Shown here: one piece after another, positions 1 to 64,000 of the stretch
Layout: every line of letters begins with the position of its first letter
Position numbering within the stretch: position 1 is the first letter of the stretch
DNA from: Lachnospiraceae bacterium
GTDB taxonomy: Bacteria > Bacillota > Clostridia > Lachnospirales > Lachnospiraceae
Length of the DNA: 64,000 bases
Reading direction: 5' to 3'
NCBI GenBank assembly: GCA_015056945.1
Contig: SVFH01000013.1
Span: forward strand, 1-64,000
The notes under the pieces: model-generated
What the model was told of the DNA's origin: nothing
Database searches by the model: none
The model's input: only the letters and a program-made list of their open reading frames with translations
Made by a program: the position numbers and the translations under genes

Positions 1-140
1 CAGGAGAGAAAAGAACTATTACCTGATTGACACTAGGACAATTATATCATGGGCTTAACTAAGCCTATTGAACAAAATAAATTAAGTTATCAAGGTACAT
101 TTATGTATCTAAAAAATATTATACGAGAGGAGAGATAGGG
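1..140. other. Left edge, leader of first gene
   Basis: No complete gene is visible here. One forward frame is open from the window edge to a TAA at 56-58 and would end in residues ...LIDTRTIISWA, so the 3' end of an upstream gene is possible. The other two forward frames also close within about 30 bases, so the choice is weak. The last bases carry a strong purine-rich ribosome binding site (GAGGAGAGATAGGG) for the gene starting at 141. Confidence 0.3.
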
Positions 141-536
141 ATGAAGAAATGGATTGTTCCGGGGGTATTATTTACGCTTACAGGCTTAGTAAGTCTTGCG
201 TCTGTTTTTGCTATGCTTTTATTGAATCGTCCGTCTGAAGAAGAACAGTTGTTGCGTAAATATGAAAGTGCAATCAAGGCAGGAAATCTCGATAGGGTAC
301 TTGCATTAAACGGTATAAAAAAGCAAGGGATTCTTAATCGTTACAAAGAAGAAGATATTCCTTATCTTGGGAAAAAACCGGAGTTTATTTACGGAAATCG
401 TATAAGCGGAAATGAAGGAGAAAAGGGCGTAATTGAATATGCGGTTATCTATCAGGAAGATGAAGAGTTAAAATATGAAATCCGGCGTGATCAGGTGATT
501 AAGACTGAAGGACAGATGTATATTTTAAACTGGTAG
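141..536 (+). CDS. Small membrane-anchored protein of unknown function
   Basis: 131 residues. The N-terminus (about residues 4-30) is a single hydrophobic segment with a short positive lead, so the protein is either exported or anchored facing out. The rest is a charged soluble domain rich in Lys/Glu with no motif I recognise. A strong GAGGAG site precedes the ATG. The next gene, a large lipoprotein, starts only 10 bases after the stop, so the two are probably co-transcribed and may work together at the membrane surface. Function unknown. Confidence 0.7.
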   Translation: MKKWIVPGVLFTLTGLVSLASVFAMLLLNRPSEEEQLLRKYESAIKAGNLDRVLALNGIKKQGILNRYKEEDIPYLGKKPEFIYGNRISGNEGEKGVIEYAVIYQEDEELKYEIRRDQVIKTEGQMYILNW

Positions 537-545
537 GGGGATGAA

Positions 546-2495
546 ATGAAAAAATTAATTTTATTTTTATTGATAAGTTTATTCGGGCTTTTTTTCACCG
601 CATGTGGGGGTGAGTTGGAGACTACCGTAGAGCTTGAGCAGGATTTAAGCGGTTGCCGTACAATGAAATATGTGATTTCAAAAGAGGATTTTATTGAAAA
701 TTCGAATGTTTCCATTGGCGTTGCAGAGAAACAGATTGCGACGAAGTGTCCTGCGGAATTTGAATATGAATTTAAGCAGACTGAAGATGAGTATATATTG
801 ACTTTTACAATGCCATTTGCCTCGCTTGAAGATGCACAGGCCAAAATGGAGGCTGTAGCCGGAAAAACCTGTGAAATTGCATTTTATCAGGGGGAAGGTG
901 TATTTTGTGAAGGCTTTTCCTATGAAGAAAAATTTGATGCTGAATTGCTTTTTTCATGGTTTGAAGATGTTTTGGTGAATTGCGGCTGTGTGAATATTTC
1001 ATATCAGAGTTATATTATAGAGAAAAGTAATACAACAATTTTTTATGGTGGAAAAAAGTACACGGCGAAGGATACTGTTGTAGCGAAGGATTTTTCATAT
1101 ATAGAAATCAACAATCTTGAAATTGCTACATATGTTAACGGAGACGGTACCTATGACAGAACGCTTGCAATGTCTATTCAGGAAGTGAATCTGAATAAGA
1201 AAAGAGCAGCGATTGAAGCCTTCATGGCAAAAAGCATACCTTCGTGTGGGGAAGGGGAATGGAGTGAAGAGAACGGAATGCATACGCATACCGTAACTCT
1301 GAAAAAATTGTCTGAAACACAAATGCAGGATGCAATGCGGACATACACACATTCGGAAGATACAATTTTTGAAACAAGAGATGGTGAAGCAGATGCAGAG
1401 TCATATGTATTGCTTTCTCGTGAGATTTCTTATGCAGAGTATTTGGATTTGCGGGAATACGGTTCCAATGAAGCCGGGCAGGTAAATGTTACATATATCC
1501 AACAGAATGAAAATATGAGCGGCGAATTGTATTTTTATCTGAATGAATATAGGGATTGGGATGTTTTTAATATTTTCGGCGATGAATGGAAAGTCTGGAA
1601 TTTCAACAATCAGCAAACGGATAAGGTTGGAGATGGTATCCAGACATATCCGTTAAGCTATTTAGATAAGATTTCGTTGGTTTATAAGGGGAGTTATTTC
1701 TTTGACGTAACACAGTTAGAGTGGGATACAAAGGTATATTCCCAAAAAAAAATCGAGAATGAGATTGCTTTTTCCTTAGCGAAAGAGACTTCTGCAGAAG
1801 AAACAGACATGCTGATTCGTACTTGCACGAAAAAAATCGAAGAGGAAAAGTTAAGTGGTGTCACTGTAAAAAAAGAAGAAACGGACGGAATACAGAAGGT
1901 TGTTTTCACAATGAAGGGAAGTGACCTTGAAATCAATAAGGCACGTGGTGTCCTGACGCACGTGAATTATGATGAAAAAGATGATTTGGAAGAAAAATCA
2001 ATGATTATGTGCTTTGAAGAGGCAGGAATCATGTCGCTTACGAAGACTATCGTTTTTGAAGAAACTGTATGGCCGGCTGGATTTCTTGCACAACCGGATT
2101 CCTATAAGAAAAAGATCCCCATTCTATATTCCTTAGAGATTGCAGGGAAAGAAATAGAACAAAGCACCGATGTTCCGGCCAAAATCTTATACGGAGAAAA
2201 CTACACCGAGGCGGCGCGTGTAGGTGTGGTACGTGAGACGGTAAACTTTATGGGGATATTATGGATGCTGCTGATTGTACTGGGGCTGATTTCACTCACG
2301 CTTGGCATGGTATTTTTCCTGCTTGCAGTGATAAAGAAATATAGAAATAATAAAAAAGAAAAGGCACAGGGTATCTCGAAAGAGAAACCTATGCCTGAAA
2401 GAATACCTGTTGTGAAAGAGGAAACACCCTCGTATGATGCGGCAGAACAGCTGGTTGCTGATTTGTTTGGTCAGAATTCTGATTCAGATTCTTAA
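546..2495 (+). CDS. Large lipoprotein with LppM-like repeats and C-terminal membrane segment
   Basis: 649 residues. The signal peptide ends in a lipobox (F-T-A-C, Cys at about residue 20), so the N-terminus should be lipid-anchored outside the cell. Three stretches (about residues 27-115, 210-275 and 400-475) share a pattern of beta strand, helix with regularly spaced charges, and a strand resembling 'EYILTFTMPFASLEDAQ'. They look like divergent repeats of an LppM-type fold; this is my reading of the pattern, not a database match. Near residues 565-590 is a strong transmembrane helix followed by a Lys-rich, then acidic cytoplasmic tail. The protein would thus be held in the membrane at both ends. 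It follows the 131-residue gene by 10 bases, and its stop overlaps the stop of the convergent DUF975-like gene by 4 bases. Function unknown. Confidence 0.75.
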   Translation: MKKLILFLLISLFGLFFTACGGELETTVELEQDLSGCRTMKYVISKEDFIENSNVSIGVAEKQIATKCPAEFEYEFKQTEDEYILTFTMPFASLEDAQAKMEAVAGKTCEIAFYQGEGVFCEGFSYEEKFDAELLFSWFEDVLVNCGCVNISYQSYIIEKSNTTIFYGGKKYTAKDTVVAKDFSYIEINNLEIATYVNGDGTYDRTLAMSIQEVNLNKKRAAIEAFMAKSIPSCGEGEWSEENGMHTHTVTLKKLSETQMQDAMRTYTHSEDTIFETRDGEADAESYVLLSREISYAEYLDLREYGSNEAGQVNVTYIQQNENMSGELYFYLNEYRDWDVFNIFGDEWKVWNFNNQQTDKVGDGIQTYPLSYLDKISLVYKGSYFFDVTQLEWDTKVYSQKKIENEIAFSLAKETSAEETDMLIRTCTKKIEEEKLSGVTVKKEETDGIQKVVFTMKGSDLEINKARGVLTHVNYDEKDDLEEKSMIMCFEEAGIMSLTKTIVFEETVWPAGFLAQPDSYKKKIPILYSLEIAGKEIEQSTDVPAKILYGENYTEAARVGVVRETVNFMGILWMLLIVLGLISLTLGMVFFLLAVIKKYRNNKKEKAQGISKEKPMPERIPVVKEETPSYDAAEQLVADLFGQNSDSDS

Positions 2496-3208
2496 ATGGT
2501 TTTCTGTTCTGTTACAGTTAAGTAAAATTCCGCAAAACAAGAATGGATATATGGTTTCAACCAAATGTCACCGATGCCGAAAGTAATAAGTGAGGCAAGC
2601 GAAAGCGGAATAAAACTTAAATAAAGACCAATGAGTTTGAAGTAATGCTTTTTCATGAGATAACAGGACATTTTTATCGTTTTTGCTGCTGATAAATCCG
2701 GCATATCAACCAAGATAAAAGAGGTAAGGGAAAAGGGCAGCAGAATCAAAAAAGCGATTGCTTCACAGAGTAAAAAAATGCTTAATGAAATGAGAACGGA
2801 TTGTTTGTCCGCGGCATTTGCAAAAAAGCAGGAATATACTGCATAGGGGAGCAGACAAATGACCTCTATAAAAGTCATGAAAATATTGACGCTGAGGATT
2901 TTGTCCGGAGAATGACGGAATCCGTGGAGCACATCAAACGGAGCGACTTTCTTTTCGGTAATCAATGCGAGGAAATATTTGCAGATTCCTACATGGATAA
3001 TACCACCTAAAAGGGAACTGATAATAAATCCTGCTTCATATGTAAAAAAAGTGAGAAAACCTGTTCCTGTGATAGGGAGTGATGCGATGGATGCAATCAC
3101 TGTCTGGATAATGGATGCAATCAGTACGGTCGTCGCGCTGATTCCTAAAAAGGGGAGTAGGTTTTCTCTTGCATTTCCTTTTATTTCTTTCAATGTCATG
3201 ATGTTCAA
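2492..3208 (-). CDS. DUF975-like integral membrane protein
   Basis: 238 residues with about six hydrophobic segments. The N-terminus (TLKEIKGNARENL) matches the usual start of the DUF975 family, in which a short amphipathic lead containing a Lys-Arg/Asn-Ala pattern precedes the membrane domain. Family members are polytopic membrane proteins of unknown role in Firmicutes. It converges on the 649-residue lipoprotein gene, with stop codons overlapping by 4 bases and no room for a separate terminator, so the two transcripts must run into each other. It lies 30 bases downstream of the SprA-like gene on the same strand and may be co-transcribed with it. Confidence 0.65.
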   Translation of the reverse strand: MNIMTLKEIKGNARENLLPFLGISATTVLIASIIQTVIASIASLPITGTGFLTFFTYEAGFIISSLLGGIIHVGICKYFLALITEKKVAPFDVLHGFRHSPDKILSVNIFMTFIEVICLLPYAVYSCFFANAADKQSVLISLSIFLLCEAIAFLILLPFSLTSFILVDMPDLSAAKTIKMSCYLMKKHYFKLIGLYLSFIPLSLASLITFGIGDIWLKPYIHSCFAEFYLTVTEQKTI

Positions 3209-3238
3209 AAGCCTTTCTGTGAAAGTAATAGAGGTTGT

Positions 3239-3724
3239 TTATCCGACTTTGATATCAACAGAATTACCGGTTGCAGCCTCTGTCTGAAGTTTTTTCAAGT
3301 TTTCGATATATGGATTTTTTTCATCGGAATATTTGATTTTTGTATTTGTAACCCCACCGGCAACATAGGCTCTGCCGCATTCGGGGCAGATTGCGGTTTT
3401 TAAACTGACTGTAGCCTGAAGGACTTTACCGTTCCCGGTGGCAGCCTTCTTGTAAGCATTGGAAACATGTTCCATTTCGTGTGCCATAACGCGGGAAGCG
3501 GAGGCTTGGGGTGATATGTGTTGTGCTGATTTAAAAGAAACCATTTCATCCGAACCGTCCTGATATTTGCGGTTGGCACAAGTCTGACATTCACCTGTTT
3601 TAGAAGTATCTCCGGAGGGGTCTATGACAGATCTGTCCTTTGGCATTCCGAAAGAATTCTGCGAAAGCGGGTACGGTGAATAAGATGGTATGTTGTTGTA
3701 GGGTACGAAACGTATATCTGTCAT
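3239..3724 (-). CDS. Putative zinc metalloprotease, SprA-related
   Basis: 161 residues. It contains an HExxH-type motif (HEMEH, residues 82-86) preceded by a helix rich in Ala/Ser, as in the SprA-related family where the sequence near the motif reads 'AHExxHV.NA'. Two CxxC pairs flank it (Cys46/Cys49 and Cys113/Cys116) and suggest a structural zinc site. There is no signal peptide, so it is probably cytoplasmic. The motif and its Ala-His context are visible directly; protease activity is inferred from the motif only. It sits between two membrane-protein genes on the minus strand and could form a three-gene unit with them. Confidence 0.6.
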   Translation of the reverse strand: MTDIRFVPYNNIPSYSPYPLSQNSFGMPKDRSVIDPSGDTSKTGECQTCANRKYQDGSDEMVSFKSAQHISPQASASRVMAHEMEHVSNAYKKAATGNGKVLQATVSLKTAICPECGRAYVAGGVTNTKIKYSDEKNPYIENLKKLQTEAATGNSVDIKVG

Positions 3725-3762
3725 AAGGGCTCCTTTCTTGAAAAATCTGTATTCCCAAGAAA

Positions 3763-4137
3763 CTACTCTGCTTGGAAATTGTAAGAATTTAACATAGTTT
3801 CGATATATTCGTCGTAATTCATGCCGTAAAATTGTTGATAAGTTGCGTTAAGCTGTTGCTTAAGCTCATCATTAAAAAGAAGCTGATAAGTTGTGAATCC
3901 GACAAACAGTGTATTTAATAGAATTGTTCCGATGGAAATCCAAATTGCCAGTTTGGCATTCAATGTATAGCGTATGGTATTTCCTTTGGAAATTGCTGCC
4001 AGGATTATGGAAATTCCGCCAAAAATATACGGAAGAATTACCGTTTGCAATAATGCGGTTACAATTGCCGTTATTGCCAGGTTTTTGGCAGTACTTGCCA
4101 GTTTATTATGTTGATAAACGGGTTCTTTGTTCGGCAT
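3763..4137 (-). CDS. Small membrane protein, DUF4190-like
   Basis: 124 residues with two long hydrophobic segments (about residues 18-52 and 66-88) and a soluble, Tyr/Gln-rich C-terminus. The arrangement of an N-terminal segment containing 'FGGISIILAAISKGN', a short polar loop and a second helix resembles the DUF4190-type two-helix proteins of Firmicutes. It is the first gene of the minus-strand group reaching down to position 2492. On the minus strand a TATAAT-like hexamer lies in the 40 bases upstream of the ATG. Function unknown. Confidence 0.55.
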   Translation of the reverse strand: MPNKEPVYQHNKLASTAKNLAITAIVTALLQTVILPYIFGGISIILAAISKGNTIRYTLNAKLAIWISIGTILLNTLFVGFTTYQLLFNDELKQQLNATYQQFYGMNYDEYIETMLNSYNFQAE

Positions 4138-4319
4138 AATATGCTCCTTGTTTCAATCAGATAATCTTACTTTATTATAGTATAACATGACGGGAGAGGA
4201 AAGAAAAGGAAAATGACGAATTGGAGGGGGCTATTTTGCACAAACAGCTCTTTATTTTGCGTAATAATGGTTATATATTGTTCTTAAATAGAAGGAGAAT
4301 AAAAGAAAAGAGGTAGAAA

Positions 4320-5102
4320 ATGAAAAAGAAAATAATTTGTGTTGCAGGTATTTTAGTGGCAGTTCTTATAATATGTGTAGTGCTGTATTTTGCAGTAATA
4401 CATCCTCAAGTGGAAATGTATATTGATATTATGCGTTGTTATCAGGAATTTCATGTAGACGGTATCGGAAAGAGTGCAGAGCCGTATACGGAGTATTCAG
4501 TGACCGGAGAGAATTTGGTTACTGTCGAAACAGCGGATTACAGTATCAGTATTCCGTCATATTTCGAAAAGAACAGCGAAGATCATTCCGGAATGATTCG
4601 ATACAGTGCGGATGAAAATACGGATGACCAAAAGGAATCCATTGGAATTACTGTAGTGGGAACGGATTATACAGATATGGCAATTCTGAATCAGCAAGGT
4701 CTTTCGGAACGGCAGAAAAAGAATTTGATAAAAGGATATGAGAAATTAGGTTACGGAATTCCTGATACTGCTTACAGCAGTTACAAATGTGCGCTTTTGA
4801 TTACAGAGGATGATTACAGCTATGCGAATAAAAATCAGTCAAAAGCCTATACAATGCTGATTCCATACAGAACCGGAAGTTCATTTTTTTATTCTGCAGG
4901 AAATTCAAAAACTTATATCTACGAAAATGAAAAGATGTATGCATTGATTTCAGAATCCTATCATGCAGATTGGGATTTGTATGTGTATTTTGTGGAATTC
5001 TATAATCCGGAAAACTTAAATTTATCATATACAGCGATTCTGAAAACCAAGACACCGCAGACTGCGTATGCAGTTATTAATTCGATAACATTTGGGGAAT
5101 GA
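4320..5102 (+). CDS. Exported or membrane-anchored protein of unknown function
   Basis: 260 residues. There is a single N-terminal hydrophobic segment (about residues 5-26) after a Lys-rich start, and no lipobox Cys, so it is probably a signal anchor with an extracytoplasmic domain. The rest is mixed alpha/beta with many Tyr and Ser residues, in the style of extracellular domains from low-GC Gram-positives. The AAGAGG site before the ATG supports this start. A TTG-initiated reading frame of 26 codons (4236-4316) lies just upstream; I do not call it a gene. The small reading frame at 5124 follows by 21 bases. I do not recognise a family. Confidence 0.65.
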   Translation: MKKKIICVAGILVAVLIICVVLYFAVIHPQVEMYIDIMRCYQEFHVDGIGKSAEPYTEYSVTGENLVTVETADYSISIPSYFEKNSEDHSGMIRYSADENTDDQKESIGITVVGTDYTDMAILNQQGLSERQKKNLIKGYEKLGYGIPDTAYSSYKCALLITEDDYSYANKNQSKAYTMLIPYRTGSSFFYSAGNSKTYIYENEKMYALISESYHADWDLYVYFVEFYNPENLNLSYTAILKTKTPQTAYAVINSITFGE

Positions 5103-5123
5103 TTTAAGTGAGGAGAGTTTTCT

Positions 5124-5231
5124 ATGTTAATATATGAGTTGCAGAGTTTTTCGAAGAAATCAGTTGCGAAGACACGTTCAAATTTAGTATACTTATCAGG
5201 AGCGTTCAGTCATACATACAGCGCTTTATAA
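5124..5231 (+). CDS. Candidate 35-residue peptide upstream of tex
   Basis: An ATG at 5124 is preceded by a good ribosome binding site (GAGGAGAG, 6 bases upstream) and opens 35 codons ending in TAA at 5229-5231. The peptide is polar and Ser/Tyr-rich, and no membrane segment is obvious. Because it lies between the 260-residue gene and tex in the same direction, it could be a leader peptide or a small protein. The only support is the well-placed ribosome binding site and the ATG, so the call is tentative. Confidence 0.3.
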   Translation: MLIYELQSFSKKSVAKTRSNLVYLSGAFSHTYSAL

Positions 5232-5284
5232 TGAAATTCGGATAGGAAAGAAGGGAGTAGGGGAGCATTCCCCACAAGGACAAG

Positions 5285-7612
5285 ATGGATATTTCATTGG
5301 AATTGGCCAAAGAGCTGCAGATTAAGAAAGAACAGGTCGATGTGACCATTAAATTGATTGATGAAGGAAATACCATTCCTTTTATTGCAAGATACCGTAA
5401 AGACGTTACGGGGAATTTAAATGATGAGGTGCTTCGTACCCTCCACGAAAGATTGCAGTATCTGAGAAACTTATGCGAGAAGCAGGAACAGGTAATTGCA
5501 AGTATTGAAGAACAGGGAAAACTTACCGAAGAATTGAAAGCACAGATTCTTGCTGCTACAACACTTGTTGCAGTGGAGGATTTGTATCGTCCGTACCGCC
5601 CGAAACGTAAAACACGTGCAAGTGTTGCGAAAGAAAAGGGATTGGACGGGCTTGCTGAAATCATTCTTGCTCAGGAAACGAATAAGTCCCTGATTGAAGA
5701 GGCAGAGGCTTATGTTTCTGAAGAAAAGGGTGTGAAAAATGTACAGGAAGCGCTTGCGGGTGCTGCAGATATTATTGCGGAACAGATTTCCGACAATGCT
5801 GAATATCGTACCTATATCCGTGAAGCAACCATGGAAGAGGGAATCATTTCGTCTTCTAAGAAAAATGAAGAGCCCGAGAAGATTTTTGAAATGTATTACG
5901 AATATTCAGAACCGGTAAGTAAGGTGGTAGGACACAGAATCCTTGCATTAAACCGCGGTGAGACAAAGGACATTTTGAAGGTTAAGATTGATGCACCGGA
6001 AGAACGTATTTTACAGTACCTTCGCAAAAAAACAGTAATCAATGAGAATCCGAATACGACGCCTGCGATTGAAGCGGCTTGTGCGGATGCATATCAGAGA
6101 CTGATTGCACCTGCAATTGAAAGGGAAATCAGAAATATACTGACAGAGAAGGCAGAGGATGGAGCAATTTCGGTATTCGGAAAGAACCTCGAGCAGTTAT
6201 TACTTCAGCCGCCTATTCAGGGAAAGGTTGTATTAGGCTGGGACCCTGCTTTCAGAACCGGCTGTAAGCTCGCCATTGTAGATCCGACAGGAAAGGTACT
6301 GACAACAACGGTTATTTTCCCGACAGCACCCCAGAATAAGGTCGAAGAGTCCAAAAAGACACTAAAGGCGATGATTAAGAAATACAATGTTGATTTGATT
6401 TCCGTGGGCAACGGTACTGCATCAAGAGAATCAGAGCAGGTTATTGCAGAGCTTTTAAAAGAGATTGAGCAACCTGTTCAATATGTGATTGTTAACGAGG
6501 CGGGAGCTTCCGTTTATTCGGCAAGTAAACTTGCGACAGAAGAGTTTCCTAATTTTGATGTAGGACAAAGAAGTGCGGCTTCCATTGCAAGAAGATTGCA
6601 GGATCCGCTGGCGGAACTGGTTAAGATTGATCCGAAGTCTATCGGTGTCGGACAGTACCAGCATGATATGAACCAGAAAAAACTCGGTGACGTATTAACC
6701 GGCGTGGTAGAAGACAGTGTTAATAAAGTTGGTGTGGATTTAAATACCGCATCCGCTGCGTTATTAGAATATGTTTCCGGTATTTCAAAGGTTATTGCCA
6801 AAAATATTGTGGAATATCGTGAAGCAAACGGTAAATTCACCAATCGTGCACAACTTTTGAAGGTTGCAAAGCTTGGACCGAAAGCGTATGAACAGTGTGC
6901 CGGATTCCTTCGAATCCGGGATGGAGAGAATCCTCTTGATGCAACAAGCGTGCATCCGGAAAGCTATGATGCGACATTACAGTTATTAGATAAATTGGGT
7001 CTTACAATGGAAGACGTGAAAGAAGCGCAGAAGAAGGCTGCTTTGCAGGCCAAAACCAAGACCGTGCAGAAACCGAAACCTGTAAAGAAAGAAAAGAAGG
7101 TAATGGTCAGAAATACCAATACGGCAATGGGGAAAGCACTTGCAGAAGCGATGAGTGGTGTTACAATCAAAGCTGAAAATACCGAAACTAAGACGGCGAC
7201 TGCTGAAATCACAGGCCTTGAGAAGCGTGTGAAGGATAAAGCAAAGCTTGCTGCTGAACTTGGTATCGGCGAAATTACACTTACGGATATTTTAAAAGAA
7301 CTTGAAAAGCCTGCACGTGACCCGCGTGAAGATATGCCTGCGCCTATTCTTCGAAGTGACGTTATGGATATGGAAGATTTGCAGCCCGGCATGGTGTTAA
7401 AGGGTACCGTCCGTAATGTTATCGATTTCGGTGCGTTTGTTGACATCGGTGTTCATCAGGATGGCCTTGTGCATATTTCACGTATCACAAACCGCTATAT
7501 TAAGCATCCTCTGGAAGCAGTCAGTGTAGGTGATATTGTAGAGGTTAAGGTTCTTGAAGTGGATATTAAGAAGAAGAGAATCAGTCTGACCATGAGAATG
7601 GATGAGAAATAA
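5285..7612 (+). CDS. tex: Tex-family RNA-binding transcription accessory protein
   Basis: 775 residues with the full Tex layout: N-terminal helical Tex_N region (about 1-190), YqgF/RNase H-like domain (from about 313, 'VVLGWDPAFRTGCKLAIVD'), helix-hairpin-helix pair (about 480-560, 'LNTASAALLEYVSGIS') and C-terminal S1 domain (about 695-770, 'GTVRNVIDFGAFVDIG'). Tex proteins bind nucleic acid and affect transcription; in Gram-positives the role is not fully settled. A Lys/Ala/Thr-rich linker of roughly 90 residues (about 585-680) before the S1 domain is longer than usual and explains the extra length. Start: ATG after an AAGGA site. A small GGGGAGCATTCCCC hairpin lies just before the ribosome binding site. 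Confidence 0.95.
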   Translation: MDISLELAKELQIKKEQVDVTIKLIDEGNTIPFIARYRKDVTGNLNDEVLRTLHERLQYLRNLCEKQEQVIASIEEQGKLTEELKAQILAATTLVAVEDLYRPYRPKRKTRASVAKEKGLDGLAEIILAQETNKSLIEEAEAYVSEEKGVKNVQEALAGAADIIAEQISDNAEYRTYIREATMEEGIISSSKKNEEPEKIFEMYYEYSEPVSKVVGHRILALNRGETKDILKVKIDAPEERILQYLRKKTVINENPNTTPAIEAACADAYQRLIAPAIEREIRNILTEKAEDGAISVFGKNLEQLLLQPPIQGKVVLGWDPAFRTGCKLAIVDPTGKVLTTTVIFPTAPQNKVEESKKTLKAMIKKYNVDLISVGNGTASRESEQVIAELLKEIEQPVQYVIVNEAGASVYSASKLATEEFPNFDVGQRSAASIARRLQDPLAELVKIDPKSIGVGQYQHDMNQKKLGDVLTGVVEDSVNKVGVDLNTASAALLEYVSGISKVIAKNIVEYREANGKFTNRAQLLKVAKLGPKAYEQCAGFLRIRDGENPLDATSVHPESYDATLQLLDKLGLTMEDVKEAQKKAALQAKTKTVQKPKPVKKEKKVMVRNTNTAMGKALAEAMSGVTIKAENTETKTATAEITGLEKRVKDKAKLAAELGIGEITLTDILKELEKPARDPREDMPAPILRSDVMDMEDLQPGMVLKGTVRNVIDFGAFVDIGVHQDGLVHISRITNRYIKHPLEAVSVGDIVEVKVLEVDIKKKRISLTMRMDEK

Positions 7613-7638
7613 AAAGCGTAAAAATATTTTATTACAGG

Positions 7639-7668
7639 TTGACAAGTGACACCCTTGTGTGGCATACT
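7639..7668 (+). promoter_or_regulatory. Candidate promoter of the VanW-family gene
   Basis: TTGACA at 7639-7644 and CATACT at 7663-7668, 18 bases apart, lie about 40 bases before the chosen start. The -35 is perfect and the -10 is fair (4 of 6). A short inverted repeat (ACAAG ... CTTGT, 7642-7657) overlaps the spacer and could be an operator. Confidence 0.5.
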
Positions 7669-7708
7669 GTTTAAAGAGGTATACAAATGTCACACGAGGA
7701 GCGTTTTT

Positions 7709-8554
7709 ATGAAACAAAAGACAACTTATCTTCATATAGGAATGGAAAAACCCCGCATGCGCTCAAATCTCAGGATTAAGCTTGGGAGAATGTACTACGG
7801 AATGTTGCGCAGATTTGTCTGGGTCAGAATGAATCGCTGTTTTGCAAAAGAAAGAAGAGAAGCAATGCTTCCTTATCGGTATTTCTCACATCAGACGATT
7901 CTGTTACGCAAATTGAAAGATGTTGATATGTGGTTGCAATATAATAAAATTGTGAATCTGCGTCTTGCCGTGCAAAAACTGGATGGTGTTGTGATAAAAC
8001 CGGGAGAGGTGTTCAGCTACTGGAAGCTGATTGGGAAACCTTCGCGAAGAAAGGGGTATCAGAAGGGGATGATTCTGAAAAACGGTGGATTTGAAGCCGG
8101 TGTTGGCGGAGGTCTCTGTCAGTTATCGAACCTTATTTTTTGGATGACAGTACATACACCGTTGACAGTTGTTGAAAGGCATCGACACGGATATGATGTG
8201 TTTCCGGATTCGAATCGTACACAGCCGTTTGGAAGCGGAGCGACTTGTTTTTATCCGCATGGTGATTTGATGATTAAGAACAATACACAGGATACTTATC
8301 AGCTGGTTGTTCGTGTCGGGGAGGAATACCTCGAAGGAGAATGGCGCGTGAGTAGTGAACCGGAATACCGCTATGAGATTGTGGAACGGAATCATGAGAT
8401 GAAGCATGAATTTTGGGGCGGTTATACAAGGAATAATGAATTGTATCAGCAACAGTTCAATCTGAACGGAGAGCTGCTGGAAGAAAGATGCATTGTCAGA
8501 AATTCGGCAATCATGATGTATTCTCCTTTTCTGGAGCAAAAACAATGTGAATGA
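7709..8554 (+). CDS. VanW-family protein
   Basis: 281 residues from the ATG at 7709, chosen because it has a proper ribosome binding site (CGAGGA). An in-frame ATG at 7646 lies within the predicted promoter and has no site. The central part carries the VanW signature: 'VIKPGEVFSYW', 'KNGGFEAGVGGGLCQLSNLIFWM' split across residues about 95-145, and 'DSNRTQPFGSGAT'. VanW proteins occur in some vanB-type vancomycin resistance clusters and widely in Clostridia without resistance; their biochemical role is unknown. No vanH/A/X-type genes lie nearby, so this should not be read as a resistance gene. No signal peptide or membrane segment is evident. Confidence 0.85.
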   Translation: MKQKTTYLHIGMEKPRMRSNLRIKLGRMYYGMLRRFVWVRMNRCFAKERREAMLPYRYFSHQTILLRKLKDVDMWLQYNKIVNLRLAVQKLDGVVIKPGEVFSYWKLIGKPSRRKGYQKGMILKNGGFEAGVGGGLCQLSNLIFWMTVHTPLTVVERHRHGYDVFPDSNRTQPFGSGATCFYPHGDLMIKNNTQDTYQLVVRVGEEYLEGEWRVSSEPEYRYEIVERNHEMKHEFWGGYTRNNELYQQQFNLNGELLEERCIVRNSAIMMYSPFLEQKQCE

Positions 8555-8572
8555 ATACATAGGAAGATAAGT

Positions 8573-8628
8573 AAAAGGAACCGTTTTTTTCACTTGATGG
8601 TGAAAGTTCGGTTCCTTTTGCTTTAATG
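8573..8628. terminator. Bidirectional terminator between VanW and GH25 genes
   Basis: An 11-bp stem (AAAAGGAACCG at 8573-8583 with its complement at 8609-8619) encloses a second small hairpin (TTTCAC ... GTGAAA). U-rich tracts follow on both strands. It separates two convergent genes, so it can serve both. Confidence 0.85.
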
Positions 8629-8634
8629 ATATTT

Positions 8635-9735
8635 TTACGGATGCTCCCATTCTTTCTTTTGAAACATAATATTCAAATCAACATTTCCGTTGATGCCGTC
8701 AACGGCTCCCTTGTCTGTATACTGCCAGATGCTGACATCATACGGGAAATAAATGTCAGTGTCATAAAATGCAAACCATCTTTCGTAATCTTTTACCTGT
8801 TCAAAGTCAAGCATGTGGAAGAAAGATTTTAAGTTCCCGTAAATCATCGGGGTATAGCCTGCATTTCGAATGGTTTCTAAGAAGGCAACAGCACATTTGG
8901 TGCGTTCTTCCCGGGTGAGATTTGCAGTTCTTGCAGCAGAATCATTTACTTCCTCTACATCAAGTACAATCGGATAGGTTACCGGATAAGGTGCAATCTT
9001 TTCTAAAACAAAATTAGCTTCTTCGATTGCTTCGGTCTCGTTTACAGCCTGTGAAAAGAAGTATACACCAACATCCATGCCGGCAGCAGTCGCGCCTGAC
9101 ATGTTTTCTTCAAAGGTACCGTCCATTACAATTTCTCCGGTTCCGTAACCACGGATTCCGACACGAATCATTGCAAACTGCACATCACCTGCGGCAACTT
9201 TTTCCCAGTCTACGTTTTCCTGATATTTAGAAATATCGATGCCTTTTATCGAAACGACTTCCTGATTTTCGATGTATTGGATTTCTTTATTTTCAAGAAC
9301 TTGTATGTTTTCTTTGTTATACGGAAATGCGGGTAAATCAGGGTTTATGGGAACGAATTGATATCCGCCCTCGTGATAAAAGACAACATCATCCGGGTAG
9401 AGAGAGCGAAGACCGTCTACCACACTTGTTGCATTCATATATAGCTCTTTGATTTCCTGCTTTATTTCAGCCTTTGCTTCGGAATCAGCCTCAGCGCGTG
9501 CTTCTGAAATGGCAAGAAGATATTCTTCTTCCGTATAGGAATGGTGTGTCTGCATATCGGTGTTATCGCTTGCAGTTATCTGCGTCACGGGAAGATCCTC
9601 TTCGGATTGGTGCATGGAAAATAACTGCAGTGCAATTATGATGAAACAACAGAATAAACAGCAGACGGAGATGACTGCCGTAAAAATGAGCAAGGGACTT
9701 ATTCTTTTCTTACCGCCTGTTTTTTCATTTTGCAT
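8635..9735 (-). CDS. GH25 family muramidase, membrane-anchored
   Basis: 366 residues. An N-terminal transmembrane segment (about 12-36) follows a basic start, then a charged linker to about residue 160, then a GH25 domain. Motifs seen: 'IKGIDISKYQENVDW' at its start, 'VQFAMIRVGIRGYG', 'VGVYFFSQAVNETEA', 'YPIVLDVEEV' with the acidic catalytic pair, and 'VSIWQYTDKGAVDGINGNVDLN' near the end. GH25 enzymes hydrolyse the beta-1,4 bond between N-acetylmuramic acid and N-acetylglucosamine in peptidoglycan. It is probably an autolysin or remodelling enzyme facing the wall. The promoter at 9770-9798 has a Spo0A-box-like sequence over its -35 element, so a link to sporulation is possible. Confidence 0.92.
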   Translation of the reverse strand: MQNEKTGGKKRISPLLIFTAVISVCCLFCCFIIIALQLFSMHQSEEDLPVTQITASDNTDMQTHHSYTEEEYLLAISEARAEADSEAKAEIKQEIKELYMNATSVVDGLRSLYPDDVVFYHEGGYQFVPINPDLPAFPYNKENIQVLENKEIQYIENQEVVSIKGIDISKYQENVDWEKVAAGDVQFAMIRVGIRGYGTGEIVMDGTFEENMSGATAAGMDVGVYFFSQAVNETEAIEEANFVLEKIAPYPVTYPIVLDVEEVNDSAARTANLTREERTKCAVAFLETIRNAGYTPMIYGNLKSFFHMLDFEQVKDYERWFAFYDTDIYFPYDVSIWQYTDKGAVDGINGNVDLNIMFQKKEWEHP

Positions 9736-9769
9736 TTAAATTCCCCCTTTTATCATAAAATTGTAATTG

Positions 9770-9798
9770 ATTATAGCTTATTTTACGGGATTCGACAA
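9770..9798 (-). promoter_or_regulatory. Promoter of GH25 gene with Spo0A-box-like -35
   Basis: On the minus strand, TTGTCG and TATAAT are separated by exactly 17 bases and lie about 35-60 bases before the GH25 start codon. The -35 hexamer is part of TTGTCGAA, which matches the core of the Spo0A box (TTGTCGAA). Overlap of a 0A box with the -35 is typical of Spo0A-activated promoters. The promoter is well supported; the Spo0A link is inference. Confidence 0.6.
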
Positions 9799-9851
9799 TA
9801 GGAAAGGTGTGGTAAGTTTGTGTCCTTATAAAAAGGCAGAAAAGAAAGAAG

Positions 9852-9880
9852 TTGACAAAATAGGAGCAGGAGAATATGAT
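9852..9880 (+). promoter_or_regulatory. Promoter of the FMN riboswitch and ribU transcript
   Basis: Perfect -35 TTGACA (9852-9857), 17-base spacer, and -10 TATGAT (9875-9880, 5 of 6). It lies 15 bases before the aptamer begins, as expected for a riboswitch leader. Confidence 0.85.
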
Positions 9881-9894
9881 AAATAATGTCATAA

Positions 9895-10012
9895 TCTTCA
9901 GGGACGGGTGAAATTCCCTACCGGCGGTGATGTAAGAGCTAGTCCGCGAGCCGTGTGAACGGTTGATTCGGTGAGATTCCGAAACCGACAGTAAAGTCTG
10001 GATGAAAGAAGA
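9895..10012 (+). ncRNA. FMN riboswitch (RFN element) aptamer
   Basis: The conserved blocks of the RFN element are present in order: the P1 5' strand TCTTC (9895-9899), GGGTGAAATTCCCTACCGGC, GGTGATG, AGTCCGCGAGC, GATTCGGTGAGATTCCG, AAACCGACAGT, AAAGTCTGGATG, and the closing GAAAGAAGA whose GAAGA pairs with the first TCTTC. This aptamer binds flavin mononucleotide and usually turns off riboflavin synthesis or transport genes by termination. The gene downstream is a riboflavin transporter subunit, which fits. The expression platform (10014-10172) is unusually long and contains a dispersed repeat plus two terminators. Confidence 0.95.
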
Positions 10013-10013
10013 T

Positions 10014-10115
10014 GCTTTTTTATTGCATAATTCTTATGCAATAAAAAGCTCCGCGTGGATGCGCGCGCTTTCGCAAAGGAAGATGTCGCACGGATGCGAC
10101 ACGAAAACGGCGCGA
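10014..10115 (+). repeat. Copy of dispersed structured repeat inside riboswitch expression platform
   Basis: Begins with the palindrome TTGCATAA-TTC-TTATGCAA (10023-10041), flanked by GCTTTTTTA and TAAAAAGC that also pair. It continues with GCTCCGCGTGGATGCGCG and a perfect hairpin TGTCGCA-CGGA-TGCGACA (10084-10101). The order and spacing match the copy at 14107-14205, including the shared GCTCCGC, GGATGCGC and GCAAGGAA/GCAAAGGAA words. It lies directly between the FMN aptamer and the terminators. Confidence 0.7.
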
Positions 10116-10116
10116 G

Positions 10117-10139
10117 AGTTTCGTGAACGAAACTTTTTT
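10117..10139 (+). terminator. First terminator of FMN riboswitch leader
   Basis: Stem AGTTTCG/CGAAACT around the loop TGAA, followed by six T residues (10134-10139). It lies ten bases before a second, stronger terminator, so the leader has tandem terminators. Confidence 0.7.
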
Positions 10140-10148
10140 CATGCATGT

Positions 10149-10172
10149 CCCGGAAATATTCCGGGCTTTTTT
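10149..10172 (+). terminator. Second, stronger terminator of FMN riboswitch leader
   Basis: A perfect 7-bp GC-rich stem (CCCGGAA, loop ATA, TTCCGGG) is followed by C and six T residues. It is the best candidate for the ligand-controlled terminator before ribU. Confidence 0.85.
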
Positions 10173-10238
10173 CGTTGGTGCAGTTCCTGGAAATAATAAG
10201 AAGGGAGAGTGTGCGCAAGGCGCACATACAAAAAAACG

Positions 10239-11048
10239 ATGATTAAAGAGATGTTTGTCAACGAGAACTTTTGGAGCAATTTAAGGGAGAATTCATTCTT
10301 CCTTCTGGAGCTGGCGATAGTGATTGCTGCAGTTTTGTTCCTTGCCTACTTGGCAGAACGTATTATTAAGAAGGTGAACAAAGATACTGAAAAAATTCTT
10401 ACTACCAGAAAAATTGCAGTAATAGGTATGTTTTCTGCTGTTGCAGGTATTTTGATGGTACTTGAAGTCCCTCTTCCGGGAATTCCTACGACACATAAAT
10501 TTGAGCTTGGTGATTTGGCCGGCCTCCTTTGCGGATTCGCATATGGTCCTGTTGCAGGCGTGCTTGTGGCAATGCTGAAAGTTGTAATCAAGTTATTGTT
10601 CAGACCTTCCAGTACGGCATTTGTTGGTGAGATGGCCAATTTCCTGATTGGTTCTTCCCTGATTTTGCCGGCAACCATTATCTATTGGACTAAGAAAACA
10701 AAGAAGGGGGCAGTGATTGCCTGTGTTATCGGCGGTATCAGTATGACAGTTTTTGGATCTATGTTAAACTGGCTCTATATTTTCCCGACATTCTTAAAAA
10801 TGTTCTGTGACGGAGACATGGATGCACTTGTTGGAATGGGAAGTGTTGTAAATCCGCTCATAAAGGATATTCCGACGTTTGTAATTTTTACCGCTGTACC
10901 GATTAATCTGTTAAAAAGTATTGCGGTTGGTTTATTGACCATGCTTTTATACAAACCGTTGCGTCCGGTATTTAAAGCCGGAAATAAAAATGATGCAATC
11001 AAAAAGACGGAAACGGTAAAAGAAGAAGTCGAACAAAAAGAAGAATAA
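10239..11048 (+). CDS. ribU: Riboflavin ECF transporter substrate-binding subunit RibU
   Basis: 269 residues from the ATG at 10239; a GTG at 10209 in frame would add ten residues. It has five to six membrane segments. The core 'RKIAVIGMFSAVAGILMVLEVPLPGIP' and 'LGDLAGLLCGFAYGPVAGVLVAMLKVVIKLL' match the S-component family of energy-coupling-factor transporters. The preceding FMN riboswitch identifies riboflavin as the substrate. RibU captures riboflavin and docks on a shared EcfA/A'/T module, which is not encoded here. Relative to family members the N-terminus is extended by about 45 residues, including one extra hydrophobic segment, and the C-terminus has a charged tail. The start is uncertain: the AAGGGAGA site lies 32 bases before the ATG, with a GTGCGC-AAG-GCGCAC hairpin between them. 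Confidence 0.9.
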   Translation: MIKEMFVNENFWSNLRENSFFLLELAIVIAAVLFLAYLAERIIKKVNKDTEKILTTRKIAVIGMFSAVAGILMVLEVPLPGIPTTHKFELGDLAGLLCGFAYGPVAGVLVAMLKVVIKLLFRPSSTAFVGEMANFLIGSSLILPATIIYWTKKTKKGAVIACVIGGISMTVFGSMLNWLYIFPTFLKMFCDGDMDALVGMGSVVNPLIKDIPTFVIFTAVPINLLKSIAVGLLTMLLYKPLRPVFKAGNKNDAIKKTETVKEEVEQKEE

Positions 11049-11093
11049 AATAATAGGCTGTGAGAAACACTATCAAAAAAAAGGTGGTGTCTT

Positions 11094-12122
11094 ATGGCGA
11101 AACAATTAGGAATTTGCAGTGTGGCTTATGAAGAGCCTGTTTACATCAGAAGCGGTGTTTCCGTAGTTGGAAAAAAAGAAAATGAAGGCCCTCTGAATGG
11201 GTTGTTTGATTATGTTGCAGATGATCCCATGATGGGAGGGAAAACATGGGAAGAAGGGGAGAATGCTTTTGTGAAAAAAGCAGTCTCCCTTCTTATGCAA
11301 AAAAATAGTGAGTTGGCATCCGGTGTGCGTTATATTGTAGGTGGAGATTTGCTCGGACAGGGAATCGGAACAACCTTTGGCGTGGAAGAATTTCACCTTC
11401 CTTTTTTTGGCTTGTACGGTGCGTGTTCCACTAGCGGTGAGGCGTTAAGTATTGGTTCCATGCTGGTAAATGCCGGTTGTGCGGATGAATTAATCTGCGT
11501 AACATCCAGTCATTTTGCAAGTGCAGAAAAAGAATTCAGAACACCTCTTGACTATGGTACGCAAAGACCGGAATGTGCAACCTGGACAGTAACGGGAAGC
11601 GGAGCTTTTCTTTTGTCAGGAAAGGAACCGCAGTTGAGAATGTCTGCTGTTCGAATTACAGGAGTAACAACCGGAAGAATTGTAGATTATGGAGTGAAGG
11701 ATTCCATGAATATGGGAGCCTGTATGGCACCTGCGGCAGCAGATACACTTTTACGGCATTTTAAAGATTTTAAAAGCGAGCCTAAGGATTATGACCGCAT
11801 CATTACGGGAGACCTGGGTATGGTTGGGCGAGAAGCACTTCTGCAACTTATGCGGGAAGAAGGAATTGAAATCAGTGACCGTCATATTGACTGCGGAATT
11901 GAAATGTTTGATTCGCTTGCCCAAAAAACAAATGCGGGTGGAAGCGGATGCGGTTGTGCCGCAACTGTACTTGCAGCGTTGATTTTACCGAAACTTCGTA
12001 GCGGGGAATGGAAAAAAGTGATTTTTATGCCGACAGGAGCTTTGCTTAGCAGGGTAAGCTTTAATGAAGGAAAAACCATTCCGGGGATTGCGCATTGCGT
12101 TGTTTTAGAGCATAATGGATAA
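11094..12122 (+). CDS. spoVAD: Stage V sporulation protein AD
   Basis: 342 residues with a thiolase-like fold, matching SpoVAD over its whole length. Seen: 'VAYEEPVYIRSGVSVVGKKE', 'GPLNGLFDYVADDPMMGGKTWE', 'FGLYGACSTSGEALSIGSMLV' around the Cys of the thiolase-like pocket, and 'GGSGCGCAATVLAALILPKL'. SpoVAD binds dipicolinic acid and takes part in moving it into the forespore with SpoVAC and SpoVAE. The start follows an AAGGTGG site. In most spore-formers spoVAC lies immediately upstream; here ribU does, 45 bases away, and a DMT transporter separates spoVAD from spoVAE. Confidence 0.95.
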   Translation: MAKQLGICSVAYEEPVYIRSGVSVVGKKENEGPLNGLFDYVADDPMMGGKTWEEGENAFVKKAVSLLMQKNSELASGVRYIVGGDLLGQGIGTTFGVEEFHLPFFGLYGACSTSGEALSIGSMLVNAGCADELICVTSSHFASAEKEFRTPLDYGTQRPECATWTVTGSGAFLLSGKEPQLRMSAVRITGVTTGRIVDYGVKDSMNMGACMAPAAADTLLRHFKDFKSEPKDYDRIITGDLGMVGREALLQLMREEGIEISDRHIDCGIEMFDSLAQKTNAGGSGCGCAATVLAALILPKLRSGEWKKVIFMPTGALLSRVSFNEGKTIPGIAHCVVLEHNG

Positions 12123-12157
12123 AAAATAAAAACAAATTACTTTAAGAGGAAAGAAAA

Positions 12158-13078
12158 ATGAAACAGTGGTTTGGGTGCGGAATGCTCCTTCTTGCAGCAA
12201 TTGTATGGGGCGTGGCGTTTGTAGCACAGAGTGTTGGCATGGATTATGTCGGACCTTTTACGTTTAATTTTGCAAGATACTATGTCGGAGCATTGGTTTT
12301 GACGCCGTATATCATTGTGAAACTGTTGGCTCCGGCAGACAAGGCTTCCGGGGAGAAGAAGGCGAAATTAAAAGGCGGATTTAAGAAAAACCTGATTGCC
12401 GGAATCGGATGCGGAACCTTTCTTTTTATTGCCAGTGCATTGCAGCAATTTGGGATTAAGTATTCCGTGCTGGTCGGCAAAGCCGGTTTTTTGACGGCAC
12501 TTTATATTATTCTGGTACCTGTGTTGGGCATTTTTATCGGAAAGAAAACAAGGGCATTGATCTGGGTTTGCGTAGGTTTATCGGTCATAGGTCTTTATCT
12601 TTTGTGTATGACCAATGGATTTGTGCTTGAAAAAGGTGATGTTTTACTTTTGTTATGTGCACTCTTCTTTTCGTTTCATATTATGTATATTGATTCGGTT
12701 TCACCGCATACGGACGGCGTTGTAATTTCCTGCATCCAGTTTGCTACCGCAGGTGTGTTTTGTACGGTGGGGGCACTTTTGACAGAATCTGTTTCCTGGG
12801 GCGATGTGGTTCGTGCTGCGGTGCCGATTCTTTATGCCGGAGCATGTTCCTGCGGAATAGGATATACGTTTCAGATCCTCGGGCAAAAATACGTGGAACC
12901 GACAAAAGCCTCTTTGATTCTTTGTCTGGAATCTGTGGTATCGGTGATTGCAGGATGGATATTGCTTCCGGATCAGGCATTGAGCATTAGGGAACTTGTT
13001 GGTTGTATCATCATGTTTGCGGCAATTATACTGGCACAGTTTGCGGAGAAAAAAGAAGAAACTGTCAAAGAAAAATAG
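12158..13078 (+). CDS. EamA-family (DMT) membrane transporter
   Basis: 306 residues with ten predicted membrane helices in two similar halves, the hallmark of EamA/DMT permeases. The first half begins 'AAIVWGVAFVAQSVGMDYVGPFTFNFARY' and the second near residue 150 'LLLLCALFFSFHIMYID'. Members export or import amino acids, nucleosides or other metabolites; the substrate cannot be told from sequence. It lies 35 bases after spoVAD, with an AAGAGGAAAG site, and 134 bases before spoVAE. It may be co-transcribed with spoVAD, an unusual partner. Confidence 0.88.
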   Translation: MKQWFGCGMLLLAAIVWGVAFVAQSVGMDYVGPFTFNFARYYVGALVLTPYIIVKLLAPADKASGEKKAKLKGGFKKNLIAGIGCGTFLFIASALQQFGIKYSVLVGKAGFLTALYIILVPVLGIFIGKKTRALIWVCVGLSVIGLYLLCMTNGFVLEKGDVLLLLCALFFSFHIMYIDSVSPHTDGVVISCIQFATAGVFCTVGALLTESVSWGDVVRAAVPILYAGACSCGIGYTFQILGQKYVEPTKASLILCLESVVSVIAGWILLPDQALSIRELVGCIIMFAAIILAQFAEKKEETVKEK

Positions 13079-13212
13079 AATAGTATAAAATCAATGTCAT
13101 TTAGCTAAGAAATATAAACAACATGGAGTATAAGATTTGGATTTTTTGGGATAATATAGATAGAACAAACTAATGTATATACAATTTTTGTGATATACGG
13201 AAAAGAGGCGGA

Positions 13213-13569
13213 ATGATTTTTTTAAAAGCTTTTTTGGTGGGCGGATTGATTTGTGTATTATCTCAAATCTTATTGGAAAAGACAAAGATGTTGCCGGGAA
13301 GAATTATGGTATTACTGGTTTGTAGTGGTGTGGCTTTAAGCTTTTTCGGTCTGTTTGAACCGCTGAAAGAATTTGCGGGAGCCGGTGCAACCGTACCTCT
13401 TTTGGGGTTCGGACATGTTCTGATGGAAGGTGTAAAAGATGCCGTGGATGAGCGGGGGTTTATCGGTTTGTTTATTGGGGGCTTAACAGCCGGAGCGCTT
13501 GGAACAAGTGCAGCATTAATACTCGGATATCTTGCCAGCCTTGTTTTTAAACCAAAGGCGAGAGATTAA
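13213..13569 (+). CDS. spoVAE: Stage V sporulation protein AE
   Basis: 118 residues, all membrane segments and short loops, the usual size for SpoVAE(b). Recognised by 'FLVGGLICVLSQILLEKTKMLPGRIMVLLVCSG' (split across residues 6-38), 'GFGHVLMEGVKDA' and 'GLFIGGLTAGALGTSAA'. It acts in the inner membrane of the spore in dipicolinic acid uptake and release with SpoVAD and SpoVAC. It starts after an AAAGAGGCGG site. The 134-base gap upstream could hold its own promoter, but I could not identify a convincing SigG element. A perfect terminator follows the stop. Confidence 0.93.
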   Translation: MIFLKAFLVGGLICVLSQILLEKTKMLPGRIMVLLVCSGVALSFFGLFEPLKEFAGAGATVPLLGFGHVLMEGVKDAVDERGFIGLFIGGLTAGALGTSAALILGYLASLVFKPKARD

Positions 13570-13575
13570 AAAAAG

Positions 13576-13609
13576 CCATTTCGTTATCGGATAACGAAAT
13601 GGTTTTTTT
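13576..13609 (+). terminator. Terminator after spoVAE
   Basis: Twelve-base-pair stem CCATTTCGTTAT with its complement around CGG, followed by seven T residues. The T run is immediately followed by a partial copy of the palindromic repeat (TTGCATAGG). Confidence 0.93.
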
Positions 13610-13610
13610 A

Positions 13611-13627
13611 TTGCATAGGGATTTTTC
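13611..13627 (+). repeat. Partial copy of palindromic repeat
   Basis: TTGCATAGG directly follows the spoVAE terminator, in the position where full copies lie at 14107 and 41070. The second arm is missing: the sequence continues GATTTTTCTTTG. It is best read as a decayed copy. Confidence 0.4.
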
Positions 13628-13633
13628 TTTGAA

Positions 13634-13930
13634 TTATAAAATATTAATATTTATCAGGGGAGAGAGGAGTAATGCAAGGATTAGTAATACCTGAACGGCA
13701 AGAATAACCGGCATAAAAACAACGAATTTCATGTGCTTGGTTTTATGACGGAAGGTATACATGCCTGCAATGGAACCGATGCTTCCTCCGATGATAGCGA
13801 GCATAAAAAGTGTTGCTTCCGGAATACGCCAGGCTTTTTTCTTTGCTTTTTGTTTATCTGACCACATGGTAATAAATGCAACGAGATTGATAATTAACAG
13901 ATATCCGATAATCCAAATAATAGGTTCCAT
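13634..13930 (-). CDS. DUF1294-family small membrane protein
   Basis: 98 residues with two to three hydrophobic segments. The family signature is clear: 'NLVAFITMWSDKQKAKKKAWRIPEATLFMLAIIGGSIGSIAGMYTFRHKTKH' (read in parts: MWSDKQKAK, RIPEATL, GGSIGS, FRHKTKH). DUF1294 proteins are short membrane proteins of unknown role, common in Firmicutes and sometimes fused to cold-shock domains. Here there is no fusion. It stands alone on the minus strand, convergent with spoVAE, whose terminator separates them. Confidence 0.9.
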   Translation of the reverse strand: MEPIIWIIGYLLIINLVAFITMWSDKQKAKKKAWRIPEATLFMLAIIGGSIGSIAGMYTFRHKTKHMKFVVFMPVILAVQVLLILALLLSPLININIL

Positions 13931-14057
13931 AGTGATGTCCTTTCAAAATACAGAATAAATACATTTTGTATTTTATCACAAAAATACCTTATTTGTCATG
14001 AAAAATCTGGAAAGAGAAGTAGTCATTTATAAACAGGCATGAAAGTACATGATTCAG

Positions 14058-14104
14058 AATAAAAAATACGGCGCACCGTTCATGGTGTGCCGTATTTCTT
14101 TTGT
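14058..14104. terminator. Terminator of argG, active on both strands
   Basis: Fourteen-base-pair stem (14064-14077 with 14084-14097, one G-T pair) and six-base loop. On the minus strand, six or more U follow (A run at 14061-14066), which fits termination of argG. On the plus strand a T-rich tract also follows. The palindromic repeat begins three bases beyond. Confidence 0.85.
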
Positions 14105-14205
14105 TCTTGCATAGGAAATTCCTATGCAATGAAAAATCGCTCCGCTAAGGATGCGCAGTTCGCGGCAAGGAATTTTGTTGCCGAGCAACACCGCTTACGC
14201 GCGGA
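14101..14205 (+). repeat. Full copy of dispersed structured repeat downstream of argG
   Basis: Carries the perfect 23-bp palindrome at 14107-14129 (TTGCATAGGAA, a central A, then its reverse complement), identical to the copy at 41070-41092. It is followed by GAAAAATCGCTCCGCTAAGG, ATGCGC, GCAAGGAA and a perfect hairpin TGTTGC-CGA-GCAACA (14176-14190). The hairpin occupies the same place as TGTCGCA/TGCGACA in the copy at 10014 but with different bases in both arms, so pairing rather than sequence is conserved. It lies between the argG stop and its terminator. Confidence 0.75.
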
Positions 14206-14244
14206 GAATGTGCTATGCACATTCTTTATTTATAGAAGAATAAA

Positions 14245-15462
14245 TTATTTGTTTTCAACTTCCTGCATCTTTAATGCACGTACTTTACAGGAGAGACCAA
14301 AGAGATTGATGAAACCTTCTGCATCGTGGTGATCATACATGTCACCTGTTGTAAAGGATGCAATGCTCTCGTTGTAGAGTGAATAAGGAGAGGTTGTACC
14401 TGCTTTAATGATGTTACCTTTGTAAAGTTTGAATTTCACTTCACCGGTTACATACTGCTGTGTGGATTCGATGAATGCCTGAACAGCTTCACGAAGCGGA
14501 GTAAACCATTTGCCTTCATATACGATATCAGCAAACTTATTGCCAAGATCTTTCTTCATTGTATATGTATCTCTGTCAAGGATTAATTCCTCTAACTGCT
14601 GATGTGCTTCATAAAGAATGGTTCCGCCCGGTGTTTCATACACACCACGGGATTTCATACCAACAACACGGTTTTCTACGATATCAACGATACCGATTCC
14701 ATGCTTTCCGCCTAATTTGTTTAATTCACGGATGATATCGGAAACTTTCATTGCTTTGCCGTTGATTGCAGTAGGAACACCTTTTTCAAAATTGATTGTT
14801 ACATATTCGCCTTCATCGGGAGCCTTTTCGGGAGTGGTTCCGAGAACAAGAAGATGTTCGAAGTTAGGCTCGTTAGCAGGATCTTCCAATTCAAGCCCTT
14901 CATGGCTGATGTGCCAAAGGTTACGGTCACGGCTGTAGCTGTTATCAGCTGAGAACGGAAGGTCGATTCCGTGCTGCTTGCAGTATTCGATTTCAGATTC
15001 ACGGGAATCCATTGTCCACTTGTCATTACGCCATGCAGCGATAATCTTTAAATCGGGAGCGAGTGCTTTGATACCAAGTTCGAAACGAATCTGGTCATTT
15101 CCCTTACCGGTAGCACCGTGGCAAATTGCTGTAGCACCTTCTTTGCGTGCGATTTCAACAAGTCTCTTGGCAATAACAGGTCTTGCCATGGAAGTACCTA
15201 AGAGATATTTGTTCTCATATACGGCATGTGCCTGTACGCAGGGTACGATATATTCGTCACAGAATTCATCTGTTACATCTTCAATATATAATTTCTCAGC
15301 GCCGCTCAATTTGGCTCTTTCTTCAAGACCGTCGAGCTCGCTTTCCTGTCCACAGTCAACACAAACACAAATAACTTCATAATCGAAGTTTTCTTTTAAC
15401 CAGGGGATGATTGCTGTTGTATCAAGTCCGCCTGAATACGCTAAAACTACTTTTTCTTTCAT
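14245..15462 (-). CDS. argG: Argininosuccinate synthase
   Basis: 405 residues, the usual length. It joins citrulline and aspartate with ATP to make argininosuccinate, the penultimate step of arginine synthesis. The PP-loop '[16 protein letters not shown]' is at residues 7-22, and later family motifs include '[15 protein letters not shown]', '[14 protein letters not shown]' and '[24 protein letters not shown]' (read in parts). It diverges from the GNAT-argJ-argB-argD operon. The gap holds a cluster of ArgR-like boxes, so both directions are probably repressed by arginine. argH (argininosuccinate lyase), often next to argG, is not in the window. Confidence 0.97.
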
Positions 15463-15495
15463 ATTTATAAGCCTCCTTTGCTAAACTCTTTCCTA

Positions 15496-15524
15496 ACTAT
15501 ACACCACCTTTTTAGAAAAAGCAA
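15496..15524 (-). promoter_or_regulatory. Candidate argG promoter
   Basis: On the minus strand TTGCTT and TATAGT are exactly 17 bases apart, 34 bases before the argG start. The -10 is good (5 of 6) and the -35 weak (3 of 6). ArgR-like boxes begin about ten bases upstream of the -35. Confidence 0.5.
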
Positions 15525-15530
15525 GACGTT

Positions 15531-15630
15531 TTATGCGTATATTTTGCAAAAAATAATGCATAATATACAAAAAATAATGCATAAATGCATAAAATATAAA
15601 AAAATCAGAATAATTATGCATAAAACCATA
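15531..15630. promoter_or_regulatory. Cluster of candidate ArgR operators (ARG boxes)
   Basis: At least four AT-rich half-palindromic sites lie in 100 bases: TATGCGTATATTTTGCA (15532-15548), AATGCATAATATACAA (15556 on), the symmetric ATGCAT-AA-ATGCAT (15577-15590) and ATTATGCATAAAA (15613-15625). ArgR/AhrC boxes have the form TNTGNATWWWWATNCANA, and these match the spaced TGCAT/ATGCA arms. The position between argG and the divergent arginine operon is where such sites are expected. The arginine repressor gene is not in the window. Confidence 0.65.
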
Positions 15631-15638
15631 AAAAGTAC

Positions 15639-15666
15639 TGGACTTTTCGGAAAGAAGTGTTATGAT
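15639..15666 (+). promoter_or_regulatory. Candidate promoter of GNAT-argJBD operon
   Basis: TGGACT (15639-15644, 4 of 6) and TATGAT (15661-15666, 5 of 6) are separated by 16 bases, just downstream of the last ArgR-like box and 39 bases before the first start codon. Confidence 0.5.
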
Positions 15667-15704
15667 AGCATAGAAGTTATTGTTTAAAAGGAGGTGCTTA
15701 TGAT

Positions 15705-16169
15705 ATGGAAATGAAACCTCAAATTGAAATCTGTTGCATGCAGGAAACGGATTATGATCAGGTGAAAGAGCTTTGGATGAGTATCAAAGGTTTTTCAATT
15801 CGAAGTGTGGATGATTCCAGAGAAGGAGTTGTGAAGTTCTTAAGACGTAATCCTACCACGAGCGTGATTGCAAGAGCGAACGGCAAGGTTGTCGGAAGTA
15901 TTCTTTGCGGACATGACGGACGAAGAGCCGGCTTGTATCACGTATGCGTACGTGAAGAATACAGAAAACACGGAATCGGGAAAAGAATGGTGGAATTTTG
16001 TCTGCAGGCACTTAAGGAGGAAGGCTTAAGCAAAGTTTCGCTTGTGGCGTTCACAAACAATGACTTGGGAAATGCTTTTTGGACCAGTATGGGATGGACC
16101 AAACGCGAAGACTTAAACCAGTATGATTATACATTGAATGAAGACAATATTTGTACGGTAAACGAATAA
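15705..16169 (+). CDS. GNAT-family N-acetyltransferase at head of arginine operon
   Basis: 154 residues. A classic single GNAT domain: 'VIARANGKVVGSILCGHDG', then the acetyl-CoA loop 'VREEYRKHGIGKRMVEF' (about residues 83-99), then 'NAFWTSMGWTKRED'. GNAT enzymes move an acetyl group from acetyl-CoA to an amine. Because it leads the argJ-argB-argD operon, it may be a short-form N-acetylglutamate synthase that primes the cycle ArgJ then recycles. This is inference from position; ArgJ itself can often do both jobs. Start: an ATG at 15705 after a strong AAAGGAGGTG site. A closer ATG at 15700 is in another frame and ends after four codons. Confidence 0.85.
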   Translation: MEMKPQIEICCMQETDYDQVKELWMSIKGFSIRSVDDSREGVVKFLRRNPTTSVIARANGKVVGSILCGHDGRRAGLYHVCVREEYRKHGIGKRMVEFCLQALKEEGLSKVSLVAFTNNDLGNAFWTSMGWTKREDLNQYDYTLNEDNICTVNE

Positions 16170-16207
16170 TAAATACATATAAATAAGAAAGACAGGAGTG
16201 AACAAAT

Positions 16208-17431
16208 ATGAAAATTATCGACGGCGGTGTAACAGCAGCAAAAGGCTTTGCGGCAGCAGGCGCAGAAGCCGGTATCAAATATAAGAACAGAAAAGACATG
16301 GCGATGATATACAGTAAAGTTCCCTGCGTTGCGGCAGGTACTTTCACAACTAATGTGGTAAAGGCAGCCTGCGTTCTGTGGGACAAACAGATTGTAGAGA
16401 ACGAAGCTTTTGCACAGGCAGTTGTAATCAATGCCGGTATTGCAAATGCATGTACCGGTAAGCAGGGGTTTGATTACTGCGCGCAGACTGCAGATGCAAC
16501 GGCAGAGGTGCTTGGTGTACCTTCAAATTCCGTTTTGGTAGCATCAACAGGAGTCATCGGCATGCAGCTTCCGATTGACAGAATCTGTAACGGTGTGAAA
16601 TTACTTTCCGGTCAGCTTGCACAAACAAGGGAAGCGGGCAAACTTGCTGCGGAAGCAATCATGACAACCGATACCGTTTCCAAAGAGGTTGCGGTTACCT
16701 TTGAGATTGACGGCAAAGAAGTGACAGTCGGCGGAATGTGCAAGGGCAGCGGTATGATTCATCCGAATATGTGTACCATGTTAGGATTTGTTACAACAGA
16801 CGTTGCAATCAGCAAGGAACTTTTGACTAAGGCATTAAAAGAAGATGTGGTGGATACGTTTAACATGATTTCCGTAGACGGAGATACTTCCACCAACGAT
16901 ACACTTCTTGTGCTTGCGAACGGTCAGGCAGGAAATACAGAGATTAATGCCGAAGGCGAATCATATGAGAAATTTAAGGAAGCACTGCATTATGTGAATA
17001 TGACGTTGGCGAAGAAAATGGCAGGAGACGGTGAAGGTGCAACAGCATTGTTTGAAACCAAGGTTATCAATGCGGCAAGCAAGGAAGATGCGAGAACACT
17101 GGCTAAATCCGTAATCTGTTCTTCTCTGACAAAGGCAGCTATTTTCGGACATGATGCTAACTGGGGAAGAATCCTTTGTGCACTCGGATACTCCGGTGCA
17201 AAGTTTGATCCGGAAGCGTTGGAACTTTTCTTTGAAGGCGGCGGCAAGCGCATTCAGATTTACAAAGATGGTGTGGCAACTGATTACAGCGAAGAAGAAG
17301 CAAGCGAAATTCTTTCACAGCCTGAAGTGACGGTTCTGGTGGATATGAAAGCCGGAAATGAAGAAGCAACAGCATGGGGTTGTGATTTGAGCTATGATTA
17401 TGTTAAAATAAATGCGGATTATCGTTCTTAA
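16208..17431 (+). CDS. argJ: Glutamate N-acetyltransferase/amino-acid acetyltransferase ArgJ
   Basis: 407 residues. ArgJ transfers the acetyl group from N-acetylornithine to glutamate, and bifunctional forms also use acetyl-CoA. The self-cleavage site is visible: '[16 protein letters not shown]' with the conserved Thr at residue 190, which becomes the catalytic N-terminus of the beta chain. The oxyanion-hole region '[12 protein letters not shown]' is also present. The ribosome binding site is AGGAGTG. It is 38 bases after the GNAT gene and 23 before argB. With ArgJ present the pathway is of the cyclic type. Confidence 0.97.
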
Positions 17432-17454
17432 AGAATAGAAAGCAGGTAGAAGAA

Positions 17455-18351
17455 ATGGAAAAAGGAATGGAAAAAGTATTGGAGAAAGCTTCCGTACTCG
17501 TAGAGGCGCTCCCTTATATTCAGAAATATAACAGAAAGATTATCGTTGTGAAATACGGCGGCAGTGCAATGGCAAACGAAGAGTTACAGAAGAAAGTAAT
17601 TGAAGACGTAACGCTGTTAAAACTGGTTGGATTTAAACCGATTATTGTACACGGCGGCGGTAAGGAAATCAGCCGTTGGGTAGATAAAGTCGGCAAGACA
17701 CCGGAGTTTGTAAACGGCCTTCGTGTGACGGATGCCGAGACCATGGAAATTGCGGAAATGGTTTTGAATAAAGTAAACAAAAGTCTTGTTACCATGGTAC
17801 AGGAACTTGGCGTAAAAGCAGTCGGCATCAGCGGAAAGGACGGCGGACTTCTCCGTGTAGACAAGAAATGTCCGGACGGAAAGGATATCGGCTTTGTAGG
17901 TGACATTAAAGAAGTAAATGCAAAGATTCTCTACGATTTGCTTGAGAATGATTTCCTTCCCATTGTTGCACCGATCGGTCTGGATGACCATTTTCAGACT
18001 TATAATATTAATGCAGATGATGCGGCTTGCGAAATTGCAAAGGCAGTCGGCGCTGAGAAGCTTGCGTTCTTAACAGACATTGAAGGCTTGTATAAAGACA
18101 TCAATGATAAGAGTACATTTATCTCACGTATCAGTGCTTCCCAGGCGCATGAACTGATTGAAAGCGGTTTCATTGGCGGCGGAATGCTTCCGAAACTGAA
18201 CAACTGTACAACGGCAATTGAAAGCGGTGTAAGCAGAGTGCATATTCTTGACGGTCGTATGCCTCATTGTCTCTTACTTGAGATTTTTACCAAGAACGGT
18301 ATCGGAACGGCAATTATTGCGGATGAAGACCCGCTTAACTATGAGAATTAA
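17455..18351 (+). CDS. argB: Acetylglutamate kinase
   Basis: 298 residues. It phosphorylates N-acetylglutamate, the second step of ornithine synthesis and usually the arginine-inhibited one in cyclic pathways. Amino-acid kinase motifs: '[11 protein letters not shown]' (about 28-38), '[13 protein letters not shown]' (about 62-74) and '[11 protein letters not shown]' near the C-terminus. The N-terminal extension before the kinase core (about 25 residues including '[16 protein letters not shown]') is the kind associated with arginine-sensitive enzymes. argC, whose product acts next, is not in this operon. Confidence 0.97.
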
Positions 18352-18367
18352 TGAAAGGACTGATTTT

Positions 18368-19561
18368 ATGCAGCAAATCATAAATCAGGCAGAGAGTGTT
18401 CTGCTTCATACATATAACCGTTTTCAGGTGGTATTTGACCATGCTGACGGAGTTAAACTTTATGATGTAAACGGCAAGGAATATCTTGATTTTGTATCAG
18501 GAATCGGTGTTTTTGCATTGGGATATAATAACAAAGAGTATAATGATGCCCTGAAGGGACAGATTGATAAAATTCTGCATACTTCGAACTACTATTATAA
18601 TGTACCGGCAATTAATGCGGCAGAGAAACTTCTCAAAGCCGCACAGATGGACCGTGTATTCTTTACAAACAGCGGTGCGGAGGCGATTGAAGGTGCCATC
18701 AAAGCAGCAAGAAAGTATGCGTATAACAAGGATGGACAGACGGATCATGAGATCATTGCATTGGAACATTCCTTCCACGGAAGAACCATGGGAGCGCTTT
18801 CCGTAACGGGAACTCCGAAGTACCGTGAGGCATTCCAGCCGATGATTGGTTATGTGAAATTTGCGGAAATGAATGATCTTGAAAGCGTAAAGGCACAGAT
18901 AACGGATAAAACATGTGCAATTCTTTTAGAGCCTGTTCAGGGCGAAGGCGGAATTTATCCGGCGACGGAAGAATTCTTAAAAGGAATCAAGGAGATTTGT
19001 GAAGAGAAAGATATCTTATTGATCTTTGATGAAGTACAGTGCGGCATGGGAAGAACCGGATATATGTTTGCATGGCAGAAATTCGGCATCCGTCCCGACA
19101 TTATGACTTCAGCGAAGGCCCTCGGATGCGGTGTGCCGGTTGGTGCATTTATGATGACGCAGAAGGTTGCGGATTCTTCGCTTGTAGCAGGAGATCACGG
19201 AAGCACCTATGGTGGAAATCCGCTTGTAGGTGCCGCAATTGATAAAGTATTTGATTTGTTTGAGAAGCAGAATGTACTTGCCAATGTACAGGAAGTTGGA
19301 GCATATCTGGAAGAAAAACTCGAAGAGCTGACTGTAAAGTATGATACGATTCTCCTTCACAGAGGAGCAGGTCTTATGCAGGGATTGGTGTTTGATAAAC
19401 CGGTTGCCGATATTATTAACGAAGCTCTTGCGAACGGGTTGGTTTTAATTAATGCAGGAACGCATATCATCCGTTTTCTTCCTCCGCTGGTAATCAGCAA
19501 AAAGGATGTGGATGCCATGATTGCAATTCTTGATGCGGCAATTGAAAAAACACTTTGCTGA
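18368..19561 (+). CDS. argD: Acetylornithine aminotransferase
   Basis: 397 residues from the ATG at 18368, which has a GAAAGGA site and lies 17 bases after argB. The longer in-frame opening to 18248 overlaps argB and is rejected. It is a class III PLP-dependent aminotransferase: 'FFTNSGAEAIEGAIKAARKY', 'HSFHGRTMGALSVTG', 'DEVQCGMGRTG' and the PLP-lysine region 'TSAKALGCGVPVGAF'. It converts N-acetylglutamate semialdehyde to N-acetylornithine. It ends the arginine operon, with the solute-binding protein gene starting 33 bases later. Confidence 0.95.
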   Translation: MQQIINQAESVLLHTYNRFQVVFDHADGVKLYDVNGKEYLDFVSGIGVFALGYNNKEYNDALKGQIDKILHTSNYYYNVPAINAAEKLLKAAQMDRVFFTNSGAEAIEGAIKAARKYAYNKDGQTDHEIIALEHSFHGRTMGALSVTGTPKYREAFQPMIGYVKFAEMNDLESVKAQITDKTCAILLEPVQGEGGIYPATEEFLKGIKEICEEKDILLIFDEVQCGMGRTGYMFAWQKFGIRPDIMTSAKALGCGVPVGAFMMTQKVADSSLVAGDHGSTYGGNPLVGAAIDKVFDLFEKQNVLANVQEVGAYLEEKLEELTVKYDTILLHRGAGLMQGLVFDKPVADIINEALANGLVLINAGTHIIRFLPPLVISKKDVDAMIAILDAAIEKTLC

Positions 19562-19593
19562 GCTAGTTTGGAGACACAATTTAGTGAGGGAAT

Positions 19594-21036
19594 ATGAAAA
19601 AAATAGTATCAATTATATTGATTGGGTTACTCGTGTTTTTGGTGTGGCAAAATCCTGTCTGCTCCCCGATGGGAGAGAATATGAACGGACTGGTGAAAGA
19701 TGATGTGATTCACATCTGGTATACGGATGAGGCGCTTGCTTCCTATTTGGACAACGCATCTATTTCGTATTATTCGCAAACAGGAGTACATGTCCAGCCT
19801 GTATTGGTTTCAGGACTTGGCTATTTAGAAAAGATTCATGAAGAAACCCTGCACGGCGCGAATGTACCGGATTTATATATTATCGGGAATGAGAGTTTGG
19901 AAACAGCCGTACTTTCCGGTTTGGCAACACCGCTAAAAGATTCGCGTCATATTTTAAATACCTCCTCTTTTCCGCAGGTTTCATTGGATGCGGTAAGTTA
20001 TGGGGGAGATTATGTGGGATATCCGTTGTGTTTTGAAACTTCGGTGTTTTTATACAACAAGACGTATCTTGAAGCAATTGCCGGTCGCGAAGCAGAACGG
20101 ATTGCGAAAGAAGCAGCTTCTGAGTCTGCAAAGCAAGAGGGCAGTGAAACATCAGAAGATGAAGCAGAAAATGAGAGTGAAAAACTTTCTCCCGAGGATA
20201 TTACACCGGAAAAAATATTGCCGCGTTCCTATGTGGGAATTCTTGAATTTGCGAACTCTTACGACCCGCCGGAAGGGATGGAAGTATTCTTGAAGTGGGA
20301 CGTGACGGATATCATGTATAATTACGGTTTTGCCGGTGCATATATGGATTTAGGCGGCAGTACGGGAGATGACAGAGGCAGACTTGATTTGTATAATACA
20401 AATGCGATGTATGCGCTCAGCATTTTTCAGGATTTTAATCAGTTCTTTTCCATTGAAGCCAAGGAAATCACATATGACTCTGTGATTGATGAATTTATAC
20501 AGGGAAAAGTAATGTTTACGTTTGCCAATACGGCAGTGATTGAGAAATTGGAAAGAGCGAAAGAAGACGGAAGTCTTGCGTTTGAATACGGGATTGCGCC
20601 GCTTGAAATGTTGAATACAACACTTCAGGCAAGAAATCTTTCCGTAACGGATACGGTTGTTGTTAACGGATATGGAGAACAGCGTGAACTGGCCGAAGAT
20701 TTTGCTGCATATTTGAGCAGTGAATATGTGACGAATCTTTACGCCCGCTCCGGTAAAATGTGTGCATATAAATCAGTGGAATATGAATATCCGCAGATGG
20801 CGGCAGTGAAAGACTGTTATGAAATGAGTGTGCCGATTCCGAAACTTGTAGAGAGCGGAAACTACTGGGTATTAGCAGAACTTTGCTATACAAATATCTG
20901 GGAAGGTGAAGATGTAAACCAGTCATTGCTTGCTTTGGCGCAAAAGATAAATGGTCAGATTTTGGGAGATGAGGCGACGGAATTAACAAGCCTGCCTACC
21001 CCTGAAGTGGTAGAAAGTTATATCAGCTCAGAATAA
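19594..21036 (+). CDS. Extracellular solute-binding protein (ABC sugar-type)
   Basis: 480 residues. An N-terminal hydrophobic segment (about 4-22) acts as signal or anchor; a Cys at 23 is not in a good lipobox. The fold pattern is that of family 1 solute-binding proteins, with 'HIWYTDEALASYLDNA' near the start and 'GDYVGYPLCFETSVFLYNKTYLEA' about residues 130-155. An acidic, Glu/Ser-rich insert (about 165-205) looks like a flexible loop. No permease or ATPase genes lie beside it, so it is an orphan. It starts after a TGAGGGA site, 33 bases after argD. Confidence 0.75.
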   Translation: MKKIVSIILIGLLVFLVWQNPVCSPMGENMNGLVKDDVIHIWYTDEALASYLDNASISYYSQTGVHVQPVLVSGLGYLEKIHEETLHGANVPDLYIIGNESLETAVLSGLATPLKDSRHILNTSSFPQVSLDAVSYGGDYVGYPLCFETSVFLYNKTYLEAIAGREAERIAKEAASESAKQEGSETSEDEAENESEKLSPEDITPEKILPRSYVGILEFANSYDPPEGMEVFLKWDVTDIMYNYGFAGAYMDLGGSTGDDRGRLDLYNTNAMYALSIFQDFNQFFSIEAKEITYDSVIDEFIQGKVMFTFANTAVIEKLERAKEDGSLAFEYGIAPLEMLNTTLQARNLSVTDTVVVNGYGEQRELAEDFAAYLSSEYVTNLYARSGKMCAYKSVEYEYPQMAAVKDCYEMSVPIPKLVESGNYWVLAELCYTNIWEGEDVNQSLLALAQKINGQILGDEATELTSLPTPEVVESYISSE

Positions 21037-21048
21037 TGAAAGAATAAG

Positions 21049-21112
21049 AAACCGATCAGAGGAACATACTAATGATACAATTTTCAGGAGGTGTGAAATG
21101 ATCGGTTTTTTA
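21049..21112 (+). terminator. Terminator-like hairpin overlapping next start codon
   Basis: AAACCGATCA (21049-21058) pairs perfectly with TGATCGGTTT (21099-21108), and six T residues run through 21106-21111. The right arm includes the start codon and next codons of the following gene (ATGATCGGTTTT). The loop is long (40 bases) and contains the AGGAGG ribosome binding site. It could end transcription of the solute-binding protein gene, hide the start of the next gene, or both. Confidence 0.5.
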
Positions 21113-21532
21113 ATTGCAGCTATTTCAGGAGCTCTTATGAGCATACAAGGTGTTTTTAATACCGAGGTAACCAAGCAGACCGGACTCTGGTTGTCAAGCG
21201 CCTTTGTGCAGCTGAGTGCGTTTGCAGTATGCTTGATTGTCTGGTTGATAAAAGAACGGACTCCGGTTGCGGGACTTTTGACGGTACAGCCGAAGTATCT
21301 GCTTTTGGGGGGAGTAATAGGGGCATTTATTACAATCACGGTAGTGAAATCCATGGAAATGATGGGACCGGCCAAAGCGGTGATGTGTATAGTGGTAACA
21401 CAGGTTATTGTGGCATATCTGCTTGAGGTTTTTGGGCTTTTCGGATTAGAAAAAAAGCCTCTCGAAATGCAAAAAGTAGTCGGAGCGTTGATTGCTTTAG
21501 CGGGAATTATTGTTTTTAAGTGGAAGACGTGA
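21098..21532 (+). CDS. YdcZ-type (DUF606) small DMT transporter
   Basis: 144 residues with five hydrophobic helices, the size of the single-repeat YdcZ/DUF606 branch of the drug/metabolite transporter superfamily, which probably works as a dimer. Recognised by 'GFLIAAISGALMSIQGVFNTEV', 'GLWLSSAFVQLSAF' and 'GALIALAGIIVFKW'. The substrate is unknown. Its start codon lies in the right arm of a terminator-like hairpin, within reach of an AGGAGGTG site in the loop, so initiation could depend on RNA folding. Confidence 0.85.
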   Translation: MIGFLIAAISGALMSIQGVFNTEVTKQTGLWLSSAFVQLSAFAVCLIVWLIKERTPVAGLLTVQPKYLLLGGVIGAFITITVVKSMEMMGPAKAVMCIVVTQVIVAYLLEVFGLFGLEKKPLEMQKVVGALIALAGIIVFKWKT

Positions 21533-21631
21533 AAAAGACTTGTATTTCGGAGAAAAGTATTTTAAACTTATAAAAGCAATCGGTTCAAGGGCCTTCGATA
21601 CAAGAAGTGTTGTATGGAGGAGCTGATTGAA

Positions 21632-22225
21632 ATGAAAAAGAAAATATTTGAATTAATGGGCATTGCGGTTATGATTGCCGTGGTGCTTGTTGCATGTCGC
21701 GCAGAGGGAGAAATTGAGAATTTTTATTCTTTTTCGCGCGAGGAAGAAGACCCGGAAAGCGAAGAGACGCATCAGGAGACTGTTTTAGAAGAAAACGAGG
21801 ATGCAATTCTTGTGCAGGAAGAATGGGAACAGGTTTATGTGCATGTATGCGGGGCTGTTATGAATCCCGGTGTGTATGCATTGCCTGTCGGAAGCCGTCT
21901 GTACGAAGCAACTGCCTTAGCAGGTGGTTTGGCTCAGGAGGCTGATACGGATGGCATTAATCTTGCGCGGACGCTTAAAGATGGGGAACAGGTCCGTATT
22001 CCTTTTCAGGGAGAGGAAATTCAGACGGATGGATTGATTAATATTAATCGCGCGGATGAGTCGCAGCTTTGTCAGATTCCGGGCGTCGGCGCATCCAAGG
22101 CCAAAGCTATTCTTTTGTATCGTGAGACAAATGGTCCGTTCGACAGCATTGAAGCATTGATGAAAGTGAGCGGAATTAAGGAAGGGCTTTTGGAGCAGAT
22201 GCGGCCATATATTACATGTGAATGA
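21632..22225 (+). CDS. comEA: ComEA-type DNA-binding competence protein
   Basis: 197 residues from the ATG at 21632, chosen because the GGAGGAG site is 8 bases before it; an upstream ATG at 21614 overlaps that site. Order: an N-terminal membrane anchor (about 8-25), an acidic linker, an SLBB domain ('YVHVCGAVMNPGVYALPVGSRL', about 70-130), and a C-terminal helix-hairpin-helix domain ('LININRADESQLCQIPGVGASKAKAI', in parts). ComEA binds double-stranded DNA at the cell surface and passes it to ComEC, encoded 3 kb downstream. A GerM gene and a two-component system lie between them. Confidence 0.93.
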   Translation: MKKKIFELMGIAVMIAVVLVACRAEGEIENFYSFSREEEDPESEETHQETVLEENEDAILVQEEWEQVYVHVCGAVMNPGVYALPVGSRLYEATALAGGLAQEADTDGINLARTLKDGEQVRIPFQGEEIQTDGLININRADESQLCQIPGVGASKAKAILLYRETNGPFDSIEALMKVSGIKEGLLEQMRPYITCE

Positions 22226-22237
22226 GAGGAAAAAAAC

Positions 22238-22921
22238 GTGGCGAACAAGGTGTTAATTGTAGATGATGAGAAATTGATTGTGAAGGGACTGAAATTCAGC
22301 CTTGAACAAGAGGGCATGCAGGTAGATTGCGCCTATGACGGCGAAGAGGCGCTTGCATTCGCGCAACAAAATCAATATGACATTATCCTTTTAGATATTA
22401 TGCTGCCAAAGCTTTCCGGACTGGAAGTTTGTCAGCAAATCAGAGAAAACTCCAATGTGCCAATTATTATGTTAACCGCCAAAGGCGATGATATGGATAA
22501 AATAATGGGACTTGAATACGGGGCAGATGATTATATTACCAAACCGTTTAATGTGTTGGAAGTAAAAGCCCGTATGAAAGCAATTATGCGTCGCGTGGCG
22601 CCTCCAAAGAAAGCTGAACAAAAAATTGTAGAGGCGGGAGATCTGACTTTACGCATTGCGGATAAGAGACTGTTTATTTCAGGAAAGGAAATGAATGTAA
22701 CCGGCAAAGAATTTGAGGTACTCTTATTTCTTGTTACAAATCCGAATAAGGTGTACAGCAGGGATGAATTACTGAAAGCGGTGTGGGGACATGATTATCC
22801 GGGTGATGTCCGGACTGTGGATGTTCATATCCGTCGTTTGCGTGAAAAGATTGAAAAGAATCCGAGTGAACCACGTTATGTACATACAAAGTGGGGCGTT
22901 GGATATTATTATCAGGAGTAG
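22238..22921 (+). CDS. OmpR/PhoB-family response regulator
   Basis: 227 residues, GTG start after a GAGAGGA site, 12 bases after comEA. The receiver domain has the acidic pair 'VDDEK', phosphoacceptor Asp53 in 'ILLDIMLPKLSG', Thr in 'IMLTAKGDD' and Lys in 'ADDYITKPFN'. The C-terminal winged helix ('EFEVLLFLVTNPNKVYSRDELLKAVWGHDYPGD', in parts) binds DNA. It pairs with the kinase gene 14 bases downstream. Targets unknown; its place among competence and spore genes is suggestive only. Confidence 0.95.
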   Translation: MANKVLIVDDEKLIVKGLKFSLEQEGMQVDCAYDGEEALAFAQQNQYDIILLDIMLPKLSGLEVCQQIRENSNVPIIMLTAKGDDMDKIMGLEYGADDYITKPFNVLEVKARMKAIMRRVAPPKKAEQKIVEAGDLTLRIADKRLFISGKEMNVTGKEFEVLLFLVTNPNKVYSRDELLKAVWGHDYPGDVRTVDVHIRRLREKIEKNPSEPRYVHTKWGVGYYYQE

Positions 22922-22935
22922 AAGGAATGTAGTTC

Positions 22936-24396
22936 ATGAAATGGTTTGCAACTTTAAAAAGCGAACTGAATAAAATCACTTTTTATCGAAGTCTTAAGTT
23001 TCGAATTTCTTTTCTTATTGTTTTGACAGGACTGATTAGTTGCTCTGTTATGCGTTTTGGAATTTTGCAGAGTTATTTTAACCGGGCAGTGGAAGTAAGG
23101 GTTGGTGATGTGCAGAACCAGATGAAGGTATTAGCGGATCACCTCCTTACTTATAATTATTTGCAGGAACCTCAGTCCGATCTGATTAATGCGGAATTGG
23201 AGCAGTTTTCTACGCTTTATGATGGCCGTATTCTGATTATCAATGATCGTCTTAATATTATCCGTGATACATATAATATTAATCAGGGAAAAACCATTAT
23301 AGCGGAAGAGGTTATCCGTTGTTTTAAAGGTCAGATGAATTATAATCTGGATGAGGACAATGGGTTTATCGAAGTTACGGTTCCTATTCAGCAGGCAGAA
23401 GGAGAGAAGTATCGGATTGTTGGCGTGATTTATGCGAGTGTATCAACAAACAGTATTGCTGCAAATTATGATATTTTGAACAGAAATGCGTTGTTAATCA
23501 GTACGCTAATGTTTATGGCAGTGTGTGTTCTGGCGTTTATGATACCGCGAATGATGATGAAACCGTTTGATAAAATGACGGATGCGATTAATGCCATGAA
23601 AGCCGGTTTTGCAGATGATCTGATTGAAGTGAATGATTATACGGAAACAGAACATATTGTAGATGCATTCAATCATTTGCTTGACAGAATGAAAGTACTG
23701 GATGATTCCAGACAGGAATTTGTTTCCAATGTCTCACATGAATTAAAGACGCCGATGACATCCATTAAAGTTCTTGCGGATTCACTTAATACACAGGAAG
23801 ATGTTCCGGTAGAATTGTATAAAGAGTTTATGACAGATATTGTGGACGAGATTGACAGAGAGAATAAAATTATTAATGACTTACTTGCATTGGTTAAGCT
23901 GGATAAGTCTGCATCAACTCTGAACGTAGAAGCCGTAAACATTAACAGCTTAATCTCTTCTGTGTTCAAACGTCTGAAACCGCTTGCAAATGAAAAAAAT
24001 ATTGAGTTGATATTCCAAAGTCAGAGAGAAGTGGTTGCGGAAGTGGATGAGGTGAAATTGTCGCTTGCGATTATGAATCTGATTGAAAACGGAATTAAAT
24101 ATAACAAAGAGGATGAAGGCTGGGTACGTGTTACACTGGATGCGGACCATCAGTTTTTTACCTTTGAAGTTGAGGATTCCGGAATTGGAATTCCGGAAGA
24201 AGAGCAGAAGCATATTTTTGAAAGATTTTATCGTGTGGACAAATCGCACTCGAGAGAAATAGGCGGAACGGGACTGGGACTTGCAATTACAAGAAGTACG
24301 GTTTTGAAACACAGAGGCTCAATTAAAGTAAACAGTGAACCCGGAGAGGGGACTTGCTTTGTTGTTAAAATCCCGCTCTCTTACATTCAATCATAA
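22936..24396 (+). CDS. Sensor histidine kinase (PhoR/WalK-like)
   Basis: 486 residues. Transmembrane helices at about 22-44 and 185-205 flank an extracellular PAS/Cache-like sensor of about 140 residues. Then come a HAMP region, the phosphoacceptor His268 in 'VSNVSHELKTPMTS', and the ATPase domain with 'NLIENGIKYN' (N box), 'VEDSGIGIPEE' (G1), 'FERFYRVDKSHSREIGGTGLGL' (F and G2). It should phosphorylate the regulator encoded 14 bases upstream. The signal is unknown. Confidence 0.95.
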   Translation: MKWFATLKSELNKITFYRSLKFRISFLIVLTGLISCSVMRFGILQSYFNRAVEVRVGDVQNQMKVLADHLLTYNYLQEPQSDLINAELEQFSTLYDGRILIINDRLNIIRDTYNINQGKTIIAEEVIRCFKGQMNYNLDEDNGFIEVTVPIQQAEGEKYRIVGVIYASVSTNSIAANYDILNRNALLISTLMFMAVCVLAFMIPRMMMKPFDKMTDAINAMKAGFADDLIEVNDYTETEHIVDAFNHLLDRMKVLDDSRQEFVSNVSHELKTPMTSIKVLADSLNTQEDVPVELYKEFMTDIVDEIDRENKIINDLLALVKLDKSASTLNVEAVNINSLISSVFKRLKPLANEKNIELIFQSQREVVAEVDEVKLSLAIMNLIENGIKYNKEDEGWVRVTLDADHQFFTFEVEDSGIGIPEEEQKHIFERFYRVDKSHSREIGGTGLGLAITRSTVLKHRGSIKVNSEPGEGTCFVVKIPLSYIQS

Positions 24397-24410
24397 TTTG
24401 GAGCAAAGAT

Positions 24411-25358
24411 ATGAAAAAAATAATGCGAGTGTTTCTTCTTGTTTTGCTTCTGTGTATAGCAGGCGGATGCAAGCATGAAACACAGGAAAACGAATATAAG
24501 GATCAAAATATTGATATTTATTATATCAATCGTGATGAAACAACAATTAGAAGTGAAAAGTATGAAATTCAGTCATCTGATATCAGTAATACAATAGAAG
24601 AGGTGCTTGCGAAGATGAAAGAGGCGCCGGAGAAAGCAGAGCTGAAAGCTGCGCCGTTCTCAGACATTGTTATTCACGCAATACGGTTGGAAGAAACAAT
24701 ACTTACGCTTGATTTGGATGAGAAATACAATTCACTTCCCTATACGACAGAAGTTTTGGTACGGGCGTCCATCGTAAAAACTCTGACACAGATTCCGGGC
24801 GTGGAATTTGTAAGTATAGAAGTGGGAGGTGCTCCGCTAATAGATACTGCAGGAGAGGTGGTAGGTCTTTTGGCAAAAGACCAGTTTGTTGATAATCCTG
24901 AGGGACAAATCAGCAACAATGCGCAGGCAAACTTTTTATTGTATTTTGCAGATGAAAGCGGAACTAATCTGGTGCCGGTGCAACGTTATATGGAATATAA
25001 TACGAATATCCCACCCGAAAAACTGGTTGCCGAAATGATTATCCAGGGACCGTCAGCAGGGGAAGATTCTTATCCTGTTGTGAATCCTAACACGAAAGTA
25101 ATCAGTATTATCATGAAGGACAGAACCTGTTATCTGAATCTGGATGAGAATTTTTTAACTCAGGTTTACAGTGTGAATTCGGATGTTACAATCTATTCGC
25201 TTGTAAATTCCATTATCGCGCTGAATAATGTAAATAAGGTGCAAATTTCGGTTAATGGTAAAACAGAAGTAACTTATATGGAAAGTATCAGCTTGACAAA
25301 TTATTTTGAGAGAAATCTTGATTTGGTGAAGCAGCAGACGGAGGAAACAAACGAGTGA
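24411..25358 (+). CDS. GerMN-domain lipoprotein, GerM-like
   Basis: 315 residues. The signal peptide ends in a lipobox (A-G-G-C, about residue 20). Two GerMN repeats follow: about 40-155 ('YYINRDETTIRSEKYEI' ... 'LDLDEKYNSL') and about 180-300 ('VPVQRYMEYNTNIPPEKLVAEMIIQGP' ... 'CYLNLDENFL'). In GerM of Bacillus the domain takes part in sporulation and germination; it is also found in other envelope proteins. The stop overlaps the GTG start of comEC by four bases, so the two are translationally coupled. Lying right behind a sensor kinase, it could also act as a sensor-associated lipoprotein. Confidence 0.88.
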   Translation: MKKIMRVFLLVLLLCIAGGCKHETQENEYKDQNIDIYYINRDETTIRSEKYEIQSSDISNTIEEVLAKMKEAPEKAELKAAPFSDIVIHAIRLEETILTLDLDEKYNSLPYTTEVLVRASIVKTLTQIPGVEFVSIEVGGAPLIDTAGEVVGLLAKDQFVDNPEGQISNNAQANFLLYFADESGTNLVPVQRYMEYNTNIPPEKLVAEMIIQGPSAGEDSYPVVNPNTKVISIIMKDRTCYLNLDENFLTQVYSVNSDVTIYSLVNSIIALNNVNKVQISVNGKTEVTYMESISLTNYFERNLDLVKQQTEETNE

Positions 25359-27613
25359 GAAGACCTTGTATGTGGTTTTGTCTTCTGGGAATTTCCGTTT
25401 GTATTTTATGGATTCATTTTCATGACGGAAGAATACCGCTTGGAGATACGCAATGTCAGACTGTACGTCTGCAAGGACGTATTTCCGAAGCGGAAACACG
25501 TAATCAGAAAACAATTCTTTATTTGTCCGAAATCTCGGGCAACGGCATTTCTGCCGAAAATCCCATTTTTGAAAACTGCATAGGAGTTATCTGCTATTTG
25601 CAGAAGGAAGAGAATTTATTTGCCGGTCAGTTCGTAATACTGGAGGGGGAGCTTGAAGAAGTAGCGGGAGAAGGAAATCCGGGAGAATTTTCTTATCGTG
25701 AATATTACAGGCGAAAAGGATATACACATTGTTTGAAAAAGGCTGTTTTGATTTCTGCAGATTCCAAAATTAAAATAGTACCGACCGTGATTGCCAAACT
25801 TGCGCAGGACTTTGATTCGGTTCTGGCGGAATATTTTTCGGAGCGTGATTATGGTATTATGAAAGCTATGTTGCTTGGGGATAAAAGTGATATAGATGAA
25901 ATACAGAAGGCAATGTATCAGGAAATCGGCATCTATCATATTCTGGCGATTAGCGGATTGCACATTACTTTTTTAGGGAATTTCCTGTATGAGATATTAA
26001 ACGGACTTGGTGTAAATCGCAAAATCAGTATGGTGACAGCTACGCTGTTTTTGGTTTTATATGCAATTATGACAGGCGTGTCGGTATCGACGGTTCGTGC
26101 CATTATAATGTTCGTAATTTGCCTTGGCGGGAAGGTTTTTTGCCGCACATATGACCTGCTGACTGCATTGTTTGTTGCTGCATTTATTACAATTCTATGG
26201 AATCCTTATATCTATATGGATGGAGGTTTTTTATTGTCGTATTTGGCTGTGCTTGGAATCGCAGTTCTTTATCCGGCCTTGCCCGGCGTTGATTTCAGGC
26301 AGGTAAAAAAAGGAGATGCGCTGGCCGTCAGTTTGGCGACATGGATATTGACCTTGCCGGTCATAATCAGTCTTTATTATGAAATTTCCTTTTTGAGTAT
26401 CCCGGCAAATCTGTTGGTGCTTCCAACGGTGTCTTATTTGATGTTTTTAGGCGTTTGTATTCTGGTTTTTCATCCTTTTTTGCCGTTCTTATCACAGTTA
26501 TGTGCTTATATATGTCACATTGTTTTGGTGTATTATGACAATGTTGTCAGTTTTTTGAATAGGTTTTCTTTTTCGACATTTGTGATAGGGAAACCGGCGC
26601 TATGGAAGTGCATTCTGTTTTTTGCCGGTGTATTTATTCTTTGCATTATTATGAAAAGGCGGAAACGGAAAAAATATCTTACAGAACTTTATTTAGATTC
26701 AAAAAAAATTGTAAACAATACGGATGCCTGTATACAGGAAAGGAAAAGGCTGCAGAGAAAAAATGCGATAAAGGTAACCGGTGAAATGCTTATACTTTTT
26801 GTTCTGATTCTCTTTTTGCTGTATCCACCTTCTGAAAAGACGGAACTGACAATTCTTGATGTCGGACAAGGAGACGGAATTTGTTTGAATCTCGGTTCAG
26901 ACGGCGTATATATGATTGACGGGGGAAGCTCTTCGCGAAATGCATTGGGGGAAAAGGTTATTTTGCCCTTTCTGAAATCACAGGGAATCAAAAAAGTAGA
27001 CGGATGGTTTCTGACACATCCGGATGCGGATCACGTCAGTGCGATTCTGGAATTGGAGGGTAATACGGGGGTCAAAATAGAAAAAATTTATTTACCGGGT
27101 GTTTTGTGGGAAGAATTTAAGGAAATCCGAAATTATGCCGATAATAATCATATTGAAGTATGTGTTCTTTTTGCCGGAAATGTGGTACAATTGGATAAAT
27201 GGAAGATGGAAGTGATTTCGCCTGCAAAGAATACTGATTATGCAGGTGAAAATGAAGCTTCTCTGGTATTGTATCTTACAGATGGCGATTTTCGGGCATT
27301 GATGATGGGAGATGCCGGTACTGAGGCGGAGGAGGCTGTAATCAGACGCGGAATAAAGGATGTGACTTTGTTAAAGGTTGCACATCATGGTTCAGCCAAA
27401 GGGACGAATTCGGAAACTTTTTTGCAAAGAATATCAGCGCAAATTGCAGTGATTTCCTGTCAAAAGAATAATAGCTATGGACATCCGCATGCGGAGACTC
27501 TACAGTATCTTAAAGCCAGTGAGAGCGATGTTTATCGTACGGATTTGCAAGGCGCGATTCGAATCAGGATTGAAAATACCGGAGTGACGGTTGTGCCGTA
27601 CCGTATTCCATAG
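25355..27613 (+). CDS. comEC: ComEC/Rec2 DNA uptake channel protein
   Basis: 752 residues with the complete ComEC layout: an N-terminal oligonucleotide-binding-like DUF4131 region (about 20-160), the Competence membrane domain with many helices (about 180-440, including 'HILAISGLHITFLGNF'), and a C-terminal metallo-beta-lactamase-like domain (about 500-750, 'GQGDGICLN', 'FLTHPDADHVSAI', 'VAHHGSAKGTNS'). It forms the channel that takes single-stranded DNA across the membrane in natural transformation. It starts with GTG in a four-base overlap with the GerM stop. comEA is in the same block. Confidence 0.95.
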   Translation: MRRPCMWFCLLGISVCILWIHFHDGRIPLGDTQCQTVRLQGRISEAETRNQKTILYLSEISGNGISAENPIFENCIGVICYLQKEENLFAGQFVILEGELEEVAGEGNPGEFSYREYYRRKGYTHCLKKAVLISADSKIKIVPTVIAKLAQDFDSVLAEYFSERDYGIMKAMLLGDKSDIDEIQKAMYQEIGIYHILAISGLHITFLGNFLYEILNGLGVNRKISMVTATLFLVLYAIMTGVSVSTVRAIIMFVICLGGKVFCRTYDLLTALFVAAFITILWNPYIYMDGGFLLSYLAVLGIAVLYPALPGVDFRQVKKGDALAVSLATWILTLPVIISLYYEISFLSIPANLLVLPTVSYLMFLGVCILVFHPFLPFLSQLCAYICHIVLVYYDNVVSFLNRFSFSTFVIGKPALWKCILFFAGVFILCIIMKRRKRKKYLTELYLDSKKIVNNTDACIQERKRLQRKNAIKVTGEMLILFVLILFLLYPPSEKTELTILDVGQGDGICLNLGSDGVYMIDGGSSSRNALGEKVILPFLKSQGIKKVDGWFLTHPDADHVSAILELEGNTGVKIEKIYLPGVLWEEFKEIRNYADNNHIEVCVLFAGNVVQLDKWKMEVISPAKNTDYAGENEASLVLYLTDGDFRALMMGDAGTEAEEAVIRRGIKDVTLLKVAHHGSAKGTNSETFLQRISAQIAVISCQKNNSYGHPHAETLQYLKASESDVYRTDLQGAIRIRIENTGVTVVPYRIP

Positions 27614-27631
27614 TGAAGTGAGGAACAAAGA

Positions 27632-28636
27632 ATGTATACAATCAATGATGATATAAAAGCCGGGAAATTAAGAAATGTATATCTCCTTTGCGGGGCAGAA
27701 CATTATCTTGTGGTTTCTTATCGGCAGAAGCTGTTGCGCGCGTTTTGTAATACGTCGGATCGGAGTGCATTGTGTGAGGATATGAATTTTACTGCTTTTA
27801 AAGGCGCCGGTGTTTTGACGGAGGAAATTATAGGTGTGGCAGAAACCCTTCCGTTCTTTGCAGACCGTCGTGTTATCCTTGTGGAAGATACGGGGTTGTT
27901 TGCCAAAGAAGGCGATGGTCTGGCAGAGTATCTTACAAAGTTATCTCCGACAACTGCCATCATTTTTGTGGAAGAAAATCCTGATAAAAGAAGTCGTCTT
28001 TACAAGGCGGTGGAAAAATACGGACATGTGGCAGATTGTAAGACGCAGACAGAAGAAACGTTGAAACGCTGGGTAGTAACCCGAGTAGGAAATGAAGGCA
28101 AAAAAATAACGGTACGTGCTGCAGAAGCCTTGCTGGAACGTTGTGCGATGGACATGGAGCAAATAAGCAGGGAACTGGAGAAGCTGTTTGCATATACTTT
28201 GGAACGTGATGCTATTGACTTGGCAGATGTGGATGAAATCTGTACGGTAAGAATCGGAAATCATATTTTCGATATGATTTCTGCAATGGCAAACAAAAGA
28301 CAAAAAGAAGCGCTCGCACTTTATTATGAGTTGCTTGCGTTAAAAGAGCCGCCTATGCGAATTTTATATCTGATCAGCAGGCAGTTCATGCAGCTTATGA
28401 TGATTAAAGATTTGCGTAATCGCGGATACGATAAAAAGCGAATTGCTGAGAAAACACAGCTAAAACCTTTTATCGTGGATAAATATATGTTGCAGGCATC
28501 CAAATTTACAACAGAGATGTTAAGACAGGCGATTTTGGATTGTGCAACATTTGATGAAGATGTGAAAAAGGGACTTATTTCAGATCGTTTGTGTGTGGAA
28601 TTGCTTTTGGTAAAATATAGTGACAGTGGTAAATAA
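27632..28636 (+). CDS. holA: DNA polymerase III delta subunit
   Basis: 334 residues. It is the delta subunit of the clamp loader, which opens the sliding clamp. Motifs: 'LRNVYLLCGAEHYL' near the start, 'LPFFADRRVILVEDTGLF' (about 70-90) and 'IFDMISAMANKRQKEALALYYELLALKEPP' (read in parts). It follows comEC by 18 bases. The comEA-comEC-holA order is a common arrangement in Firmicutes; the gene for ribosomal protein S20, often next, is absent here. Confidence 0.95.
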   Translation: MYTINDDIKAGKLRNVYLLCGAEHYLVVSYRQKLLRAFCNTSDRSALCEDMNFTAFKGAGVLTEEIIGVAETLPFFADRRVILVEDTGLFAKEGDGLAEYLTKLSPTTAIIFVEENPDKRSRLYKAVEKYGHVADCKTQTEETLKRWVVTRVGNEGKKITVRAAEALLERCAMDMEQISRELEKLFAYTLERDAIDLADVDEICTVRIGNHIFDMISAMANKRQKEALALYYELLALKEPPMRILYLISRQFMQLMMIKDLRNRGYDKKRIAEKTQLKPFIVDKYMLQASKFTTEMLRQAILDCATFDEDVKKGLISDRLCVELLLVKYSDSGK

Positions 28637-28656
28637 TAGGGCAGGAGGAGTGAAAG

Positions 28657-29757
28657 ATGAAGCTGATTCATTGTGCGGATTTGCATTTGGATTCTAAGAT
28701 GAATACACATTTGAGTCCGCAAAAAGCCAAGGAGCGTAAGACAGAACTTTTGCATACCTTTGCAAGAATGGTTGATTATGCAAAAGATGAAAATGTCAAG
28801 GACATTCTGATTGCGGGAGATTTGTTTGATACCCGTAAGGTTTCTGCGACGGCATCTAACATGGTGCTTGATGTGATTCAGAAAAATGAGAATATCACAT
28901 TTTATTATTTGCGCGGAAATCATGATCAGAACAGTTTTATCGGAGGAATGGAAGAAATTCCGTCAAATCTGAAACTGTTTGAGGAGGACTGGACTTATTA
29001 CCGGATTGGAGGAGAAGGAGATAAGAAGGTCTGCATTGCTGCAACAGAGGCTAAAGTTGAGGATATGGAGTTGGTATGCCGTAAGCTCTCGCTTGAGCCG
29101 GAGGAAATTAATATTGTCCTGATGCATGGGCAGGAGGCAGCATCCAATAAAGCGGAGGGTGTGATTCCGTTAAAAGAGTTTCGGAATAAAAATATTGATT
29201 ATCTGGCACTTGGTCATGTGCATTTCTACAAGAAAGCGGAACTGGATGCAAGGGGAATCTATTGTTATCCGGGATGTCTTGAAGGACGTGGGTTTGATGA
29301 GTGCGGTGAGCATGGTTTTGTTGTGGTGGACATAGATACGGAGAGCGGAAAGGTTAATACGAATTTTATATCTTTTGCTTCCCGTAAGCTTTACGAAGTA
29401 GAGGTAGATGTGAAAGACTGTATGTCTACACTGGATGTAGAAGATAAGGTACGTGAAGTGTTGGAACAGAAGGCAATCTTACATAAGCACCTTGTGCGTG
29501 TGCTTTTATGCGGAGAGCGTGATTGCGAAAGTGAGTGGAATCTGACATTTCTTGAGAAGCAGTTTGAGGAGGATTATTATTTCTTCTGCATGAAAGATAA
29601 ATCGACTTTGAAAGTAGATTATGAGTCATTTGCGAACGATGTTTCGTTAAAAGGGGAATTTGTCAGAAAAGTAATGCAGGATGAAACTTTGAGTGAAGAA
29701 GAAAAGGCAATGGTGGTTCGTTGTGGCATCTGTGCGTTGAAAGGGGAGGAATTCTAA
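28657..29757 (+). CDS. SbcD/YhaO-like DNA repair metallophosphoesterase
   Basis: 366 residues. The calcineurin-like phosphoesterase domain has 'HCADLHLDSKM' (metal ligands), 'LIAGDLFDTRKV', 'YYLRGNHDQNSF', 'VLMHGQE' and 'ALGHVHFYK', the Mre11/SbcD pattern. Together with the partner encoded next it should act on DNA ends or hairpins. The pair resembles Bacillus YhaO/YhaN more than SbcD/SbcC because the partner is shorter. The stop TAA shares its last A with the ATG of the next gene. Confidence 0.92.
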   Translation: MKLIHCADLHLDSKMNTHLSPQKAKERKTELLHTFARMVDYAKDENVKDILIAGDLFDTRKVSATASNMVLDVIQKNENITFYYLRGNHDQNSFIGGMEEIPSNLKLFEEDWTYYRIGGEGDKKVCIAATEAKVEDMELVCRKLSLEPEEINIVLMHGQEAASNKAEGVIPLKEFRNKNIDYLALGHVHFYKKAELDARGIYCYPGCLEGRGFDECGEHGFVVVDIDTESGKVNTNFISFASRKLYEVEVDVKDCMSTLDVEDKVREVLEQKAILHKHLVRVLLCGERDCESEWNLTFLEKQFEEDYYFFCMKDKSTLKVDYESFANDVSLKGEFVRKVMQDETLSEEEKAMVVRCGICALKGEEF

Positions 29758-32498
29758 TGAAACTGTTATCTGCCCATATAGAAAATTTCGGCAAATTTTC
29801 GAATCGTAATTTTGATTTTAATGATGGATTAAATGTATTTTGTGAAGAAAACGGCTGGGGAAAATCTACATTGTCCGCGTTTTTGAAAGTAATGTTCTAC
29901 GGCTTTGATAATGAGCGGGCCAGAGATGAATTTGAAAACGAGCGCAAAAGATACAAACCCTGGCAGGGTGGTGTGTACGGAGGAAGCATCCGTTTTAAAG
30001 TGAATGAAAAGGTGTATCGGTTAAACCGTACATTCGGAACCAAAGAATCGGAAGATGAGTTTTTACTTCTTGATGCAACAACCGGTCTTGCAAGTAACGA
30101 TTTTACCGGGAATATCGGAGAGGAAATATTCTCTATTGATGCAGCTTCTTTTAAAAAGACTGTATTTTTATCCCAAAATGATTGTGCGACCGTTACGACG
30201 GACTCCATTAATGCAAAAATGGGGAATTTAAATGATGTAGCGGATGATTTAAACTGCTATGAAGAAGTTATGAAACGATTTAAGAATGAGCTGAATGCGC
30301 TCAGTCCGACACGTGCAACCGGTGAAATCAAAAAGCTTCAGGATGAGATTGACGGACTTGAAAAGAAATTACAGGCAAAGTCTGTTATTGAAAACCAACT
30401 CGAAGAGCAAATGAAAAAAAATGAGTCGTACAGGGAGCAGATTGGAAGCATCAAGAAGGAGTCAGAACGTTATCGAAAGATTCAGCTCTATATCAGTGAA
30501 GATTCCGTGCGTACCGTGAAGGAGAAGACTTTAAATCAGTTGATTTCCAAAGAGACGGAACGTAGGGAAGAATGTGAAAAGATGAAAGAATTCTTTGGCG
30601 GAAACGTTCCGGAAGCAAATGCACTAAAAGATGCATTTGCTGAAGCAGAAGAACTCAGAAGCAAGGAAGAAGCTGTACGTCTGACGTCTTTGAGTGAACA
30701 GGAACTTGCTGATGAAGCTGAAGCAAAGAAGATGTTTGAAGACAGTAAATTCAGCGAAACTGCCCATAAAGAAAAGATGGAACAGATTGACCGTTTTTTT
30801 GCGACGAGAAATCAGTATGAAAAAACCTTATTGAGTAAAGAAGAACGTGACAAACTGGATGATTATTCCGTGAAATATTCGGAAACGAATTTCCGTACTA
30901 CCGAAATTGAAGAGCTTGAAAAAGTATGGCAGGAAGCTGAAACACGAAGAAATTCGCTGATGGCAAGAAAAGAAGCGCACGCGATTTTGGAAAATGAAGA
31001 ACGTCAGGTGCAAAAGACAAGTCAGGTTTCACCGGTTATTTTCATCATTCCTCTTGTATTTGCGTTGATTGCTTCAGGGTGTTTGATTTATTTTTATGTG
31101 ATGAATTTTGCCAAAATTTATCTGTATTGCAGTGGGATTCCGGCCGCTGTTTTAATGATTGTAACATTGCTCATGCTTCGTCATTGGTATAAGCGCAAAA
31201 AAGAAAAACCCATTTTCCTGCAAAGTGAAGAAATGAAAACGCAGATTGTGGAAGAAGAGCATACCATTGCAGCGATGGAAAATAATATCGTAATGCGTCT
31301 TGCAACCAAAGGCCTGATTCAGGAAGGAGAAGAGCTTTCCAAATGTTTCTGGCGAATTAAGACTGAATATGATGAATTTGGTGAATTAAAGAGACGTCGT
31401 GATAACATGAAAGTAGATACCAATATCGAAAAAATGCAGAAAGATGCGACAGAGCTGGAAGAATATATTGCGAAGTATCTGAAAGATAAATACAGCGAGA
31501 AGGATTTGCAGGCTGTTATCGGTCGCTTGTTTGCACAAAATGAAGAAGACGTTGCACTTTTAGACGGCAGACGCGCGATATGGATGGATGCAATGGATCA
31601 AATTGAGGAAGCAGCCAAAATCTGTGCTCTTTATTCCGATAAGAGAGTAAAACATGAAACAAGTCTGAAAGAAAAGGACGAATTAAAAAAGAAACTCCAT
31701 GAATTATTTGAGAAAATGGGTGTTGTTCCTGCAGAGGATATGATGGAACAGATTAAGAATTTGCAGGTAGAGTTACAAAGCTATATGACCGCCAGTGAAG
31801 AATATGAAATCGCAAAGAAAGAGCGTGAAGAATATGAAAAGGTTATGAAGGCGGATGAACAAAACGATACCAAACCTGAAGGTTATGAAGAGGGTATTAC
31901 GGCAGAATTCTGTGAACGTAAGATGGAAGCTTGTAAAGAAAGACTTGAAGATGTGACGGATAATCTTACGGCATTGCGCAATATGATTCTGTATGCGCAG
32001 GAGCAGTTGGATGAACTCTCTTTGGAAGAAGCAAATCTTTCAGAATTGAAAGCAAAGAAAGCAGATTTGCAGAAACGTTTCCGTATGGTACAGATGACTA
32101 AAACGCATTTGGAAAATGCAAAGACAGCTTTTACGGCGAATTATATCGGACCGGTATCTGCTGCATTTGAGAAATATGCGGGAAAACTTGATACTGTCGG
32201 AACCTATGAAATTGCACTTGATGCAGACTCGAATGTCACAATCCAGGAGGCAGGAATGCCGCGTAAGACACAGGCATTTAGCTCCGGATTACAGGATTTG
32301 TTCGGCATTTGTTTGAGAATGGCTTTTATTGAGGCTATGTACAAAGAAGAAAAGCCGATGATTGTATTTGATGATCCGTTTGCAAATCTTGACGAGAAGA
32401 AGATTTCAGGTGGATTAGAGTTTTTACGGGAACTTTCAAAAGAGTATCAGGTAATTTACTTTACCTGTCATAAGGACCGAGTAGGAGAAAAAGCATGA
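29757..32498 (+). CDS. YhaN/SbcC-like AAA ATPase with coiled coil
   Basis: 913 residues from the ATG at 29757, which overlaps the upstream stop by one base (TAATG). Walker A 'GWGKSTLSAFLK' (about 31-42), long coiled coils, and signature plus Walker B 'FSSGLQDLFG' and 'IVFDDPFANLDEKK' at the C-terminus, the SMC/Rad50 layout. Two hydrophobic segments (about 430-475) interrupt the coiled coil, as in Bacillus YhaN; this is unusual for a repair ATPase and would tie it to the membrane. It should work with the preceding nuclease. Its stop overlaps the Enzyme I start by four bases. Confidence 0.9.
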   Translation: MKLLSAHIENFGKFSNRNFDFNDGLNVFCEENGWGKSTLSAFLKVMFYGFDNERARDEFENERKRYKPWQGGVYGGSIRFKVNEKVYRLNRTFGTKESEDEFLLLDATTGLASNDFTGNIGEEIFSIDAASFKKTVFLSQNDCATVTTDSINAKMGNLNDVADDLNCYEEVMKRFKNELNALSPTRATGEIKKLQDEIDGLEKKLQAKSVIENQLEEQMKKNESYREQIGSIKKESERYRKIQLYISEDSVRTVKEKTLNQLISKETERREECEKMKEFFGGNVPEANALKDAFAEAEELRSKEEAVRLTSLSEQELADEAEAKKMFEDSKFSETAHKEKMEQIDRFFATRNQYEKTLLSKEERDKLDDYSVKYSETNFRTTEIEELEKVWQEAETRRNSLMARKEAHAILENEERQVQKTSQVSPVIFIIPLVFALIASGCLIYFYVMNFAKIYLYCSGIPAAVLMIVTLLMLRHWYKRKKEKPIFLQSEEMKTQIVEEEHTIAAMENNIVMRLATKGLIQEGEELSKCFWRIKTEYDEFGELKRRRDNMKVDTNIEKMQKDATELEEYIAKYLKDKYSEKDLQAVIGRLFAQNEEDVALLDGRRAIWMDAMDQIEEAAKICALYSDKRVKHETSLKEKDELKKKLHELFEKMGVVPAEDMMEQIKNLQVELQSYMTASEEYEIAKKEREEYEKVMKADEQNDTKPEGYEEGITAEFCERKMEACKERLEDVTDNLTALRNMILYAQEQLDELSLEEANLSELKAKKADLQKRFRMVQMTKTHLENAKTAFTANYIGPVSAAFEKYAGKLDTVGTYEIALDADSNVTIQEAGMPRKTQAFSSGLQDLFGICLRMAFIEAMYKEEKPMIVFDDPFANLDEKKISGGLEFLRELSKEYQVIYFTCHKDRVGEKA

Positions 32499-34033
32499 TG
32501 AAAAGCCTGACCGGCAAATGTATATCGAATCAGATTGTGATTGCACCGCTGTTTTTTGTGAAAAAAGCAGCGGTTGGCAGTATAATTATGGAAGAGACAG
32601 CTGAAGATGCGTGTGAACGTTTAATATCCGCGCGCAAAAGGGCTGTCTCCTTTTGTCATGAATTGATCGAGAAAGCAAAAGCAGAAAAAAACAGAGAAGC
32701 TGAATCAATATTTACGGCACAGGAACTTTTGTTGACAGATGAAATTTTTGAAGCGGCCATATTAAAGGGAATAAGAGAGAAGCATCTTTCACCGGAGATG
32801 TCGGTTGTGGCTGCCGGCGAAGAGATGAAAGAGACGCTTTGTTCTTCGGAGGATGAAGTGATATCTGCCAAAACTGCAGATATGAAAGATGTTGTTTCGT
32901 ATTATCTTGAGGCGTTAGGTGTATATGAAACGATGCGGTATCCAAACATCGAAAAGACGGTCATTGTTATGGCCCGGGAACTGACGCCGGCAGAGACTAT
33001 GCGTTTGCCGAAAGATTACGTGGCCGGTTTTGTTACGCAAATAGGTTCGGCAGTTTCACATGTAAGTATTCTTGCCCAAAGTCTGGATATTCCTGCACTT
33101 TACGGTGTTGAGGTTTCAGACAGTTATGACGGAAAACTCGCGATTCTTGACGGGGAACAGAAGATTTTGATTGTGGATCCGGATGAAAAAACATTGTTTT
33201 TTTACCGCAGTCTGAAGGAAAAGAGAAGGATTTCGGTAAAAAAGAAATCAGAAGATATGTTGGAAAGGCCTTGGAAATGTTATGCCAATATCAGCGGAGC
33301 AGAGGAGGCATGTGCTGCCTTTGCCAATGGTGCGGAAGGAATTGGTCTGTATCGGAGTGAGTGCTTGTTTTTGGGACGTGAAAATATGCCGACGGAAGAA
33401 GAACAATTCAGTGTATATAAACAGATATTGGAAATTGCAGGGAACCGAGAAGTTGTGATTCGTGTTCTGGATATCGGGTCTGATAAGAAATGTCCGTATC
33501 TGATGATGGACAATGAAAAAAATCCTGCACTCGGAGTGCGTGGTATCCGTTATCTCCTTTCTGCTCCGGAGGTGCTTCGCACACAGTTAAAAGCCCTCTA
33601 TCGGGCATCTGAATATGGGAATTTATCCATTCTTTTTCCGATGATTACCACGTTAGAGGAAGTGAAGGCAGCCAAAGCTTTTTGCAATGAATTAAGCGGT
33701 AATGTCAGAATTGGTATGATGATAGAAACGCCTGCTGCAGCTTTGATTACGAAAGAGATTGCAGCTGAATGTGATTTTATCAGTATCGGAACTAATGATT
33801 TATTGCAATATATGATGGCAGTGGACAGAGAGTCGGATTTGGCAGATTCTCTTTTGACATTCAACCATCCGGCGGTGAACAGAATATTAGAACATATTGT
33901 GTCAGCTGCCCATGCCGCAGAATGTGAAGTTTGTATTTGCGGTGAACTTGCTGCGGAAGAATTAATGGAGCCGTTCTTTCGGGCGTGGAAGGTGGATGTT
34001 CTGTCCATGGCATGGAAGGAAAAAAGGGAATGA
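32495..34033 (+). CDS. Short PTS Enzyme I-like phosphotransferase
   Basis: 512 residues, against about 570 for standard PtsI. Enzyme I takes phosphate from phosphoenolpyruvate and gives it to HPr. The swivelling domain has the phosphoacceptor His189 in 'IGSAVSHVSILAQSLDIPALYG', and the barrel has 'GIGLYRSECLFLGR', 'IRVLDIGSDKKCPY', 'LFPMITTLEEV' and the active-site Cys region 'VCICGELAAEE'. The last segment after 'DVLSM' is missing: the gene ends in AWKEKRE and a terminator follows at once. No HPr gene is near. It is fused into a DNA-repair operon by a four-base overlap, which is odd. The product may have a dedicated rather than general role. Confidence 0.88.
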   Translation: MMKSLTGKCISNQIVIAPLFFVKKAAVGSIIMEETAEDACERLISARKRAVSFCHELIEKAKAEKNREAESIFTAQELLLTDEIFEAAILKGIREKHLSPEMSVVAAGEEMKETLCSSEDEVISAKTADMKDVVSYYLEALGVYETMRYPNIEKTVIVMARELTPAETMRLPKDYVAGFVTQIGSAVSHVSILAQSLDIPALYGVEVSDSYDGKLAILDGEQKILIVDPDEKTLFFYRSLKEKRRISVKKKSEDMLERPWKCYANISGAEEACAAFANGAEGIGLYRSECLFLGRENMPTEEEQFSVYKQILEIAGNREVVIRVLDIGSDKKCPYLMMDNEKNPALGVRGIRYLLSAPEVLRTQLKALYRASEYGNLSILFPMITTLEEVKAAKAFCNELSGNVRIGMMIETPAAALITKEIAAECDFISIGTNDLLQYMMAVDRESDLADSLLTFNHPAVNRILEHIVSAAHAAECEVCICGELAAEELMEPFFRAWKVDVLSMAWKEKRE

Positions 34034-34036
34034 TAC

Positions 34037-34075
34037 GAATCGTATCGTGCATGTGACGATACGATTCTTTCTTTT
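34037..34075 (+). terminator. Terminator after Enzyme I
   Basis: Perfect twelve-base-pair stem GAATCGTATCGT (34037-34048) with its complement at 34056-34067, loop of seven, then TTTCTTTT. It closes the block that starts at comEA. Confidence 0.92.
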
Positions 34076-34127
34076 ATCAATTTTACTTGCTATTTTCTAA
34101 AGAAAAAAAGAAAGGCAGGTAGTAAAA

Positions 34128-34793
34128 TTGAAAAGAACAGTAAAAAGAAATTTTTTGGCAGGAGGAATTCTGCTGGCAGTTTTCATTCTGTGGACGGTAT
34201 TCGTTCAGTGTGTGGATGTAGGGCAAATCGGACCAAATGGTACAGAGGTTGGATTTGCTGCCTTTAATGCCTTGGTTCATAACTTTACGGGCGTGCATAT
34301 GTCACTTTATACGGTAACGGATTGGTTGGGGCTGATTCCTGTTATGGTATGTATACTATTCGCAATTCTGGGGCTGATGCAATGTATAAAAAGAAAAAGT
34401 ATAAGAAAGGTCGATGGTGACATCCTGATTTTAGGGATATATTATCTGCTTGTTATTTGTGCTTATCTCATATTTGAATGGATTCCGATTAATTACAGAC
34501 CGGTTCTGATAGAAGGCGTCGTAGAAGTATCGTATCCGTCCTCTACGACACTTCTTGTTTGTTCCGTTATGTTTTCTTTGATGGAGCAGGTAGGCCGCAG
34601 GAGTCGGAATAAGGGTGTGAAAGCCTTCACTTTGGGAATCGGAAGTGTATTTGTTGTATTTATGGTTGTGGGGCGCCTTGTTTCCGGGGTACACTGGTTT
34701 ACGGATATTGTAGGTGCAATGCTTTTAAGTACGGGTTTATTCTCCTTATATCACGGATGCGTTATGTTAACAACCATGCAAGAAAAAGAATAG
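34128..34793 (+). CDS. PAP2-like membrane phosphatase with altered active site
   Basis: 221 residues with six hydrophobic segments. Parts of the PAP2 signature are visible: 'NYRP' (motif 1), 'YPSSTTLLV' (motif 2) and 'VGRLVSGVHWFTDIVGA' (motif 3, with the catalytic His and its Asp). In motif 1 the usual Lys seven residues before the Arg is Glu, and in motif 2 the usual PSGH/PSSH His is Thr. PAP2 enzymes remove phosphate from lipid phosphates such as undecaprenyl pyrophosphate. The changes cast doubt on ordinary activity. It starts with TTG at 34128. A regulator gene begins 10 bases after its stop. Confidence 0.8.
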   Translation: MKRTVKRNFLAGGILLAVFILWTVFVQCVDVGQIGPNGTEVGFAAFNALVHNFTGVHMSLYTVTDWLGLIPVMVCILFAILGLMQCIKRKSIRKVDGDILILGIYYLLVICAYLIFEWIPINYRPVLIEGVVEVSYPSSTTLLVCSVMFSLMEQVGRRSRNKGVKAFTLGIGSVFVVFMVVGRLVSGVHWFTDIVGAMLLSTGLFSLYHGCVMLTTMQEKE

Positions 34794-34803
34794 GAGGGAA
34801 GTT

Positions 34804-35421
34804 GTGGAATTTCACGAAAAACTTCAGGAATTAAGGAAACAAAGAGGAATGACGCAAGAAGAATTGGCGAAGGCTTTGTATGTGTCAAGAACTGCTGTCT
34901 CCAAATGGGAGTCCGCAAGAGGATATCCAAGTATTGAATCGTTGAAAGTGATTTCCGGTTTCTTTCATATTTCAATTGATGATTTACTATCGGCAGATAC
35001 CTTGATTTCTTTGGCAGAGAAGGAGAAAGACGGTAAAATATGCAACATCTGCGATTTATTGTTCGGAATGATTGATATTTGTTTCGGACTATTGGCGGTA
35101 CTTCCGTTATATCCGTCTGTTGCGGATGGAATGATTTACTCAGTCAGTCTGTTTGAATACGATGAAGTGAAAAAGTGGATTCTTTTTTGCTACTGGATTT
35201 TTTTTGGATTTATGGTGGTTATGGGACTGGTGAAAATGTTTCTGGCAAAATGCAAGGTGGAAACGGGAAGGCGGATATTAATGGAGCTTTCTTTGGTGAT
35301 AAATGGGATTGTGGTTATTTTTTTGGGCGTGACAAGGGTTCCGTATGCGATTCTTATTTCTTTTTTGCTTTTTGTGTTAAAAGGTATTCTGTTTTTACAA
35401 TGCGCAAAAGCGAATAAATAG
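34804..35421 (+). CDS. XRE-family regulator with C-terminal membrane domain
   Basis: 205 residues, GTG start after AGGAGGGAAG. An N-terminal helix-turn-helix of the XRE family ('LQELRKQRGMTQEELAKALYVSRTAVSKWESARGYPSIESL', in parts; about 5-60) is joined to four hydrophobic segments (about 85-205). Membrane-bound XRE regulators are common in Clostridia and often sense envelope conditions. Ten bases separate it from the PAP2-like gene, so it may control that gene. A terminator lies 30 bases downstream. Confidence 0.88.
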   Translation: MEFHEKLQELRKQRGMTQEELAKALYVSRTAVSKWESARGYPSIESLKVISGFFHISIDDLLSADTLISLAEKEKDGKICNICDLLFGMIDICFGLLAVLPLYPSVADGMIYSVSLFEYDEVKKWILFCYWIFFGFMVVMGLVKMFLAKCKVETGRRILMELSLVINGIVVIFLGVTRVPYAILISFLLFVLKGILFLQCAKANK

Positions 35422-35450
35422 AGCGATATTATATCATAAAAGATTGAAAC

Positions 35451-35502
35451 AGAAGTATGTGGTTTTTGTTTTTGACAAATCCTGCATACTTCTTTTTGTT
35501 TT
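35451..35502 (+). terminator. Terminator after XRE regulator
   Basis: AGAAGTATG (35451-35459) pairs with CATACTTCT (35485-35493), followed by TTTTGTTTTTG. The loop is 25 bases and T-rich. Confidence 0.7.
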
Positions 35503-35591
35503 TGCAAATACTTTTACGGAAAAGCAATAAGTGTTTTTGCACTCGGATTTTTTATGGGAATAAAGGAATAAAAGCAGGAGGAAGAACTTCT

Positions 35592-36668
35592 ATGGAAATG
35601 ACATTGAGATGGTATGGAAGTGCACATGATACGGTGACGCTTTCTCAAATCAGACAGATTCCGGGAGTGAAGGGAGTCATAACCACGCTCTATAACAAGG
35701 CACCCGGAGAAGTCTGGCAACGGGAAGAAATCAGGAAATTGAAGGAAGAAGTTGAAGCGGCGGGACTTCACATTGCAGGTATTGAAAGTGTGAATGTACA
35801 TGAAAGCATTAAGCTTGGCAAACCGGAGCGGGAAGAATACATCGACAATTATGTTCAGACGTTAATAAATCTCGGAGAAGAGGGAATACATCTGGTTTGT
35901 TATAACTTTATGCCTGTATTTGACTGGACAAGGACTGAAATGGCCAAGGTGCGTGAGGATGGTGCGACTGTACTGGCATATACGCAAAAAAAGATTGATG
36001 AACTGATTCCGGAGAGATTGTTTGCTTCTATCAGGGATGATATGAACGGAACCGTAATGCCCGGTTGGGAACCGGAACGAATGGCCAATATCAAAGAGGC
36101 TTTTTTGGAATATGAAGGTTTTTCAAAGGAGAGGTTATTTTCAAATCTGGTTTATTTTTTGCGGGCGCTGATGCCGGTATGCGGAAGATATAACATCAAT
36201 ATGGCAATTCATCCGGATGATCCGGCGTGGCCAGTTTTCGGTTTGCCGCGTATTATGACAAACTGCGATATGCTCACACGCTTACTCAAGGAAGTGGATA
36301 ATGAGCATAACGGAATTACTTTCTGCACCGGTTCTTATGGAACAGATCGGGCAAATGATCTTTGCGAAACCATTCATGCGTTGAAGGGACGTATTCATTT
36401 TGCGCATGTAAGAAACTTGAAATTTCATTCGGAGAGAGAGTTCGAAGAGGCTGCACATCTTTCTGCCGATGGTGATTTTGATATGTATCGCATCATGAAA
36501 GCTTTATATGACATTGGGTTTAACGGTCCGATTCGACCGGATCACGGACGTATGATCTGGGGAGAAAAGGCAATGCCCGGATACGGTTTATATGACAGGG
36601 CTTTGGGGGCAGCTTATTTAAACGGACTTTGGGAAGCAATAGAGAAACAAAGCAGATTCCGTTATTGA
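35592..36668 (+). CDS. uxuA: Mannonate dehydratase
   Basis: 358 residues from the ATG at 35592, preceded by a strong GCAGGAGGAAG site; an upstream in-frame opening is a T-rich leader. UxuA removes water from D-mannonate to give 2-keto-3-deoxygluconate in hexuronate breakdown. Motifs: 'MTLRWYGSAHDTVTLSQIRQIPG' (in parts), 'GIESVNVHESIKLG', 'NMAIHPDDPAWPVFGLPRI' (metal ligand His), 'CTGSYGTDRANDL' and 'GPIRPDHGRMIWGE'. A symporter and a GH2 glycosidase follow within 1.5 kb, which points to glucuronide or related uptake. The other uronate genes (uxaC, uxuB, kdgK) are not in the window. Confidence 0.95.
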   Translation: MEMTLRWYGSAHDTVTLSQIRQIPGVKGVITTLYNKAPGEVWQREEIRKLKEEVEAAGLHIAGIESVNVHESIKLGKPEREEYIDNYVQTLINLGEEGIHLVCYNFMPVFDWTRTEMAKVREDGATVLAYTQKKIDELIPERLFASIRDDMNGTVMPGWEPERMANIKEAFLEYEGFSKERLFSNLVYFLRALMPVCGRYNINMAIHPDDPAWPVFGLPRIMTNCDMLTRLLKEVDNEHNGITFCTGSYGTDRANDLCETIHALKGRIHFAHVRNLKFHSEREFEEAAHLSADGDFDMYRIMKALYDIGFNGPIRPDHGRMIWGEKAMPGYGLYDRALGAAYLNGLWEAIEKQSRFRY

Positions 36669-36720
36669 GATGAAGAGAGAGGAAGTATCGGATTACGGAT
36701 ACGAAATGGAGAAATTTAAT

Positions 36721-38121
36721 ATGGAAAATGGATATAGAAAATTTGGTTTACGGGATAAAATAGGATATTTGTTCGGTGATTTCGGAAATGATTTCACATT
36801 TATATTATCCTCTAGTTTCTTGCTGAAGTTTTACACGGATGTTATGGGAGTGTCTGCAGCTGTAGTTGGTTTTGTCATGATGTTTGCACGGTTTGTTGAT
36901 GCGTTTACGGATATTGCAATGGGGCGGATTTGCGATCAAAGCAGAGGAACCGCGGCCGGTAAATTTAAACCGTGGATATTGCGCATGTGTGTGCCGGTAG
37001 TAGTGTCCTCGTTTCTAATCTATCAAAGTGGCTTGCGGGATGCGCCGATGTGGCTTAAGATTGCGTATCTTTTTGTGACCTATATTTTGTGGGGATCGGT
37101 TTTTTATACGTCGATTAATATTCCGTATGGCTCCATGGCCTCTGCTATTTCGCAGGAGCCTTCCGACAGACAGTCTTTGTCTACGTTCCGAAGTATCGGG
37201 GGTGCGCTGGCAGGTGTCATCATAGGTGCCGGTATTCCGATTCTTGCTTATGATAATGTAAACGGAAACACTGTTTTAAACGGTGGACGATTTACGTTGA
37301 TTGCCGGTGCGCTATCTTTGCTGGCATTGGGATGCTATTTGCTTTGTTACTTTTTGGTGACGGAGCGTGTGCGCCCGGGAGAGGATACAGAAGCGAGAAA
37401 AGAGAACAGTATTCTGAAGATGTTTCGTAATGCAATTCGCAACAGGGCGTTGATTTCCATTATTGCGGCGTCTGTCATGATGCTTCTTGCACAGTTGACG
37501 ATGCAGTCTATGGCGAATTACGTTTATCCGAATTTTTATCAGAATACGGCGGCTCAATCTGCATCTATGGTAGTGATGTTAATCGGTATGTTCGCCGCGG
37601 CAGCAGTGGCAAAACCTCTTGCAACCAGATTCGGTAAAGCAGAAATCAGTGTTGTTGCAAATCTCCTTGCCTGCGCCATTAATGTGCTTTTGTTTTTCTG
37701 GAGACCGGAGAATGTATGGATTTATGTATTGATTCAGGCTGTTTCCTGGTTTGGACTCGGGATTTTTTCTATGGTGAACTGGGCATTGATAACGGATGTA
37801 ATCGACTATTCGGAAATCAAAAACGGAATACGTGAAGACGGTTCTGTCTATGCACTGTATTCTTTTGCGAGAAAAGTGGGCCAGGCTGCATCTGCCGGAT
37901 TGAGCGGGGCGCTTCTTTCTATGATTGGTTATACGCAGGATACGGCATTTGATACGAAAGTGGTAAACGGAATCTATGATATATCCCTCCTTCTTCCGGC
38001 TATCGGATTTCTTTTGCTTGGATTAATTCTTTGGTTTTGGTATCCGCTGCATCGTAAAGAAGTTGAGAAGAATGTAGAAATTTTACGAAATAAAAGAGAA
38101 GAAACAAACAGGAAAGAATAA
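36721..38121 (+). CDS. GPH-family glycoside/uronide:cation symporter
   Basis: 466 residues from the ATG at 36721, which has a GGAGA site and gives the usual family start ('YRKFGLRDKIGYLFGDFGNDF', in parts). An in-frame ATG at 36670 overlaps no site and would add 17 unlikely residues. Twelve membrane helices. Motifs 'DAFTDIAMGRICDQSRG', 'FKPWILRM' and 'DVIDYSEIKNGIREDG' mark the GPH group (MelB, UidB, LacS-type). The pair of genes around it suggests uptake of a glucuronide or other glycoside with Na+ or H+. It follows uxuA by 52 bases. Confidence 0.9.
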   Translation: MENGYRKFGLRDKIGYLFGDFGNDFTFILSSSFLLKFYTDVMGVSAAVVGFVMMFARFVDAFTDIAMGRICDQSRGTAAGKFKPWILRMCVPVVVSSFLIYQSGLRDAPMWLKIAYLFVTYILWGSVFYTSINIPYGSMASAISQEPSDRQSLSTFRSIGGALAGVIIGAGIPILAYDNVNGNTVLNGGRFTLIAGALSLLALGCYLLCYFLVTERVRPGEDTEARKENSILKMFRNAIRNRALISIIAASVMMLLAQLTMQSMANYVYPNFYQNTAAQSASMVVMLIGMFAAAAVAKPLATRFGKAEISVVANLLACAINVLLFFWRPENVWIYVLIQAVSWFGLGIFSMVNWALITDVIDYSEIKNGIREDGSVYALYSFARKVGQAASAGLSGALLSMIGYTQDTAFDTKVVNGIYDISLLLPAIGFLLLGLILWFWYPLHRKEVEKNVEILRNKREETNRKE

Positions 38122-38162
38122 TTATGTAAACTATAAAGTGTGAGAGCAGAAAGGATGTAGAA

Positions 38163-40403
38163 ATGAGAAAAATCACGGATTTTAACCGAAAATGGGCTTT
38201 TACAAAGGATGCAGATTCCGTGCCGGAGGAAATGCCAAAAAGATGGAATTATGTTAACTTGCCGCATACGTGGAATGATATAGACGGACAAGATGGTGGA
38301 AATGATTATTATCGTGGAAGCGGATATTATGCCAAAAAGTTTGATAAAGATGAATTTCCGAATGCAGGGAAACATTTTCTGGAAATCAAAGGTGCAAATT
38401 CTTTGGCCAAAGTTTATCTGAACGGAAATCTGATTTGTAAACATGAGGGCGGTTATGCAACATTTCGCGCGGAGTTAAAGGACTTAAAGGAGAAAGATAA
38501 TCTGTTAGTCATAGAAGTGAGCAATGCCGAGAATGATTATGTATATCCGCAAAAAGCAGACTTTACGTTTTATGGCGGATTATACAGAGAAGTTTCCGTT
38601 ATTTCGGTTCCTGAGACACATTTTGAAATGGAACGTCTCGGTACACCGGGCATGAAAGTGATGCCGGTTGTGGATGGGAATAATGCAAACGTAGAAGTAT
38701 GCGTGGAGTGTGTGAATGCGGGGACGGACCATAAGCTTTTGATTGAAATTGAAGATGCAAAAGGGGGGCGTATTGCGACCTTTGAAGGAAACGGACTGGA
38801 GCAGTGTGCGAAATTTGTAATCAAAAATGTGCATCTTTGGCATGGAAAAAAGGATCCTTATCTGTATAAAGCAGTGGCCACTCTTATAAAAGACGGAGAG
38901 GAACTTGACCGGATCAGTACGCATTTTGGTTGCAGAAGTTTTGTGATTGATGCGCATGAAGGCTTTCTTTTAAACGGACAGAAATATCCGCTTCGAGGAG
39001 TTTCACGTCATCAGGACAGATGGGGTGTCGGAAATGCGCTTACAAGACTGCATCATAAGGAAGACATGGAACTAATCCGTGAACTGGGAGCAAACAGTGT
39101 GCGTCTTGCTCATTACCAGCATGATCAGTATTTTTATAATCTTTGTGATATTTACGGTATTATTGTATGGGCAGAAATTCCGTATATTTCGGAACATCTC
39201 GAAAAAGGACGTGATAATACAAAGCAGGCAATGGAAGAATTGATTTGCCAGAACTATAATCATCCAAGTATTGTTGTCTGGGGGCTTTCCAATGAAATTA
39301 CGATGGCGGGAAATCCGGGAAATGATCTTGTTGCAAATCATATGATGCTAAATGATCTTGCGCATAAAATGGATCCGACACGTCTTACAACCGTTGCGGC
39401 CGTTACCATGTGTGATCCCAAAGAACTTTACCTGAAAGTACCGGATGTCATTGCATACAATCATTATTTCGGTTGGTACGGCGGAGATGTATCCATGAAC
39501 GGACCATGGTTTGACAAGTTTCATCGAGAGTTCCCAAATGTGCCGGTTGGCGTTAGTGAGTACGGTTGTGAGGCATTAAACTGGCATACTTCCAATCCGA
39601 CCCAGGGAGATTATACGGAAGAATATCAGGCATATTATCACGAGGAGTTAATCAAGCAGTTGTTTTCACGCGATTATCTCTGGTGCACGTATGTATGGAA
39701 TATGTTTGATTTCGGCGCCGATGCAAGAAATGAAGGCGGAGAAAACGGACAGAATCATAAAGGTCTTGTGACATTTGACAGAAAATATAAAAAGGATGCC
39801 TTCTATGCCTATAAGGCATGGCTTTCGGAAGAGGGATTTGTTCATATCTGCGGGAAACGTTATGTGGACAGAGTAGAAAGCATGACAAGAGTCACGGTAT
39901 ACAGTAACCTTGCCAAAGTGGAACTTCTGGTAAACGGAAAGCATTTTGATACCAAGGAAAGTACCAATCATTTCTTCTATTTTGATGTGCCGAATGAAGG
40001 AGAAACACATCTGATGGCCATTGCAGGACCTCATACGGATGTTTCATTCTTCCGTAAGGTCGGCAAGTTTAATGAGGATTACCGGTTAAAAGAGAAAGGG
40101 GCTGTTTTAAACTGGTTTGATGTACGTCAGCCCGAAGGATATTTTTCTTTGAATGATAAAATTTCCGATATTCTTGCCGTGAAGGAAAGCAGAAATGCAT
40201 TAGAAAAATTTTTCCTGGCAGCAGCATCAAAATCACAGGAGAAAAGTATGATGGGCGAAGCTTTTTCCAATAGCGAAATGCTGACTATGATGGGCAACTT
40301 CACCGTATTGCGACTGTCCGGTCTTATGGGAACTGCAGGGGTGAATGTGACGAAGGAAGAATTGCTTGGGTTAAATGAGGAATTGAATAAAGTAAAAAAG
40401 TAA
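38163..40403 (+). CDS. GH2 beta-glycosidase (beta-galactosidase or beta-glucuronidase)
   Basis: 746 residues. Sugar-binding, sandwich and barrel domains of family GH2 are seen in order: 'WNYVNLPHTWNDIDGQDGG' (early), 'FTFYGGLYREVSVI', 'LRGVSRHQDRWGVGNA', the acid/base Glu378 in 'VVWGLSNEIT' and the nucleophile Glu466 in 'PVGVSEYGCEA'. After the barrel comes 'NHKGLVTFDRKYKKDAFY' (Asn531, Lys533). That N-x-K pair is a mark of glucuronidases, but many beta-galactosidases of this branch carry it too. No signal peptide is present, so it acts inside the cell. The context (uxuA, GPH symporter) favours a uronide, without proof. A C-terminal domain of about 120 residues follows. Confidence 0.85.
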   Translation: MRKITDFNRKWAFTKDADSVPEEMPKRWNYVNLPHTWNDIDGQDGGNDYYRGSGYYAKKFDKDEFPNAGKHFLEIKGANSLAKVYLNGNLICKHEGGYATFRAELKDLKEKDNLLVIEVSNAENDYVYPQKADFTFYGGLYREVSVISVPETHFEMERLGTPGMKVMPVVDGNNANVEVCVECVNAGTDHKLLIEIEDAKGGRIATFEGNGLEQCAKFVIKNVHLWHGKKDPYLYKAVATLIKDGEELDRISTHFGCRSFVIDAHEGFLLNGQKYPLRGVSRHQDRWGVGNALTRLHHKEDMELIRELGANSVRLAHYQHDQYFYNLCDIYGIIVWAEIPYISEHLEKGRDNTKQAMEELICQNYNHPSIVVWGLSNEITMAGNPGNDLVANHMMLNDLAHKMDPTRLTTVAAVTMCDPKELYLKVPDVIAYNHYFGWYGGDVSMNGPWFDKFHREFPNVPVGVSEYGCEALNWHTSNPTQGDYTEEYQAYYHEELIKQLFSRDYLWCTYVWNMFDFGADARNEGGENGQNHKGLVTFDRKYKKDAFYAYKAWLSEEGFVHICGKRYVDRVESMTRVTVYSNLAKVELLVNGKHFDTKESTNHFFYFDVPNEGETHLMAIAGPHTDVSFFRKVGKFNEDYRLKEKGAVLNWFDVRQPEGYFSLNDKISDILAVKESRNALEKFFLAAASKSQEKSMMGEAFSNSEMLTMMGNFTVLRLSGLMGTAGVNVTKEELLGLNEELNKVKK

Positions 40404-40474
40404 GCTGTCAGAAAAATGGAAAAGTTTGTATAAGTCAGCAATTAACGGAAATACTGTTTTTTGTAATCGTGCAT

Positions 40475-40496
40475 GGGGGAGCCTGAAGCGTCCCCC
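40475..40496 (+). other. GC-rich hairpin before coat-like gene
   Basis: GGGGGA (40475-40480) pairs with TCCCCC (40491-40496) with a ten-base loop, in the 130-base gap between GH2 and the next gene. No T run follows, so it is not a typical terminator. Its role is unknown. Confidence 0.35.
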
Positions 40497-40536
40497 TGTG
40501 TACGGATTAAAATCCAAATCAAGAAAGGAAATTCAT

Positions 40537-40992
40537 ATGTTAAAAGAAAAAGAAATTCAGGCAATCAATGATTTGTGTACACAGGAGCAGTGCTGTATTG
40601 AAAAGTATAATAAGTATAAGAATGAAGCAAAGGACCCTGTCTTAAAAGATCTTTTTGCGCAGATTGCTTCTAAGGAAGAGGAACATCTGCATTCCTTAAA
40701 TCAGGTATTGGCAGGTAAAACACCTTCCTGCGATTGCAATGACGACAGCGGCAAGAAGTATAATCCTGAAGCAACCTATGATTCCCTGACGAATTCAGAG
40801 GATAAAAAATCCGATAATTTCCTTGTGACAGATTGTATCGGAACTGAAAAGATGGTGTCCGGCGAATATAACAACAATGTGTTTATTTTTGCGGATGCTG
40901 CAATTCGTAAGCTTCTTGCTGATATTCAGATTGAAGAACAGAATCATGCAGAAATGCTTTATAAGTATAAAACTGCTAACGGCATGGCGTAA
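40537..40992 (+). CDS. Ferritin-like spore coat-type protein
   Basis: 151 residues from the ATG at 40537 after AAAGGA. Two helical pairs carry 'QCCIEKYNKYKNEAKDPVLKDLFAQIASKEEEHLHSL' and 'AAIRKLLADIQIEEQNHAEMLYKYKTANGM' (in parts), which give Glu/His positions like a ferritin-like metal site (EEEHLH, EEQNHAEM). Clostridial coat proteins of the CotF/ferritin-like group have this layout. A Cys-rich loop 'SCDCNDDSGKKY' lies between. The family assignment is moderate and the sporulation role is inferred. A terminator and a copy of the repeat follow. Confidence 0.7.
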   Translation: MLKEKEIQAINDLCTQEQCCIEKYNKYKNEAKDPVLKDLFAQIASKEEEHLHSLNQVLAGKTPSCDCNDDSGKKYNPEATYDSLTNSEDKKSDNFLVTDCIGTEKMVSGEYNNNVFIFADAAIRKLLADIQIEEQNHAEMLYKYKTANGMA

Positions 40993-41020
40993 GTGTTTGA
41001 AATAGTTATATAGTTTATAA

Positions 41021-41068
41021 AAGTTCTTTCCTGTTACCAATTGATTGGTGGCGGGGAAGAACTTTTTT
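41021..41068 (+). terminator. Terminator after coat-like gene
   Basis: Eleven-base-pair stem (41021-41031 with 41054-41064, one G-T pair) capped by a second hairpin ACCAA-TTGA-TTGGT, followed by T residues to 41068. The right arm (GAACTTTTTT) can also pair with GAAAAAGTTC beyond the palindromic repeat, so the two structures could compete. Confidence 0.85.
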
Positions 41069-41116
41069 CTTGCATAGGAAATTCCTATGCAAGAAAAAGT
41101 TCCGGAATGTTCCGGC
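41064..41116 (+). repeat. Full copy of palindromic repeat after terminator
   Basis: A perfect 23-bp palindrome at 41070-41092, identical to the copy at 14107-14129. Flanking TTTTTC and GAAAAA extend it to a 17-bp stem around a single central A. CCGGAA-TG-TTCCGG forms a second hairpin at 41103-41116. The GC-rich part after it differs in sequence from the copies at 10014 and 14101. Confidence 0.75.
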
Positions 41117-41262
41117 ATGACAGAATGCTGTATACTGTCAAAAATATGCTAGTAGAAAATAACGAATTGATGTATAATAGTAGTATTGTTTGTTGGGACA
41201 ATCAAACGTGCTCATGAAACGAAAGAAGGGAAACAGATGCACTTATGGAGGAGGGGAAAACA

Positions 41263-42531
41263 ATGGGAAGAAAAAGAAGTGAACAAAAAAGTGACGAAAA
41301 GAATGATTTGTTTTTGTCTTTTGTGAAAGACACAAAGGAGTTTTTTGCAACAGGAAAGCAACCTGATAGTTGCGCCAGGGATATGCAGTACAGTTTGGAA
41401 CTACAGAAAAACAGACTGGATGAAAAAGGTCTTTCCATGAATTATGAGTTTATAGCGAGAGGTCATTTGTCTGATCGGACGCGTATCACGCATAAGCAGG
41501 AAGATGCACGTTATAAATCTAAAGTAGGTTATCGTTCCTGCCGGTTTGAAAGAAAGATTTTCAGGGGAAAGAAAAAAGTATATTCTCTTTCCGCGAACCG
41601 GATTTTGTATATGACAGTCATGGATACCAAGGGAGAGCAAATGGTAGAAAATGAGGATTATGTATGTCCGAATTGTGGTGCGGTCAGTACAGTAAAGGGT
41701 TTGTTGGACGGCTGCGATTACTGCAATACATTTTTTAAGATTGATGAGCTGTTTCCGAAAGTAACAAACTTTTTTATGGTAGTAGATTTCGGGATGACCG
41801 GACGTGAGATGATTCCCCGTATGATTTTGACTATGATTTTGTCGTATCCTTTGTGGGGCATTTTGTTAGCGGGCATGTTTCATTACAGTGAAGGGTATGA
41901 TATTTTAACAAGTGCAGTCATGGGAGGAATCCTTGCGGTTTTAGCAACTCCTTTTTTGGGATATGCATTATTTTCAATCTTGATAATACTTTCTTTGGTT
42001 TATCATGCTGTCAGAGAATCTGCTATGGGCTTTAGGGCGGGAGGCTCCGATAAGAAGTTTGAGAATCTGATGCGGGAATATTCGCCGGAATGTTCTTTTC
42101 CGTATTTTTCCGGGAAAGTAATTAGTATGTTGAGAATGCTTATGTATGCAAAGGATGTGCAGGAATTGCCCTTTTACACGGGAGAAGCGGTAGGCGATAT
42201 CTTTTCGGATATTGTGGATGCCCATCACAGAGGAGGACTGGCGCTAAGAGACTTTAAGGTGGAAGGCGATTATTGTTATGTGACAGTAGATGCATATATG
42301 GATCTTGTTTATGCGAAGCGGAAAGTGCGTGATAAAAGGAAGGTGTTTCGCATGATGTTGAAAAAGAATATCACGAAGCCGGTTGATTTGAACTTCTCCA
42401 TTTCCAAGATTCACTGTAAAAATTGTGATACCAGCTTCGATGCTACCAGACAGTGTAATTGCCCAAGCTGCGGAACAAGATATGAGGTTGCGGATGATGA
42501 CTGGGTAGTGATGAGCGTTGAGAAAAGATAG
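41263..42531 (+). CDS. Tim44-like domain protein with zinc ribbons
   Basis: 422 residues from the ATG at 41263, which has a GGAGGAGGGG site. Order: a charged N-terminus, a zinc ribbon 'YVCPNCGAVSTVKGLLDGCDYC' (about 132-155), two membrane helices (about 185-255), a Tim44-like fold (about 280-380) and a C-terminal ribbon 'IHCKNCDTSFDATRQCNCPSCGTRYE' (in parts). Tim44-like proteins of bacteria are poorly known; the zinc-membrane-zinc layout is frequent in Clostridia. A TATAAT-like hexamer lies at 41173-41178. It may be co-transcribed with the membrane protein 64 bases downstream. Confidence 0.7.
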   Translation: MGRKRSEQKSDEKNDLFLSFVKDTKEFFATGKQPDSCARDMQYSLELQKNRLDEKGLSMNYEFIARGHLSDRTRITHKQEDARYKSKVGYRSCRFERKIFRGKKKVYSLSANRILYMTVMDTKGEQMVENEDYVCPNCGAVSTVKGLLDGCDYCNTFFKIDELFPKVTNFFMVVDFGMTGREMIPRMILTMILSYPLWGILLAGMFHYSEGYDILTSAVMGGILAVLATPFLGYALFSILIILSLVYHAVRESAMGFRAGGSDKKFENLMREYSPECSFPYFSGKVISMLRMLMYAKDVQELPFYTGEAVGDIFSDIVDAHHRGGLALRDFKVEGDYCYVTVDAYMDLVYAKRKVRDKRKVFRMMLKKNITKPVDLNFSISKIHCKNCDTSFDATRQCNCPSCGTRYEVADDDWVVMSVEKR

Positions 42532-42595
42532 TTTTTTGTTATAATATGCCTTAATGTAGAACAAGTGGGGGATAAAACTCTGAAAGGAGCAGAAA

Positions 42596-43114
42596 ATGGC
42601 CGGACGCGAGATACAGGGCGAACATGGTGTGTTCGCGGCAAGAGAAGGAGAGCAGTTTGGAGAGTTGTTTGCAATTCTCTTTCTTTGGGTGATAGGATTT
42701 TTAATTGTTATCGGTTATATTGTGGAAATTAAGGAGTATAATGAGGCTAAAAAAAGTGGAGATTGGATTGTATGTGAAGCAACTTTGATTGATTCGTACA
42801 GCGAGTATTATGAGGATTCTGATGGGGATAGGTATAAACAATATTTTCATGTTTTTGAGTATGAAGCTCCCAATGGAAAAACATACGAACATGTTGAAAA
42901 AACCGGAAAAGAAGCAAAAGACAGACTCTATTATGAAGTGCTTGTGAAAGAAAAAAAGAATTCGGAATCCATTATGAGGCCATTTGAAGCAAGTGGAGTC
43001 GATGTAACTTTTATTTTTGGCATTATTATAGTGCTTCTGCCTGTTCCAATCTTAATAAGATTAATTTATGTGTGGAAAAACATACCGGACTGGAGAAGCA
43101 AATACGATTTATAA
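42596..43114 (+). CDS. DUF3592-like membrane protein
   Basis: 172 residues. Hydrophobic segments near residues 23-42 and 138-160 bracket an extracytoplasmic beta domain with 'IVCEATLIDSYSEYYEDSDGDRYKQYFHVFEYEAPNGKTYE' (read in parts), the pattern of DUF3592 proteins. The family has no known biochemical role. It starts after GAAAGGAGC, 64 bases after the Tim44-like gene. An Arg/Glu-rich lead ('GREIQGEHGVFAAREGEQFGE') precedes the first helix. Confidence 0.65.
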   Translation: MAGREIQGEHGVFAAREGEQFGELFAILFLWVIGFLIVIGYIVEIKEYNEAKKSGDWIVCEATLIDSYSEYYEDSDGDRYKQYFHVFEYEAPNGKTYEHVEKTGKEAKDRLYYEVLVKEKKNSESIMRPFEASGVDVTFIFGIIIVLLPVPILIRLIYVWKNIPDWRSKYDL

Positions 43115-43183
43115 ATGCTTCCAACAATAAGTAATATGATTTGAAAACGACAGCAAAATAAACCATTTGAAAGGAACGACAAG

Positions 43184-44338
43184 ATGAATAATTCAGATAT
43201 TTTAGAACTTCGTAAGCGCCTGAAAAAGACCGATTCTTCCGTAACGAGAATTACCGGTTGCTATGTAACCGGAGAAAATAAAAAAATCCAGACCTATATT
43301 GATACGGATTTTGCGGATTTGGAAGAAGCAGAACAGTTTAAATACATAGACCTTTTCAAGAAGGGATTGTCCGGCGTGCTCGGAAAAAATCTTTTGAATC
43401 TTTCCTTCAGTCGAGAGAAAGAGGAGGAGTCGATGCAGTCTCTTCTTGCATTGCGTGCAAGTGAATTGAAGGATAAGGCAATTCTTGATGCCTTTTATCA
43501 GAAAGTAATCGATACCTATTATTATGTGGGGAACTATTTGATTCTTCTTATGTATGATGTTTACGATGTTATGACAAAAACATCTGATAAAATGTCCCTT
43601 GATGAGTCCGAAGAAGTATATACATATTGTCTTTGCTGCATCTGCCCTGTAAATTTATCCAAGCCGGGACTAAGTTATCATGCAGAAGAAAATGTTATTG
43701 CAAACCGTAACCGTGACTGGGTTGTGGAAATGCCCGATACAGCATTTCTTTATCCGGCATTCAATGACAGGAGCTGTGATGTAAATGAAGTTCTCTACTA
43801 TGTAAAAAGCACGGATGCGATGCATGATGAATTTGTAGAGGGTGTGCTTGGGTGTGAAACCACGATTCCCTCAACCGTTGAAAAAGAAATTTTTAATCAG
43901 ATTGTGGAAGATGTGATTAATGAAGTCCCTGAGTATGATACGTTTGAGGTGGTACGCTCTATTCAGAGTGAACTGAATGATATGGTTGAAAACCACATGG
44001 CGTATGAACCGACAACACTTGATTGTGAGGGGGTAAAGGACCTTTTGCATCGAAGTGGTGTGAAAGAAGAACATCTCCCTATCGTGGAAGAGAAGTTTGC
44101 CAAATCGGCGGGACAAGACGGGAAATTGAACATTGACAGCCTTTGTGAGAAGAAGAATTTCGAGGTGAAATCTGACAATCTTCAGATTAAACTGAAGCCG
44201 GAGGCAACAGATGTTGTGGAGATTCGCATCATTGACGGCCGGAAGTGTATTGTCATTCCGATGAATTCCGATATAGAGGTAAACGGAATTGTAAAAAGAA
44301 TTGTAAAAGAACTTGAAGGCGACGATATTATAGAGTAA
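43184..44338 (+). CDS. DUF4317-family protein
   Basis: 384 residues, soluble, no signal peptide. The start 'DILELRKRLKKTDSSVTRITGCYV' and the middle 'TYCLCCICPVNLSKPGLSYH' match the DUF4317 family found almost only in Firmicutes anaerobes. The family has no assigned function. It has the GAAAGGA site expected of a real gene and stands 70 bases after the DUF3592-like gene. A possible small membrane peptide and a cysteine-cluster protein follow on the same strand. Confidence 0.85.
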   Translation: MNNSDILELRKRLKKTDSSVTRITGCYVTGENKKIQTYIDTDFADLEEAEQFKYIDLFKKGLSGVLGKNLLNLSFSREKEEESMQSLLALRASELKDKAILDAFYQKVIDTYYYVGNYLILLMYDVYDVMTKTSDKMSLDESEEVYTYCLCCICPVNLSKPGLSYHAEENVIANRNRDWVVEMPDTAFLYPAFNDRSCDVNEVLYYVKSTDAMHDEFVEGVLGCETTIPSTVEKEIFNQIVEDVINEVPEYDTFEVVRSIQSELNDMVENHMAYEPTTLDCEGVKDLLHRSGVKEEHLPIVEEKFAKSAGQDGKLNIDSLCEKKNFEVKSDNLQIKLKPEATDVVEIRIIDGRKCIVIPMNSDIEVNGIVKRIVKELEGDDIIE

Positions 44339-44449
44339 AATATAAGAGGTTTTAGATGACAATAAGAACCGATGCATGTAAGACGCAATCGGAAGAATTA
44401 TCAGAAAGGAAGTATGACGTAGAAGGTGACGTTATACAAACAGTGAAAC

Positions 44450-44578
44450 ATGAGTGGTGGTTTTCTTATTTTAGCAGGTATTATAGGATTAGCTGTTATT
44501 GTGGCAATTATTGCCGCTATTGCGACAGTGGTTTCGACTGTTGCATTTGCTTACAAGAATCCGGAGGAAGAAGAATAA
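44450..44578 (+). CDS. 42-residue single-pass membrane peptide
   Basis: An ATG at 44450 opens 42 codons ending at TAA 44576-44578. The peptide is 'MSGGFLILAGIIGL...' then a run of Val/Ile/Ala to about residue 34, then 'AYKNPEEEE': one ideal transmembrane helix and an acidic tail. A frame chosen at random is not expected to give this. No strong ribosome binding site lies directly before the ATG (the nearest GAAGGTGA is about 20 bases away), so its translation may depend on upstream coupling. An overlapping 83-codon frame (44356-44607) has Cys/Arg-rich, shadow-like content and is rejected. Confidence 0.55.
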   Translation: MSGGFLILAGIIGLAVIVAIIAAIATVVSTVAFAYKNPEEEE

Positions 44579-44617
44579 GATTATTTCTGACGCAGAAGGA
44601 AATATAAAGAGATTAAT

Positions 44618-45262
44618 ATGATACGAGAGTGTAATTTAGAGGATATTTCGGACGGAAGGAGATATACTTCCAACGACTTGGTGAAACTTGGTTGTAATGA
44701 ATGTGAAGGATGTTCCCATTGTTGCAGAGGGATGGATGATACCATTAGTTTGGATCCTTATGATATTTGTATGCTGACACGGGCGACAGGAAAAGAGATG
44801 GCGCAATTGATGCAGGCAGAAGTTGCATTGCATGTTGAAAGCGGTGTAATCGTGCCGCATTTACAGATGACGAATGACAATCATTGTCCGTTTCTGAATG
44901 AAGCGGGACGATGTCGTGTTCATGAAAGTCGTCCCGGTATTTGCAGGCTGTTCCCGTTAGGGCGCGTATATGAAGGGGATTCTTTTCAATATTTTTTACA
45001 AACGAATGAATGTGTGAAGAAGGACCGCACTAAGGTGAGAATCCGTGAGTGGCTTGGTATTTCAAATTTAAGAGAGTACGAGGCATTCATAGCACAATGG
45101 CATAGTCATATGAAAGCCTTGCAGAGTCATCCGCTAATGGAGTCTGATGCGCAGGCGTTAAATTTGAAGCATTTGCAGTTGTTTTATTTTATGCCTTATT
45201 CCTCGGTGGATACTTTTTTAACCGAAATATCAAAAAGGTTAGAGCAATGGGAATGTCTTTAG
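44618..45262 (+). CDS. YkgJ-family cysteine-cluster protein
   Basis: 214 residues. It holds the cluster of the YkgJ family: 'CNECEGCSHCCRGMDD' (about 25-40) and 'NHCPFLNEAGRCRVHESRPGICRLFPLGR' (in parts, about 88-116). Family members are thought to bind zinc or an iron-sulfur cluster; most have no known reaction. It has no signal peptide. The start ATG lacks a strong ribosome binding site, the best being AAGAGATTA nine bases upstream. Confidence 0.85.
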   Translation: MIRECNLEDISDGRRYTSNDLVKLGCNECEGCSHCCRGMDDTISLDPYDICMLTRATGKEMAQLMQAEVALHVESGVIVPHLQMTNDNHCPFLNEAGRCRVHESRPGICRLFPLGRVYEGDSFQYFLQTNECVKKDRTKVRIREWLGISNLREYEAFIAQWHSHMKALQSHPLMESDAQALNLKHLQLFYFMPYSSVDTFLTEISKRLEQWECL

Positions 45263-45330
45263 ATGTTCCTATTTTTTTATCATAGGGGAGTGTGTCAAAA
45301 CCCCGATATTTTAATATGGGAGGTTAGCTT

Positions 45331-48132
45331 ATGGAGAATATTCTGAATTGGAAACAATATGAAAAAAAAGCACAGGAAGCAGTTGCGGAAGGTGCCGTAT
45401 TGCTGAAAAATGATAACGAAGCATTGCCGCTTACGGGACCGTGCAAAATCGCTCTTTTCGGCAGAATGCAGAATCATTATTATAAGAGCGGAACAGGCTC
45501 CGGCGGCCTTGTTAACGTAGATAAAATAATCGGTATAAAAGAAGGGCTTTTGGAACATGAAACGGTAACACTTGTGGAATGTCTGGATTCTTTCTATACG
45601 GAATGGGAAAAAGTAAATCCAATCGTGGAAGGGTATGGCTGGGGAACAGAACCCTGGTCTCAGAAGGAAGCGGTTGTACCGGAGACAGTGTATGAACAGT
45701 GTGCGAAAGAGAGTGATACTGCTATTGTTGTGATTGCGCGTACTGCGGGAGAAGACCGTGATAATGTGGCAAAGGAGGGAGCATACCTGCTGACGCAGGA
45801 AGAAGAGCAGATGCTCTCTATGGTTAGAAAGACTTTCGGCAGAATGATTGTTGTGCTCAATGTCGGAAATATCATTGATTTTGGTTTTGTGGATAAATAC
45901 ACACCGGATGCTGTTTTATTGGCATGGCAGGGAGGAATGGTAGGAGGACGCGGTATCGCAGAGCTGCTTCTTGGAATCAAATCACCTTCCGGAAAGCTTG
46001 CAGATACGGTTGCTTATGAACTTTCTGACTATGCGTCCGATAAGAATTTCTCGGATGGGTTGGAAGATATTTATGAAGAAGATATTTACGTCGGTTACCG
46101 GTATTTCGAAACATTTGCGCCGCAACGGGTACGTTACGCATTTGGTTACGGCTTGTCATACACCACATTTGATATAGCGGTAGAAGAGGTAAAGGAGACT
46201 GAGGAAACTGTTGCATTCTGCGGTACCGTGACCAATACAGGTCAAAGAAACGGCAAGGAAACTGTAATGATTTATGTGAAACCGGCGCAGGGATTGCTTG
46301 GCCGTCCGCTTCGTATGCTGGCAGGATTTACCAAGACTGCAGAACTTGCCCCCGGTGAAAGTGATGCGTTTGAGATTACCGTTCAGATGTCATCCGTTGC
46401 AACCTATGATGATACGGGAATAACTGGTCATGCGCACTGTGAATTGCTTGAACCGGGAGAATACGGATGGTATGTAGGAACTACGGTTTCTGAAGCTAAA
46501 GAAATTGCAGTTACCAATGTGAAGGAATTGAAAGTGTACCATCAATATTCTGATGTATTAATGCCGCGTAAACAATTCAGACGTATTCAACCTGTTATGG
46601 GAAAAGAAGGCATTTCCGTGCAGATGTGTGATGTGCCAATAACCCGAATAACACAGCAGGACAGAATGGCCAAAGATGCCGTAAATGCGATTCGAAACGA
46701 TCCGGATGTGTTACCTGCTTTTTATAAAGATGCCGTAGACAAATATACGTTGCAGGATGTGGAAGAGGGCAGAATTACCATGGAGGCACTGGTTGAAGAT
46801 TTATCAGTAGATGAATTATGTGCTCTAATCCGTGGGGAAGGAATGGGAAGCCCCCGTGTAACACCGGGTACGGCTTCTGCTTTTGGCGGTGTTTCTGACG
46901 GATTGAACAAACGTCTGATTCCGGCGGTTTGCTGTTCTGACGGTCCTTCCGGCATGCGTCTTGATTGCGGACGAAAGGCATTTAGTCTGCCAAACGGAAC
47001 GTTACTTGCATGTACGTTTAATGAAAAACTGAATGAAGAGTTGTTCTCTTATCTTGGTGTGGAGATGCTGTCAAACCAGGTAGATGTTTTGCTCGGACCG
47101 GGGATTAATATTCACAGACATCCGTTGAACGGGCGAAATTTTGAGTATTTTTCAGAGGATCCTTTTTTAACAGGTCGTATGGCAGCGGCACAGTTACGCG
47201 GACTCCGTACAGCCGGAGTGACGGGAGCACTGAAGCATTTTAGCGCAAATAACCGTGAAACAAACCGAAGATTGATGGATTCTGTGGTATCTGCGCGCGC
47301 CATGAGAGAGATTTATCTGAAAGGATTTGAAATCGCAGTGAAGGAAGCCGGTGCGGATTGTATCATGACAACATATGGTGCCTTAAATGGTGTCTGGACT
47401 GCCGGTAATTACGAGTTGAATACTGTGGTATTACGTAATGAGTGGGGATTCGAAGGTATTGTGATGACTGACTGGTGGGCTGAAATCAATGTAGAAGGGC
47501 AGGCACCGAACGGTACCGATTTTGCTACGATGGTAAAGGCCCAAAACGATTTGTATATGGTTTGTCCGGAAGGTTCAGAGAATCTTTCGGGAGATAATCT
47601 TGCAGATTCCCTTGCGGACGGCAGTCTTACAATTGCGCAATTGCGTCGCAGTGCTTTCAATATTTTAAATTTTGTTTTAAAGACACCGGCATATAAACGT
47701 GTGACGGGAAGGGAACGCGTAATAGAAGTGATAGGAGGACCGGTGCAGTATGTAGAAGATTTATCTGCCGTGGAGTACCATGAACTTTGTGACGGATTTG
47801 AACTGGATTTAAGTAAAGAGAATACCGGTAAAGAGCAGAATTATGTTCTGGCACTGAATGCAAAGCCCGGAAGTCTTTATGAAGTGGAGTTTGTAGCGAC
47901 TTCTGAATTAGGGGTACTTGCACAGCTCCCTGTTACTGTCTTTTATCAGGGTTTTGCCATGCATTCTCTTGTGTTCCAGGGAAGTGAAGGAAAAGAAACC
48001 TCCATTAAAAAGACGTTTGCATTCCGAAACAGATATGGTGTATACCGTTTGTATTTTGCACAAAACGGATTGCAGATGAAAAAGATTATTTTCCGCTATA
48101 AAGGAGAGGCGGAGGAACCGCTTTTTTCCTAA
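45331..48132 (+). CDS. GH3 beta-glycosidase with permuted domain order
   Basis: 933 residues, no signal peptide. In most GH3 enzymes the TIM barrel comes first. Here the alpha/beta sandwich leads ('AVAEGAVLLKNDNEALPLT' from residue 17, 'YVGYRYFETFAPQRVRYAFGYGLSYTTF' about 253-280), then a fibronectin-III-like part (about 281-400), and the barrel follows from about residue 455 ('CCSDGPSGMRLD', 'GPGINIHRHPLNGRNFEYFSEDP', 'KHFSANNRETNR'). The nucleophile Asp714 is in 'GIVMTDWWAE'. This inverted order is known in rumen Lachnospiraceae beta-glucosidases. It probably hydrolyses short beta-glucosides inside the cell; the exact sugar is not certain. Ribosome binding site GGGAGG. Confidence 0.93.
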   Translation: MENILNWKQYEKKAQEAVAEGAVLLKNDNEALPLTGPCKIALFGRMQNHYYKSGTGSGGLVNVDKIIGIKEGLLEHETVTLVECLDSFYTEWEKVNPIVEGYGWGTEPWSQKEAVVPETVYEQCAKESDTAIVVIARTAGEDRDNVAKEGAYLLTQEEEQMLSMVRKTFGRMIVVLNVGNIIDFGFVDKYTPDAVLLAWQGGMVGGRGIAELLLGIKSPSGKLADTVAYELSDYASDKNFSDGLEDIYEEDIYVGYRYFETFAPQRVRYAFGYGLSYTTFDIAVEEVKETEETVAFCGTVTNTGQRNGKETVMIYVKPAQGLLGRPLRMLAGFTKTAELAPGESDAFEITVQMSSVATYDDTGITGHAHCELLEPGEYGWYVGTTVSEAKEIAVTNVKELKVYHQYSDVLMPRKQFRRIQPVMGKEGISVQMCDVPITRITQQDRMAKDAVNAIRNDPDVLPAFYKDAVDKYTLQDVEEGRITMEALVEDLSVDELCALIRGEGMGSPRVTPGTASAFGGVSDGLNKRLIPAVCCSDGPSGMRLDCGRKAFSLPNGTLLACTFNEKLNEELFSYLGVEMLSNQVDVLLGPGINIHRHPLNGRNFEYFSEDPFLTGRMAAAQLRGLRTAGVTGALKHFSANNRETNRRLMDSVVSARAMREIYLKGFEIAVKEAGADCIMTTYGALNGVWTAGNYELNTVVLRNEWGFEGIVMTDWWAEINVEGQAPNGTDFATMVKAQNDLYMVCPEGSENLSGDNLADSLADGSLTIAQLRRSAFNILNFVLKTPAYKRVTGRERVIEVIGGPVQYVEDLSAVEYHELCDGFELDLSKENTGKEQNYVLALNAKPGSLYEVEFVATSELGVLAQLPVTVFYQGFAMHSLVFQGSEGKETSIKKTFAFRNRYGVYRLYFAQNGLQMKKIIFRYKGEAEEPLFS

Positions 48133-48141
48133 AAGGATGAA

Positions 48142-48164
48142 ACAATTCTTGGCTGCAAGAATTG
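48142..48164 (+). other. Inverted repeat over the degV promoter
   Basis: CAATTCTT (48142-48149) and AAGAATTG (48157-48164) pair around GGCTGCA. The right arm overlaps the -35 of the next promoter. It may be an operator, since no T run follows it. Confidence 0.35.
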
Positions 48165-48190
48165 ACAAAATGAAGATACTTGATTAGTAT
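48162..48190 (+). promoter_or_regulatory. Candidate promoter of the DegV gene
   Basis: Perfect TTGACA (48162-48167), 17-base spacer, TAGTAT (48185-48190, 4 of 6). It lies 40 bases before the GTG start. Confidence 0.5.
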
Positions 48191-48229
48191 TATAGAGTAT
48201 TGTGGAAATAAGTGAAAAAGGAGACAGAC

Positions 48230-49090
48230 GTGAAAGCGAAAGTAGGAATTTTAACAGACACCAATAGCGGAATCCTTGAAACGGAACGCGAAGCATGGAA
48301 TGTGCATATGATTTCGATGCCTGTCGTAATTGACGAAGAAGTATATTATGAGAATGAAACAATTACCAAAGCTCAATATTATGAGAAACTGGATGCGGGA
48401 TGCGATATCTCAACATCTCAGCCTTCTCCCGGAATCATAACGGATATTTTTGATAAGCTTTTGGAAGAATATGAAGAGTTGGTTTGTATTCCGATGTCGA
48501 GCGGGCTTTCAGGTACTTGTGAGACAATGACAATGCTTGCACAAGAGTATGATGGCAGGGTTCATGTTGTAGACAACAAAAGAATTTCTGTAACCATGGT
48601 GCAGGCGGTGAAAGATGCTGTGGCATTGCGTGATGCCGGCAAGGATGCGAAAGAGATTGCCGATTATCTGTATGAGGACGGATTAAATGCATCCATCTAT
48701 ATTGCAGTGGATACTCTGAAATATTTGAAGAAGGGTGGCCGTGTGACAGCGGCAGGCGCTGCAATCGGTGAAGTGCTTAATATTAAACCTGTGTTGCAGA
48801 TTCAGGGTGAAAAGCTGGATGCGTATTCAAAGGTACGTGGCATGAAAGCAGCGCAAAAAACAATGCTGAAAGCGATTGAAAATGATAGAGAACATCGCTT
48901 TGCGGGACAGAAAATTTTGATTACGGCTGCTTATTCCGGTGATGAAGAGCAGGGTGAAAAATGGGCTGAACAGGTACGTGAGTACTTTAAAGACAACGAG
49001 ATTGCGTTGTATCATTTACCTTTATCTATTACAACACATGTAGGCCCCGGTGCGTACGGAATCGGAATTATGTCTTATGTAACGGAATAA
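48230..49090 (+). CDS. DegV-family fatty acid-binding protein
   Basis: 286 residues from the GTG at 48230, chosen because an AAAAAGGAGA site is six bases before it. A GTG 18 bases earlier lies upstream of that site. It is a DegV protein: 'VGILTDTNSGI' at the start, 'ISTSQPSPGIITDIFDKLLEE' (about 60-85), 'CIPMSSGLSGTCETM' with the Ser loop that holds the fatty acid head, and 'LKYLKKGGRV'. DegV/FakB-type proteins present fatty acids to a kinase (FakA); no FakA is in the window. Confidence 0.93.
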   Translation: MKAKVGILTDTNSGILETEREAWNVHMISMPVVIDEEVYYENETITKAQYYEKLDAGCDISTSQPSPGIITDIFDKLLEEYEELVCIPMSSGLSGTCETMTMLAQEYDGRVHVVDNKRISVTMVQAVKDAVALRDAGKDAKEIADYLYEDGLNASIYIAVDTLKYLKKGGRVTAAGAAIGEVLNIKPVLQIQGEKLDAYSKVRGMKAAQKTMLKAIENDREHRFAGQKILITAAYSGDEEQGEKWAEQVREYFKDNEIALYHLPLSITTHVGPGAYGIGIMSYVTE

Positions 49091-49138
49091 TGTGATTTTT
49101 GGTTGCTATTTAAATTTATATATACAACGGAGGTTATT

Positions 49139-49852
49139 ATGGAAAAATTATCTTTAGAAAAACTTTTGCAGGAAAATGCATATCCCGGTCGCGGTATTGT
49201 AATCGGCAAATCTGCAGATGGAAAAAAAGCTGTATGCGCGTATTTTATCATGGGACGCAGTGTTAACAGCAGAAACAGAGTGTTTGTTGAAGACGGTGAA
49301 GGAATCCGCACACAGGCTTTCGATCCTTCCAAATTGACAGATCCCAGTCTTATCATTTATGCACCGGTACGTGTACTCGGAAATAAAACAATTGTGACAA
49401 ATGGTGATCAGACAGATACTATTTATGCAGGAATGGATAACCAGATGACCTTCGAACAGTCTTTACGCTCTCGTCAGTATGAACCGGATTGCCCGAATTA
49501 TACACCGCGTATTTCCGGTATTATGCATGTAGAGGACGGAAAATATAATTATGCACTTTCTATTTTAAAGAGCAATAACGGTCGTCCGGAAGGAAATAAT
49601 CGTTACACATTTGCATATGAGAATCCGTATGCAGGAGAAGCACACTTTATCCATACATATATGTCTGACGGCGATCCTCTTCCCAGCTTTGAAGGTGAAC
49701 CTGAATGGGTTTCCATCGGAAATGATATTGATGAAGTTACAAATACAATCTGGAACAGCTTAAATGAAGAGAATAAGGTTTCTTTATTTGTTCGCTTTAT
49801 TGATATTGAAACAGGCGTTGCAGAGTCAAGAATTGTGAACAAAAATAAATAG
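49139..49852 (+). CDS. PurO-type IMP cyclohydrolase
   Basis: 237 residues from the ATG at 49139 after CGGAGG. It matches the archaeal-type IMP cyclohydrolase family: 'NAYPGRGIVIGKSADGKKAVCAYFIMGRSVNSRNRVF' (in parts), 'YTPRISGIM' and 'PSFEGEPEWVSIGNDIDEV'. It closes the purine ring of FAICAR to give IMP, the last step of de novo purine synthesis. Most bacteria use the bifunctional PurH for this; here the job is separate and the transformylase gene follows 69 bases downstream. The family and its pairing with a stand-alone transformylase are visible from motifs; activity is inferred. Confidence 0.9.
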   Translation: MEKLSLEKLLQENAYPGRGIVIGKSADGKKAVCAYFIMGRSVNSRNRVFVEDGEGIRTQAFDPSKLTDPSLIIYAPVRVLGNKTIVTNGDQTDTIYAGMDNQMTFEQSLRSRQYEPDCPNYTPRISGIMHVEDGKYNYALSILKSNNGRPEGNNRYTFAYENPYAGEAHFIHTYMSDGDPLPSFEGEPEWVSIGNDIDEVTNTIWNSLNEENKVSLFVRFIDIETGVAESRIVNKNK

Positions 49853-49921
49853 AAGCTTTTGGTCAGTGACCGTCATCAGACGGTGCGAATTTCAGAATCA
49901 GGAAAAGAGGAAAAGATAAAA

Positions 49922-51100
49922 ATGAAAGAACTTCAGTTAAAATACGGATGTAATCCGAATCAGAAACCGGCTAAGATATTTGTAAATGACGGACGTGAAC
50001 TTCCGATTAAAGTATTGTGCGGTACTCCCGGCTATATTAACTTTATGGATGCTTTTAACGGCTGGCAGCTTGTCAAAGAATTGAAAGCAGCAACGAATCT
50101 TCCTGCAGCAACTTCTTTTAAGCATGTTTCACCTGCGGGAGCAGCAGTAGGTCTTCCTTTGGATGAGACGCTTGCGAAGATTTACTGGGTGGATGATTTG
50201 GGTGAATTATCTCCCCTTGCATGTGCGTATGCAAGAGCCAGAGGCGCAGACAGAATGTCTTCCTTTGGTGATTTCATTGCGCTTTCCGATGTTTGCGATG
50301 TTGCAACGGCAAAGATTATTAAAAGAGAAGTTTCTGATGGTGTGATTGCACCCGGATATGAGCCGGAAGCATTGGAAATCCTTTGTGCAAAGAAGGGTGG
50401 CAAATACAATGTAATCGAAATCGATCCTGATTATGTTCCCGTAGAACTTGAACACAAGGATGTTTTTGGTATTACCTTTGAACAGGGAAGAAACAACCTT
50501 CCGATTAATAAAGAAATTCTTACAAATGTTGTGACAAAGAATAAAGAGATTCCTGAACTTGCAGCAATTGACTTGATTATTTCTTTGATTACTTTGAAAT
50601 ATACACAGTCCAACTCTGTATGCTATGCGAAGGGCGGACAGGCTATCGGTATCGGTGCAGGACAGCAGTCAAGAGTACACTGTACACGTCTTGCAGGAAC
50701 AAAGGCTGATAACTGGATGCTTCGCCAGGCACCTCAGGTATTGTCCCTTCAGTTTGTAGACGGTATCGGTCGCGCAGACAGAGATAATGCGATTGACAAC
50801 TATATCGGAGAGGATTACATGGATGTACTCGCAGACGGTGCATGGGAGAGAATTTTTAAAGTGAAACCGCCTGTTTTCACGAGAGAAGAGAAACGTGCAT
50901 GGCTTGACAAGATGGAAGATGTTGCACTTGGTTCTGATGCATTCTTCCCCTTCAGTGATAATGTAGAACGCGCTAAGAAGAGCGGTGTGAAATACATTGC
51001 GCAACCCGGCGGTTCTGTTCGTGATGACCTTGTTATTGAGTGTTGCGATAAGTACGATATGGCAATGGCATTCACAGGAATTCGTTTGTTCCATCACTAA
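49922..51100 (+). CDS. Stand-alone AICAR transformylase
   Basis: 392 residues from the ATG at 49922. It is only the transformylase half of PurH: '[15 protein letters not shown]' (RYGENPHQ in PurH), '[14 protein letters not shown]' (KHxNPCG in PurH), '[26 protein letters not shown]' (in parts) and '[30 protein letters not shown]' (in parts). It formylates AICAR with 10-formyl-tetrahydrofolate. The cyclohydrolase half is missing and is replaced by the PurO-type gene upstream. Together they carry the last two steps of IMP synthesis. The start follows AAAGAGGAAAAG. Confidence 0.93.
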
Positions 51101-51135
51101 TAAGTGAAAATCCTATATCGGATAAAAGAAAGGAT

Positions 51136-51174
51136 ACCCCTTTGACGGTTTTTGTGCCGGCAAAGGGGGTTTTT
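51136..51174 (+). terminator. Terminator-like hairpin overlapping azlC ribosome binding site
   Basis: ACCCCTTTG (51136-51144) pairs with CAAAGGGG-GT (51161-51170), followed by TTTT. It follows the AICAR transformylase stop. The right arm includes AAAGGGGG, the best ribosome binding site for azlC (ATG at 51182). It may thus end the purine transcript and, when read through, hide the azlC site. Confidence 0.65.
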
Positions 51175-51181
51175 ACAGAAT

Positions 51182-51922
51182 ATGAAAGTTTTCAAAAAAG
51201 GCCTGTTGGATGGTGTACCGATCGGACTGGGATATTTCTCGGTTTCTTTTACGTTCGGAATACTTGCTATGGCGAATGGTTTTTATGTGTGGGAAGCGGT
51301 ATTGATTTCCATGACAAATTTAACTTCTGCCGGACAATTTGCCGGAATGACGGTAATGGCACAAGCCGGTTCTTTGATTGAGATGGCATTGACTCAGTTT
51401 GTGATTAATTTGCGTTATTCACTGATGTCTTTGTCTATGTCACAAAAAGTGAATCAGGAGATGACGATTCCGAAAAGACTTTTCTTCGGTGCATTTCATA
51501 CGGACGAGATTTATGCCGTTGCGATTGGTCAGGAAGATAAAATCGGTTGGAAATATTTCAGTGGACTGATTATTGTGCCTTATCTGGGATGGACGCTCGG
51601 AACACTTGCGGGTGCTCTTTGCGGAAGTCATTTACCGGATTCGGTTTGCAACGCACTTGGTGTTGCCTTGTACGCAATGTTTATTGCCATTGTAGTTCCG
51701 GAGATGAAAAAGAGTTATAAAATGTTATTGATTGTAATGCTTGCAGTAGTGTTGCGATGCATTCTGTATTATGTTCCGTTCCTAAAAGGGCATGTTTCAG
51801 ATGGATTTGCTGTCATAATTTGTGCAGTGGTTTCTTCTGTTTTCGGAGCAATTTTGTTTCCGGTAGAAGAAACGGAGGAACAAAAGGCGGAAAAGGAGGT
51901 AAAAGACCATGGAACCTCTTAA
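51182..51922 (+). CDS. azlC: Branched-chain amino acid export permease AzlC
   Basis: 246 residues from the ATG at 51182 (with GGGGG twelve bases upstream). AzlC-family: 'KKGLLDGVPIGLGYFSVSFTFGILA' (in parts), 'LTSAGQFAGMTVMA', 'NLRYSLMSLSMSQ' and 'FHTDEIYAVAIGQ' (related to the family's 'LTDEvfal'). Eight or so membrane segments. With AzlD it exports branched-chain amino acids or their analogues. It overlaps azlD by 14 bases. Confidence 0.92.
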   Translation: MKVFKKGLLDGVPIGLGYFSVSFTFGILAMANGFYVWEAVLISMTNLTSAGQFAGMTVMAQAGSLIEMALTQFVINLRYSLMSLSMSQKVNQEMTIPKRLFFGAFHTDEIYAVAIGQEDKIGWKYFSGLIIVPYLGWTLGTLAGALCGSHLPDSVCNALGVALYAMFIAIVVPEMKKSYKMLLIVMLAVVLRCILYYVPFLKGHVSDGFAVIICAVVSSVFGAILFPVEETEEQKAEKEVKDHGTS

Positions 51923-52217
51923 GTATTTTGTCTATCTGTTTGTTATGGTAGGGGTTACATACCTGATAAGGGTATTACCGTATGTGTTTATCAGGGGAGA
52001 AGTGAAATCCAAATTTTTCAAATCTTTTCTTGCCTATGTCCCCTATACCGTGCTTGCAGCAATGACATTTCCCGTGATTCTGGATGCTACGGGGAATCCG
52101 GTTTCTGCGGCGATCGGATTTGTGGTTGCTGTTCTGGCAGCCTTTTTCAAATTAGGTCTTTTGCCGGTTGCATTGCTTTCCTGTGTTGCGGTTTTTGTCA
52201 CGGAACTGCTGCTTTGA
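51909..52217 (+). CDS. azlD: Branched-chain amino acid export accessory protein AzlD
   Basis: 102 residues with four membrane segments, the usual AzlD size. It begins inside the end of azlC, starting at an ATG after GGAGGTAAAAG, so the pair is translationally coupled. Family features: 'VGVTYLIRVLPYVFIRGEVKSKFFKSFLAYVPYTVLAAMTFP' (in parts). It forms the export pair with AzlC. Confidence 0.9.
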   Translation: MEPLKYFVYLFVMVGVTYLIRVLPYVFIRGEVKSKFFKSFLAYVPYTVLAAMTFPVILDATGNPVSAAIGFVVAVLAAFFKLGLLPVALLSCVAVFVTELLL

Positions 52218-52328
52218 CAGAGAAATTCGGATTACACCTTTGTTTTTTTAAGGAAGTATGATACAATTATTTCTGTTATGAGTAAGACAAGCGGGTTATA
52301 CTGTAATTTGGCAGAAAGGGTGCGTACA

Positions 52329-52964
52329 ATGATAGGCTTTTATGATTATACGGTTATTTTAACATTTTTCAGCGTAATCAGCTCAGTTGTCGGAATGAGT
52401 TTTGCCGTAAACGGGCACTTTTTTCCTTCGATAGTCTGTTTGCTGGTTTCAGGTTTATGTGATATGTTCGATGGTATGGTTGCACGAACGAAAAAGAATC
52501 GTACGGAAGCAGAAAAAAAGAACGGAATTCAGTTAGATTCTCTTGCGGACATTGTATGTTTCGGAGCATTTCCGGCAGTAATAGGCCTTAAGCTTGCCGC
52601 GGGACAGAGTTTTTTCTTTCTGATGGTAATTGTCGTATCCCTGTTTGTGTTGTGCGGAATCATACGTTTGGCTTATTTCAATGTTACGGAAGAATTGAGA
52701 CAACAGCAGACAACCGATAAGAGAAAGAATTATGAAGGGTTGCCTATTACAAGTGTTGCCCTGATTATTCCGGCACTTTTTTGTGCGAAACCATTGCTTG
52801 AAGAGACCTTTCCGATTGCATATATGATTCTTATGCTTCTGGTTTCGGTTTGTTTTATTCTGAAATGGAAAATCAAAAAGCTTTCAACCACCGGAAATAT
52901 AGTTCTGATTTGTATCGGAATCCTGATATTTGCGATTTTGACAGCAACAGGTTTCATGCTCTGA
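52329..52964 (+). CDS. pssA: CDP-diacylglycerol-serine O-phosphatidyltransferase
   Basis: 211 residues from the ATG at 52329; an in-frame ATG at 52278 lacks a ribosome binding site. It is a CDP-alcohol phosphotransferase: 'CDMFDGMVARTKKNRTEAEKKNGIQLDSLADIVCFG' (in parts) gives the DGxxAR...G...DxxxD motif. Its sequence agrees with PssA ('GFYDYTVILTFFSV', 'LADIVCFGAFPA', 'YFNVTEE'). It makes phosphatidylserine from CDP-diacylglycerol and serine at the membrane. No psd (decarboxylase) gene is adjacent. Confidence 0.88.
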   Translation: MIGFYDYTVILTFFSVISSVVGMSFAVNGHFFPSIVCLLVSGLCDMFDGMVARTKKNRTEAEKKNGIQLDSLADIVCFGAFPAVIGLKLAAGQSFFFLMVIVVSLFVLCGIIRLAYFNVTEELRQQQTTDKRKNYEGLPITSVALIIPALFCAKPLLEETFPIAYMILMLLVSVCFILKWKIKKLSTTGNIVLICIGILIFAILTATGFML

Positions 52965-53103
52965 TTCGGCTAAAAATGTCAGTGGAAGTGTGTTATTTCT
53001 GTGGTTTGAGTTGTATAAACAAAGGCTTTATGATATAAAAAATAGTGTCGCGTATGGAGCGATATGAAAATGATTTGCCGGATAAGGCGGAATGAGAGGA
53101 ATT

Positions 53104-54165
53104 ATGAAAAAAAGGATTATTGCTTTATTAGCAGTTATGATGCTTACCGTTTCACTGGTTGCATGCAATGACGAAGAAAAAACCATGAGTGAAATTAATA
53201 TGAAAAAATACGTTAAGATTCCGGATATTCAGAATCTTACGGTAGATGTTTCACTTGCATCGTTGGAAGAGTATGAATATGATGATGCATCGGAAGAACT
53301 TTTCAGAAATGTTTGCGAACCTGTGGGAATTAAAAATCGCCCGGTACAAAAGGGTGACTGGGTAAATCTTGATTATGCAGGATTTAAAGGAGAAGAGCAG
53401 TTCCAGGGCGGTACTTCCAAAGACCAGCTGTTAGAGATTGGTTCAGGTTCTTTTATCGACGGTTTTGAGGACGGATTGATAGGTGTAGAACCCGGAAAAG
53501 AAGTAGAATTAAATCTTACGTTCCCGGAAGATTATTTGAGTGCGGAATTAGCGGGTGCGGAAGTTGTGTTTAAAGTTACTGTAAATTATATTGTTCCGGA
53601 GTTGAATGATGCGAATGTTGCAAAGCTTGATAGCGGATTATATTCAAATCTTTCCGAATTTAAGACATATGTGCGTGAAACATTGGATGATGCCCTTCTG
53701 CAGAGTAACAAAGAGACAGTTGCAAATGCAGCAATGACTAAGATTAATTCGGAAGCTGTTTATAAAGAAATTCCTGAGTTTATGCTTGAAAGGCAGAAAG
53801 AAAATCTGATTGCTAAGTATACACCGATTGCAGCTGATTATGGTATTGAAGTGGAACATTATTTCCAGTATGTACAGGGAACACCATTGGAAGATATGAC
53901 CAAGCAGTATGTAAAAGAAAGAATTCTTTTAATGGCGCTTGCACAACAAATCGGTGTCAGCGTGTCTGAGGAAGAATACAATTCCGGAATGGAAGAACTT
54001 GCCGCAACATATGGTGTGAGCGTTGCTGAGTTACTGGAATCTAATAATAATGATGAAGAATATTTCAGAGAATATTTTTACGCTCAGAAAGTATATGATT
54101 ATCTTTATGAAAATGTAACAATTGCTCCGGAAGCAGAGACATCAGAGGAGAGCGCTTCCGAATAA
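53104..54165 (+). CDS. Lipoprotein with FKBP and trigger-factor-like domains
   Basis: 353 residues from the ATG at 53104 after GAGAGGAAT. The signal peptide ends in a lipobox (L-V-A-C, about residue 22). An FKBP-type prolyl isomerase domain (about 80-170, 'VQKGDWVNLDYAGFKG', 'IGSGSFIDGFEDGLIGVEPGKE') is followed by a trigger-factor C-terminal helical domain (about 180-335, 'QLLLMALAQQIGVSVSEEEY'-like). It looks like a trigger-factor variant lacking the ribosome-binding domain and placed outside the cell, a likely foldase for exported proteins. It is followed after 22 bases by a TPR lipoprotein. Confidence 0.85.
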   Translation: MKKRIIALLAVMMLTVSLVACNDEEKTMSEINMKKYVKIPDIQNLTVDVSLASLEEYEYDDASEELFRNVCEPVGIKNRPVQKGDWVNLDYAGFKGEEQFQGGTSKDQLLEIGSGSFIDGFEDGLIGVEPGKEVELNLTFPEDYLSAELAGAEVVFKVTVNYIVPELNDANVAKLDSGLYSNLSEFKTYVRETLDDALLQSNKETVANAAMTKINSEAVYKEIPEFMLERQKENLIAKYTPIAADYGIEVEHYFQYVQGTPLEDMTKQYVKERILLMALAQQIGVSVSEEEYNSGMEELAATYGVSVAELLESNNNDEEYFREYFYAQKVYDYLYENVTIAPEAETSEESASE

Positions 54166-54187
54166 ATGAGCGGGGGATACGGTGCAA

Positions 54188-55231
54188 ATGAAGAAATTTA
54201 TGGTCTGTCCGGTTGCTGTACTGATGGCTCTGTTGATTACAGGGTGTACGTCGGGAGGCACAGAGAACCTTGATAAAGGAATGGATGCAATCGGCTTGTT
54301 GCAGTATGAAGAGGCACAAACCTATTTTGATGCTGCACTGGCGGCTTCTGAAGATATACGTCTGGTGATGAGGGGCAAAGGAATTGCCTATATGGGAACC
54401 ATGGAATATGATAAGGCACTTTCCTGCTTTGAGGAGGCTTTGCAACACGGAGGATATACTCCTCAGGATGTTGATTATGACATGAATTACTATATGGCAA
54501 TCTGTCACTATAAGTTGGGAGAACCTGATAAGGCAATCGAAAGATATGATGCAATTCTTGCGTTGAAACCCAAATCTGTGGATGCGTATTTTCAGCGCGG
54601 TGTTGTCTGGCTTGAAAAGGGAAACGAAGCACAGGCGACGGCAGATTTTGAATCCGCAATTGCATTGGATTCTAAAAATTACGGTTTGTATATTGATATT
54701 TTTTCCGTGATGAATGAACAGAGATATACCGAAGAGGGAAAACGATATTTAAATGTTGCAATGGAAAAAGGCGAGAAAAATATGGAAGCCTATGATAAAG
54801 GTCGTTTGTATTTTTATTTAGAGGATTATACAAATGCCAGAAACTTTTTGGAACAGGCCAGAAGCGACGGAAATCGTAGTGAAGAGGTAATTCTTTTGCT
54901 TGGCCGCTCTTATGAAGCGCTTGGTGACAGCAATTACGCTTTGAAATTGTACGATGATTATGTTGCAGTTGCGCCAAATGGTGCGATTTATAATCAAATG
55001 GGGCTTTGTTATTATGCTTCGGGAGATTACGGAAATGCAATCAATGCATTCGAAAAAGGTTTGAGCGTGCAGGAAAATCAATGTAAACAACAGCTTATGT
55101 TTAATCAGATTGTTGCGTATGAGAGTTCGTCGCAGTTTGAGATTGCAAAGACGTTAATGGCAAATTATTTGAAATTGTATCCTGACGATGAACAGGCGAA
55201 GCGTGAGAATGATTTCTTAAAGTCCCGTTGA
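54188..55231 (+). CDS. TPR-repeat lipoprotein
   Basis: 347 residues from the ATG at 54188 (a GTG at 54182 is also possible; the site is CGGGGGA). The lipobox I-T-G-C is at about residue 20. At least seven tetratricopeptide repeats follow, with 'LQYEEAQTYFDAALAA', 'MEYDKALSCFEEALQ', 'GEPDKAIERYDAILALKPKSVDAYFQRG' (in parts) and 'GDYGNAINAFEKGLS'. TPR proteins hold protein complexes together; here it is outside the cell. The neighbouring foldase gene suggests a shared role in protein export or assembly. A terminator follows at 55331. Confidence 0.88.
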   Translation: MKKFMVCPVAVLMALLITGCTSGGTENLDKGMDAIGLLQYEEAQTYFDAALAASEDIRLVMRGKGIAYMGTMEYDKALSCFEEALQHGGYTPQDVDYDMNYYMAICHYKLGEPDKAIERYDAILALKPKSVDAYFQRGVVWLEKGNEAQATADFESAIALDSKNYGLYIDIFSVMNEQRYTEEGKRYLNVAMEKGEKNMEAYDKGRLYFYLEDYTNARNFLEQARSDGNRSEEVILLLGRSYEALGDSNYALKLYDDYVAVAPNGAIYNQMGLCYYASGDYGNAINAFEKGLSVQENQCKQQLMFNQIVAYESSSQFEIAKTLMANYLKLYPDDEQAKRENDFLKSR

Positions 55232-55330
55232 TTTGCCTGAAAACAAATGAAGGCGCGATATTTGGTGTGAAGGGAAGAGGTGCATACCAGATATAGTGGC
55301 TTGTGTGACAATAGTATAACAAAAATATAG

Positions 55331-55359
55331 AAAAGGGTGTCCGATAAGGCACCCTTTTT
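55331..55359 (+). terminator. Terminator after TPR lipoprotein
   Basis: AAAAGGGTG (55331-55339) pairs with CACCCTTTT (55350-55358), ten-base loop, with a T run at 55355-55359. The next bases (GGTTTGCATAATACC) resemble the start of the palindromic repeat, but the match is short. The stretch to 55450 holds nothing else I recognise. Confidence 0.85.
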
Positions 55360-55450
55360 GGTTTGCATAATACCAAAAGAATGGCGTAAAGTGCTATTGT
55401 TTAGGGAAAAGATAATAATGTTATGTAAACCACACAAAAATATCTCAAAA

Positions 55451-55466
55451 ACACAAGATATTGTGG
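55451..55466 (+). promoter_or_regulatory. NrdR box 1 upstream of nrdD
   Basis: ACACAAGATATTGTGG matches the NrdR box (ACACWATATATWGTGT) at 14 of 16 positions. NrdR represses ribonucleotide reductase genes when dATP is plentiful. The second box lies 32 bases away, three helical turns, the spacing at which NrdR binds in pairs. Confidence 0.85.
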
Positions 55467-55482
55467 GTAGGGAGAAAAAACA

Positions 55483-55498
55483 TTAGAATATATTGTGT
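55483..55498 (+). promoter_or_regulatory. NrdR box 2 upstream of nrdD
   Basis: TTAGAATATATTGTGT matches the NrdR box at 13 of 16 positions. It ends 7 bases before the -35 of the nrdD promoter. Confidence 0.8.
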
Positions 55499-55505
55499 TT
55501 TGGTG

Positions 55506-55534
55506 TTGACTTTTTAGCTTGCGGATGCTAGAAT
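55506..55534 (+). promoter_or_regulatory. nrdD promoter
   Basis: TTGACT (55506-55511, 5 of 6), 17-base spacer, TAGAAT (55529-55534, 5 of 6). About 72 bases before the nrdD start, just after the NrdR box pair. Confidence 0.85.
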
Positions 55535-55605
55535 ATCATTACATCGGCGCATAAAGGCGCAAAAGTAAAGACTAAGTGAAAAGGTTACGTAAAGGAGTGT
55601 AGTAA

Positions 55606-57996
55606 ATGTTTGGTGTAATTAAAAGGGATGGAGAAAAAGCGGATTTCAATCTTACGAAAATCAGCGAAGCAATTGTAAAAGCATTTAATGCAACGGAAGT
55701 GCAGTTTAACAATGATATTGTTGATCTTTTGACATTGCGTGTAACTGCAGATTTTCAGTCTAAGGTACAGGATGGATTTGTACATGTAGAAGATATTCAG
55801 GATAGTGTGGAGAAGATTTTGGAACAGTCAGGTTATGTTGAGACTGCAAAGGCATTTATTCTCTATCGTAAACAGCGAGAGAAAATGCGTAATCTGAAAT
55901 CTACTATTTTAGATTATAAAGATGTTGTTAACAGTTATGTGAAAGTAGAAGACTGGCGTGTGAAAGAAAATTCCACCGTTACATATTCTGTTGGTGGTTT
56001 GATTTTAAGTAACTCAGGTGCTGTAACGGCGAATTACTGGTTATCTGAAATTTATGACCAGGAAATTGCGGAAGCACATAGAAATGCCGATATTCATATT
56101 CATGATTTGTCTATGCTTACAGGATATTGCGCAGGATGGTCTTTGAAACAGCTGATTACAGAAGGGCTTGGCGGTATTACCGGAAAAATTACTTCAGCTC
56201 CGGCATCTCATCTTTCCGTATTGTGTAACCAGATGGTGAATTTCCTTGGTATTATGCAGAACGAATGGGCCGGTGCACAGGCATTTTCCTCTTTCGATAC
56301 TTATCTTGCGCCGTTTGTAAAGATTGATAATCTTTCTTATGATGAAGTGAAAAAGTGTATCGAAGCATTTATCTATGGTGTTAACACACCGAGCCGTTGG
56401 GGAACACAGGCACCTTTTACCAATATTACTTTGGACTGGACCGTGCCGAACGATTTAGCAGAACTTCCTGCAATCATTGGTGGAAAGGAAATGGATTTCT
56501 GCTACAAAGATTGTAAGAAAGAGATGGATATGATTAACCGTGCATTCCTTGAAACAATGATTGAGGGTGATGCAAACGGCAGAGGATTCCAGTACCCGAT
56601 TCCCACATATTCCATTACAAGCGATTTTGACTGGTCTGATACCTTAAACAATCAGCTTTTATTCGATATGACGGCGAAATACGGAACACCGTATTTCTCA
56701 AACTACATTAATTCAGATATGGAGCCGAGCGATGTACGTTCCATGTGCTGCCGCCTTCGTCTTGATTTGAGAGAACTCCGTAAGAAAACCGGTGGTTTCT
56801 TCGGTTCCGGTGAAAGTACGGGAAGCGTCGGGGTTGTTACCATTAACATGCCAAGAATTGCATTCCTTGCTGCAGACGAAGAAGATTTCTATAAGAGATT
56901 AGATCGTATGATGGATATTTCAGCAAGAAGTTTGAAAATTAAGAGAGGCGTTATTTCTAAACTCTTGGACGAAGGTTTGTATCCGTATACAAAGAGATAT
57001 CTCGGAAACTTTAATAATCACTTCTCAACAATCGGTTTGATTGGTATGAATGAAGTTGGTTTGAATGCAAAGTGGCTTGGAGAAGATATGACATCCGAAA
57101 AGACACAGGAATTCTCCAAACAGGTATTGAATCATATGCGTGAAAAACTTTCTGATTATCAGGAAGCTTATGGGGATCTTTATAATCTTGAAGCAACGCC
57201 TGCAGAGAGTACAACTTTCCGTCTTGCGAAACATGACCGCAAGAAATGGCCTGAAATTAAAACAGCAGGCAAACCCGGAGATACACCGTACTATACGAAT
57301 TCTTCCCATTTGCCGGTAGATTTCACAACGGATATCTTTGAGGCGCTTGATATTCAGGATGAATTGCAGACACTTTATACATCCGGTACTGTATTCCATG
57401 CATTCCTTGGCGAGAAACTTCCTGATTGGAAGGCGGCTGCTAAGCTTGTGCGTAGTATTGCAGAGAATTATAAATTGCCGTATTATACAATGTCTCCGAC
57501 ATATTCCATCTGCAAGAATCACGGATATCTTCCCGGAGAGCAGGAGGTTTGCCCTGAGTGTGGTGCAAAGACCGAAATTTACAGCCGAATCACAGGATAT
57601 TACCGCCCGGTTCAGAACTGGAATGACGGTAAGACACAGGAATATAAGAACCGCAGAACGTATGTGATTGACGGCGAAAAGGTTCTCATTAATCAGGGAA
57701 CAAGACTTTCTAATATGGAAAAGGTAACAGAAGAGGAGGTAGCAGAAACAGTAAAAGATACTGAAGTATACCTTTTTACAACCAAAACCTGTCCGAATTG
57801 TAAGCTTGCAAAGGAATATCTTGAGGGTGTAGCTTATCAGGTGATGGATGCGGCAGAACATCCGGATCTTGTCAAGAAGTATGGCATTATGACTGCACCG
57901 ACACTGGTTGTTGTTTCGGGAGATTCTTTTACAAAGTATGTAAATGCTTCTAATATTAAGAGATTTGTTGATGAGAATTGCGCTGTGAATGCATAA
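55606..57996 (+). CDS. nrdD: Anaerobic ribonucleoside-triphosphate reductase with fused thioredoxin-like domain
   Basis: 796 residues. It reduces ribonucleotides to deoxyribonucleotides without oxygen, using a glycyl radical. Order: ATP-cone (about 1-95), the reductase barrel (about 100-620, 'CNQMVNFLGIMQNEWAGAQAFSSFD' in parts, 'YGVNTPSRWGTQAPFTNIT'), a zinc site (Cys636, His639, Cys649, Cys652; most relatives have four Cys) and the glycyl radical site (Gly664 in 'SRITGYYRPVQNW'). A C-terminal thioredoxin/glutaredoxin-like domain (about 720-796) has C-P-N-C at 729-732 and a cis-Pro at 765. It is preceded by two NrdR boxes. The activase gene nrdG, usually next, is not here; pyrF follows. Start ATG after AAAGGAG. 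Confidence 0.96.
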   Translation: MFGVIKRDGEKADFNLTKISEAIVKAFNATEVQFNNDIVDLLTLRVTADFQSKVQDGFVHVEDIQDSVEKILEQSGYVETAKAFILYRKQREKMRNLKSTILDYKDVVNSYVKVEDWRVKENSTVTYSVGGLILSNSGAVTANYWLSEIYDQEIAEAHRNADIHIHDLSMLTGYCAGWSLKQLITEGLGGITGKITSAPASHLSVLCNQMVNFLGIMQNEWAGAQAFSSFDTYLAPFVKIDNLSYDEVKKCIEAFIYGVNTPSRWGTQAPFTNITLDWTVPNDLAELPAIIGGKEMDFCYKDCKKEMDMINRAFLETMIEGDANGRGFQYPIPTYSITSDFDWSDTLNNQLLFDMTAKYGTPYFSNYINSDMEPSDVRSMCCRLRLDLRELRKKTGGFFGSGESTGSVGVVTINMPRIAFLAADEEDFYKRLDRMMDISARSLKIKRGVISKLLDEGLYPYTKRYLGNFNNHFSTIGLIGMNEVGLNAKWLGEDMTSEKTQEFSKQVLNHMREKLSDYQEAYGDLYNLEATPAESTTFRLAKHDRKKWPEIKTAGKPGDTPYYTNSSHLPVDFTTDIFEALDIQDELQTLYTSGTVFHAFLGEKLPDWKAAAKLVRSIAENYKLPYYTMSPTYSICKNHGYLPGEQEVCPECGAKTEIYSRITGYYRPVQNWNDGKTQEYKNRRTYVIDGEKVLINQGTRLSNMEKVTEEEVAETVKDTEVYLFTTKTCPNCKLAKEYLEGVAYQVMDAAEHPDLVKKYGIMTAPTLVVVSGDSFTKYVNASNIKRFVDENCAVNA

Positions 57997-58003
57997 CCCT
58001 GAC

Positions 58004-58033
58004 TTGACGTTAATAGGGCAGATATACTATAAT
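58004..58033 (+). promoter_or_regulatory. pyrF promoter
   Basis: TTGACG (58004-58009, 5 of 6), an 18-base spacer, and a perfect TATAAT (58028-58033). It lies 39 bases before the pyrF start. It shows that pyrF has its own promoter, although only 75 bases separate it from nrdD. Confidence 0.8.
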
Positions 58034-58071
58034 CTCAAAGAATAAAGTGAAAGAATACGGAGGGTATAATT

Positions 58072-59004
58072 ATGTTGATGCAGCGTTTGGTAAGCAAAAT
58101 CCAAAAGACCAATGCACCGATTGTGGTAGGCTTGGATCCTATGATGAAATTTATTCCCGAGCACATCACCCAAAAAGCATTCGCAGAATATGGCGAGACG
58201 CTTGAAGGCGCAGGCGAAGCAATTTGGCAGTACAATAAGGGTATCATTGATGCAGTTTATGATCTTATTCCTGCAGTAAAGCCGCAGATTGCCATGTATG
58301 AACAGTTCGGTGTGGAAGGCTTGAAAGCTTATAAAAAAACATTGGATTACTGCAAAGAAAAAGATTTGGTTATTATCGGCGATATCAAGCGTGGTGATAT
58401 CGGTTCTACTTCAGCTGCATACGCAGTCGGCCACTTGGGAAAAGTACAGGTCGGAAGTAAGACTTACGCACCCTTTGATGAAGATTTTGCGACAGTAAAT
58501 CCTTATCTTGGAACAGATGGTGTAAAACCCTTTGTAGATGTTTGTAAAGAAGAAGATAAGGGTATTATCGTACTTGTTAAAACATCCAACCCGAGCAGTG
58601 GTGAATTCCAGGATCGCTTGATGGATGGAAAACCCTTGTATGAATGGGTCGGAGAAAAAATTAATGAATGGGGCGCTGATACCATTGACGAAAGCGGATA
58701 TAGTGCGGTTGGTGCGGTTGTTGGTGCAACATATCCTGAAGTAGGAAAGATTATGCGTAAAGTAATGCCGAAGTCTTATATCCTTGTTCCCGGATACGGA
58801 GCACAGGGCGGTAAAGGCGCAGACTTGTTACACTTCTTTAATGAAGACGGACTTGGCGCAATTGTGAACTCATCACGTGGAATTATTGCTGCATACCAGA
58901 GTCCTGCGTATGAGAAGTTCGGAGCGCAAGGCTATGCTGATGCATCAAGACAGGCTGTAATTGATATGAGAGAAGACATTGCAAATGCGTTGGCTTCCCG
59001 ATAA
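58072..59004 (+). CDS. pyrF: Orotidine 5'-phosphate decarboxylase (type 2)
   Basis: 310 residues. It makes UMP from orotidine monophosphate, the last step of pyrimidine synthesis. The long form (about 300 residues) seen here is the type 2 family, recognised by 'TNAPIVVGLDPMMKFIPEHI' (in parts), 'VKPQIAMYEQFG', the catalytic 'VIIGDIKRGDIGSTSAAYA', 'DGVKPFVDVCKEEDKGIIVLVKTSNPSSGEFQD' (in parts) and 'PGYGAQGGKGADL'. The Lys in 'DIKRGDIG' is catalytic. Start ATG after ACGGAGGG. Confidence 0.96.
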   Translation: MLMQRLVSKIQKTNAPIVVGLDPMMKFIPEHITQKAFAEYGETLEGAGEAIWQYNKGIIDAVYDLIPAVKPQIAMYEQFGVEGLKAYKKTLDYCKEKDLVIIGDIKRGDIGSTSAAYAVGHLGKVQVGSKTYAPFDEDFATVNPYLGTDGVKPFVDVCKEEDKGIIVLVKTSNPSSGEFQDRLMDGKPLYEWVGEKINEWGADTIDESGYSAVGAVVGATYPEVGKIMRKVMPKSYILVPGYGAQGGKGADLLHFFNEDGLGAIVNSSRGIIAAYQSPAYEKFGAQGYADASRQAVIDMREDIANALASR

Positions 59005-59028
59005 TAAGAATTGATAATGAAATGATTC

Positions 59029-59083
59029 TCACCTCCTTGTGAATTGAGGCGTTCTGCCAGAGGTTCCGAGGAGGTGATTTTAT
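59029..59083 (+). terminator. Terminator after pyrF
   Basis: TCACCTCC (59029-59036) pairs with GGAGGTGA (59070-59077), followed by TTTTATTTATTT. The loop of 33 bases has a smaller GAGGCG...GCC structure. Confidence 0.75.
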
Positions 59084-59149
59084 TTATTTGCCAATAAAAC
59101 AAAAAAAGATTATAATAAAATATTATGATGTATAGGATTGGGTGATAGT

Positions 59150-59830
59150 ATGTCAAACTGGACAGGGGGTTGTTGTCTTTGCCATGCGAATGGTGGCGCA
59201 TTGTCAGAACTTGCGGATGCGTGGATTTGTGATGCTTGTGAAAATCTTATTCCGTGGGAATGTAAAACTGCGCGATTTTGTAAAGGCGTAGGCTTCGAAA
59301 ATAAATATGCCGAAAAATATATCATAAAGAAAATGCGGGCGCAACAAGTGAAAGAAATTGATGCCTTTATGCAGATGAATCATCAGCTGGCAAGTAAGTT
59401 TCAGGAGACAGGGATTGTTTATGAAAGCGGTATGGTTTTTGATGAGAACAGCAAATGTTTTTATTTTGATATAAGAAAGGCGAAACTTTCGGATTCGTTG
59501 AAGGAAGCGTTGCTTTGGAGCAATGAACCGAGGGTTATTTTTCGCGCAGAGTGGATTTCCGGTTTCCGGCTTGATTATGCATATTATAAGACGTTAAAGA
59601 GAGACGGAAGTGCATTGTATTATCCGCAGTATGCTCAGATCGTCCTGTCGTTTTGTCATCCGTGTCTTGTAAACAAGAGTATACGGCTTGATATTGACCA
59701 GCCGGCATTGGTTGAACTCATGTTACGCAAGCATTATGAGAATGCTGCCCGTACCACATTGGAAGCCTTGGAACGATTGACCGGCCTGGAAAGAGGGGCA
59801 GAAACCAAAACATATTATGAAGGAGGTTAG
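59150..59830 (+). CDS. Protein with DUF4428-like zinc ribbon
   Basis: 227 residues from the ATG at 59150. The N-terminal zinc-ribbon-like start has two CxxC pairs 'CCLCHANGG' and 'ICDACENL' (about residues 7-35), the layout of DUF4428 domains, plus a third pair of Cys soon after. The rest is a soluble mixed alpha/beta region with no known motif. It has no signal peptide. A GTG at 59138 in frame is less likely. The next gene starts two bases after its stop. Function unknown. Confidence 0.6.
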   Translation: MSNWTGGCCLCHANGGALSELADAWICDACENLIPWECKTARFCKGVGFENKYAEKYIIKKMRAQQVKEIDAFMQMNHQLASKFQETGIVYESGMVFDENSKCFYFDIRKAKLSDSLKEALLWSNEPRVIFRAEWISGFRLDYAYYKTLKRDGSALYYPQYAQIVLSFCHPCLVNKSIRLDIDQPALVELMLRKHYENAARTTLEALERLTGLERGAETKTYYEGG

Positions 59831-59832
59831 AT

Positions 59833-60090
59833 ATGTTTGCTTTCTTAAAAAATATGGGGAAAAACAAAGAACTGGAAGCGCTTATCTGTAAATTGCAGAA
59901 TAATTGTGAGAATAATTACAAGGATGCTGCGCAGGAGAATTTGAAACAATTGGAAGCAAAATACGCTGCACTGCGTGATGCGCAGGCGTTATCGGATAAG
60001 CAAATTCGTTACTATGATGAAGTATTGGCAGGTTATAGGGAACGTATGTTGAAATTTACACATAAGGATCAGACACCTTATTGGAAATAG
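59833..60090 (+). CDS. Small helical protein of unknown function
   Basis: 85 residues, mostly charged helix with heptad-like repeats ('ELEALICKLQNNCENNYKDAAQENLKQLEAKYAALRDAQ', in parts), so a coiled coil is likely. It begins two bases after the zinc-ribbon gene, with an AAGGAGG site inside that gene, so the pair is probably coupled in translation and may act together. I do not recognise a family. Confidence 0.6.
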   Translation: MFAFLKNMGKNKELEALICKLQNNCENNYKDAAQENLKQLEAKYAALRDAQALSDKQIRYYDEVLAGYRERMLKFTHKDQTPYWK

Positions 60091-60136
60091 CAAACAGAAT
60101 TCCTGCATAAAAGATTTGATGATTGGAGAAATAAAA

Positions 60137-60997
60137 ATGGAAAATAATAAAAGAAGCGGCGGAAAAAGTTTTTTGGTGATCGCTTTTTGCGTTGTAATTT
60201 TATTGCTGTGCTTTTATTCGCACTATTTGATTAATCAGCAGACAAAGGTATCAATGATTCAGATGGCACAATGGCAGTCGTCCATTGAAGCGGAATACGG
60301 CAGCTCTGAAACGGAAGAGGTAAGCGATGAGGCGAGTGAAGAGTTAAGCGAAGCACAAAATGCTGAAGCGGCATTGCCGGTTATGCTCGAAAAATGTGCA
60401 GAACTTTATGCAAAGAATAAAGATTTTGTTGGCTGGCTTTCCATAGCGGATACGAAGATTGATTATCCGGTAATGCAGACACCCGGAAATGAGTCTTTTT
60501 ATCTTGATAAAGATTTTGATAAAAAAGAAGATGCGAACGGCTGTCTGATTATGGACACGGATTCGCAGGTCGGAGAAGGAACTGCATCCGCAGGCTATAT
60601 TATAGGGAAAGAGCCGTCGGATAATTTGATTATTCATGGTCATACGATGAAAAACGGTGATATGTTCGGGGATTTAAGTTTATATGCCGACGAAACATAT
60701 GGAAAAGAACATTCCGTAATCAGGTTTGACAGTTTGTATGAGAGCAGAGAATATGAAGTGATTGCTGTTTTTGAATCGGAAGTTTTTGCCAAAACAGATG
60801 AGGTGTTTAAATATTACAAATTCTTTGAGGCAGAAACACAGGAAGCATTTGATGACTGGTATGACAATATTAAAAAAATGTCATTGTATGATACCGGTGT
60901 AACAGCGGAGTTCGGTGATGAATTTATTACCTTATCCTGTTGTGCATACCATACCGAAAACGGCAGATTTGTAGTAGTAGGAAAAAGGATTCGATAA
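60137..60997 (+). CDS. srtB: Class B sortase
   Basis: 286 residues from the ATG at 60137, after TGGAGAAA; an in-frame ATG at 60116 precedes that site. An N-terminal membrane anchor (about 10-30), an acidic linker with Glu/Ser, and a class B sortase domain: 'YAKNKDFVGWLSIADTKIDYPVMQ' (in parts), 'NGCLIMDTDSQ', catalytic His in 'LIIHGHTMKNGDMFGDL', catalytic Cys in 'ITLSCCAYHTENGRFVVVGKRI' (in parts). Sortases join proteins with a sorting motif to peptidoglycan. No sortase substrate is in the window, so it probably has targets elsewhere. Confidence 0.92.
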   Translation: MENNKRSGGKSFLVIAFCVVILLLCFYSHYLINQQTKVSMIQMAQWQSSIEAEYGSSETEEVSDEASEELSEAQNAEAALPVMLEKCAELYAKNKDFVGWLSIADTKIDYPVMQTPGNESFYLDKDFDKKEDANGCLIMDTDSQVGEGTASAGYIIGKEPSDNLIIHGHTMKNGDMFGDLSLYADETYGKEHSVIRFDSLYESREYEVIAVFESEVFAKTDEVFKYYKFFEAETQEAFDDWYDNIKKMSLYDTGVTAEFGDEFITLSCCAYHTENGRFVVVGKRIR

Positions 60998-61011
60998 AAG
61001 CGGGGAAGAGG

Positions 61012-62793
61012 ATGAGAATGCTCAAAAAATGGGTGGAAAAGTGGATCAATAATATTAAGTTGAGAACAAAGTTAATGGGACTTTATCTTATTTGTATTCT
61101 GCTTCCGCTTGTTTTGACCGATGGAGTCATTCTGTATAGTATGATTTCGTTCGAGGGAGAGCGTCGTCAGCATGAGGTAAGTAATATTGCATCTTCCGTG
61201 CAGTACACGCTGACCAGTATGCTGGATTATTCGGCTGCACTTGCACAAAGTATATATATTAATACTTCGCTGGAAGATTTTTTGAATACAAGATTTGAAT
61301 CGGCAGCGGATTATTATGATGAATATTACAGCTTTGTAAATGAATCTTTTTTTAAGAGCATGACCGGCATGGAAAACAGTAAAGTAACTGTATATGCTGA
61401 CAATAACACGATTTTGGACGGTGGTGAGTTTGCAAGACTTTCGGCGGCTAAGGATGCGCCCTGGTATAAGCAGCTTGAAAGCGCCGAAAGTGATATTATG
61501 GTACTTTTTTTCTATGATGAGTGGAAAAGTCCTTATATGGAACCGAAACGAAAAATTGTTTTTGCAAGGGAACTGGATTTTGTGAATAAGAACTCCTGCA
61601 AAAAAGTTCTTAAAATCGAAGTGGATTACAGTAACGTGGTTCATAAATTTGTGAGTATGAAATATGAAAAGCCGATTTATGTTTGCCAAAATGGTAAAAT
61701 TATTTTGACAAATGACGGAACCAATAATGTTTCGGAGCCGTTTGAAACTTTTAATCGTTATGAAGATGTGGCATATCGAAAAACAATTTCTCTCTATGAT
61801 GAACAGCTTGAAATATATGTCATGAAAGAAAAAGACACTGTGTTGTCAGTTGTGACGGAAAATTTACACTGGATTCTTTTAATGATTGTTATCAACGTCG
61901 TTGTTCCGTTTCTTGTTATGCTGTTGATTGAACATTCGCTTGTGGGAAGAATCAGAGAGCTGAGCAGGGCTTTCGAAAGTGTGAATAAAGATGAACTTGT
62001 GAAACTTCGTAATGCGCGGGGAGAGGATGAAATCGGCAGCCTGATGCAAAATTACAATCTGATGGTTGACAGAACAAATGAGTTGATTCAGACGGTGTAT
62101 AAAGATCGTTTGAATGAGCAGGCAAGTAATATTGCCAGAAAGAACGCAGAATTGCATGCATTACACAGCCAGATTAATCCGCATTTCCTTTTTAATGCAT
62201 TGGAAAGTATCCGTATGCATAGCATTATAAGGAAAGAATACGAAACTGCAGAAATGGTTGAAAAACTGGCGATTATGCAGAGGCAGAATGTGGACTGGGA
62301 CTCCGATATGGTAGAGGTGGAACGGGAAATTCAGTTTGTAGAAGCGTATCTGAGTCTGCAAAAATATCGTTTTGGTGACCGCCTTAATTATGAATTGGAT
62401 GTGGATGATGATTGTCAGAAAATCAGAATTCCTAAGCTTTCCATTACTACGTTCGTTGAAAACGCATGCGTTCATGGGATGGAAAGTAAAAGTACTCCGG
62501 GATGGATTTTTGTAAGGGTATATAAGAAAGGAAACGAACTGTATCTGGAAATTGAAGATACCGGCGGCGGAATTGATGAAGAGACATTGGAGCGGCTGGA
62601 AGATAAGATGAAAACAGTTACGATTGAAGATATAAAAACGCATAACCATGTGGGGATTTTGAATGCGTGTCTGCGTATTCAGATGGTTACGGACTATGCG
62701 GCAGAATTTTCGCTGGAAAGTGAAAGCGGAGTCGGAACCCTGATACAAATAAGGATTCCGATTGTGACAGAAACGGACGGGAGAGAGGAGTAG
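61012..62793 (+). CDS. YesM/LytS-type sensor histidine kinase
   Basis: 593 residues from the ATG at 61012 after GGGAAGAGG (another ATG six bases later is possible). Two membrane helices (about 20-45 and 285-310) flank an extracellular sensor of about 240 residues. Then a HAMP segment, the His_kinase region 'HSQINPHFLFNALESIR' with phosphoacceptor His, and the ATPase domain with 'TFVENACVHGM' and 'EIEDTGGGIDEE'. It pairs with the YesN-type regulator beginning 5 bases after its stop. Such systems control sugar transport or exopolysaccharide genes in Firmicutes; the signal is unknown. Confidence 0.93.
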   Translation: MRMLKKWVEKWINNIKLRTKLMGLYLICILLPLVLTDGVILYSMISFEGERRQHEVSNIASSVQYTLTSMLDYSAALAQSIYINTSLEDFLNTRFESAADYYDEYYSFVNESFFKSMTGMENSKVTVYADNNTILDGGEFARLSAAKDAPWYKQLESAESDIMVLFFYDEWKSPYMEPKRKIVFARELDFVNKNSCKKVLKIEVDYSNVVHKFVSMKYEKPIYVCQNGKIILTNDGTNNVSEPFETFNRYEDVAYRKTISLYDEQLEIYVMKEKDTVLSVVTENLHWILLMIVINVVVPFLVMLLIEHSLVGRIRELSRAFESVNKDELVKLRNARGEDEIGSLMQNYNLMVDRTNELIQTVYKDRLNEQASNIARKNAELHALHSQINPHFLFNALESIRMHSIIRKEYETAEMVEKLAIMQRQNVDWDSDMVEVEREIQFVEAYLSLQKYRFGDRLNYELDVDDDCQKIRIPKLSITTFVENACVHGMESKSTPGWIFVRVYKKGNELYLEIEDTGGGIDEETLERLEDKMKTVTIEDIKTHNHVGILNACLRIQMVTDYAAEFSLESESGVGTLIQIRIPIVTETDGREE

Positions 62794-62798
62794 TAACT

Positions 62799-64000
62799 AT
62801 GCTCAAAGTACTTTTGGTAGATGATGAGCCTTTTATTTCACAGGGATTGTCTGTTTTAATTGATTGGAAAGAAGAAGGGTATGAAATTGTAAATATTGCG
62901 ACAAACGGCAAGGAAGCATTGGATTATTTACGCGAAAACAAGGTGGATCTAATTATCGCTGATATTCAAATGCCGGTGATGACGGGGCTTGAGTTGTTGC
63001 AGCACATCAGGGAAGAAGAGGTGTCGGAGGCACATTTTGTAGTGCTCAGCGGTTACAGTGATTTCAATTATGCAAAACAGGCAATTCGTTACGGATGTAT
63101 GGATTATATTCTGAAACCGGTATCCAGAGAAGAGTTGCTCGGGATTATTCGTAAAGTTTCCCATGATTCGGAACATTTAAGAATAGATGAAATGAACCAA
63201 CGTAAAATGGAGCGGGCTTATCTGGAACAGAATCTTATTTCTCTTTTGGTTGGAAAGTATGATGAGACGAATCTTGATTACGTGAAACAGAATGTGCGTT
63301 TTTCGGAAGGGGTGCGTTATGTAGATGTTGCGTATTCCGATGTGATTGAAGACGATTTGCAGGACGACAGAATGCAGAGAAGCTTGTATAGGGAAATATA
63401 TCATGCTTTGCGCGAACTCCTCGGGCCGGATGAGACGCATGTTGTGTTTGATGCTTCGCAGGATGAAAAAATATATGATGCCGGATTTATTTATTGTGAT
63501 TATATGGCGGAAGAGCGAAATGAGGCTGAGGCAGATTATCTGGAAAAACTCCGTGTACAGCTTGTGAAAAAAAACGGTAAAAATATATGTTTTCTGGTTG
63601 GGAAAAAAGTGCAGACGATGGCGAGCGTTTCGCAGTCTTACGGAACGGCACGTATTTTGCGTTCTTTAGAGGCATTTCGTGAGAAAAAAGAACTTTTATA
63701 TTACGAAAATGAAGTCCAGGTAAGTCAGGGCGGTATTGTCCTTTGTAAAAATGCGCTCGAAGCATTGATTTCTTCCATTGAAGATAATGAACCGGAACAG
63801 ATTCGCGAATGTGTGGATAAACTTTATGAAGAATTGAAGGGAATGGGAGTTGCAGGTGACGTTGTAAACTTCAATATTAATTATCTTCTTTTTCAGCTGA
63901 TGCATCTGGCAACGGAACAGGATGATGAAGTAAATCAGGAAGAGATTCTTCATTTTGTGTCGGAAAGCTCCTTTGAAGAAGGGGTTATGCGCGGCAGCAG
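62799..64000 (+). CDS. YesN-type response regulator (cut by window edge)
   Basis: Open from the ATG at 62799 (after GAGAGGAG) to the right edge, 400 residues seen, with no stop. The receiver domain is intact: 'LLVDDEPFISQG', phosphoacceptor Asp in 'LIIADIQMPVMTG', Ser in 'VVLSGYSDF' and Lys in 'YILKPVSRE'. A long linker domain follows. The AraC-type DNA-binding domain expected at the C-terminus lies beyond the window. It pairs with the kinase just upstream. Confidence 0.92.
   Translation, partial: MLKVLLVDDEPFISQGLSVLIDWKEEGYEIVNIATNGKEALDYLRENKVDLIIADIQMPVMTGLELLQHIREEEVSEAHFVVLSGYSDFNYAKQAIRYGCMDYILKPVSREELLGIIRKVSHDSEHLRIDEMNQRKMERAYLEQNLISLLVGKYDETNLDYVKQNVRFSEGVRYVDVAYSDVIEDDLQDDRMQRSLYREIYHALRELLGPDETHVVFDASQDEKIYDAGFIYCDYMAEERNEAEADYLEKLRVQLVKKNGKNICFLVGKKVQTMASVSQSYGTARILRSLEAFREKKELLYYENEVQVSQGGIVLCKNALEALISSIEDNEPEQIRECVDKLYEELKGMGVAGDVVNFNINYLLFQLMHLATEQDDEVNQEEILHFVSESSFEEGVMRGS

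Follow-up and report, generated by a model that had tools for sequence, protein, structure and literature searches.

The window analysed here, i.e. the whole stretch of 64,000 nucleotides, comes from a Lachnospiraceae genome of 2.70 Mb (G000) and contains, all on the forward strand, two full copies of a small element (10014-10140 and 14107-14231), one copy consisting of a hairpin only (41070-41092) and one half-hairpin (13610-13619). A full copy comprises a hairpin, H, and a body, B, of about 90 nt, for a total of about 125-130 nt. The initial annotation had described a dispersed repeat with a palindrome, which proved real: the palindrome pattern matches three times in the window against 0.01 expected, a number reached in none of 100 shuffles, and at 48 places genome-wide (see below). 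GCTCCGC (six matches in the window, 3.84 expected) and GGATGCGC (five matches, 1.57 expected) are, by themselves, ordinary words.

Copy 1 has no ordinary gene terminator as its host: it follows an FMN riboswitch aptamer (9890-10017; Rfam RF00050, 117.7 bits), lying behind the aptamer's closing stem and T-run. Its hairpin, recognised by sequence, pattern match and fold, spans 10014-10049 (GCTTTTTTATTGCATAA / TTATGCAATAAAAAGC), with the palindrome TTGCATAATTCTTATGCAA at 10023-10041 and an A-run that mirrors the host T-run. The divergent body at 10056-10139 (covariance model R2, 52.9 bits) has only standard pairs at the model's paired positions, despite many differing paired letters, and ends in a terminator-like stem at about 10115-10139 (R2). 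Further downstream, at 10149-10172, sequence and alignment with the empty site in G030 place the riboswitch leader's downstream terminator, which has been retained on the 3' side of the insertion. Between 10014 and 10172, the FMN leader thus carries the element's terminator-like stem in addition to the downstream terminator, which may mean a rebuilt expression platform; an ECF-type transporter gene follows (Pfam ECF_trnsprt).

Copy 2 sits behind a terminator stem and T-run at 14067-14106. Its hairpin, the palindrome TTGCATAGGAAATTCCTATGCAA at 14107-14129, has 11-bp arms around a one-base centre; its body (14139-14231; R2, 74.7 bits at 14148-14228) is 99% identical to the typed body of subfamily I and closes, again by R2, with a terminator-like stem at about 14205-14228. 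Both scores are those of copies that belong to R2's own 75 building sequences. The annotated ends of these two copies need correction: the copies extend to about 10140 and 14231, respectively, each including its terminator-like stem.

The palindrome of copy 2 recurs, as annotated, at 41070-41092, behind the terminator (41019-41066, an inverted repeat) of a Coat_F/rubrerythrin-like gene (40426-40992, Pfam). Here the arms continue to pair beyond the palindrome, across the mirrored T-run and in the direction of the terminator stem (GAACTTTTTTC / GAAAAAGTTC, with a single unmatched T), and R2 finds no body at E up to 5; of the repeat copy proposed at 41064-41116 only the hairpin therefore stands. 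The alleged partial copy at 13611 is a terminator T-run plus the hairpin's left half. More precisely, 13569-13619 holds the terminator behind the gene at 13213-13569 (SpoVAC/SpoVAEB family; inverted repeat, sequence, Pfam) and then the left half-hairpin ATTGCATAGG, without a body, either a relic or an intermediate.

Copy number, range and fold of the element

In G000, the pattern TTGCATA-N(2-14)-TATGCAA occurs at 48 places and its reversed control at none, while model R1 (made from 35 G000 copies, 13 of the 48 palindrome copies having been excluded for an incomplete or variant body) finds 58 bodies. The order of motifs annotated behind the palindrome recurs genome-wide: 47 of the 48 palindromes lead into the same body start (at least 12 of 15 letters), the exception being 41070, with H alone. 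Usually, the host T-run comes first, then the palindrome H, an A-run, GCTCCGCTAAGGATGC and finally B, which in the 35 full copies closes with a terminator-like stem that carries TTTGTT or TTTATT. Two subfamilies can be told apart, with mixed forms besides, and the G+C content of the body is 0.46-0.60 in 14 of 15 full-length body matches and 0.39 in the remaining one (window, 0.408).

R1 matches 9 of the 31 genomes of the genus, G000 included. The palindrome differs between species, hence that of G000 has no match in 60 relatives and none, as a pattern, in the scan of named genomes; copies in the other genus genomes were found by their bodies, and their hairpins differ from those of G000. The pattern scan of named genomes returned at least 110 stretches, with titles mainly of Butyrivibrio and other Lachnospiraceae, 80 loci of which (L142-L221, 82 matches) were analysed. 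R2, made from 75 bodies, matches 74 of 200 Lachnospiraceae genomes, i.e. 73 of 199 genera, among at most the 23 best candidates per genome, so that copy counts per genome in this draw are lower bounds; in a draw across the phylum it matches 2 of 299 genomes, namely G000 and one of the same family, among the best 15 candidates per genome. None of the bodies matches Rfam 15, either in the window and 56 loci at gathering score or in 6 loci at E up to 1. An L20_leader candidate (L087:560-684) was rejected: its 24.8 bits fall short of the gathering score (58.7), and it lies over the host terminator region and ends before the body.

The full list of copies has 187 rows, in which 11 copies are counted twice (L104 is L103, and ten named-genome loci are genus loci). 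A strict set of 168 copies was freed of these duplicates and also lost 8 rows that probably represent distinct copies, namely seven second or third copies within a locus (the window copies at 14107 and 41070 among these) and L119; its results agree with those of the full set.

The body folds into stems of the form GCGC-A-NN-UC-GCGG ... CCGC-UC-NN-GCGC, an inner UUGC/GCAA hairpin and a terminal stem. The pairing was assessed on a 75-row alignment, A2, from which 6 of 61 non-redundant named-genome sequences were excluded by hand (L151, L163, L182, L209 and the second copies in L185 and L208); 55 of its rows come from a pattern that fixes several stem letters, by which variation is hidden rather than created. 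Paired cells amount to 87.6% against 78.9% after shuffling, 16 of the 23 pairs vary on both sides, and the covariation score of 0.266 (0.124 shuffled) is equalled in none of 500 shuffles; sliding the partner columns by 1-3 lowers pairing to 29-48%. The terminal stem is paired at 70.5%, partly because MAFFT misplaces it in some rows. The compensated hairpin that had been spotted from two window copies is thus borne out, both by the R2 matches at 14148-14228 and 10056-10139 and by strong covariation over the 75 sequences. Between H and the body, a further small hairpin is seen in L214, L179, L186, L148 and L154, with compensated stems (CGC/GCG, CAC/GTG, GCAC/GTGC, GACAC/GTGTC) and a TCC or TAC loop; none was seen in 29 of the 82 named-genome rows.

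Insertion sites and mobility

A terminator-like hairpin with a T-run is found in the 110 nt upstream of B in 40/48, 10/15, 28/40 and 59/82 copies of the four copy sets (37/43, 10/15, 27/39 and 49/70 in the strict set), compared with 9/144, 1/45, 6/120 and 7/246 random windows, these controls not being restricted to gene ends. By the same rule, 8/48 and 23/82 copies have no upstream terminator, so the earlier statement that every copy stands beside one holds for 40 of the 48 G000 copies and fails for 8. The upstream gene is co-directional in 40/48, 14/15, 34/42 and 73/82 copies; the 39 of 187 copies that a crude ORF caller places inside an open frame are taken for chance frames. Mostly, copies lie directly behind the T-run of intrinsic terminators. 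Three outcomes had been set beforehand as speaking against the proposal (few copies genome-wide, no covariation, no bias toward terminators) and none occurred, the corresponding findings being 48 palindromes and 58 bodies, the covariation of B, and 40 of 48 copies against 9 of 144 random windows.

The host ends are diverse: they include tRNAs (e.g. L001, L005, L033), T-box leaders (L103, L113, L130), RNase P RNA (L168) and Clostridiales-1 RNA (L194); in L199 a cobalamin riboswitch lies about 200 nt upstream of the copy, and in L038 (1357-1803) a copy sits between the two aptamers of a TPP riboswitch leader. The presence of copies in riboswitch and T-box leaders suggests that the predicted terminator of B cannot be fully strong there.

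Orthologous sites are empty in some relatives. The FMN leader of G030, the closest relative by argG identity (88%), aligns without the element, the gap opening right behind GATGCTTTTTT of G000; the FMN leaders of G027, G001 and G006 are likewise empty. At the argG site (14107), relatives also lack the element and are too diverged to give exact boundaries. Further, near-identical copies of H and B occur with unrelated flanks, 15 in G225 and 5 in G157, as do near-identical copies in G015 and G013, two in each. G024 (L117-L124) has eight closely similar bodies, perhaps a recent burst: four have an H cut at its right arm, two a full H and the remaining two an unreadable 5' flank, two of the eight lying at contig ends. 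Copies in tandem are found in L016, L027, L031, L005, L185 and L208. In L005, three bodies recur about every 121 nt (953-1299), and another full copy lies downstream of this array.

Behind the 3' end, a second instance of H's left arm is seen in 14 of 139 copies, two of them tandem; in the strict set the count is 12 of 128, where shuffled letters give 1.2 on average and 6 at most. Looked for as a general feature, a target duplication turned up in this minority only. The check for empty orthologous sites flanked by target duplications, which had been suggested from the window, is therefore borne out as to the empty sites, which break behind the T-run, and as to the duplications in a minority of copies only.

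It is distinctly unlikely that the element is a fixed second terminator or 3'-end structure serving its host and spread by recruitment rather than by mobility. The sense orientation behind genes (40/48 and 73/82), a terminator-like stem of its own and strong covariation are what such a role would produce, and some sites are occupied in more than one species (the sites of L164/L189, for instance, look orthologous, for which a host function is also possible). It is difficult to reconcile, however, with the empty sites in relatives, with near-identical copies at unrelated sites, with tandem copies and with copies placed between FMN, T-box or TPP leaders and what lies downstream, where a strong extra terminator should be harmful.

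As to the route, the transcript, ending at its own T-run, might be reverse transcribed into hairpin and T-run sites, as in group IIC introns, whose insertion sites adjoin a DNA stem-loop according to the excerpts of PMC10190682. The similar target, the folded body with its own terminator, and the constant 3' ends combined with 5' sides shortened right at the host T-run (e.g. L138, L140) are in keeping with such an RNA route. It is nonetheless unlikely: apparent internal deletions exist as well (L014, L019, L029), no group II intron family of Rfam is matched in the loci scanned, and RVT_1 is absent from five carrier genomes, namely G024 (98% complete, eight body matches), G027, G006 (85%), G001 and G030 (70%). 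G000 has four RVT_1 pieces. Y1_Tnp, the other helper considered, has no match in G000 (88% complete) and is found in 17 of the 31 genus genomes, its presence not tracking the element. Both RAYT and reverse transcriptase were rejected as helpers, since neither tracks the element across genomes.

Dispersed near-identical copies, T-run junctions, empty sites and pairing can be read directly from the DNA; judged from these, the copies probably form a family of mobile elements, short and non-autonomous, that inhabit Lachnospiraceae and insert immediately 3' of a hairpin and T-run, usually that of an intrinsic terminator. An enzyme would recognise the hairpin with its T-run and then join B behind the latter. 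The terminator carried by B would offer a new target, which would explain the tandem copies, and would limit read-through, which would make gene ends tolerated landing sites. The pairs of B may be kept because the mobility machinery recognises the folded form, on which selection would then act.

The hairpin and its match to the host

H is present in 153 of the 187 rows, with 85 distinct inner 12-mers (in the strict set, 141 of 168 copies, 83 inner 12-mers and a median arm of 17). Its bases follow the host: outside the constant core, contiguous pairing with the copy's own host totals 240 over 45 G000 copies, whereas 5000 shuffles average 157 and never exceed 194. Along the same line, pairing among copies that share an inner 8-mer is 1440 against 1146 when shuffled (95 rows; maximum 1257 of 2000 shuffles), and 1304 against 1021 in the strict set (85 copies; maximum 1114 of 2000). 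In 15 of 141 copies with H, the paired arm continues at least 3 nt past the T-run, reaching the terminator stem in L155 and L194, for example; of these 15, the stem in L092 is due to chance.

The evolution of H is in part independent of that of B. Among the named-genome copies, 8 of 82 have B directly on the T-run without H; one T-box site carries H and B in G006, B only in G001 and nothing in G027; of the site pair L105/L092, only the former has H; and L161 and L189 have differing hairpins behind what appears to be the same terminator.

Template switching is the simplest account of how H comes to mirror its host, selection on the fold being a strong alternative. H would be made or perfected by short-range template switching at the T-run junction and would, in this way, take the complement of each new host; such switching has been proposed both to create and to repair hairpins of this kind (PMC8794818, as excerpted), which weighs against the alternative, namely that H pairs with the host T-run because an RNA hairpin covering the U-tract is selected. 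The alternative is a serious contender, if a tentative one: the prevalence of H despite its many distinct inner sequences, and arms that run past the T-run (one by chance, as noted), are what such selection would favour, while copies without H where a relative has H and B (L113 against L103, L092 against L105), and 7 of 45 G000 copies without a paired base just outside the palindrome core, are at odds with it. The first proposal from the window, that changes keeping the pairing suggest selection for RNA structure, needs a qualification: paired arms of the palindrome need not reflect RNA selection, because template switching on DNA perfects inverted repeats too.

A stronger version of template switching, somewhat unlikely, would have H made anew at each landing: before it joins the body, the new strand would fold back and copy the T-run of the host, in some cases the terminator stem as well. 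Each element would then carry from the outset a hairpin that complements its own host. This would be a previously unknown route of integration, by which a structured element of about 90 nt finds terminators by recognising their hairpins, perhaps by way of an RNA intermediate.

Significance and relation to known systems

Small repeats found behind genes tend to be explained as relics of REP, BOX or MITE elements. The family described here, widespread within a major bacterial family of gut and rumen, appears to combine an exact, apparently structure-based target with a folded body of its own and host-specific complementarity, and may reveal a new route of movement for tiny elements. The questions it opens could be put to cultured Butyrivibrio: which enzyme would read a terminator as DNA, where a palindrome that mirrors its neighbour comes from, and what insertions within riboswitch and T-box leaders do. 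The initial label of a mobile terminator accessory, possibly undescribed, fits these results; among the best-ranked matches in the open-access literature, supplementary motif lists aside, no published description of such an element of Lachnospiraceae was found.

Many of the stem-loop sites of group IIC introns are terminators. The element shares with these introns, by position, the insertion just behind a stem-loop; they are, however, ribozymes with a reverse transcriptase (PMC10190682, in excerpt), whereas in the element, with its body of about 90 nt, neither was found: no group II ribozyme is matched by Rfam in the loci scanned, and the five carriers named above lack RVT_1.

The first reading of the repeat as REP- or MITE-like holds in so far as the copies are short and many, and several defining features of both classes are absent or left open. 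As in REP/RAYT systems, whose REPs are portrayed in the excerpts of PMC3733652 as extragenic palindromes in many copies, 20-40 bp long, with GTAG or CGTC tags and mainly in Proteobacteria, there are many extragenic palindromic copies near gene ends. That they are REP-type palindromes moved by RAYT transposases is nevertheless very improbable: none of the 48 G000 copies has GTAG or CGTC, on either strand, within 6 nt of the palindrome foot, and the 88% complete G000 has no Y1 transposase. Of the features of MITEs, the element has the short length and high copy number (about 125-130 nt, 48 palindromes, 58 bodies) and lacks the AT-richness, its body G+C being mostly 0.46-0.60 against 0.408 in the window; by eye, the ends of full copies are not inverted repeats, and a left half of H behind the 3' end gives a pair resembling terminal inverted repeats in a minority.

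Closer in some respects are two pneumococcal repeats, here taken from the excerpts of PMC3049150. SPRITE of Streptococcus pneumoniae is likewise a small interspersed repeat, terminator-like and enriched near gene 3' ends, and consists of one AT-rich 18-bp duplex, a U-rich tract and AAAA/TTTT ends; the element, unlike it, has a G+C-richer body with several stems in place of a single long terminator duplex, and follows a terminator that was already there, in most cases together with a hairpin matched to the host. BOX is, like the element, a modular and strongly folded small repeat, of which one copy forms a composite RNA with two T-box riboswitches; terminal inverted repeats as well as target duplications are reported for it. 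Finally, the mobile/repeat sequence candidate MRSC-65-2 (PMC11109978, in excerpt) has a covarying structure and many copies per genome too, but is one long stem found in diverse phyla, in contrast to the several stems of the element and its occurrence, in the draws made, in Lachnospiraceae only.

To sum up, none of SPRITE, BOX, REP/RAYT, group IIC introns and MRSC fits the element in all testable defining features, as these stand in the excerpted descriptions compared; its place is among the small structured interspersed repeats, from which its target and its hairpin mark it out as unusual.
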